Positions 1 to 28,296 of a stretch of DNA of 28,296 bases are shown piece after piece; the stretch's first letter is position 1; every line of letters begins with the position of its first letter. Under the pieces are notes generated by a model, which was not told where the DNA came from, searched no databases, and saw only the letters and a program-made list of their open reading frames with translations. Position numbers and translations under genes: made by a program. Source of the stretch: a virus; the IMG/VR virus record IMGVR_UViG_3300005548_000487, positions 1 through 28,296 of that record, one strand, 5' to 3'.

Positions 1-327
1 TCAGTGGGCAGTCTCGTATACCAGCGCGCTATTCGGATAGGTGCCGCCCTGCAGGTGCGTGTTCTTGAAGATCACATTATCGCACACGCCAGTGCCGCGA
101 TTGGTATTACCGCCGAGGAACGAGGATTCCCAGAACATTGAGTTTTGCAGGATGGTGTACGGGTATGTTGCCTGCGAACCGTCACCATTGGGACCAGCGG
201 TGTTCGAGCCGATCACGAAAGTGTTACGTCCAGTGTTGTTAAGGGTGAAATTACAATTGTACATGAACATGCCGATGATATAATTGTTGTCCTTAAAGAA
301 CGGACCCTGAGCATTAGCGCTCAGCAC
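1..327 (-). CDS. C-terminal part of beta-helix tailspike, separated by a frameshift
   Basis: This 108-codon open frame ends with TGA at positions 3-1 and is the displaced C-terminus of the tailspike gene to its right. It is rich in Asn, Gly, Thr and Phe with short strand-turn repeats, as in a right-handed beta-helix, and continues the pattern seen just before the frameshift. A single -1 shift at the G7 run (363-369 on the plus strand) joins the frames through residues reading GGAWSYGGIAEN into VLSANAQG. The GTG at 327 has no convincing ribosome binding site, so independent translation is doubtful. I infer that it is translated only as part of the fused product, or is lost if the frameshift is fixed. 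Calling it part of the tailspike is fairly safe; its expression is uncertain. Confidence 0.6.
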   Translation of the reverse strand: MLSANAQGPFFKDNNYIIGMFMYNCNFTLNNTGRNTFVIGSNTAGPNGDGSQATYPYTILQNSMFWESSFLGGNTNRGTGVCDNVIFKNTHLQGGTYPNSALVYETAH

Positions 328-2132
328 GGTAATATTCTCAGCGATTCCCCCGTAGCTCCACGCCCCCCCAAGACATTGATGTTGTTGCTGTTATAATATT
401 GGAAGGTGTCGGGGTGAAGTTGGGAGGTGGGCGGGATCGTCTGAAGCGTGACATTCCGCGAATAAAGCACATTCTGGATGAAGTTGCGCCCGCATAGCGG
501 CACAGAGACGTTGACGGTCGAGCGCGTCCCTCGGAAGGTGCTGCCATAGTTATTGTAAACGCCGCCTCGCACCCAAGCAGTGACGTTGCCGTGATTGAAC
601 GGGAAGTCCTGTGCGAGCCACGTCGCGCCGCCATCGAAGGAGCAATCTTCGAAATAGCCCGAGGACCCCGATATACCAGTGGCCTGAATGCCACTCAGCG
701 AAACGCCCTTTACGTGAAAGAGCTTCGTTCCCATGCCGGAGCTGTTCGAACTCGTGAAGACGCAATCACTCGGTTGAAGGCCGGGAAGTGCGCTCAATTT
801 CATTGCCCGGAACGTCGTTGCGCGCGTTGAAGAGGTGGAAAATGCGAGGTTCGTTCCGCCCGTACAGACAAGCTCCAAATCGCCATAATTGTGTCCCGAA
901 CCAGACGGAGAGAACGAGGCGATCGCCTGCTCCATCGTCGCCTTGGGATGATCCTTGTCCAGGCCGCTATTGCCGCTGGAGCCATTGGCTCCAAAATAGC
1001 GCTTGGTTCGCGTGAGTGTACCATTAGCATTGGTCGTGAATTTGAATGCCTGCCTATAATCATTGTAGGCGTTCTGTAGTACGCGCGGCTTGCCGTTTTT
1101 TGGCCACGCCACGATTCGCATGCACCGGACAGTTTCGGAGGAGTATCCGTCAGCCCACTTTGACGGGTCGATACGAACAGGGAAGCCCCAGAAATTCTCG
1201 GCCGAATTATATTGCGCGGTGATAGTGATCCAGGGCCCTTCATCGCAGGCCACTGTTACCTTCTCCATGCCGAACAATGGATGGTTGGCGTCAAAATCGC
1301 CGAGCGGCCCGGTATGATAAGCATGGATCCAGAGGATGTAAGGGCTGTCGAGTTCGAAGAATGGCGGCTCCTCCACATAGCAGGTTGGCGAAAAATTATA
1401 GCCAACGTTGGTGGATGTACCGCGCTGCGCCGTGACCGACACGCCGTTGACGGCTGTCGTCGGCGCGGTCCATCCGGTGCCTGGGACGACTGTCTGGATC
1501 CCGGATATAGAATTGACCATGAAGTCGAAGACCGCAAGGTCGGCGGTCGTAGTGCCATCTGTTACCCGCACGGTCACGCCGCTGAAGCTACCCGAGATCG
1601 ACGTGTTGAGCGTAACGGTTGCCTGGTTCCCACTGGAGAGAAGGGCGACTGACGACCCGGAAGGCGCATTGATCAGCGATGGGGTATAAGCTCCGGTCCC
1701 ACCGTCAAAGCTGACGATGAAGGATATTGCGTCGCCCTGATTGGCAATGGTGATAGGCGTTCCGTGGATCGCCAGCGGGATAGCCGGCGCGTCCTGAATG
1801 ATATCGGTAGGAGCGGTGTAGACGAAGGGGGACTGTCCGTCACCGTTAACGGCCGCAACGCCGAGCCGGAGCTTCTTGCTGATCTGCCCGGCTGCCAGAA
1901 CCAAGGTAACGGCATTGGCTCCTGTTAAATCGGACCAGATTGCAAAGTCCGGCGCATCGGCCGTTTGCCACTGATAGGCGTAGCCGGCGATCAGGGATTC
2001 AGACGAGGTCCAGGTTCCGTTCGCCCCGGTGAGCGTCTGGCCACTGATGGCCGAGCCCGAGAGGGTCGGCTGAGCGGTATTCACCGCATAGTCCCGCCTA
2101 CCGATATGACCGCGAAAGTTGAGACGCGACAT
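321..2132 (-). CDS. Tailspike or receptor-binding protein with Ig-like and beta-helix regions (frameshifted at its 3' end)
   Basis: The start chosen is the ATG at 2132, which overlaps the upstream stop as TAATG and follows GGGGATAGG. The open frame gives about 603 residues. Residues 15-200 contain Ig/fibronectin-like segments with motifs such as TLSGSAISGQTLTG and a YQWQ core, as seen in adhesin-like phage proteins. A middle domain with many Trp and Tyr follows, and from about residue 370 the sequence becomes a Gly/Ser/Asn-rich repetitive pattern typical of a parallel beta-helix. Its likely role is receptor recognition or capsule degradation at the virion tip; no catalytic residues are recognised. 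The frame runs into a stop at 321, while the coherent continuation lies in the -1 frame after a run of seven G. With the shift the product would be about 710 residues. The fold is inferred by pattern, not by alignment. Confidence 0.7.
   Translation of the reverse strand: MSRLNFRGHIGRRDYAVNTAQPTLSGSAISGQTLTGANGTWTSSESLIAGYAYQWQTADAPDFAIWSDLTGANAVTLVLAAGQISKKLRLGVAAVNGDGQSPFVYTAPTDIIQDAPAIPLAIHGTPITIANQGDAISFIVSFDGGTGAYTPSLINAPSGSSVALLSSGNQATVTLNTSISGSFSGVTVRVTDGTTTADLAVFDFMVNSISGIQTVVPGTGWTAPTTAVNGVSVTAQRGTSTNVGYNFSPTCYVEEPPFFELDSPYILWIHAYHTGPLGDFDANHPLFGMEKVTVACDEGPWITITAQYNSAENFWGFPVRIDPSKWADGYSSETVRCMRIVAWPKNGKPRVLQNAYNDYRQAFKFTTNANGTLTRTKRYFGANGSSGNSGLDKDHPKATMEQAIASFSPSGSGHNYGDLELVCTGGTNLAFSTSSTRATTFRAMKLSALPGLQPSDCVFTSSNSSGMGTKLFHVKGVSLSGIQATGISGSSGYFEDCSFDGGATWLAQDFPFNHGNVTAWVRGGVYNNYGSTFRGTRSTVNVSVPLCGRNFIQNVLYSRNVTLQTIPPTSQLHPDTFQYYNSNNINVLGGRGATGESLRILPC
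363..369 (-). repeat. G7 homopolymer at the tailspike frameshift
   Basis: Seven consecutive C on the plus strand (G on the coding strand) lie in the only interval where the two tailspike frames can be joined, between a TAA in the downstream frame (391-393) and the TGA ending the upstream frame (321-323). The coding strand reads TTGGGGGGGCG. One extra G, or a -1 ribosomal slip, would restore a single frame. A shorter G5 tract (347-351) is in the same interval. Confidence 0.75.
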
Positions 2133-2821
2133 TAGCCTATCCCCAAAAGCATTGCATTTCCGCCATGGGAGGTCACTCCACCCGTGACAGGGTCCCAAAT
2201 GGCCAGCGTGTCTGCAGTCCAGTTGACCGATGAGCCGAGCCCGAACGTGCCCGGATCTTCGGTCACAGACGCAAGCGCGGTCTTCCATGCGGTCCCCACG
2301 CCGATCGAGCTGCTGTTTGCGCCAGCGGTACCGGTGAAGTTCGTATAACCGCTCGGTCCGCTGTTGATCGCCGTGGCGGCGTTGACCGCAGCCCCCGCGA
2401 GCCACAAATAGTCCTGTGTGCCACCAAATGAGGTATTCGAGGGCGGATCTGCGGTTGCGCTGGTGCCAGCCGAAACATTCACGCCTGCGCGGTTGATCGT
2501 GCCGCTGTTTGGCATCGGCACCGAATAGGCATGCGCGGTATAGGTGGAGGCCGGGCTGAACGTGAACTGCGGATTTGTCTCAGCGTTCGAAGCCGCCAGC
2601 GTGCTTTGCTGATAGAGTCCGAGAAAGACGCCGCCGGTATTGCCACCCTTGATCAAGGCCCATGTTCCGGGTGCCGTCACAGTCGTCACGTTCCGTACCG
2701 CCAATATCACCAATAGATAATCACCCGTCTGATGCGGCGACAGGGTGATGGTTGGGGTCGTAACGGTCGTGCCGGAGCTTGTGACCGTCGGCGTCGCGCT
2801 GCGGGGCGTCGGCGCCGTCAT
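2132..2821 (-). CDS. Hypothetical phage surface or tail protein, 229 aa
   Basis: I do not recognise a named family with certainty. The product begins with a Thr/Ser/Pro-rich stretch, then has alternating hydrophobic and polar residues rich in Gly, Thr, Ala and Ser with almost no Lys, as expected of a beta-sandwich virion protein. Motifs such as GDYLLVILAVRN and GTWALIKGG resemble the jelly-roll-like module often found beside phage tail fibres. It starts at the ATG that overlaps the preceding stop as TGATG (2823-2819), and its own stop overlaps the tailspike start as TAATG, so it is coupled on both sides. The position between lysis genes and tailspike suggests an adhesin accessory or structural component. 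No signal peptide or membrane segment is seen. Confidence 0.55.
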   Translation of the reverse strand: MTAPTPRSATPTVTSSGTTVTTPTITLSPHQTGDYLLVILAVRNVTTVTAPGTWALIKGGNTGGVFLGLYQQSTLAASNAETNPQFTFSPASTYTAHAYSVPMPNSGTINRAGVNVSAGTSATADPPSNTSFGGTQDYLWLAGAAVNAATAINSGPSGYTNFTGTAGANSSSIGVGTAWKTALASVTEDPGTFGLGSSVNWTADTLAIWDPVTGGVTSHGGNAMLLGIG

Positions 2822-3555
2822 CAGACGTTCGCCACGGTTTCGGCGGTGATGACGATCGAGGTCACCGCGCTGGAGATGGTGGCCGTCCAGTTGTTGTTGG
2901 CGGCGGACTGGACGGCGGCGCTGCCGGCGTCGGCGGAGAAGCCGACGGTGGCGCCGGCGGGCACGGCGAAAACGTAGCGGGTGGTGCCCGCGGTCGCGTC
3001 CTTGATCGTGATCGTCACGGCGGTGGCCGAGCTGTTGGTCATCACCAGCCGGTAGAGATCCTTGAACACGCCCGATCCGCCCGCGGTCACGATCGTGGTT
3101 TCGCTGGTGCCGGTGATGGTGGTCGTCTGGATCGCCTTCACCTCGCGCAGCGCCGGGATCGAGATGCGCTTGCCGAGCTTGTCGTGCAGCGCGTTGACCA
3201 CCTGACCATCCGCCACCGCCGTGGGATTGGCCGTTTTCGCAAGCCCGCCTTCGGTAACCGGCGCGAAACTGAGCGGATTGCCGGGCAGCGTCGCGCCGAT
3301 GATCGCGCCCGCCGCCGTCGGATCGACCTTCACGCCATTATAATAGAAGGCGACCTGCAGGCTGCCGTCGGTATCGGTGACGCCGCTGAGCGCGGCGCCG
3401 ATCGCGGCGGTGTTGGTGCCGACTGCGTCCAGCGAGGCTTTATCCTCGTTGGCGAGCGCGACGGGCTTGGAATTAACCGCATCGGCACGCCCATTGGGGT
3501 TCAGCGTCACCGGCTGCGGATTGTTCGAGATATCAGGTATGTTGAATGTGCTCAT
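2821..3555 (-). CDS. Phage surface protein with C-terminal beta-sandwich domain, 244 aa
   Basis: The ATG at 3555 is preferred to longer versions because it overlaps the spanin stop as ATGA and follows GGGAG. The N-terminal half carries the phrases PVTLNPNGRADAVNSKPVAL and EDKASLDAV, a pattern common in phage head or tail accessory proteins. The C-terminal half (about 150-244) has alternating beta strands, including TAVTITIKDATAGTTRYVF and an aromatic turn near NNNWT. This half resembles the C-terminus of the 365-residue protein encoded at 21390-22487, so both may carry the same beta-sandwich module. The likely role is virion decoration or fibre attachment, which is inference. The stop overlaps the next start by one base. 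Confidence 0.55.
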   Translation of the reverse strand: MSTFNIPDISNNPQPVTLNPNGRADAVNSKPVALANEDKASLDAVGTNTAAIGAALSGVTDTDGSLQVAFYYNGVKVDPTAAGAIIGATLPGNPLSFAPVTEGGLAKTANPTAVADGQVVNALHDKLGKRISIPALREVKAIQTTTITGTSETTIVTAGGSGVFKDLYRLVMTNSSATAVTITIKDATAGTTRYVFAVPAGATVGFSADAGSAAVQSAANNNWTATISSAVTSIVITAETVANV

Positions 3556-4061
3556 TGATGTGCTCCCAATTGGTGCTGCGCCGCGTACCAGGCCTGCCAC
3601 CCGATCAGTTCGATGGTGTTTTCCCCGCAAATCCGGGCATCTTCGCGAGGAATGAGGGTATCTGCGCCGGCGTCGTCAGCGCTGCCGGCGCCGCCGGAAA
3701 GACCGGGCAGACCGGGGCCGCCGGGGCGATCCGGATCGGCTGCGGCGGCGGGTGGCCGCAGGCGCATGGCGTCGTCAAAAGCAATAAGGCGGCTGCGCGT
3801 TTCATCCTGCACCTTTGCGGTTACGGTGATCTGATGGCTTTCGGTTTCGGCCTTGGTCTGGCTGGCGCGGGCGACCGCGAGCGCGCCCGCCTGGCGCCAG
3901 AGCGCGATATCGCTGGCATGCGCGGCGCGCTCGGCCGCCAGCGCGACATGCGCGCTATGCATGCGCAGCGTCTGCACGCCCGCGCAGAGCCCCGCGGCGA
4001 GCAGCCCCGCCCCCAGCGCCGGCGCGACGTAAGATGACAGCGGCAAAGGCAGCGCGATCAT
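3552..4061 (-). CDS. Inner-membrane spanin (Rz-like)
   Basis: The product (169 aa from the ATG at 4061) has an N-terminal membrane segment, VAPALGAGLLAAGLCAGVQT, followed by a long Ala/Arg/Glu-rich helical region and a Pro/Gly-rich C-terminus. This is the layout of an i-spanin, which spans the periplasm and, with an outer-membrane lipoprotein, fuses the envelope in the last step of lysis. The start overlaps the holin stop as ATGA. A second lipoprotein-like frame lies entirely inside it (3605-3805), the arrangement known from lambda Rz/Rz1. The longer reading frame back to 4211 is rejected because it covers the holin gene in another frame and is Arg-rich. Sequence similarity within spanins is low, so the call rests on architecture and position after holin and endolysin. 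Confidence 0.75.
   Translation of the reverse strand: MIALPLPLSSYVAPALGAGLLAAGLCAGVQTLRMHSAHVALAAERAAHASDIALWRQAGALAVARASQTKAETESHQITVTAKVQDETRSRLIAFDDAMRLRPPAAAADPDRPGGPGLPGLSGGAGSADDAGADTLIPREDARICGENTIELIGWQAWYAAQHQLGAHQ
3605..3805 (-). CDS. Nested outer-membrane spanin lipoprotein (Rz1-like)
   Basis: This 66-codon frame is embedded in the Rz-like gene in a different frame, with ATG at 3805 about 8-10 bases after an AAAGG-type ribosome binding site. The product starts MKRAAALLLLTTPCACGH: a positively charged start, a hydrophobic stretch, then Cys14/Cys16 that could be lipidated, followed by a Pro-rich mature part (PPPQPIRIAPAAP). Short, Pro-rich lipoproteins nested within Rz are the hallmark of Rz1. 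The lipobox is not perfect (TTPC or PCAC instead of LAGC), which is the main weakness. Its proposed partner is the inner-membrane spanin encoded by the overlapping gene. Confidence 0.65.
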   Translation of the reverse strand: MKRAAALLLLTTPCACGHPPPQPIRIAPAAPVCPVFPAAPAALTTPAQIPSFLAKMPGFAGKTPSN

Positions 4062-4327
4062 GGCACGCCCTCGCCGGAGCCAAGCCCCTCGCCCGCCGCC
4101 TTGGCCTTCGCGACCGCGGTTTCCTTGAGCGCGACGCCCGCGCCGCCGGCGGCCAGTATTCCCGCCGCGCCGATGCCGAAATCGGTGGGGCTGAACGGCT
4201 GGCGGTTGCACCAGATCGCCAGCCCCTGAAAGATGATGAAGGAAAAGCAGGTCAGCGCCCAGACGAGCCGCCCCAGCTCGACATGGTCATTATTGACGCC
4301 CTTCAGGAAATTGAGGTTCAGGCTCAT
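4058..4327 (-). CDS. Putative holin, two membrane segments
   Basis: The 89-aa product has two hydrophobic segments, roughly residues 20-40 (LVWALTCFSFIIFQGLAIW) and 48-67 (TDFGIGAAGILAAGGAGVAL), joined by a short polar loop, and a charged Lys/Glu tail. Size, topology and placement between endolysin and spanin fit a holin, which forms inner-membrane lesions and times lysis. Both ends overlap neighbours by four bases (ATGA), consistent with tight coupling in a lysis cassette. No family-specific motif is recognised. The XhlA-like protein two genes upstream could be a partner or an alternative lysis effector. Confidence 0.65.
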   Translation of the reverse strand: MSLNLNFLKGVNNDHVELGRLVWALTCFSFIIFQGLAIWCNRQPFSPTDFGIGAAGILAAGGAGVALKETAVAKAKAAGEGLGSGEGVP

Positions 4328-4773
4328 GCCGCGCCTCCGTCATATTGGTAGAAATTGCTGCCGTGCATCACCGCGCGCAGCGCCTTGCCGTAGCCGCGAT
4401 CGGTGGCGTAGACGCCGGTCAGCGCATCGGCGAAGCGGTCCGGATCGGGCAGCGCGACGCGCGCCCGCGCATAGACCGGCTTGTTGAGCAACGCGCCATG
4501 CGCATCGAAGGCTTCCGCGATCGATCCGAATTTGCGGAACGCGGCTTCGATGAAATAATCATGCCCGTCGCGATCCTGCTCGCGCGTGCGCACGGTGACG
4601 AAGGGATCGCCGGGCCGGGCCTTGATGCCGAACGGATTGTTCGATCCGGGCGGCATATGCCGGCCCCAACCGCTCTCCACCGCCCATTGCGCGAGGCTGA
4701 TCGAGGCGGGGATCCTCCACTTGCGCTCGGCTTCGCACGCGGCGGCGATGATCTCGGAGGGCGGCGTCGCCAT
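4324..4773 (-). CDS. Endolysin, glucosaminidase-type (GH73/FlgJ-like)
   Basis: The 149-aa product contains the segment SLAQWAVESGWG, with Glu32 the likely catalytic acid, followed by NNPFGIKA and a Tyr-containing C-terminal block (GVYATDRGYGKAL). This is the typical layout of the GH73 beta-N-acetylglucosaminidase domain found in FlgJ and phage lysins, which hydrolyses the glycan strands of peptidoglycan. The protein is essentially the catalytic domain alone, with no cell-wall-binding repeats and no signal peptide, so export would depend on the adjacent holin. ATG at 4773 lies three bases after the upstream stop, and the stop overlaps the holin start. Confidence 0.88.
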   Translation of the reverse strand: MATPPSEIIAAACEAERKWRIPASISLAQWAVESGWGRHMPPGSNNPFGIKARPGDPFVTVRTREQDRDGHDYFIEAAFRKFGSIAEAFDAHGALLNKPVYARARVALPDPDRFADALTGVYATDRGYGKALRAVMHGSNFYQYDGGAA

Positions 4774-4776
4774 GGC

Positions 4777-5133
4777 TCAACCCCCGATCATCTTGATGAT
4801 GGCGACGACGCCGCCGATGCCGAGCAGCGAGATCAGCGCATAGAGCGCGCGCGCCAGATTGGCCGCGCCCTTGCGCTGGTTATAATCGCTTTCGAGCGTC
4901 TCGATCCGCTTGTCGAGCGTCGCGATCAGGGCTTTGAGCTCTTCAAGCTTTTTGGGAATGTCCAAGGCGGTCAACGTCTGCAAAAGATTGGCATGTTCGT
5001 GGATCCGCTGGCGGATCGTCTTGATGTCGTCGCCCTGGCGCGCATTGTCCTTCGCGATCAGATCGATCTTGCCTTCGAGGCGCACGAGCGCGGCCTCGAT
5101 GTTGAACGGCGCGGGGGGGATGGTGTCGCTCAT
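4777..5133 (-). CDS. XhlA-like coiled-coil protein with C-terminal membrane anchor
   Basis: The 118-aa product is a predicted long coiled coil (about residues 10-85, heptad-like LxxLxxxI spacing with many Lys, Asp and Glu) ending in a membrane segment, LARALYALISLLGIGGVVAIIKMIGG. This layout is that of XhlA-type hemolysin or lysis accessory proteins, which act at the cytoplasmic membrane with the holin and lysin. The gene sits directly upstream of the endolysin and its start overlaps the tail fibre stop as ATGA. The assignment is by architecture and location; a structural role in the virion cannot be excluded. Confidence 0.6.
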   Translation of the reverse strand: MSDTIPPAPFNIEAALVRLEGKIDLIAKDNARQGDDIKTIRQRIHEHANLLQTLTALDIPKKLEELKALIATLDKRIETLESDYNQRKGAANLARALYALISLLGIGGVVAIIKMIGG

Positions 5134-6680
5134 ACGCCCACCACGATCCAGGGCATGGTCATCGGGCTGTTTTCGCCATTGACGAGCACCATGCTGCTAA
5201 GGCCCCAGCTATTCACGCCGCTATTGTCCTGAGCGGTCGTGCTGAGGGTGATCGCACCAGGGATCGGAATGGCGAACGAGGTGAAGGCCACGGGATAGGC
5301 CTGCGTTGTCGTCCCGTTCGCGGCCATCGCGGTTTGCCCCCATTGGATCATCCATCCGTTGGTAAGCTTGATATAGCCAGGATTGCCCAGGCTCTGGGCT
5401 GCGATCAGTGCGGCGCCCGATGCGCTCGTCAGCACGCGATTGCCGCTGTCATACAGCGCGGAGGCATTGAGTGAGCCGGAGCCCTTCTGACCGCCAGCCG
5501 GACTTCCGATCGTCGTGCCGTTCGCGCTGATCGAGAAATGCGAGGCCGCGCCGATCAGGAAGCTGTAGAAGTTGAAAGTACGATCGTAATAAAGACCGTC
5601 ATTGCTGTCGAAATTGATTAGTGGTGCGCCACTGTTGAAGTTTAGATAGAATTCCGGATCGGTGCCCGGCCTGACGACGCCGCTATTCGATTGCAGCGCG
5701 CCGCTGGCAACGACATTGCCGGTGCCATCGATATAGGCCTGGCGCGCGCCGTTGATATACCATTGGTGCAGGTTGTTCGCGCAATCATAGCTATAGGCGT
5801 CGTTCGCATCCGTCACGAAGGACGTGAAATTGAGATCTGAGGAAAGCCACGAGTTGGGATTGCCCCTGAACCGCAGCGTGCTGAGCCCGACATCGCCGTT
5901 CACATCCAGCGGGCGCGTCGGCGAGGTCGTGCCGATGCCGAGATTGCCGTTGGCCAGCCATGCGCCGCGCACCGTGCCGGCTGTGTAGAAGGCGAGATCA
6001 GCATCGCTGTAAAGCGCCATGCGGTTGCTCGGATCGGCTCCGATCAGCCCGCGCGCAACGCCGCCGGAATAGAAGCGGATATCGCTCCACGCATTGGCAG
6101 TCGGCCGGCTGATATTGACCATCTGATCGACGTCGTTGACGATCGTGAGCGGGCTATCGGGGCCGGCCGTGCCGAGCCCGAAATAGCCGTTGGAGGCGAA
6201 CCGCCCACGGAACAGGTTGTTGGTATAGAAATCGACTGCGCCGGCCCCTTGCGCGATCAGCCTGACGAGGCCGGCGCCGACATTGGTGATGTCGAGATTG
6301 CCGTTGGCGCCGCCGCCGCGGATCACGCGCGCATCATAGTCGCTGCCGCTCGTGGCATGCAGATCGACGATGCTGACGCCTTCGGCGGTTCGCGCGCCGC
6401 CGATTTCCAAGGCCACGCTACCCGTGGAGACGCCGTTGCCGGTCGTCACCGTCGCGCCGAACAGGCCCGAATAGTTCGCGATCGTCGCCGTTCCGGTGAC
6501 ATTGATGCTATCGAAATTTGCTGTTCCGGTGAAAACGGGTGAGGCGAGAAAGGCCTTGAGATCGGCCATCATCTGCCGCGCGCTGTTGTTGACGGCGGAG
6601 GGCAGCATGCCTTCGGACCAGTCGATGCCCGGCTTGGCGGTGTTGTTGGCGGGATTGGTATCCCAATCGTAAAGGCTCAT
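5130..6680 (-). CDS. Tail fibre protein with gp53-like C-terminal domain
   Basis: The 516-aa product begins with a motif typical of virion-attached fibre proteins, DWDTNPANNTAKPGIDWSEG followed by LPSAVNNSARQMMADLKAF. A long shaft rich in Gly, Asn, Thr and Asp follows, with repeated GNLGIGTTSPTRPLDVNG-type elements as seen in trimeric phage fibres. The C-terminus (about 430-516) contains GYIKLTNGWMIQWG and a Pro/Ile-rich continuation resembling the gp53-like tail fibre tip domain. The likely job is host attachment, with the N-terminus bound to the tail. It has a GGAG ribosome binding site and a 67-base gap to the upstream gene, the only sizeable gap in this part of the operon. The Asn-rich shaft has no chaperone motif that I can recognise. 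Confidence 0.82.
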   Translation of the reverse strand: MSLYDWDTNPANNTAKPGIDWSEGMLPSAVNNSARQMMADLKAFLASPVFTGTANFDSINVTGTATIANYSGLFGATVTTGNGVSTGSVALEIGGARTAEGVSIVDLHATSGSDYDARVIRGGGANGNLDITNVGAGLVRLIAQGAGAVDFYTNNLFRGRFASNGYFGLGTAGPDSPLTIVNDVDQMVNISRPTANAWSDIRFYSGGVARGLIGADPSNRMALYSDADLAFYTAGTVRGAWLANGNLGIGTTSPTRPLDVNGDVGLSTLRFRGNPNSWLSSDLNFTSFVTDANDAYSYDCANNLHQWYINGARQAYIDGTGNVVASGALQSNSGVVRPGTDPEFYLNFNSGAPLINFDSNDGLYYDRTFNFYSFLIGAASHFSISANGTTIGSPAGGQKGSGSLNASALYDSGNRVLTSASGAALIAAQSLGNPGYIKLTNGWMIQWGQTAMAANGTTTQAYPVAFTSFAIPIPGAITLSTTAQDNSGVNSWGLSSMVLVNGENSPMTMPWIVVGV

Positions 6681-6747
6681 CGGCCTGCTCCCTGGTCAAG
6701 GCATGTGATCGCGGCCGCGCGGGCGCTGCGTGCCGGGGGACGCGCGC

Positions 6748-9144
6748 TCATCGGATCAGCCCCGAAAGATCGGGAATGTTGAGCATGATCTGCGGCGATG
6801 GGGTGTTGGGATCGAGCCAGTTGCGCGCGGCCTGCCCATCATCGGGCGCGATCGCCAGGATGTTGCGCACCGCGCTGCGCGGGCTCCAGCCCGACGGGTC
6901 CGACACGATCGAGACATCGGGCTGCGCATCTACGGCGCCAGCGCCGCCATAGCCGGTATAGCTGCTGTACAGCGGGACGCTGCCGCTCCCGCCGCCCGGC
7001 CCATCGCTCCCTGGAGCCGCGCCCAGGCCAAGCGGAATGATCCCGCCGATCACGGGCGCTGGCGCGGCGCCCCCATAGCCGAAGCGCGCACCGGGCGCCG
7101 CGACCAGTAGCCCCGGCCCCTGTTCTGACCCTTGCGCGGCCCACATATCGGCCGGATGCTGCCAGCCGCCCGCATGCACAGAGGCGGGCGAAAGGAAATC
7201 AAACCCGTCCGAACCGTCCTGGGCATAGCCGCCCGCGCCATCGTCATAGCTCAGGCCGTAATGCGGATCGTCCCCGGCATCGCCATAGCGCCCGACGCCT
7301 GGCTGCGCGCCATAACGGTGAAAGGTGGGTAGCTGCGTACGATAGACGATCGTCCCCTGGTCATCGGCCGGAGCGGCAAACCCCTGCGATGCGACCGCAT
7401 AAGGCCGCCCCGACGCAACCTGATCGGGCTCGAACCGAGCCCCGAAGCCATAGGGATGCTGCGTCGGATAGACCGGCCGCGGATCGACCAACTGCGCCGC
7501 CCGCGCGGCATCGCCGGGGTTCGGATAAGGCCCCGCCGCCATCGCATCCGCGTTGCGCTTGAGATCGCCGAGCTGCGCATAAAAATTTGTCGTCCCCTGA
7601 TCAGCCGTCGGAGCGGCTAATGCCTCGGGATTTACAGCGCCAGCGTGCACTCGTGCGTCCTGACGCATTCCCTCCGGGCCGGACTCTTGGGGTCCCGTCT
7701 GGAGGTTCGGATCATGCGGATTAGCAATGTAGGCACCGGCCCCTACCTGGACGGAGGGGAGAGTCGGCGCTTCCGGCGGATTTCCCAATCCAGCCGCGAT
7801 ACCGTTATAAGCTTTGTTGACTACAAACGGCAAACCTTGCCGCGTCAACGGGTCCGCCCACTTATACTTCTCGAAGACTTCTGGATAGGATGAACGAATA
7901 GTGTCTCCTGCCCTGCTCGCCACCTTACTTCGGACTTTGGAGGTTAGAATGGCAGTTGTTGCGTCCAACAAGCCGTCGCCATCATCAGCTGAGGCCCAAG
8001 CCTTAGCGGCAGTTGGAACTATATTGACCAGTTCGCTTGCTACGGCTGCCCCAGATTCAGGAAGAAAACTCTGGATCCCGCTCTTCACCCCCCCATTAAT
8101 GTATATGTTTTCCCCTGTACCAAGCAGGTCGCCCAAAGCAGCGGACTTCGGGTTCGCCGCTTCAAGCATTTGTACCTTTTTTTGCATCTCGTTCGTCAGG
8201 ATCAAGCCGGGAGTATGCTTAGCGGCGCTGACAACAATGGTCGCCAACGGGCCTGCCGCTATCTGGTGAAACAGATTATTGGGGACCAACCTGGTCGCGT
8301 GGGTAAAATTGCGTAGACCGGGCTGCCTGGCGAGAACGCGCCGCACATTATTGATTTGTATCTGGAAATCTTGAATTTCCCGATCCGAAGGACGGGCGGG
8401 ATAGCGCATGAGGCCCACAATTTCGTTGGCATTCTTGCCTTCGAGGATCCATTGCTCCACCCGAGCGGACAGCGCGGGGTCGTACTCCAATCGGCTTTTA
8501 TCTCGAGCAACCTCCAGTTTGGGTGGTTGCGAAGGGGCAGGCGGGCGGGACATCTGAGATGGCCGGATCAAGCCTCCGCGCCCGTCGGGAACACCACCCA
8601 ATTGCTTGATCGCATCATCGCTCGCCGCAATAGCGTCATTACGAAAATCTATGATCCTCTGTAACTGGACATCGTCTTGAGTCCATGCGCTTGTTCCTGC
8701 CGGAACTTTGTAATATTTTCCGAGTAGGGGGGAACCTACTTCATCTACTGTGCGCCACAGTTCATTGTATTTCCGATTTTGCGCGGTGGGCATGAAATCG
8801 GCCGCAAAACCTCCGAAACCTGTCGTCGCTCCAGGACCCGCACGGTATTGCCGATCCAAATTATCCGCGATCCTTATCGCCTCTTGAGCTTTGTAATATT
8901 GTTGCCTTAGCTGGAGTTGCCGCTTAGCTTCTGGATCTACCGGACGCGCCTTCGCTGGGGTAAACGACCCCACGGACGAATCTATCTGGCCCGATCGGGG
9001 AAAACGATAGGATTGTGGTCCCTTCCCGGCGTGCGGACCAATCGTTACGATGATATCCTGATCCCCGCCCGGCCGCGACGGCGTAAAGCCCCCAAGAGGC
9101 GTACCGCGCGGCGGCGGCTGATTTGGTCCGCGTCCCGTCATCAT
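6748..9144 (-). CDS. Large putative internal virion or DNA ejection protein, 798 aa
   Basis: No certain family assignment. The start at 9144 (ATGATG, overlapping the upstream stop as ATGA) follows AAAGGA. Residues 1-70 are Pro/Gly-rich; about 70-260 is charged and helical with Gln/Arg-rich coiled segments; about 290-450 is mixed helical; and the C-terminal 300 residues are low-complexity Gly, Tyr, Pro, Asp and Ala, probably disordered. A short motif occurs twice, ADQGTTNFYAQL and DDQGTIVYRTQL, about 80 residues apart. Size, position after the nozzle and before the fibre, and disordered composition fit ejection proteins of podoviruses, which leave the capsid with the DNA. I see no lytic transglycosylase motif. 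Base composition changes within the gene: 7.7-8.9 kb is clearly less GC-rich than 6.75-7.6 kb. Confidence 0.55.
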   Translation of the reverse strand: MMTGRGPNQPPPRGTPLGGFTPSRPGGDQDIIVTIGPHAGKGPQSYRFPRSGQIDSSVGSFTPAKARPVDPEAKRQLQLRQQYYKAQEAIRIADNLDRQYRAGPGATTGFGGFAADFMPTAQNRKYNELWRTVDEVGSPLLGKYYKVPAGTSAWTQDDVQLQRIIDFRNDAIAASDDAIKQLGGVPDGRGGLIRPSQMSRPPAPSQPPKLEVARDKSRLEYDPALSARVEQWILEGKNANEIVGLMRYPARPSDREIQDFQIQINNVRRVLARQPGLRNFTHATRLVPNNLFHQIAAGPLATIVVSAAKHTPGLILTNEMQKKVQMLEAANPKSAALGDLLGTGENIYINGGVKSGIQSFLPESGAAVASELVNIVPTAAKAWASADDGDGLLDATTAILTSKVRSKVASRAGDTIRSSYPEVFEKYKWADPLTRQGLPFVVNKAYNGIAAGLGNPPEAPTLPSVQVGAGAYIANPHDPNLQTGPQESGPEGMRQDARVHAGAVNPEALAAPTADQGTTNFYAQLGDLKRNADAMAAGPYPNPGDAARAAQLVDPRPVYPTQHPYGFGARFEPDQVASGRPYAVASQGFAAPADDQGTIVYRTQLPTFHRYGAQPGVGRYGDAGDDPHYGLSYDDGAGGYAQDGSDGFDFLSPASVHAGGWQHPADMWAAQGSEQGPGLLVAAPGARFGYGGAAPAPVIGGIIPLGLGAAPGSDGPGGGSGSVPLYSSYTGYGGAGAVDAQPDVSIVSDPSGWSPRSAVRNILAIAPDDGQAARNWLDPNTPSPQIMLNIPDLSGLIR

Positions 9145-9917
9145 TCGGTCCTTTCGACTTGGTCGCTCACACCGCCGTCAGCATCCCTTGTCGGTGTGAC
9201 GATGAGCGTGTTCCTGCTTGTGTCGATGAAGCCCTGTGCTATCGGCGGCGCATGCATGACGAGTTGCTTGACCTCGCCTTCGGCATGACGGAATTCTTCC
9301 AGGCGGTGCCGAGGCTGTTGTGGCTTCTGCTGCGCCTCGTGTTGAAGATCTTCGTGGAATTCCCTCGGGCGGGCAAACCGCTGCTGTCGCGTGCTTTTGC
9401 TTTCCTGCTCAACCCCAGCACCTATGTGAGCAAGCTTAGGGGCACGCAGGGTGCGGTCTCGACCAAGCATCGCGAGAGCGCATATCGCCGCATCGATCGA
9501 CCCGGCTTTTCCCCTCCGCCGGCCGCCGGCGAAAATGCTGGCGCAGGCTCTCCCGGCGACCATTAGCGGGCCGGTGATCAAGAAGATTTTCTGCCCGCTC
9601 GCCTGCCCTCGCGGCGCCGCAGGGCGCCTGTTCGACTTTGCGGGCACAAATGGCCGTGCTATCGGACGTTGATGCTGGGTTCGGTGGAAGGCGTGGAAAC
9701 CCTGTTCAGGGTGATCACCGAAGTTGTCGGTGAAATCCTGTCCTTCCGGGCGTCGAAGCGTACAGCCCCTGCGCCCAAGCGCCGCAAGAGCTCCATCTAT
9801 CGCCGGGGCGTCAGCGTCCCGACCACCGCCAAAGTACGGCTCGGAGACGAAGAGGTCCGCGATTGATTTGCGCGGCATTACCCGAGTAAGACCTGCATAG
9901 AAGAGCGACTGGGCCAT
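9141..9917 (-). CDS. Hypothetical protein between ejection-protein genes, 258 aa
   Basis: The frame opens at ATG 9917, overlapping the preceding stop as TAATG, and closes with an ATGA overlap at 9141, so both junctions support translation. The first 60 residues look normal (FYAGLTRVMPRKSIADLF, then FGGGRDADAPAIDGAL), but the remainder is unusually rich in Arg, Gln, His and Pro with little regular secondary structure, and its third codon positions are less GC-biased than in neighbouring genes. It may be a basic ejection or DNA-associated protein, or a gene whose 3' part has shifted frame. No family was recognised. The plus-strand frame across the same region has a hydrophobic stretch but no ribosome binding site in context, and was not preferred. 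Confidence 0.5.
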   Translation of the reverse strand: MAQSLFYAGLTRVMPRKSIADLFVSEPYFGGGRDADAPAIDGALAALGRRGCTLRRPEGQDFTDNFGDHPEQGFHAFHRTQHQRPIARPFVPAKSNRRPAAPRGQASGQKIFLITGPLMVAGRACASIFAGGRRRGKAGSIDAAICALAMLGRDRTLRAPKLAHIGAGVEQESKSTRQQRFARPREFHEDLQHEAQQKPQQPRHRLEEFRHAEGEVKQLVMHAPPIAQGFIDTSRNTLIVTPTRDADGGVSDQVERTE

Positions 9918-11212
9918 TATGAGCCGCCGAAAAATTTGTTCGCGGCCCCGTTCAGTGAAGCCGGGTTGTAGTTGATGCCTCCACTCTTGCCGCCGGCCGC
10001 CGAAGCCACGTTGCCGTTAAACAAAGCCGCAAACGGGTTGCCCGTCACCGCGCTCGCGATGGACGCTCCGAGTTGAGCAGCCTGGCTGATCGTGTCCAAA
10101 GTGCTCGGGGTGGTTTTGGTGGTCGTCTTGCTATCCATGATCGGATAGGGCGCAGAAAGCTGCGACAGCAGCCCGACATATTTCTGAAGATTATTGTACG
10201 GCGCATTGTCCTGATACTGGTTCGAGGTGAACGCGGTGATGTCGCCGTTCATGATTGATTGCAGCAGGCCGGGGATCTGCCCCGAAGCCTGAAGCTGGTC
10301 ATCGATCAGTCCGTTCGCCGCCGCCTGCTGGCGCTGGCGCTCCGCCTCATAGGCCGCGGCGGCACGCGAGGCGGCATTCTCGGCCGCGCTGTTCTGCGCG
10401 CCGAAGATGCTGGAGGCCGCCCCATATTCGCGCTGGGCGGCGTTTTCGGCTGAGCTGTTCTCGGCGTTGAAGATATTGCCCTGCGCCCCGAACTGGCGGG
10501 CGAGTGCGGCCTCGCGCGCGGCCTGCTGCGAATTGAGCAGCGTGTTCTGCGCGCCGATCTGGCGCTGGCGCTCATTCTCGTAATTCTGCGCATAGACCTG
10601 ATCGGCCGCGTTCGAGATGCCCTGGCCGAACAGTTGCGCGTACAGCCCCGATCCGTTCGATCGCCCCGCCGATCCGAACTGCGCATTGATCCGCGCCTGC
10701 GCCGCATCGGCCGCCTGGTTGGCGACCGATTTGATGAACGGATTGCTGTCCGGCGTCAGGAAATTGCCGTTGGCGGACTGGTTGAGCAGGCTCTGGTCGA
10801 TATAGCCAGTATCGAGCCCGCCATTGCCGGCAAAGCCGTTGAGCGCGCCCGAAACGCTCGTCGGCATGCCGTTGGCGCCGTTGAGCGCGCTCGATGTCGT
10901 GATCGGCTGGCCGCCATTGGCCCAGGGATTGGAACCGAGATAGCTGCCGTTAGCCGCGCCGGTCAGCGCGGATTGCCCGAAATTACCCGCCGCGAAATTG
11001 CCGAGCGTGTTGAGCGCGTTGTTCGCGACCGGCCGCCCGGCATTGGCATTGGCGACGATCTGATCGAGCGAGGCCTGCGTGCCCGCGCCGATCCCCGGCT
11101 GGGTATCGTAAAGGTTGGTCGCAGCCTTGGTCGCCTGCTGATAGGGCGTGGTCAGCCAGTCGGGCAGGCTGCCTTGCGAATGGGTCGTCGTCGTGGTTTT
11201 CTTGGATCCCAT
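9917..11212 (-). CDS. Putative internal virion or DNA-transfer protein, 431 aa
   Basis: The product starts MGSKKTTTTTHSQGSLPDWL, a phrase typical of podovirus proteins encoded after the tail nozzle. It is rich in Ala, Gln, Asn and Ser, with a long Ala/Gln/Arg helical stretch in the middle (about 165-310) containing near-repeats such as AENAAQREYGAASSIF and AENAASRAAAAYEAERQRQ. The C-terminus is Gly/Ala/Asn-rich. Such Ala/Gln-rich helical proteins commonly serve as ejection proteins forming a channel through the envelope. The ATG at 11212 has a good GGAAGG ribosome binding site and overlaps the GNAT-like gene's stop by one base. Function is inferred from composition and location. Confidence 0.6.
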   Translation of the reverse strand: MGSKKTTTTTHSQGSLPDWLTTPYQQATKAATNLYDTQPGIGAGTQASLDQIVANANAGRPVANNALNTLGNFAAGNFGQSALTGAANGSYLGSNPWANGGQPITTSSALNGANGMPTSVSGALNGFAGNGGLDTGYIDQSLLNQSANGNFLTPDSNPFIKSVANQAADAAQARINAQFGSAGRSNGSGLYAQLFGQGISNAADQVYAQNYENERQRQIGAQNTLLNSQQAAREAALARQFGAQGNIFNAENSSAENAAQREYGAASSIFGAQNSAAENAASRAAAAYEAERQRQQAAANGLIDDQLQASGQIPGLLQSIMNGDITAFTSNQYQDNAPYNNLQKYVGLLSQLSAPYPIMDSKTTTKTTPSTLDTISQAAQLGASIASAVTGNPFAALFNGNVASAAGGKSGGINYNPASLNGAANKFFGGS

Positions 11213-11616
11213 CAGAGCACCTTCCGGAGCACGACAGCGCGCTCTTCATAGCCTTGGGGTTGCAGCGCGCGGACCCAGCCCTTGCGCCCGATCAGTTCGA
11301 TGGAGGCGCAGCCGCAGCCCCTGGCCCACAGCTCGATCAGCCGCAGATAATGCAGCCACTCTTCGCGCCCGAGCCCGGCGCAATGGCGGATGAAGCATTG
11401 CGAGCCATGTTCGCCCGGAATGATCTGGGTGACGCAGGCGGCGCGGATCTTGTGGCCCTCGGTCGCGATCCAGGCGATCGCCTCGCCGCGCGCGATCTCG
11501 CCCATCACCTCGTCGAGCGATTCGAACGCGTCGCGATCGATCGAGGGCGCGATCGCCTGGCGCAGCTCGGCCTCCAGGATCGGCGTCATCGGCGTGGTGA
11601 TCCCCCCGAACAGCAT
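11212..11616 (-). CDS. GNAT-like phage protein (T7 gp13-like position)
   Basis: The 134-aa product has the pattern of a minimal acetyltransferase fold: strands around AIAWIATEGHKIRAACVTQI, a central strand and helix (EEWLHYLRLIELWARGCGCASIELIG) and the terminal phrase GRKGWVRALQPQGYEERAVVLRK, frequent in phage GNAT-type proteins of structural operons. In T7-like phages a protein of this kind (gp13) is needed for assembly of internal virion proteins; the same role is plausible here because the ejection-protein genes follow directly. The canonical acetyl-CoA loop is not obvious, so enzymatic activity is doubtful. It has a GGGAGG ribosome binding site, and its start overlaps the stop of the 49-aa gene as TGATG. 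Confidence 0.65.
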   Translation of the reverse strand: MLFGGITTPMTPILEAELRQAIAPSIDRDAFESLDEVMGEIARGEAIAWIATEGHKIRAACVTQIIPGEHGSQCFIRHCAGLGREEWLHYLRLIELWARGCGCASIELIGRKGWVRALQPQGYEERAVVLRKVL

Positions 11617-11765
11617 CAGAGGCCTCCCGCCGTCAGCCGGTCCTCGGCGTCCTTGAGCCGTTTCTCGATCTCGGCGTCGCGGGTGTTGAGATTGTCGATC
11701 AGCCGGCGCGCCCAGCCCAACAGGGCGGCGGCAGCGGTGAGGAAGCTGTAGCGCGCGGGCGTCAT
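11616..11765 (-). CDS. Small hypothetical protein, 49 aa
   Basis: The ATG at 11765 overlaps the nozzle gene stop as ATGA and follows GAGGGCG; the stop overlaps the GNAT-like gene's start. The product has a hydrophobic N-terminal helix (YSFLTAAAALLGWARRLI) and a charged C-terminal coiled-coil-like half (RDAEIEKRLKDAEDRL). It may be a membrane-associated or helical assembly factor; no family was recognised. Conserved overlaps on both sides are the main reason to accept it, since a longer open frame extending to 12449 is an Arg-rich artefact covering the nozzle gene. Confidence 0.6.
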   Translation of the reverse strand: MTPARYSFLTAAAALLGWARRLIDNLNTRDAEIEKRLKDAEDRLTAGGL

Positions 11766-13228
11766 CGCGCGCCCTCCATCAGCACCGGCACTTCGATGCC
11801 GGTCGCGCGGCTCCAGCTCTGGCGCGCGCCGATGATGGTGCGGCAGCGCAGATAGCGGCCGCTCGCGCGCAGCGGGCAGCTGCCGTCGATCGCCTTGTCG
11901 GCGAAGGCGGTGAAGGCGATCGGATCGGCCATCGATTGCGCACGCGCGCCGATCGCGCAGGACACCATCGGCGCATCGACGATCGGCCGCACCGCATTGA
12001 CGAAGGCGCGGCGGCCTGGTGCGGCTTCGAAATCGCCGGTATCGAAGGTCGCCGCCATCGCATCGCCGTTGAGCGGGCCGTAGCGCCCGGCGGCATCGAA
12101 GCCGGTCGCGCGGAAGCGCTTGCCCTGCAGCTTGGGATCGTCGAGGCTGAAATTGAGGCTGTCGAGCGACCCGAACTGATCGAGGCTTTCGAGCGTGTAG
12201 CCGATATCGAAGCCGCTCATCAGCCAGCGCATGGCGAGGTTGGAACGCGTCCAGCGGTTCTCGGTCAGGCTGTAGCTCAGCCGCTCCTTCAGCAGCCCCG
12301 ATCCGTCGGTGCGATAGGCCCAGGAGATGGTGGCGCTCAGCGGATCGAACGCGCCGACGATATAATTCTCGGTGCCGGGCGCGAGATGCTTGCGGAAATA
12401 TTCGTTGACCGCGCCGGCGCCGATCGGCGTCGAGGTCGTCCCGTCCCACAGCATGAAGCCGTCATCAGCGATATAGGCCGAGATCAGCCCGCAATCGATG
12501 ATCGATCCGGCCGAGATCGCGCCGCGCTTCTTCTCGACCACGTCGAACCGGAACACCGTGTCCGGCCCGACATAGGTCATGCGGCTGATCGCATAGCGCT
12601 GGAACACCGATCCGAATTCGCGGCCGACGATTCCCTGCACTGCGCCGCCCTCATCGGGCATGTCGTTGAAATCGGATTGCGCGCCGACATTGGTGCCCCA
12701 GATGGTGGGGTTGCGGAAGCCGCTCCAGCGCACGCGGTTGGGGCGGTGGCCGTCAATGCCGTCGTCGAGATCGCCGAGCACGAGGAAATCGCCGACCGTG
12801 CCGATCGTCTTGGCGCGCGGCGGCGATCCGGCGAGCGCGGTCATCGCCTGGCCGATATCGCCGGCGACGGTGGGCGCGCCGAGCTGCACCGCGATCGCCT
12901 TGCCGACGAAGCGCGCGAACTGCCAGCTGTTGAGCGCGCTCAGCGGCGATGCGCTATGATATTGCGAGGCGAAGGGCGCGCCATTGTTGCTCACCCAGAT
13001 ATCGTCGCCCGCGCCGGCATAGATGAAGCTTGCGTCGGAGGTGTCGGCGAACACGGTCGCGCCGGTGATCGGCGGCGTCAGCGAAACCCCGTCGATCAGG
13101 TTGAAATCATAAGCGGGGCCATAGCCGCCCGGCACCGGCACGACGTTGAGCGCATCGACGAGCGCATCGGACTGGAAGGTCGCCTGATCGGGCTTCCACG
13201 CGCCGAAGGGGATCGGAATCGGCGTCAC
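11762..13228 (-). CDS. Tail nozzle / stabilisation protein (P22 gp10- or T7 gp12-like)
   Basis: The 488-aa product has the look of the podovirus tail nozzle: an N-terminal FGAWKPDQ and DALVDALNVVPVPGGYGP motif (the common opening YxP.LNVxPxxGGY), repeated beta-propeller-like blades with DDIWVSNNG, VGDFLVLGDLDDG, PNRVRWSGFRNPTIW and FMLWDGTTSTPIG, and a beta-rich C-terminus. Nozzle proteins form the hexameric tail tube end below the adaptor ring. GTG at 13228 is chosen because it overlaps the adaptor gene's stop as GTGA and has GAGG seven to eight bases upstream; the longer frame to 13312 would run far into the adaptor gene. Confidence 0.82.
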   Translation of the reverse strand: MTPIPIPFGAWKPDQATFQSDALVDALNVVPVPGGYGPAYDFNLIDGVSLTPPITGATVFADTSDASFIYAGAGDDIWVSNNGAPFASQYHSASPLSALNSWQFARFVGKAIAVQLGAPTVAGDIGQAMTALAGSPPRAKTIGTVGDFLVLGDLDDGIDGHRPNRVRWSGFRNPTIWGTNVGAQSDFNDMPDEGGAVQGIVGREFGSVFQRYAISRMTYVGPDTVFRFDVVEKKRGAISAGSIIDCGLISAYIADDGFMLWDGTTSTPIGAGAVNEYFRKHLAPGTENYIVGAFDPLSATISWAYRTDGSGLLKERLSYSLTENRWTRSNLAMRWLMSGFDIGYTLESLDQFGSLDSLNFSLDDPKLQGKRFRATGFDAAGRYGPLNGDAMAATFDTGDFEAAPGRRAFVNAVRPIVDAPMVSCAIGARAQSMADPIAFTAFADKAIDGSCPLRASGRYLRCRTIIGARQSWSRATGIEVPVLMEGAR

Positions 13229-13548
13229 AGGCAGGGCCTCAGCCGGTTGGTGCCCGATCGGCCGGAGCTTTCGCGGATCAGGTCGCTCTTGATCTTCTTG
13301 GCGAGCGCCCATTGCCGGTCCGCACTTTCGGGATCGCGGATCACGTCCTCGAGCAGATAGGCCTTGGCGAGCGCACGGATGAGTTGCTCACCCTCCTCCA
13401 GATAGGGATTGCTGTCGCTATCATTGACCAGCGGCGCGAAGCGGGTGGTGCCGTTGATCACGACCGGATAGGCCTGGTCCGGCACCATATAGAGCTGGAT
13501 GCCGTTGCCGTAGCGCGAATAATAAGCGGGCTGGCCCTTCAGCATCAT
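13225..13548 (-). CDS. Head-tail adaptor, C-terminal half as a separate gene
   Basis: This 106-107-aa protein begins directly with GQPAYYSRYGNGIQLYMVPD and YPVVIN, then EEGEQLIRALAKAYLLEDVIRD and a Lys/Arg tail. In intact phage adaptor proteins, as I know the family, the phrase GxPxxYAxYGxxIRLYPxPD lies in the middle of one polypeptide and the helical LIRxxAKxxLYxxVIRD part at its end. Here those parts form a separate gene. The second ATG (13545) has GGAGG at 13553-13557 exactly seven bases upstream, so it has its own strong ribosome binding site; the first ATG (13548) overlaps the upstream stop as ATGA. The matching N-terminal half is encoded immediately upstream. It presumably co-assembles with that half in the ring beneath the portal. 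Confidence 0.75.
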   Translation of the reverse strand: MMLKGQPAYYSRYGNGIQLYMVPDQAYPVVINGTTRFAPLVNDSDSNPYLEEGEQLIRALAKAYLLEDVIRDPESADRQWALAKKIKSDLIRESSGRSGTNRLRPCL

Positions 13549-14258
13549 GCATCCTCCAGGATGGCGGCGTAATCGGCGTAGAAATGCGGCGCGGTGTCGG
13601 CGACGTCGGTGACAGCGATGTTGAGCGCCTTGATCGAGGCTTGGCCGCCCGGATCGATCGCGCTCACGAGCACGGTATAAACATTGTCGTGATTGGCGTC
13701 GGCGGGCGCCTCGAAATCCTTGGTGCCATTGGCCGCCCAGCGCAGCACCGAGCCGACAATCTCGAACTGCGCCGCGTCCGGACCGCCCGCGATCAGCCAG
13801 CTCACCAGCATATCGGCGGTGAGCGCGACTGCGAGCCGCGCATTTTCCGGCACGCTCTGGTTCTGATCGGTGGTGATCGTCGGCGCGGTCGGCGTCGGCG
13901 TGGGGGTTGGGGTGGGCGTCGGTGTCGGGGTGGGCGTCGGCGTGAAGATCTGATCGCCGTCATGCCAGCGATCGAAGGTTGCATGGTTGACGTAATCGAG
14001 GTTCCAGCGCTGGCCTTGCGGCGTGACGATGTGGAGGCTGTCGATCCGCCCGATCAGCGGGATATCGGCGAGGTCGTGGACGTCGTAAAAATCCTGTCCG
14101 GCGACCGTGGTGAAGCTGATCCCGCGCAGCTCGTTGAACCAGAAACGTTCCTTTGACGCTTCCTTGATCGCGTCGCTGATGGCGAGCGCGATCTCGGAGG
14201 CGAGATCGGGGCGCATCAGCTCGTTCATGATGCGCGCCTTGATGGCCCCGAAGCTCAT
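13545..14258 (-). CDS. Head-tail adaptor, N-terminal half fused to a (TP)9 linker and cadherin-like domain
   Basis: The 237-aa product has three parts. Residues 1-104 match the start of a phage adaptor: FGAIKARIMNELMRPDL, helical IALAISDAIKEASKERFWFNE, then FTTVAGQDFYDV and DIPLIGRIDSLHI. Residues 106-124 are nine consecutive Thr-Pro pairs. Residues 127-220 form a cadherin/Ig-like domain with SVPENARLAVALTAD, SWLIAGGPDAAQFEI, LRWAANGTKDFEAPADANHD and YTVLVSAIDPGG, a calcium-binding cadherin-like pattern. The reading frame stops at 13545 and the rest of the adaptor follows as a separate gene. The start (14258) overlaps the preceding stop as TAATG. The role is a ring or connector between portal and nozzle; the appended domain may bind the host surface or glycans, which is inference. 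Confidence 0.72.
   Translation of the reverse strand: MSFGAIKARIMNELMRPDLASEIALAISDAIKEASKERFWFNELRGISFTTVAGQDFYDVHDLADIPLIGRIDSLHIVTPQGQRWNLDYVNHATFDRWHDGDQIFTPTPTPTPTPTPTPTPTPTAPTITTDQNQSVPENARLAVALTADMLVSWLIAGGPDAAQFEIVGSVLRWAANGTKDFEAPADANHDNVYTVLVSAIDPGGQASIKALNIAVTDVADTAPHFYADYAAILEDA
13887..13943 (-). repeat. Coding repeat for nine Thr-Pro pairs
   Basis: Nineteen codons alternate ACN and CCN (nine Thr-Pro pairs plus a Thr). The codons vary (ACG CCG, ACG CCC, ACC CCG, ACA CCG and so on), so this is not a simple identical-unit microsatellite. It encodes a stiff extended linker between the adaptor core and the cadherin-like domain. Confidence 0.85.
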
Positions 14259-14542
14259 TATGCGGTCTCCCCGCCGGCGTGATCGGCGTGCGGAGCGGGC
14301 TTGCGCCCACGCCGCTTCGCCCCGTCCGCTACGGCCGCATCCTCTTCCGAAAGATAGCGGCCGTAGCGGTGGCTCGGCACATCCCCGTCGAAGGTGGATT
14401 CGACCGGGATCAGGCCGTGCTCGGCGACGAAATCGTCGAGCATGGCGGCCTTCTCGTGCGGCTTCATCGTCTCGCCGCCCTCGATCTCGGCGCACTCATA
14501 GGCCGCCGCCGGCGAGCTTTTGACGAAGATGATCCGGGCCAT
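14258..14542 (-). CDS. Hypothetical protein, 94 aa
   Basis: The frame lies between the decoration-like gene and the adaptor, overlaps the adaptor start as TAATG and has its ATG at 14542, four bases after the upstream stop. The product begins MARIIFVKSS and is acidic in the middle (CAEIEGGETMKPHEKAAML), with a Lys/Arg stretch (GAKRRGRKPAPHAD) near the end. I know no family for it. Its location suits a small head-completion or assembly factor, but nothing in the sequence proves this. Confidence 0.5.
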   Translation of the reverse strand: MARIIFVKSSPAAAYECAEIEGGETMKPHEKAAMLDDFVAEHGLIPVESTFDGDVPSHRYGRYLSEEDAAVADGAKRRGRKPAPHADHAGGETA

Positions 14543-14546
14543 CGGC

Positions 14547-14942
14547 TCAGGCCTTGGGCACGAAGGAGACGGTGACGACCGCCTTGCCCGTGGTCGCCGC
14601 CGTGCCGGTCTGCGTGTAGGAAACGTAGAGCGTGGTGTCCGAAGCGAACACCAGCCCGCGCCCCTGATTGGCGGCGTCGGCCGGGGTATAGACCCCGATC
14701 GTGCCTTCGGTCACGTCCGCTGCAGAAACCAGATTGGTTCCTGCTGCGGTCGTGCCCGCCACCAGCACATTGGTCGTGCCGGCGTTGAACGCCTCGTCGA
14801 CGAAGACCTTGATCTGCTCGATCTTGGCGCCCGCCGGCACGGCGCCGATCTCGATGCCGTTGGCGATATTGGGGGTATTGTAGGCGATGTCCGCGCGCAG
14901 ATAATGGACCGCCTGAAGCTCAAATTGACGTGCAACCGCCAT
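14547..14942 (-). CDS. Probable head decoration or minor capsid protein, 131 aa
   Basis: The ATG at 14942 has one of the strongest ribosome binding sites in the window (AGGAGG, five bases upstream), which overlaps the capsid gene's stop codon. The product is beta-rich: LQAVHYLRADIAYNTP, GIEIGAVPAGAKIEQIKVFV, a Gly/Thr/Ala middle and a C-terminal strand GKAVVTVSFVPKA. Proteins of this size and character directly downstream of N4-gp56-type capsid genes are usually decoration proteins on the capsid surface. The high-quality ribosome binding site suits a protein needed in many copies. The longer frame back to 15002 runs into the capsid gene and is not used. Confidence 0.65.
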   Translation of the reverse strand: MAVARQFELQAVHYLRADIAYNTPNIANGIEIGAVPAGAKIEQIKVFVDEAFNAGTTNVLVAGTTAAGTNLVSAADVTEGTIGVYTPADAANQGRGLVFASDTTLYVSYTQTGTAATTGKAVVTVSFVPKA

Positions 14943-14952
14943 CTTATCCTCC

Positions 14953-16041
14953 TCAGACCAGCGGCGCGTAAGCCGGGAGGATGATCGTCCCGAACCGCGC
15001 ATTGTTGAATTGGGAAGCCTTCAGGCCAGCGATCGTCCAGGCCGAGACGCCAAGCTGGTTCTCATAGTCGAAGCGTTCCTCGACCCATTTGAACTTCTTG
15101 TCATCATTGGGCGTGTCGCCGCCGGTGCCGAACATCGCCGCCTGCGCGCCGCACAGGATCGCGCGCCGGGCGTTGGTGACGGCCGCGCCGGTCGTCGAAT
15201 TGACGCCATAGGGCACCTTTTCGGACTGGTGGATGACGATGCCGTTATAGATGCCGACGAAATCGCCGCCGGTGATCAGCGGCACGTCGCTGAGCCCGCC
15301 CTGGATATGCGCGCGCTGCAGGTCCGCCCACTGGCCGGTCGAGGTCTGCGAGCGCAGGCTCTGCACCTGGTTGGGATGCGCGAACAGCACATAATAATTG
15401 CCGCCGCGGATCTTGAGCGGGCGGATCGGCATCAGGCCGGTCGAGGCGAAGGTGCCCTGCCGCAGCCGCGCCGCCAGCCGGTCGATCTGGACGAGCGTCA
15501 GCTCGTCGCCGGTGGTGAGCGATTCATCCGCGGTCTTGCTGTTCGGCCGCATGATATGATTGGCGTCGGCCGGCACGACCGCGTTGAAGCCGGTGTAAGC
15601 CGTATCGGTCTGATAGGTGGCGCCGCCAATCTGGTTGAAGAACCAGGTGTCGAAGCGGGTCGCGAACCAGTCGGCCAGCCCTTCCTTGGCCTCGCTGCGC
15701 ATATTGAAGGCGACGCGCTGCTCGGACATGCGGCCCTTGGAAATGACCGCGTGGCGAAGCTGATTGATGACGAACTGATCGCTGTAGGTGACGAGCGCTT
15801 CCTCATTGCCGTGCAGCGTATCGTCGCCGGTGGTGCCGCGGCCGGTGAGCTGCGGGCGCAGCCCCATGACGAGCTTGTCGCCGGCCTTGGTGGAAAAGTC
15901 GGTCTTGTTGACGAGCAGGGCGTTGGCGCCCTTGCCCATGAAGGACCAGACATAGGTCTGCTGAATCGCCTCGGCGGCGAGCTCCCGCTCCCATATGGTC
16001 GGGCTGAGCGGATGGCCCGATTGAAATTCCGAATATGCCAT
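14953..16041 (-). CDS. Major capsid protein, N4-gp56 family
   Basis: The 362-aa product starts at the ATG at 16041 after AGGAG. It has the characteristic layout of the N4 gp56 capsid family (HK97 fold): an N-terminal arm with SPTIWERELAAEAIQQTYVW, the GDKLVMGLRPQLTGRG loop, the YSDQFVINQLRHAVISKGRMSEQRV region, ADWFATRFDTWFFNQI, a YYVLFAHPNQVQSLR strand and the LGVSAWTIAGLKASQF C-terminal part. It builds the icosahedral shell with the scaffold encoded upstream. Unusually, the gene is separated from the scaffold by about 4.5 kb of accessory DNA, so it probably has its own promoter in the region 16042-16300. The longer frame to 16137 has no supporting signal. Confidence 0.92.
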   Translation of the reverse strand: MAYSEFQSGHPLSPTIWERELAAEAIQQTYVWSFMGKGANALLVNKTDFSTKAGDKLVMGLRPQLTGRGTTGDDTLHGNEEALVTYSDQFVINQLRHAVISKGRMSEQRVAFNMRSEAKEGLADWFATRFDTWFFNQIGGATYQTDTAYTGFNAVVPADANHIMRPNSKTADESLTTGDELTLVQIDRLAARLRQGTFASTGLMPIRPLKIRGGNYYVLFAHPNQVQSLRSQTSTGQWADLQRAHIQGGLSDVPLITGGDFVGIYNGIVIHQSEKVPYGVNSTTGAAVTNARRAILCGAQAAMFGTGGDTPNDDKKFKWVEERFDYENQLGVSAWTIAGLKASQFNNARFGTIILPAYAPLV

Positions 16042-16669
16042 TGAAGGCGCTCCTGTGGGGGATGGTTCGATCCAGCCGCTGCGCTTGGCTGAAAGCGAAC
16101 TCCCATCCGCCGGGAGCTGAGCGAAAGCGCCCCTCATCCGCTTCGGGGCCTCGCGAGCAAGGACATGGAAATCGGGGCTAGGTGCTCAACCCGAAATCCG
16201 ATCCTGCGCTGACCTTATGATTGGCTTACCTGCAAGACAAGCACCGGCATGATATTTTATGGGCGCGCGATGCTCGAGGTATCGGGCAGGCATTCTCGCG
16301 GCGAATACCCCTCCGTCAGCGCTACGCGCTGCCACCTCCCCCGCCGGGGGAGGATCTGCGGTAACGCGATCGGGCCGACCAGATCCTCCCCTCAAAGGGG
16401 AATGTTCAAACTTGCCTGTCCCCCGGATAGGCAAATTTGCGACATTGGACCGCCGGAGGCGGTGGAGGGGTATACCCTTCATATCATCAACCCCACGCCG
16501 CCCGAGAAGCGTGCCATTCCGGGGCAGGCATAGAAATTAACACTTTTTAAACGGAATTTGCACACCATGGCGGAGCCCGTCGCGGTTATTGGGAAGAGCG
16601 ATCGCGGGCGGGGGCGCACGCGGTCAGGGGTGGCTCTGGAGCGGAACGCCAGGGCGAGAGGGGCAAGTG
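16042..16669. other. Long intergenic region between the major capsid gene and the first cargo gene
   Basis: This 628-base stretch has no convincing gene. On the capsid side (16042-16200) it holds the capsid ribosome binding site and two GC-rich hairpin-forming motifs with a repeated GCGGATG sequence on the minus strand, probably a capsid leader. The centre (16305-16473) is the composite palindromic element listed separately. The cargo side (16520-16669) has an A/T-rich patch around 16532-16556 that could host a promoter for the rightward gene. Short open frames here (for example 16186-16482 and 16249-16540) are produced by the GC-rich palindromes and look noncoding. Confidence 0.6.
16305..16473. 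repeat. Composite palindromic intergenic element with 10-bp terminal inverted repeats
   Basis: The element begins ATACCCCTCC (16305-16314) and ends with its exact complement GGAGGGGTAT (16464-16473). Between them are several perfect hairpins: CAGCG/CGCTG at 16317-16331, CCTCCCCC/GGGGGAGG at 16335-16353, CCCC/GGGG at 16388-16400, TTGCCT/AGGCAA at 16412-16434, the palindrome GCAAATTTGC at 16431-16440 and ACCGCC/GGCGGT at 16449-16463. It encodes nothing recognisable. The style matches palindromic intergenic repeats common in sphingomonad chromosomes, so this may be a MITE- or REP-like unit that entered the phage from a host genome. Confidence 0.6.
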
Positions 16670-16882
16670 ATGAAGAAGATTTTCGCATGCGCAGCCGTGG
16701 TAATTGCCGCCAATGCCGCGCTGTACCTCGCGGACCACACGGGCAACGCTTCGGCCCAGCGCGAGACGGTCGCCCACGCCGCGCCTGACCAGCAGCAGGC
16801 CGGACCCGAGCAGCTCGCCGACGCAGCGCCGCTGACGCCGGCACTCGCGCAAAGCACCGCCTTCCGCCCCGACGCGCAATAA
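16670..16882 (+). CDS. Small exported protein, 70 aa
   Basis: The ATG at 16670 follows a GAGAGGGG ribosome binding site. The product begins MKKIFACAAVVIAANAALYL, a short signal-peptide-like or membrane-anchor segment, and continues as an Ala/Gln/Pro-rich, probably disordered periplasmic tail. No family was recognised. It is the first gene of the cargo island and runs against the direction of the structural operon, as expected of a moron with its own promoter. A GC-rich hairpin (CGCGCT/AGCGCG, 16900-16915) lies downstream and could slow transcription, though it lacks a T-run. Confidence 0.5.
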   Translation: MKKIFACAAVVIAANAALYLADHTGNASAQRETVAHAAPDQQQAGPEQLADAAPLTPALAQSTAFRPDAQ

Positions 16883-17054
16883 CGAATCGTTCGGACGCGC
16901 GCGCTCACAAGCGCGGCCCTTCCTGACCAAATTGGGACAGCGCAAGCCCTTGGCAACCGAGCCAAATCGCGGCTATGCGAGAGTCGGCCGCTGACGATAT
17001 CGCCGGCGGCCAGGGTCGCCCCAAAGGATCAACGACAGCAACCGGGGGCAATGC

Positions 17055-17603
17055 ATGTTTCGAACGATCGCGCTGATCATGATGGCTGTTTTCGGGGTAG
17101 CGCCGGCGGCGGCGGGTCCGGCTGCCTTGGGGCCGCCCGAAATGTTCGGGCGGTGGGTGTCCCATACGATGCCCGGCGCCGGCTACGCTTATACCGACAC
17201 AAGTTCCGGTGCCTCGTTCGGCTATACATGCCAGGGCTCCTGCAGCTATTATGTGCATTTGCGTAACCGCTGCGAGCCCGGCCGTCGCTATGATCTTGCT
17301 CTGAGCAGTGAGGGCGCACAGTTCAAGACGAGCGTGATCTGCCGCATCGCCGAGGATTGGCAATATTTCGTCGTCGACGATCCCCGCGTTCTCGGCCTGA
17401 TAGAAGGGCAGAACATCGCGGTCTCGATGCTCGTCGGAAAGAAGCAGTCCACTCCGCAGACATTCCCGCTGGAGGGCGCGAAGGAGGCGATCGCCCTGGC
17501 ACGCCAGCGATGGATGCAAAGCCTCGCCGCCGGCGCCCAGCCGCCCGCGCACGGCCTGGACCTCCCGCCGCCGCCGATCGTGATCGTACCGCCAATAAGG
17601 TAA
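17055..17603 (+). CDS. Exported hypothetical protein with four cysteines, 182 aa
   Basis: The ATG at 17055 follows a GGGGG-type site. A signal peptide is clear: MFRTIALIMMAVFGVAPAAA with cleavage after Ala. The mature part contains FGRWVSHTMPGAGYAYTDTS, then YTCQGSCSYYVHLRNRCEPG and VICRIAED, giving four Cys within about 50 residues that could form two disulfides in the periplasm. The C-terminus is Pro-rich (LPPPPIVIVPPI). I recognise no family. The gene runs opposite to the structural operon and may be a lysogenic-conversion factor acting at the envelope; that function is inference. Confidence 0.6.
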   Translation: MFRTIALIMMAVFGVAPAAAGPAALGPPEMFGRWVSHTMPGAGYAYTDTSSGASFGYTCQGSCSYYVHLRNRCEPGRRYDLALSSEGAQFKTSVICRIAEDWQYFVVDDPRVLGLIEGQNIAVSMLVGKKQSTPQTFPLEGAKEAIALARQRWMQSLAAGAQPPAHGLDLPPPPIVIVPPIR

Positions 17604-17635
17604 CGTCGCTCCCCGGCCCGATCGGCCACGACGCG

Positions 17636-17905
17636 CTATTCATAATGGAAGCGGCATTGGGCGATTTCCAGCCGCCGGTCCTGGCCCGCGCCCGCGACGC
17701 GATAGACCAGCCGGTCGGCATTGTTGATGCGCCTTGACCACCATCCTTGCAAATGGCCCTTCAGCGGCTCGGGCTTGCCCGTGCCCCGGAATGGCGTCTG
17801 CCGGCATTGCTCGATCAGCGCGTTGAGCCGCTTCAGAGTGGTGTGATCGTTCGCGATCCAGTGCTGATAGTCAGCACAGCCATGATCCGAAAAGACGATC
17901 TTCAC
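17636..17905 (-). CDS. yoeB: YoeB-type mRNA interferase toxin
   Basis: The 89-aa product aligns along its length with YoeB, a ribosome-dependent mRNA-cleaving toxin of the RelE superfamily. The signature TPFRGTGKPEPLKGHLQGWW is present with Glu46, followed by SRRINNADRLVYRV containing Arg65, and the C-terminal CRFHYE with His87 and Tyr88; these correspond to catalytic Glu46, Arg65 and His83/Tyr84 of the E. coli protein. Length is near the usual 84 residues, so the toxin looks intact. Translation starts at GTG 17905, which overlaps the antitoxin remnant's stop as GTGA, the normal coupling in yefM-yoeB operons. The antitoxin has lost its N-terminal half, so toxin control here is unclear. Confidence 0.9.
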   Translation of the reverse strand: MKIVFSDHGCADYQHWIANDHTTLKRLNALIEQCRQTPFRGTGKPEPLKGHLQGWWSRRINNADRLVYRVAGAGQDRRLEIAQCRFHYE

Positions 17906-18057
17906 GCAGCGTGGAGATCGCGTTCCTGCCCCTCGCCGCCCTCGAGCTGCGCGATCGCGTCCCGGAGCCGGGCTGCGTTCGCGGGCGTCGAGAGCAGGTG
18001 CATCGCCTCCGCCTCCACACCCACCCTGGCCGAAGCCGCCGATGTCGCTCCCGCACG
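17902..18057 (-). pseudogene. yefM: Truncated YefM-type antitoxin (only the toxin-binding C-terminus left)
   Basis: Reading upstream from the TGA that overlaps the yoeB start, the frame encodes ...EAMHLLSTPANAARLRDAI, AQLEGGEGQERDL and HAA. This matches the last 38 or so residues of YefM (E. coli ...ETAYLLRSPANARRL...), the part that wraps around the toxin. The first 45 or so residues, including the DNA-binding and dimerisation domain, are missing, and a TAG at 18058-18060 closes the frame. An ATG at 18003 with GGAGG eight bases upstream could still yield a 33-aa peptide. No N-terminal YefM-like sequence appears in any frame of the 130 bases upstream. It is either a dead remnant or a mini-antitoxin. 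Confidence 0.8.
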
Positions 18058-18244
18058 CTAAGCCCCGCCGGGCGCCAGTGGAATCAAGCCTGCATGAAAG
18101 TTGGCGCGACCGACATGGTCTAGTCGTAACAGGTCATATCAAACGAAACGTTCTGGTTCTGCGCTTGAAGTTTAGGAGCGTCTTGATAGACGTCATTATC
18201 GGGGCGGTGGCGGGCTTGCCTCGTAGAAATGTTGGGGGGATCAG

Positions 18245-18889
18245 ATGATAGGTGATTACGTTAGACTTCGGCTGGTTGCTTTTCGGGTAGCTGCCGCCTT
18301 TATGTTAGCAGCGACCTTTCTTCCGCAAGCCGCGCAAGCTGCAAAGTGGTATGTTGATAATACTTTAGGTGAGTTAAAACCCGAGGACAAGAAAGTACCC
18401 GCTTATCCCAAGCCGGTTCAACTTCTATTCGAATTTCAACGGGACGGTGGTCCAAATCCCAAAGCAACGAAGGCGGTTAAGCCTTGGGCGGTTGATGCAC
18501 TGAAAGCTACAGGCGCCTTCACCGAGGTTTTGGACACCCCTACGACCGATGGCGCGGTCCTTAGCATCAAATTCAACAACGTCGTGAAAAAGGAAGAGCT
18601 CGACAAGGCCAAACATGATGGCTTCCGCGCCGGCTTGGGCTTCGGCCTTTTCGGTGGCGTGGTCGCTACGGATCACTACGAAGTCACAATGACTTATGTG
18701 CCTATGACTGGCGCCACGCCAATCACGACCGAAGTGAACCACGCACTCCACATGAAGTTCGGTAACAAGGAGGTTGAGATTCCCGGTACCGAGGTAAAAA
18801 ATGGCAACGAGGCGGTGCAAACCGTCGTTCGACAGGCCTTGGCGCGCGGCGTGAATAATATCGTCACTGATCCTGCCTTTCCGAAGTAA
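18245..18889 (+). CDS. Secreted hypothetical protein, 214 aa
   Basis: The ATG at 18245 lies a few bases after a GGGGGG site. The N-terminus (RLVAFRVAAAFMLAATFLPQAAQA) is a signal peptide with cleavage after AQA. The mature protein has a repeated strand-helix character (PVQLLFEFQRDGGPN, KPWAVDALKATGAFTEVLDT, AVLSIKFNNVV), a Gly-rich segment GFRAGLGFGLFGGVVATDHY and a beta strand EVTMTYVPMTGATP. This layout, a short periplasmic domain predicted to bind another envelope component, is shared by many uncharacterised proteobacterial proteins. It is followed six bases later by a lipoprotein gene, so the two probably form a unit. Codon use is less GC-rich than in the structural operon, pointing to a separate origin. 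Confidence 0.6.
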   Translation: MIGDYVRLRLVAFRVAAAFMLAATFLPQAAQAAKWYVDNTLGELKPEDKKVPAYPKPVQLLFEFQRDGGPNPKATKAVKPWAVDALKATGAFTEVLDTPTTDGAVLSIKFNNVVKKEELDKAKHDGFRAGLGFGLFGGVVATDHYEVTMTYVPMTGATPITTEVNHALHMKFGNKEVEIPGTEVKNGNEAVQTVVRQALARGVNNIVTDPAFPK

Positions 18890-18895
18890 GCCAAT

Positions 18896-19477
18896 ATGGC
18901 ACGCTGGCTGCGTCGGCACTCACGGATCATGTGCGCGCTCATTGCCAACTTGCAACTTGGAGCGTGCACGTCACAGATAGACGCCATCTCCCCGTCTTTC
19001 GAAACCGTTCAGGTATTGCGGGAAAAGGCGGTGCCGTCGCTTGCGCTGGGCAAATTCATTCCGGTTTCGAGGGACATTGGGCGCAGTGTTGCGATTCGAA
19101 TGTCCGTCATGCATGCACCCAAGGGCCAGAACTTCGCCGAATTCCTGGGCGCCAGCTTTGAAACCGAACTGAAAGCCGCTGGCAAACTCAACCCGTCATC
19201 GCCCCTACGATTACAGGGCGTCCTGACAGAGAGCCACGCAAGCGAGGATCTTGCCAGGGGCGGTGCTTCGCTGGCTGCGACCATCACGCTAACGCAGTCA
19301 GGCAAAACCGTGTTCTCAAAGCCTTATCGGGTAGAGACCCGCTGGAGGTCAGACTTCATCGGCGCCATCGCCATACCGGAGGCCTTTCGCCAGTATAATT
19401 CGCTATACGCGCTGCTTGTCCGACAGGTGCTTAGCGATCCCGAACTCATTACCGCAGCAAAACAAACACCGCCGTAA
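18896..19477 (+). CDS. Putative lipoprotein, 193 aa
   Basis: The N-terminus has an Arg-rich start, a hydrophobic stretch and a textbook lipobox LGAC with Cys24, so the protein should be lipidated and placed in the inner or outer membrane. A start at the internal ATG 18929 would give a more typical, shorter signal and is possible. The mature part contains SFETVQVLREKAVPSLALGKF, RDIGRSVAIRMSVM and ETELKAAGKLNPSSPLRLQGVLTE, a layout like that of small outer-membrane lipoproteins with an alpha/beta core. It lies six bases after the secreted-protein gene and likely works with it at the cell envelope. No named family was recognised. Confidence 0.6.
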   Translation: MARWLRRHSRIMCALIANLQLGACTSQIDAISPSFETVQVLREKAVPSLALGKFIPVSRDIGRSVAIRMSVMHAPKGQNFAEFLGASFETELKAAGKLNPSSPLRLQGVLTESHASEDLARGGASLAATITLTQSGKTVFSKPYRVETRWRSDFIGAIAIPEAFRQYNSLYALLVRQVLSDPELITAAKQTPP

Positions 19478-19637
19478 TGACGATAGGGGACCCGTCATAA
19501 GGAAGGGGAATCAAGTGCCGTGGTCCGCTGCCCCGTTTGACGAACCATACCGGCGCCGCGAATAATATGAGCGCGATCAGGACAAAGCTCACTTGGTCTT
19601 GCGCATGCTTTGGGTCGATGCAAAAGCTCTTAAACAA
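19449..19637 (-). CDS. Possible small membrane protein after the DUF3800 gene
   Basis: A 62-codon frame with a TTG start overlaps the DUF3800 stop (19630-19632) by eight bases and overlaps the lipoprotein gene's 3' end in the opposite direction. The product has one good membrane segment, QVSFVLIALILFAAPVWFV, and a second weaker one at its C-terminus. Coupling to an upstream stop and the membrane-like composition are in favour; the rare start codon, lack of a clear ribosome binding site and overlap with a convergent gene are against. Confidence 0.3.
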   Translation of the reverse strand: MFKSFCIDPKHAQDQVSFVLIALILFAAPVWFVKRGSGPRHLIPLPYDGSPIVITAVFVLLR

Positions 19638-20379
19638 TCGCCTTCGCTACGGAGGCAAGCCCCGCTTGCTCCCACGTTTCCTTAAGCTGGGCTAAATTCG
19701 CTTCGCTGTGATCATCGTTGAAGTCCCAAGGCCTAACAAGCGCGCGAAAGTCAGCTCTCGGATTGTTTAACCGATTGTCCTTGACGTGCTTATTAATTTG
19801 CCAAGCGAGCATATCGGCAGCCTGCAGGGGAGGTGCGTCGGCTTTTCTGAAAAAGCTGTGTGACAGGTAGCGGTATTCGTTCCGCTTATCTTGAGGGCTC
19901 ATTGCTAATTGGTTCATGACGATGTTGGCTTCGGATTGCTGAGCATGGCCAGCTTCGAAAAAATAGGAAATGCTGCCTTCATATCTTTTCTTTTCAGCCC
20001 AGTGCGCCGCAGCATGAACCATCCTTAGCACGCAAAAACTGTAGGCAGTGGGGAATCCGGGCACGTTTCCAATTTGGCTGTCGTAATAAGTCTTATCAAC
20101 GACGACGCTGAAGCCAACCAACGTTCGCCGTTTTATATGTTCGATCAGTAGCCGATTGATTTTGTCGCAATCTTCGCCACCAAGATGCTTGTAAGGACCA
20201 TTCCCGCAAACGGCATCCTTCATGTGTGCATAGGGCAATTTATATTGCTTTAAAATCTTGCCCCAATCGCGGCTGAATCTGACTGCCTGTTCAGATGTAA
20301 AGATGTATCCAGCCATCGTCATGTACTTCGAAGTGGCATCGGTCCCGCTTTCATCGAAATAAGCATGATAAAGACTCAC
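19630..20379 (-). CDS. DUF3800 domain protein
   Basis: The product opens with YHAYFDESGTDATSKYMTMAG, the hallmark YxDESG motif of DUF3800, and near the C-terminus has PPLQAADMLAWQINKHVK, the matching conserved Asp motif (QxADxxA) of the family. The two Asp-containing motifs and the fold type suggest an RNase H-like nuclease-related protein; the biochemical activity is not established. Genes of this family are frequent in phages and accessory islands, often near defence functions. I prefer GTG 20379 because the YFDESG motif normally lies within the first ten or so residues and an inverted repeat sits just upstream; the frame stays open to a GTG at 20442. It is codirectional with the structural operon and lies 120 bases downstream of the scaffold stop. 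Confidence 0.82.
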   Translation of the reverse strand: MSLYHAYFDESGTDATSKYMTMAGYIFTSEQAVRFSRDWGKILKQYKLPYAHMKDAVCGNGPYKHLGGEDCDKINRLLIEHIKRRTLVGFSVVVDKTYYDSQIGNVPGFPTAYSFCVLRMVHAAAHWAEKKRYEGSISYFFEAGHAQQSEANIVMNQLAMSPQDKRNEYRYLSHSFFRKADAPPLQAADMLAWQINKHVKDNRLNNPRADFRALVRPWDFNDDHSEANLAQLKETWEQAGLASVAKAIV

Positions 20380-20381
20380 GA

Positions 20382-20398
20382 TCCACGAACCTCGTGGA
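20382..20398. promoter_or_regulatory. Perfect inverted repeat upstream of the DUF3800 gene
   Basis: TCCACGA-ACC-TCGTGGA is a perfect 7-bp inverted repeat with a 3-base spacer, ending three bases before the preferred GTG start. It could be an operator or an RNA hairpin controlling translation. There is no matching repeat elsewhere that I could see. Confidence 0.35.
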
Positions 20399-20499
20399 AT
20401 CGCCGTCTCAAGAAAGACTGCAAAGGATAAGTCGTCATCCACGACGCTGTATCGCGAAATTGAAACGGCGGGTAACTGAAATGCGATTACCGAAGACCC

Positions 20500-21366
20500 T
20501 CACCCCCCCATCGCCCTTCTGATAGCCGCCCTCCCCTCCGGCGTCGCGCGAAACGCAGCGTAATCCTCGTCGGACATTTGCGCCAATTGCTGCGGGGTGA
20601 TCGCGCCCGGCGCGGCCCCTCCGCCGTGGCCAAAACTGCGGCCACCAGCGGGTCTCGCGGTGTGGGTTTGCGCGGCCCCGCCCGCGCCACTTCCCCCGCT
20701 GCCATAGCCGCGCGCGCGGGCCATGCTGTAGATCGCCTCGGCGGCGGAGCGGTTGGTTTGCGCGCATTGATAGAGCAGTTGCTGCGCCTCGATCGTGATC
20801 GCCTCCTCGGCCTGATCGGTGGTGAGGCCGAGCGCGTTCATCTCGTGCAGGCGCGAGAGAATGTAGTGCTGCACGGCGCGCGGGAAGTCGGGCTGCTGCT
20901 GGCGGAAGCGCGCCTCGTCTGCGTCCGCAATCTCGCGCACCTGGCGATCGATCGCCTCGGCCTGGCGCTGCTGGTTGACCGCCTCGAGCCGCCGGTCGAT
21001 CGCGTCGATCTTCTCGGCGAGCGGGCGCAGCGGGTCGCCGCCCGCCTGCTCCGCCGCCGCCATCGCGCGCAGATCCTCGGGCCAGACGGAGGGATCCTCG
21101 CCCGCGATCGCGGACATGTCGTCGAGCCGCCGTTGCAGCGCCGCGTGCGCGGCCTTGGCCTCGTCCCTCTCCTTCTGCAGCCGGGCGAGCTGATGCTCGC
21201 TATTGGGCCGCCCCCTCGGCTCGGCGCGCGGCTGCGGCCCGGCGAAGCGCTCCTCGCCGGCAGCGGGCGGCCCGTCCGCCATATCGTGTTGCGGAACGTC
21301 CTGCTGCGGGGTGGTGGCGGGCGCATTCTGCTCCACCGCGTCCATCGGCAGCGTCTCTTCGGTCAT
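20500..21366 (-). CDS. Scaffolding protein
   Basis: The 288-aa product is highly charged and helical: an acidic, Pro/Gln-rich N-terminus, a coiled-coil region of about residues 55-150 (LARLQKERDEAKAAHAALQ, then PLAEKIDAIDRRLEAVNQQRQAEAID), a further helical block with LHEMNALGLTTDQAEEAI, a Gly-rich linker and a short C-terminal helix-rich tail (PQQLAQMSDEDYAAFRATPE). This is the usual build of podovirus scaffolds, whose C-terminal helix binds the capsid protein during procapsid assembly. AGGAG lies six bases before the ATG at 21366. In most phages of this type the capsid gene follows directly; here the cargo island intervenes. Confidence 0.75.
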   Translation of the reverse strand: MTEETLPMDAVEQNAPATTPQQDVPQHDMADGPPAAGEERFAGPQPRAEPRGRPNSEHQLARLQKERDEAKAAHAALQRRLDDMSAIAGEDPSVWPEDLRAMAAAEQAGGDPLRPLAEKIDAIDRRLEAVNQQRQAEAIDRQVREIADADEARFRQQQPDFPRAVQHYILSRLHEMNALGLTTDQAEEAITIEAQQLLYQCAQTNRSAAEAIYSMARARGYGSGGSGAGGAAQTHTARPAGGRSFGHGGGAAPGAITPQQLAQMSDEDYAAFRATPEGRAAIRRAMGG

Positions 21367-21389
21367 ATCGGCTCCTGGAGCATAAGGGG

Positions 21390-22487
21390 TCAGGCAGCGG
21401 CGTAGCCCTGCGCGTTGACATAGACCGAGCCGGTGCCCGATGCGGTCAGCGTCGCGAATTCCATCAGCGTGTTGGCGGTGCCCTTCAACGGGCAGGTGAA
21501 CTTGATCTCCGCGCCCACGAACGCGCCGCCGGTGTTGATCTTGCCGCGCCAGAGCACAGTGCCGGCCGCGCCGTCGCGGATCACGATCTCGGTCGCGGTG
21601 CCGAGCGTGTCGGCGAAGATCTGCAGGCCGGTCAAGTAATTGCGCAGGCCGGCGCCCGCCGCCGCCGCGATCGTCACCGCCGTGGTCGTGTTGGTGATGC
21701 CGCCCGCCGCCGCCGCATAGCTCCAGCGCGATCCGCTCAGCGCGAATTGCTGCATGAGCGTGCCGTTGACGTCGCCGCGCACGCGATCCCAGCTCGTGCC
21801 GTTATAGTTCATCGGATAGGTGCTGCTGTTGAGCGTCGTCGTGCTGTTCGATGCGCCGTCGGCGGGTGTCGCGGTCGTGGAGACCGCGCCGGTGCCGTCC
21901 GCCACCTTGAGCTGGACGTTGAGCGAGCCGCGCAGGCCGAGCTGGGCATCCCCGCGCTGGCCATCCGCCAGCGTCGGCGGTGTCGCATTATAGCGGCCGC
22001 CCACCTTGACCGGATTGCCCGCGTCGCTCGCGCCCGAGGCGGCGTTGCCACCCACATACAAACCATTGGTATCGCCGCGGGCGCGATCCCAGCTCGCGCC
22101 GTTATAATTCATCAGATAGGCGCTGCTGTTGAGCGTCGTCGTCGTGTTGGAGGAGGCGTCGGCCGGATTGGCGGTGCTGGAGATCGCAGCACTTCCGTCC
22201 GCCACCTTGAGCTGCACGTTGAGCGAGCCCCGCGCGCCGAGCTGCGCATCGCCGCGCGCGCCATCCGAAAGCGTCGGCGGGGTCACATTGTAGCGCCCGC
22301 CGACCTTGACCGGATTGCCGGCGTCGCTCGCGCCCGAAGCGGCGTTGCCGCCATTGACCTGGACGCCATTACTGGTGCCCGGCGTCGTCTGATCGATCTG
22401 GACGCTGCTGCTGGTGCCCCCGCTCGCGGTGCTGGTATCGAGATTATAGACCTCGCGGCCTGAGGTGTCGGTTCGGATTCCACTCAT
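21390..22487 (-). CDS. Virion decoration or head-fibre protein with an internal 100-residue duplication
   Basis: The 365-aa product has two copies of a module in exact 100-residue register (about residues 41-140 and 141-240). The shared phrase GGNAASGASDAGNPVKVGG begins each, followed by RYNxTPPTLxDGxRGDAQLG, RGSLNVQLKVADG and YxMNYNGxSWDRxRGD. The C-terminal 110 residues are a beta-sandwich-like domain (LTGLQIFADTLGTATEIVIR, VLWRGKINTGGAFVGAEI) similar to the C-terminus of the 244-aa protein at 2821-3555. Such proteins are usually displayed on the virion. The start overlaps the portal stop as ATGA. Placement between portal and scaffold, instead of with the tail genes, suggests a head fibre. 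Confidence 0.6.
   Translation of the reverse strand: MSGIRTDTSGREVYNLDTSTASGGTSSSVQIDQTTPGTSNGVQVNGGNAASGASDAGNPVKVGGRYNVTPPTLSDGARGDAQLGARGSLNVQLKVADGSAAISSTANPADASSNTTTTLNSSAYLMNYNGASWDRARGDTNGLYVGGNAASGASDAGNPVKVGGRYNATPPTLADGQRGDAQLGLRGSLNVQLKVADGTGAVSTTATPADGASNSTTTLNSSTYPMNYNGTSWDRVRGDVNGTLMQQFALSGSRWSYAAAAGGITNTTTAVTIAAAAGAGLRNYLTGLQIFADTLGTATEIVIRDGAAGTVLWRGKINTGGAFVGAEIKFTCPLKGTANTLMEFATLTASGTGSVYVNAQGYAAA
21768..22367 (-). repeat. Tandem 300-bp coding duplication
   Basis: Two 300-bp units (22367-22068 and 22067-21768) encode the repeated module of the preceding protein. Residues 47-66 and 147-166 are identical, and most differences elsewhere are conservative. Equal unit length without indels indicates a fairly recent in-frame duplication or strong selection for length. 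Confidence 0.85.
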
Positions 22488-24595
22488 TGGGGCCCCCTTG
22501 CTGCCTGGAGAATTGCGCTCACTGCCTGGTTGAGCTGGTCGACATTCTTGCTGAGCGCGGCGATCACGTCGGCCGCGGGCAGCACCTTGTCGCCCACTGC
22601 GACACCGCCGGTCTGCGCGAGGATCTCGGCCTGCGCGCGGCTGCGCTCGGTATCGGCGCGCATCGCATCGACCTGAAGCTTCTGCGCCTCGATCGATCGA
22701 TCGGCCTTGAGCCTGAGATTTTCGGCTTGCGCCGCCTGCAATTGCTGCGCGCCGTCCTGTAGCTGCCCCTGCAGCATTTTGAGCTTGGGATCATTGCCCG
22801 CAATCGCCTGCACCAGCGTATCGGCCATCGCGGTCGGCAGGCCGATATTCTCGATCACCACCGCCTGCGCCTCGGGCGGAAGCTGGATGCCGTTGTGCGA
22901 AAGGATCGCGAGCTTGCCGAGAATATCCTGCTGCTGGTTGGGCGAGCTTGGCGCTTCGTCGGCGATCACGTCGAACTTGACGCCGTCATCCTTGAAGGCC
23001 TTGGCGATCGTCGCCATCGCGACGAAGATCTCGCGTTTCTTGCCCTCACGCGCCTCGGCGATCTGGGCCTGCGCGGCCTGGAGCTGCTGTTGATATTGCG
23101 CCAGCGCCTGCGGATCGTTGGCCATCGGCTGCTGCGGCAGCACGAGCAGCGCCTGCGCGGGATCGAACGGATCGACGGTGACGCGCACCAATGTCTCGGG
23201 CGGCAGCGTCTTCATCAGCGCGAGCAGCGTGCGCCCCTGCTCCTCATGATAGAAGCGCTTGCTGTCGAACAGGCTCGCCTGCGTGCTCACCGCCGATTGC
23301 CGCCGCTGCATTTCGAGGCTCGCCGGCTGGTCGCGATCGGCCGAACCCAGCAGCTCAACGTTGATGCCGGAGACGCGGCTGATATTCTGCATGGTGAATT
23401 CGATCAGCATCACCGCGCCCTGCGGAAGCTGCGGCGCCTCGCGGTTGCGGATGCGGCCGTTGACGAGCGCGCCCTCGGTCACCTCGACATTCTTCTGCGG
23501 GTTGGACCAATCCTCCTCGGCCTTGCGCTGATCGGCGAAGGCGCCGCGCTCGTAGATCAGCCCGCCCTTGGCGTTGCTGGCGAGGATGTGGATGACGGTC
23601 GCCAGGAACTTGTTGAGAATGCGCTGCGGGTCCTTGAGCGCGCGGACGATGCCGTACCAGATCTTCTTCTTCTCGTCGCGCTTGGCGGTGATGAAGTTGT
23701 ACGCCCAGGCTTCGAGCGGATTGACTTCGAGCACGCCAGTCTGCCCAAGAAACGCCTGCTTATAGATCTTGCCGCCATCCTCGAAATCATACCATTCGAT
23801 TTCGACCATGCAGATCCGCTTCGGGCGATTGTTGTCGGGGATGCCCTCGCCCTCGCGCTGATGCTGCGAATAATCCTTGGGTTCGATGCCGGGGTCGTTG
23901 TCGGCAATGCCATAGGCCGCCCATTTCGCGTTGAGTTCGGCATAAGGCACGCCGGGGAACATATCCTCGGCCTCGTCGAGATCGAGCCAGACGACCCGGC
24001 CCGCATAGCGCCGGTCGGCGAGATTGCGCTTGGTGGCGTTGCGATCCCAGAAGGCGGTGCGCGGATCGCGCCGGTCGATCGCGATCATGTCGGGCTCGGG
24101 CTTGCGCGTCTCGGTGACGCCGATGCCGGTGATCGCGGCATCGGTGAAGGCGTCGGATTCTTCGCGCTCGGACTTGGCCTGATCGCGCACCCACATCGCG
24201 GCCGACGAAAGCAGCTCGTTCACCTTCGCGTCGCCCGCGGCGCGCGGCAGATATTTCACGTCCTGCCGGTTGTTGACCTCGAGCCCGGCGATCGCATCGA
24301 TATTGATCTGGACGAGGTTGAAGACCGGCGCAGGCCGCCCGTCCGCCTCGAAGATCGCCAGCTCCTCGCGCGACCATTGATAGCCATTGTAGAATTCATA
24401 GCTCTCGTCGGCCTCGCTGCGCCATTCCGCGAGATGATCGATGCTCGCCTTCGTCCAGCCCTTCAGCCGCCGGAACAGGCTGCCGTCGGGATCGGCGCCG
24501 ATTGCTTCGACCGTATCCTTGGTTGCATCGCCGGAGAGGATGTCATCTTCAATGTCGCCGGGGAAGATATCGTCAGCCATGTTCTTGCGCTTCAT
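22484..24595 (-). CDS. Portal protein, P22 gp1-like family
   Basis: The 703-aa product starts at the ATG 24595 that overlaps the upstream stop as ATGA (a second ATG at 24580 is possible). Early residues include WRSEADESYEFYNGYQWS and PAPVFNLVQINIDAIAGLEV, followed by DVKYLPRAAGD and a helical stem with VMLIEFTMQNISRVSGI and NVELLGS, all typical of P22-type portals. The C-terminal 150 residues form a long Gln/Ala/Asp-rich helical barrel-like segment (QGQLQDGAQQLQAAQAENLR). The dodecameric portal is the entry and exit channel for DNA and docks the terminase encoded just upstream. The longer frame to 24799 lies in the 84-aa gene and is rejected. Confidence 0.88.
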   Translation of the reverse strand: MKRKNMADDIFPGDIEDDILSGDATKDTVEAIGADPDGSLFRRLKGWTKASIDHLAEWRSEADESYEFYNGYQWSREELAIFEADGRPAPVFNLVQINIDAIAGLEVNNRQDVKYLPRAAGDAKVNELLSSAAMWVRDQAKSEREESDAFTDAAITGIGVTETRKPEPDMIAIDRRDPRTAFWDRNATKRNLADRRYAGRVVWLDLDEAEDMFPGVPYAELNAKWAAYGIADNDPGIEPKDYSQHQREGEGIPDNNRPKRICMVEIEWYDFEDGGKIYKQAFLGQTGVLEVNPLEAWAYNFITAKRDEKKKIWYGIVRALKDPQRILNKFLATVIHILASNAKGGLIYERGAFADQRKAEEDWSNPQKNVEVTEGALVNGRIRNREAPQLPQGAVMLIEFTMQNISRVSGINVELLGSADRDQPASLEMQRRQSAVSTQASLFDSKRFYHEEQGRTLLALMKTLPPETLVRVTVDPFDPAQALLVLPQQPMANDPQALAQYQQQLQAAQAQIAEAREGKKREIFVAMATIAKAFKDDGVKFDVIADEAPSSPNQQQDILGKLAILSHNGIQLPPEAQAVVIENIGLPTAMADTLVQAIAGNDPKLKMLQGQLQDGAQQLQAAQAENLRLKADRSIEAQKLQVDAMRADTERSRAQAEILAQTGGVAVGDKVLPAADVIAALSKNVDQLNQAVSAILQAARGPQ

Positions 24596-24846
24596 TGCCA
24601 CCAGCTCCCCACCGCATCGCGGATCATCTGCGCGAGCGCGGTCTGCGGCGCCTCGTCGCCGAGATCGCGGCGTACGTCGTGGATCAGCCGCCCCTGGCGA
24701 TCGCGCGCCGCCAGCGAGAAGCGAAAATCGCCCAGCGTCTCGGCGCGCAGGATCAGGGTGGTGCCGTGATCGGCACACGCCTTTCTGAGCTGGTTCCATT
24801 CGGCCCGCGCCGCACTCTCGTCGATCATGTCTATCCTGTCTGTCAT
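24592..24846 (-). CDS. Small hypothetical protein between terminase and portal, 84 aa
   Basis: The ATG at 24846 overlaps the terminase stop as ATGA, and the stop overlaps the portal start in the same way, so the gene is coupled on both sides. The product is soluble, with an N-terminal helix (ESAARAEWNQLRKACADHG), strands around TTLILRAETLGDFRFSLAAR and a C-terminal helix ending in Trp-Trp-Gln. No family was recognised. In related podoviruses small proteins at this place are sometimes packaging accessory factors, which is only positional inference. Confidence 0.6.
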   Translation of the reverse strand: MTDRIDMIDESAARAEWNQLRKACADHGTTLILRAETLGDFRFSLAARDRQGRLIHDVRRDLGDEAPQTALAQMIRDAVGSWWQ

Positions 24847-26315
24847 GCTGCCCAACTTGCGTTTCCTGTCATCTGCATGCGGCGGCGCGCGCGCTCGTAG
24901 CGATCGGCCTCGCGCGCGATCGAGACGGGGCTGACCGCGAAGGTCGCCACGAACGCGTCGGCGAGGTCGGGCGAGCGGCCCAGCCTGTCCTTGGTTTCGT
25001 CCTTGCTTTCGAGCTTGATCAGACCGTTCGAGGTGTAGCCGTAGAGAATGTCGGCCAGTTCGGCGGTCAGCGCCTCGTCATCGATATGGACGTCGCGCCC
25101 CTCGAACCACATCCGCGCCTTCCAGAAGAGTTCGTCGCGCAGCCGATGATATTTGCCGTCGACGCTCGGCCGCTCGGAGACGTTGAGCATCGTCACCGGC
25201 AGCCCCAGCTCGCGCATCCGGTCCGCCACGCCCGATCCGATCCCGATCGTATCGACCACGATCGCCGAGGGCAGCTCGCCCTGCGGCGTATCCTCGTAGA
25301 GCGCGAGCACGCGGCCGGCAGTCTGCATCGTATCGAGCCCGCGCCACGCCGTCACCGGCTCCATCAGCACGCGCCCGCGCCGCTTCGCCAAGGCCGTCCG
25401 GTCATCGCCGAAGCGCGCCGGATCGAGGCCCCAGATCGGCCGCACCGCTTCGATCGTCGCCTTGGCTACCGGGCGGCGACGCGCCTCCTCCATCAGCGCG
25501 AGCGGGATCAGCGTGTTGCTGTCGACCTCGGGAAATTCGCCGAGCACATGCACCTTCACATGATCGGAGGAGAGGCCCCAATCGTCGATCATGTCCTGGA
25601 TCTGCTTCTGGTTGGCGGCCTTGGCGCGGCGCGTATCGACCGTCATCGTCAGCCAGCGGTGGCGAAAGCGCGTGAAGATCTGATAGAAATAGCTCGCCTT
25701 GTGGATCGGGTTGCCGAACGCGAAGACGAAGCTGTCGGGATCGGTGTTGGTCGCCTCGGCCACCGCGAAGATGCTTTCGGGCACGCCCGAGCCCTCGTCG
25801 ATGATCGTGCACTGGCCGCGCCCGCCATTGTGCAGCCCGCCGAACGCATCGGGGCGATGCTCGCTCCATTTCTGCGCGACCACCTTCCAGGTGTCGGGCT
25901 GCTCGACATGGACGAACTTACCCGAAGTCCATTCGAACCAATGCTTGTTGAGCGCGCGGCCATGCCACAGCGCCAGTTCGCGCCAGGTCTTGCCGTCGAG
26001 CTGGTCGCCGGTGTTCGCCGTCACCACGCCCGAGAAATTGGGCCGCGTCGACATGAAGAACAGGATCAGCCAGGCGATCACCGCCGATTTGCCCGGCCCG
26101 CGCCCCGATTTCACCGCCATCTTGATGACGTCGCCGGCCGCGCGCGTCCGGATCGCCTCGCCCAGCACGGCCAGATATTCGGCCTGCCACGCGTCCGGCC
26201 CCTCCCACCCGGCGAGATCGCCCTCGCCCCAATCGAAGATATAGCGCACGAAACCGAGCGGATCGGCATAAAGCCGCGCCATATCCTCCGCGAGCATGCG
26301 ATCGCTCTCCCTCAC
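24843..26315 (-). CDS. terL: Terminase large subunit
   Basis: The ATPase-nuclease packaging motor. In the 490-aa form starting at GTG 26315 the Walker A-like motif is KSGRGPGKS (residues 69-77) and Walker B is CTIIDE (169-174), with the GNP motif (201-203) of the coupling region. The C-terminal RNase H-like nuclease domain shows GLDPARFGDD and IVVDTIGIGSG with acidic metal ligands, and SPDLADAFVATFA close to the end. GTG 26315 overlaps the upstream small frame's stop as GTGA and has GAGG seven bases upstream; ATG 26297 (GGGAG nearby) is an equally reasonable start. The open frame to 26465 lacks support. No small subunit is recognised next to it. Confidence 0.93.
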   Translation of the reverse strand: MRESDRMLAEDMARLYADPLGFVRYIFDWGEGDLAGWEGPDAWQAEYLAVLGEAIRTRAAGDVIKMAVKSGRGPGKSAVIAWLILFFMSTRPNFSGVVTANTGDQLDGKTWRELALWHGRALNKHWFEWTSGKFVHVEQPDTWKVVAQKWSEHRPDAFGGLHNGGRGQCTIIDEGSGVPESIFAVAEATNTDPDSFVFAFGNPIHKASYFYQIFTRFRHRWLTMTVDTRRAKAANQKQIQDMIDDWGLSSDHVKVHVLGEFPEVDSNTLIPLALMEEARRRPVAKATIEAVRPIWGLDPARFGDDRTALAKRRGRVLMEPVTAWRGLDTMQTAGRVLALYEDTPQGELPSAIVVDTIGIGSGVADRMRELGLPVTMLNVSERPSVDGKYHRLRDELFWKARMWFEGRDVHIDDEALTAELADILYGYTSNGLIKLESKDETKDRLGRSPDLADAFVATFAVSPVSIAREADRYERARRRMQMTGNASWAA

Positions 26316-26446
26316 CGGGATGCCTCGCGAGCGGGATGGAGGGCGCCGATGCACACCGCGCCAGCGACACGGCCGCAGCCCACGCAGTACGTTGGCGCGC
26401 CAAGCAGCCCGCCGGAGAAGATCAGGATCAAAAGAAGCGCCAGCAT
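26312..26446 (-). CDS. Possible small membrane peptide upstream of the terminase, 44 aa
   Basis: A frame beginning MLALLLILIFSGGLLGAPTY has one clear hydrophobic segment, followed by Cys-rich residues (CVGCGRVAGAVC) and a short charged end. Its TGA overlaps the terminase GTG as GTGA, like the junctions elsewhere in the operon. An alternative ATG at 26458 would add four residues. It is too short for statistical support, and the ribosome binding site is weak, so the call rests on the coupling pattern and the membrane-like N-terminus. Confidence 0.4.
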   Translation of the reverse strand: MLALLLILIFSGGLLGAPTYCVGCGRVAGAVCIGALHPAREASR

Positions 26447-26465
26447 GAGGCACCCCATTAATCAC

Positions 26466-26608
26466 AGATTATGAGTCTCAGGGAGTGTACATTAATTGGG
26501 GGGCGGGGATTATTGTTTTGGCCGGAGGCACGTTAGATTTTAGACAGTGTACGGCAAGGTCGGCACGGAATGCGGGCGTTAAGCGAAGACTGATCAAAGG
26601 AATTAAAA
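26466..26608. promoter_or_regulatory. Divergent intergenic region, probable promoter for the structural operon
   Basis: This A/T-richer gap lies between the leftward terminase operon and the rightward 156-aa gene. It carries two direct copies of AGTGTAC (26484-26490 and 26546-26552), a G-rich run (26498-26508) and A/T-rich patches. It is the obvious place for promoters driving both sides, but I could not identify convincing -35/-10 pairs. Confidence 0.35.
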
Positions 26609-27079
26609 ATGGCTGCCAAGCCGGGCGATTGGAAATGTCTACCTTTTGACGAAATGAGGGGGCTCCCTTATCATGCAAGCTTCTCGCCCGATCAATATGA
26701 GAAGATCAGTCGAGGTGTCGTTCCGCAGGCAATGGAAGATAAATGGTTTATTTACTTGGACGACGAAGTCCTTTGTTTTCACCGAAGCTGGACCGGGCAG
26801 CCAGTATATCGCATAAAATTCCAAGAGGTAGATGGTCGGCACACCGTCACCGAAGCGCTTTGCTCGAGAGCGATATTAGAAACAAGCGACGCGCACTATC
26901 AGTCAGAACTTCTCGACTTCCTGATTCGCAACTTGATGCTCGGCGAATCAAGACCGTTCCCGAAACCAGAAGGCACGTCGGAGCCGCTCCCCGGCGTCTA
27001 TCAACATGCTGTTTCAGGAACTGGATACAAGGAGAGGATAGTGCCGCGCAAACGGTGGTGGCAATTTTGGAGCAAATGA
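26609..27079 (+). CDS. Hypothetical protein, 156 aa
   Basis: The ATG at 26609 follows AAAGGAA. The product is soluble, rich in aromatic residues and charge, with the phrases EDKWFIYLDDEVLCFHRSWTG and PVYRIKFQEVDGRHTVTEAL in a pattern found in uncharacterised bacterial proteins predicted to have a beta-rich fold. The C-terminus is basic (PRKRWWQFWSK). It carries no signal peptide. Divergent transcription from the terminase operon and base composition unlike the GC-rich structural genes suggest an accessory gene. It is not a RelE/HigB-type toxin by motif, although an orphan HigA-like antitoxin follows it. Confidence 0.6.
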   Translation: MAAKPGDWKCLPFDEMRGLPYHASFSPDQYEKISRGVVPQAMEDKWFIYLDDEVLCFHRSWTGQPVYRIKFQEVDGRHTVTEALCSRAILETSDAHYQSELLDFLIRNLMLGESRPFPKPEGTSEPLPGVYQHAVSGTGYKERIVPRKRWWQFWSK

Positions 27080-27125
27080 AACGGAGGCTGAAACTGTAAT
27101 CGTCATGAGCTTGGAGGCTGGTAAC

Positions 27126-27425
27126 ATGACACTCAAAACCAAACCATTTGACGCGGCGAAATATTTCGACACGCCTGCCGCACAGGCTGAGCTTCTCAAC
27201 GATGCTCTCGCCGAGGGCGATGCCAGCTATATCGCAAACGCCATCGGCATCATTGCGCGTGCGCGCGGCATGTCTCAACTTGCCAAGGATGCCGGCCTTA
27301 ACCGGCAGGCTCTCTATCAGGCTCTCCGCGAAGGCGGAAACCCGACGCTGGATACAGTGTTGAAGGTGCTGAAGGCTCTCGGCATCGAACTCCAGGCGAG
27401 GGAGCGAGATCTGGAGCCAGCGTGA
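27126..27425 (+). CDS. HigA-like antitoxin (addiction-module antidote), partner toxin not found
   Basis: The 99-aa product starts at ATG 27126 with GGAGG about nine bases upstream. It has the COG3636-type pattern: KPFDAAKYFDTPAAQAELL, the phrase AIGIIARARGMSQLAKDAGL, and a helix-turn-helix of the Xre type (LNRQALYQALREGGNPTLDT) followed by LKVLKALGIEL. Such proteins normally repress their own operon and neutralise a RelE/HigB toxin encoded immediately upstream. No toxin-like motif is visible upstream; that gene encodes an unrelated 156-aa protein. The stop codon coincides with the start of a decayed terminase fragment, indicating a recombination junction. Confidence 0.8.
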   Translation: MTLKTKPFDAAKYFDTPAAQAELLNDALAEGDASYIANAIGIIARARGMSQLAKDAGLNRQALYQALREGGNPTLDTVLKVLKALGIELQARERDLEPA

Positions 27426-27489
27426 TGACGTCGCCGGTTGCGCGCGTGCGGATCGTCTCGCCCAGCGTCGCCAGATATTCGGTCTACCA
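27423..27489 (-). pseudogene. Decayed terminase large-subunit fragment
   Basis: Positions 27423-27489 match 26123-26189 of the terminase gene at exactly +1300 bases, with nine mismatches in 67 (about 87 percent identity by eye). On the minus strand the fragment reads W*TEYLATLGETIRTRATGDVI against WQAEYLAVLGEAIRTRAAGDVI, with TAG replacing the CAG (Gln) codon. Similarity stops abruptly on both sides. The divergence means it is not a fresh duplication but a piece of a second, related terminase gene. Confidence 0.72.
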
Positions 27490-27523
27490 GGCTCCATGAC
27501 TGCGCGCTGTCCGAAGCCACTAT

Positions 27524-27868
27524 TCATAGAAGATAAAATTGGCGCCCGCTAAATCGACAGCGATGATCGACGTGCACGAGAATATATGAAGGTACCGAGG
27601 TCAGGTAGCCAAGTTGGTAAGTCTGCCCGGTGGTTCGCGCGAACGTCAGGGTACCATCGCCTGCTGATTTGAACAAATATACATGGCGAGACTGCACACT
27701 CGCTATTGGTTCAAAATCACGCCCATAGGAGATCGCGCGTTTAAGCGAGGGGCATTCCGAGCGCACATAAACGAAGTTCGGGCTAAGCAAGGCTAGCGAT
27801 GCTAGACCCATGATTGCAGTCGCCAATGCGACTACGCCGACGATAACCACCTTCCTGAGCATCAGCAT
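27524..27868 (-). CDS. Hypothetical membrane-anchored protein, 114 aa
   Basis: The product starts with a strong hydrophobic helix (MLMLRKVVIVGVVALATAIM, then GLASLALLSPN) that could be a signal anchor, followed by a soluble region with two Cys (SECPSLKRAISY and HVDHRCRFSG). It lies between the terminase relic and the next leftward gene. No family was recognised. The frame has no clear ribosome binding site, and only its length and hydrophobic start support it. Confidence 0.4.
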   Translation of the reverse strand: MLMLRKVVIVGVVALATAIMGLASLALLSPNFVYVRSECPSLKRAISYGRDFEPIASVQSRHVYLFKSAGDGTLTFARTTGQTYQLGYLTSVPSYILVHVDHRCRFSGRQFYLL

Positions 27869-27930
27869 CGGATACGTGACGACGGTCTGTCAGCCAATGT
27901 CGCCGTTTCCGGGAGCCGCCGTCCATGCAT

Positions 27931-28296
27931 TCAGAAACGCCATGGCTCGTCCGGCTTCGGTTTCAAAAGCCTGCCGTCAATCTGTATGGTCTTTAGCAAG
28001 CCGGCATTGAAATCGCCGGTGCACACGAGACGAAAGCGCATCGCTGGCTTTTTCACGACGACCTCGCCGTAATCGATCACGAAATTTCCAGTGGAGACGA
28101 AGCGAAACGAGGGCAAAGGGATCGCGTCATCGCCCGATGCCATATGATCCGCTTCGTTGCGATCGACAGGCTCGCCAGAAGCGTCAAGCTCCAAGAGCCC
28201 CTGCTCGGCCAAGGCACGTGACAGGCAGGCGGTCTCCGCCAGCCACCGCTTCGTTTCGACCGGCGACTGATTGCACGAGACGAGCGCGTTGAGCAT
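27931..28296 (-). CDS. Hypothetical protein at the window edge, 121 aa or longer
   Basis: The open frame begins with an ATG exactly at the window edge (28296), so the real start may lie further right. Visible segments are CNQSPVETKRWLAETACLSR, an acidic stretch (DASGEPVDRNEADHM) and a C-terminal beta-rich half (FRFVSTGNFVIDYGEVVVKK, FRLVCTGDFNAGLL). No family was recognised. It is followed by 62 bases with no gene and then the membrane-anchored protein in the same direction, so the two may be co-transcribed. Confidence 0.45.
   Translation of the reverse strand: MLNALVSCNQSPVETKRWLAETACLSRALAEQGLLELDASGEPVDRNEADHMASGDDAIPLPSFRFVSTGNFVIDYGEVVVKKPAMRFRLVCTGDFNAGLLKTIQIDGRLLKPKPDEPWRF

Follow-up and report, generated by a model that had tools for sequence, protein, structure and literature searches.

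A probable two-chain head-tail adaptor with a stalked cadherin-like domain at the end of its first chain, conserved in a clade of podoviral phages

The window analysed here is a viral DNA stretch of 28,296 nucleotides (IMG/VR record IMGVR_UViG_3300005548_000487, positions 1 to 28,296), and bears on its minus strand an adaptor locus divided between two adjacent genes, arranged in the order of transcription as follows, with the basis of each assignment in parentheses.

14953..16041, minus strand: major capsid protein, the basis of the tree described below (context)
13545..14258, minus strand: N chain gene, 237 aa, comprising the adaptor N-half, (TP)9 and the cadherin-like domain (open reading frame, profile match and Ka/Ks)
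13944..14258, minus strand: adaptor N-half, aa 1-105, PF24175 positions 1-91 (profile, alignment, Ka/Ks of 0.06-0.08 between clades)
13887..13943, minus strand: (TP)9-T linker, aa 106-124, nine Thr-Pro pairs plus one T (translation)
13593..13886, minus strand: cadherin-like domain, about aa 125-222 (homology; Ka/Ks of 0.31-0.37 between clades)
13548..13592, minus strand: short tail closing the N chain, aa 223-237; its coding sequence includes the Shine-Dalgarno sequence of the C chain (sequence)
13543..13557, minus strand: junction, with GGAGG at 13557-13553 and the stop TGA at 13547-13545 overlapping the conserved start ATG at 13545-13543 (sequence)
13225..13548, minus strand: C chain gene for the adaptor C-half, matching positions 95-181 of PF24175; its product has 107 aa if counted from the first ATG (13548) and 106 aa if counted from the second (13545) (profile; Ka/Ks of 0.10-0.11 between clades)
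11762..13228, minus strand: next gene, a phrog_3287 virion structural protein in the position of a nozzle-type gene (context)

The original prediction described an adaptor N-terminal half joined through nine Thr-Pro pairs to a cadherin-like domain and then stopping, and this is what the gene at 13545..14258 on the minus strand encodes; the separate gene for the C-terminal half, with GGAGG exactly seven bases before an ATG, was likewise confirmed in the sequence at 13545. The same split arrangement was recovered from 12 other IMG/VR contigs of 11 metagenomes by IMG/VR scans using both halves, and a further contig (L033) ends just after the C chain start. The split contigs fall into two clades, A and B, between which the adaptor halves are approximately 84% identical, and in all of them the N and C chain genes are adjacent. 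The stop of the N chain and the start of the C chain overlap in TGATG, and this element together with GGAGG, spacing included, is identical in every split contig. An extra in-frame ATG lies just upstream at 13548, but this codon is GTG in clade B, and the ATG at 13545 is thus the conserved start of the C chain, where the anti-Shine-Dalgarno energy is the best among 28 candidate starts in the region. Other genes of the window overlap in a like manner: TAATG stands at the N chain start, GTGA follows the C chain, and TGATG recurs at positions 11616 and 11212. The tail of the N chain (window 13548-13592) carries the stretch YADYAAILEDA, AYAQYAAILEDV in clade B, which resembles ALAKAYLLEDV of the C chain (13342-13374) and may reflect either chance or a trace of the origin of the junction. 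Elsewhere in the window, a tandem duplication at 21772-22349 (300-base period, 1.9 copies, 85% matches) lies inside the ORF at 21390-22487, the protein of which consequently has two similar stretches of about 100 aa. A long ORF at 321-2405 encodes Ig-like sequence with no Pfam match, and its first part looks like the wrong frame, so its true start is probably internal.

Podoviral head-tail adaptors of the SU10_adaptor type form a twelve-subunit ring on the portal. The N chain matches the Pfam profile of this family, SU10_adaptor (PF24175), at 33.7 bits, with its first 105 aa alone covering positions 1-91 of the 194 in the profile, and the C chain matches positions 95-181 of 194 at 27.8 bits; both scores exceed the curated cut-off of 27 bits. 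The prediction had allowed that each product might prove to be a full-length member of a different family, but the two are complementary parts of one. When whole virus records were searched with the profile, each of four single-chain records was matched once and over the full length, whereas in six split records the outcome was always a pair of half matches and nothing more; these six records, which are metagenomic fragments, thus contain no second adaptor that the profile recognises. The full profile does not lie on one polypeptide here but on the products of two genes in different frames. A profile borne by a single polypeptide is typical, being found in every relative examined, and stands outside the definition of the family, and the pair in the window is classed as a split variant. 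The surroundings are those of a podoviral late region, with a P22-type portal, a Phage_capsid_3 capsid protein and the phrog_3287 gene directly after the C chain; the split adaptor genes sit between the capsid protein and the gene in the nozzle position, as is expected of the family. Among known adaptors, SU10 gp11, Vibrio phage VP1 gp12 and T7 gp11 (PF24175 for the closest) thus resemble the locus both in the profile, which the two window chains cover jointly, and in the gene neighbourhood running from the capsid protein to a structural gene in the nozzle position. They differ from it in that the window adaptor comes in two chains with a coupled start, and with a TP stalk and a cadherin-like domain at the break.

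Both adaptor halves evolve under purifying selection, with third-codon-position change predominating in each. Between clades, Ka/Ks amounts to 0.06-0.08 for the N-half and 0.10-0.11 for the C chain, and to 0.31-0.37 for the cadherin-like domain, which within clades gives 0.04-0.17. The number of TP repeats ranges from 7 to 11 among the split relatives, and no contig of the split clade was found without the cadherin-like domain. Judged from these sequence comparisons, the split arrangement is genuine and not an assembly artefact, with both reading frames kept by purifying selection. One contig, L013 (IMGVR_UViG_3300048905_000197, L013:6001-6335), is unlike all other split contigs in that its C chain departs from the usual frame after about residue 99, whether through a sequencing error or a real small indel.

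That the two halves form one protein elsewhere, as had been proposed, is borne out by their complementary profile coverage and by the single adaptor gene of relatives. Five contigs found by a capsid-protein scan (L055-L059), with capsid proteins 83-85% identical to that of the window, encode the adaptor as one gene of about 205 aa without the domain, and 22 more distant viral contigs, found by a scan using these five, likewise carry a single-chain adaptor without the insert. The order of N-half, TP, cadherin-like domain and C-half, which the original prediction proposed to look for in sphingomonad prophages, did not turn up in Sphingomonadales genomes: an adaptor is present in 11 of 398 of them, in each as one continuous match without the domain. 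Among the 27 viral single-chain loci (one cut by a contig end) and these 11 genomes there is no intermediate, either with the insert and no split or with the split and no insert, and a blastn search with the locus gave no match. In the capsid-protein tree the split contigs make up one side of a single branch with support of 100/99, beside the single-chain contigs. Given the single-gene relatives and this one supported branch, insertion and split together appear to be a single derived condition, and the sequences support one origin of the split form, in the ancestor of the phage clade. One single-chain relative (L068) is a prophage in Sphingobium faniae, which suggests that the split-adaptor phages infect sphingomonad bacteria.

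The predicted structure of a single-chain relative, L057 (mean pLDDT of 87), shows the fold of a helix bundle with a fibre-dock beta domain and matches the adaptors of cyanophage A4 (Z 16.7), Vibrio phage VP1 (Z 16.1), SU10 (Z 15.6) and Pa223 (Z 15.5), so that on the strength of the model L057 can be confidently assigned to the SU10/VP1-type adaptors. The N chain alone, predicted by AlphaFold on ten near-identical sequences, reached a pLDDT of 39, too low to be informative about the fold of the domain. Both halves align cleanly to the single-chain relatives across the insertion, which is placed by the alignment and model of L057 at approximately residues 102-105, in a loop that follows the helix at 91-100 and leads into the strand at 110-114. 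This agrees with the original prediction, which had put the break in a loop immediately preceding the GxPxxY motif. The loop falls within the beta-rich middle part of the model (residues 43-138), a part that we equate, by analogy, with the fibre-dock domain of the T7 and SU10 adaptors. In T7 the fibre-dock domain of the adaptor is among the parts that interact with the fibres (PMC6702177), and in SU10 the long tail fibres are held by radially protruding dock loops of the adaptor (PMC9509320). The insertion in the window would therefore lie in the part equated with the domain that bears these loops, but it differs from the SU10 dock loops in consisting of a whole domain on a stalk, and its loop is only tentatively likened to theirs.

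The domain itself has no direct match in Pfam, PF00028 (Cadherin) included, and a tblastn search of annotated phages with it gave no match. It matches protocadherin-15 weakly by phmmer (E 4e-4) and is 33-44% identical to parts of alphaproteobacterial plasmid-encoded proteins, among them TomTYG64_35680 of Sphingobium, encoded beside an HlyD-type (type I) secretion gene. The homologous repeats of this Sphingobium protein match Pfam Cadherin at 2.3e-17, and because they do so while the window domain has no direct PF00028 match, the latter is called "cadherin-like" only. The naming in the original prediction is accordingly upheld as to homology, with protocadherin-15 and the Sphingobium repeats, but has to be tempered, since the domain is diverged and one calcium motif is absent: where the host repeats have DTDxG (DxD), the adaptor-borne domain shows a gap, although the EN and DFE positions are kept. 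As judged from these motifs, calcium binding is probably incomplete, and the loss of DxD makes calcium-dependent adhesion of the cadherin type doubtful.

Relatives of the domain occur both in secreted proteins of the host and in a phage protein of another kind. An appendage-like protein of 630 aa (L086:2518-4410, from IMGVR_UViG_3300009168_000032), bearing a Pfam Cadherin match and Ig-like sequence, contains a domain 54% identical over 78 aa to part of the adaptor insert, and the adaptor match of that contig lies elsewhere, in one continuous stretch. The repeats of TomTYG64_35680 and this appendage-like protein thus share a homologous domain with the window, at 33-54% identity, but theirs stand in tandem arrays or with other Ig-like sequence, whereas that of the window is single, shortened and placed in a connector gene. 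In the known cases, appended Ig-like domains extend an otherwise intact phage protein, sometimes by frameshift. Such domains on phage structural proteins, reportedly described by Fraser and colleagues in 2006, resemble the present case as surface domains of a promiscuous beta-sandwich type added to a virion protein, but in the window a core protein is split, and the domain stands at the end of its first half. Neither a split adaptor nor a cadherin-like domain in an adaptor was found in the open-access literature searched.

The reading that we favour, and consider likely, is that a domain insertion together with a gene fission produced a natural two-chain adaptor, the first chain of which ends in a stalked surface domain. 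A (TP)n-cadherin-like module would have been placed once in the adaptor loop, between the helix at 91-100 and the strand after the GxPxxY motif, and the stop codon, Shine-Dalgarno sequence and new start may have arrived with the module or arisen later. Ribosomes finishing the N chain would re-start at TGATG, aided by GGAGG, and produce the C chain by coupled initiation. Both chains would then fold together into each subunit of the ring in the manner of fragment complementation, the N half supplying helices 1-2 and part of the fibre-dock domain, and the C half contributing helices 3-4 together with the rest of the strands. As the N chain ends after the domain, the latter would be a free C-terminal extension instead of a loop insertion tied at both ends, and its Thr-Pro stalk would suspend it outside the ring, on the fibre-dock side, where it may act as an extra module for binding host surface material or for bracing fibres. 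A fuller version of this proposal, in which the connector is a split ring with equal copies of the two chains, encircled at the neck by stalked cadherin-like domains that serve as an adhesion or fibre-bracing collar, and in which fission allowed a whole domain to enter a tight loop, is plausible, but we hold it tentatively.

Several other accounts of the locus deserve consideration. The prediction had itself foreseen that close relatives might have an intact gene and that this copy might carry a recent artefact, and only the former proved correct. A decaying gene, or an error of assembly or sequencing, would fit with those intact single genes and with the loss of frame near the C chain end in L013, but is refuted, as far as sequence can refute it, by the recurrence of the same structure in the 12 other contigs and in two diverged clades, by purifying selection on both frames, by the conserved start signal and by the one supported origin, and is scarcely credible. 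Recoding at TGATG, by a -1 shift or a bypass, would instead join the chains into one long ring chain with the domain inside the loop, either alone or beside the split form. The two frames do adjoin, sharing a few bases, N-half, domain and C-half follow one another in the order that a fused chain would need, and in clade A the C frame runs open through 137 upstream codons. In clade B, however, that frame is interrupted 11-18 codons before the C start, so that any shift would need to be exactly at the junction, where no slippery heptamer was seen by eye in either clade, and the conserved GGAGG seven bases before a conserved ATG answers to the needs of a separate start; we regard recoding as highly improbable. 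A frameshift within the TP repeat that would yield a fused chain is ruled out by the same closure of the C frame in clade B.

More room is left for accounts that accept two products and question what they do. One of them might retain the ring role while the other now serves apart from it as a protein of the neck or surface, the missing part of the adaptor being drawn from an unrecognised source, since separate genes are free to take on different roles, the domain changes more quickly than the adaptor halves, and the genomes of the clade are fragments in which such a partner could be overlooked. The low Ka/Ks of both halves (0.06-0.11), their complementary coverage of the profile, their adjacency in all contigs and the lack of another SU10_adaptor match in the six split records searched speak against this, and it appears improbable. 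Somewhat less so, yet still unlikely, is that the two-chain adaptor is real and the stalk and domain a neutral passenger, in which case the insertion forced the split and was tolerated with no adhesive or bracing role. The three- to fivefold faster evolution of the domain relative to the halves, the range of 7 to 11 in the number of TP pairs and the loss of the DxD motif would all agree with a passenger, but the Ka/Ks of the domain, between clades as well as within them, still indicates purifying selection, and the domain is present in every contig of the clade.

The two-chain adaptor with a stalked terminal domain, our preferred reading, bears on a core part of short-tailed phages, for adaptor rings belong to their basic architecture and every relative examined makes the adaptor as one chain. 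As the conserved split demonstrates, the fold can accommodate an interruption within the fibre-dock region, and a whole domain hung there. The split further suggests a route by which fission coupled to insertion would let a virion gain a display domain without a two-ended loop insertion, and points to one defined place where podoviral tails might be decorated. Closely related single-chain forms can serve for comparison, and one such relative is a prophage of a named Sphingobium strain.
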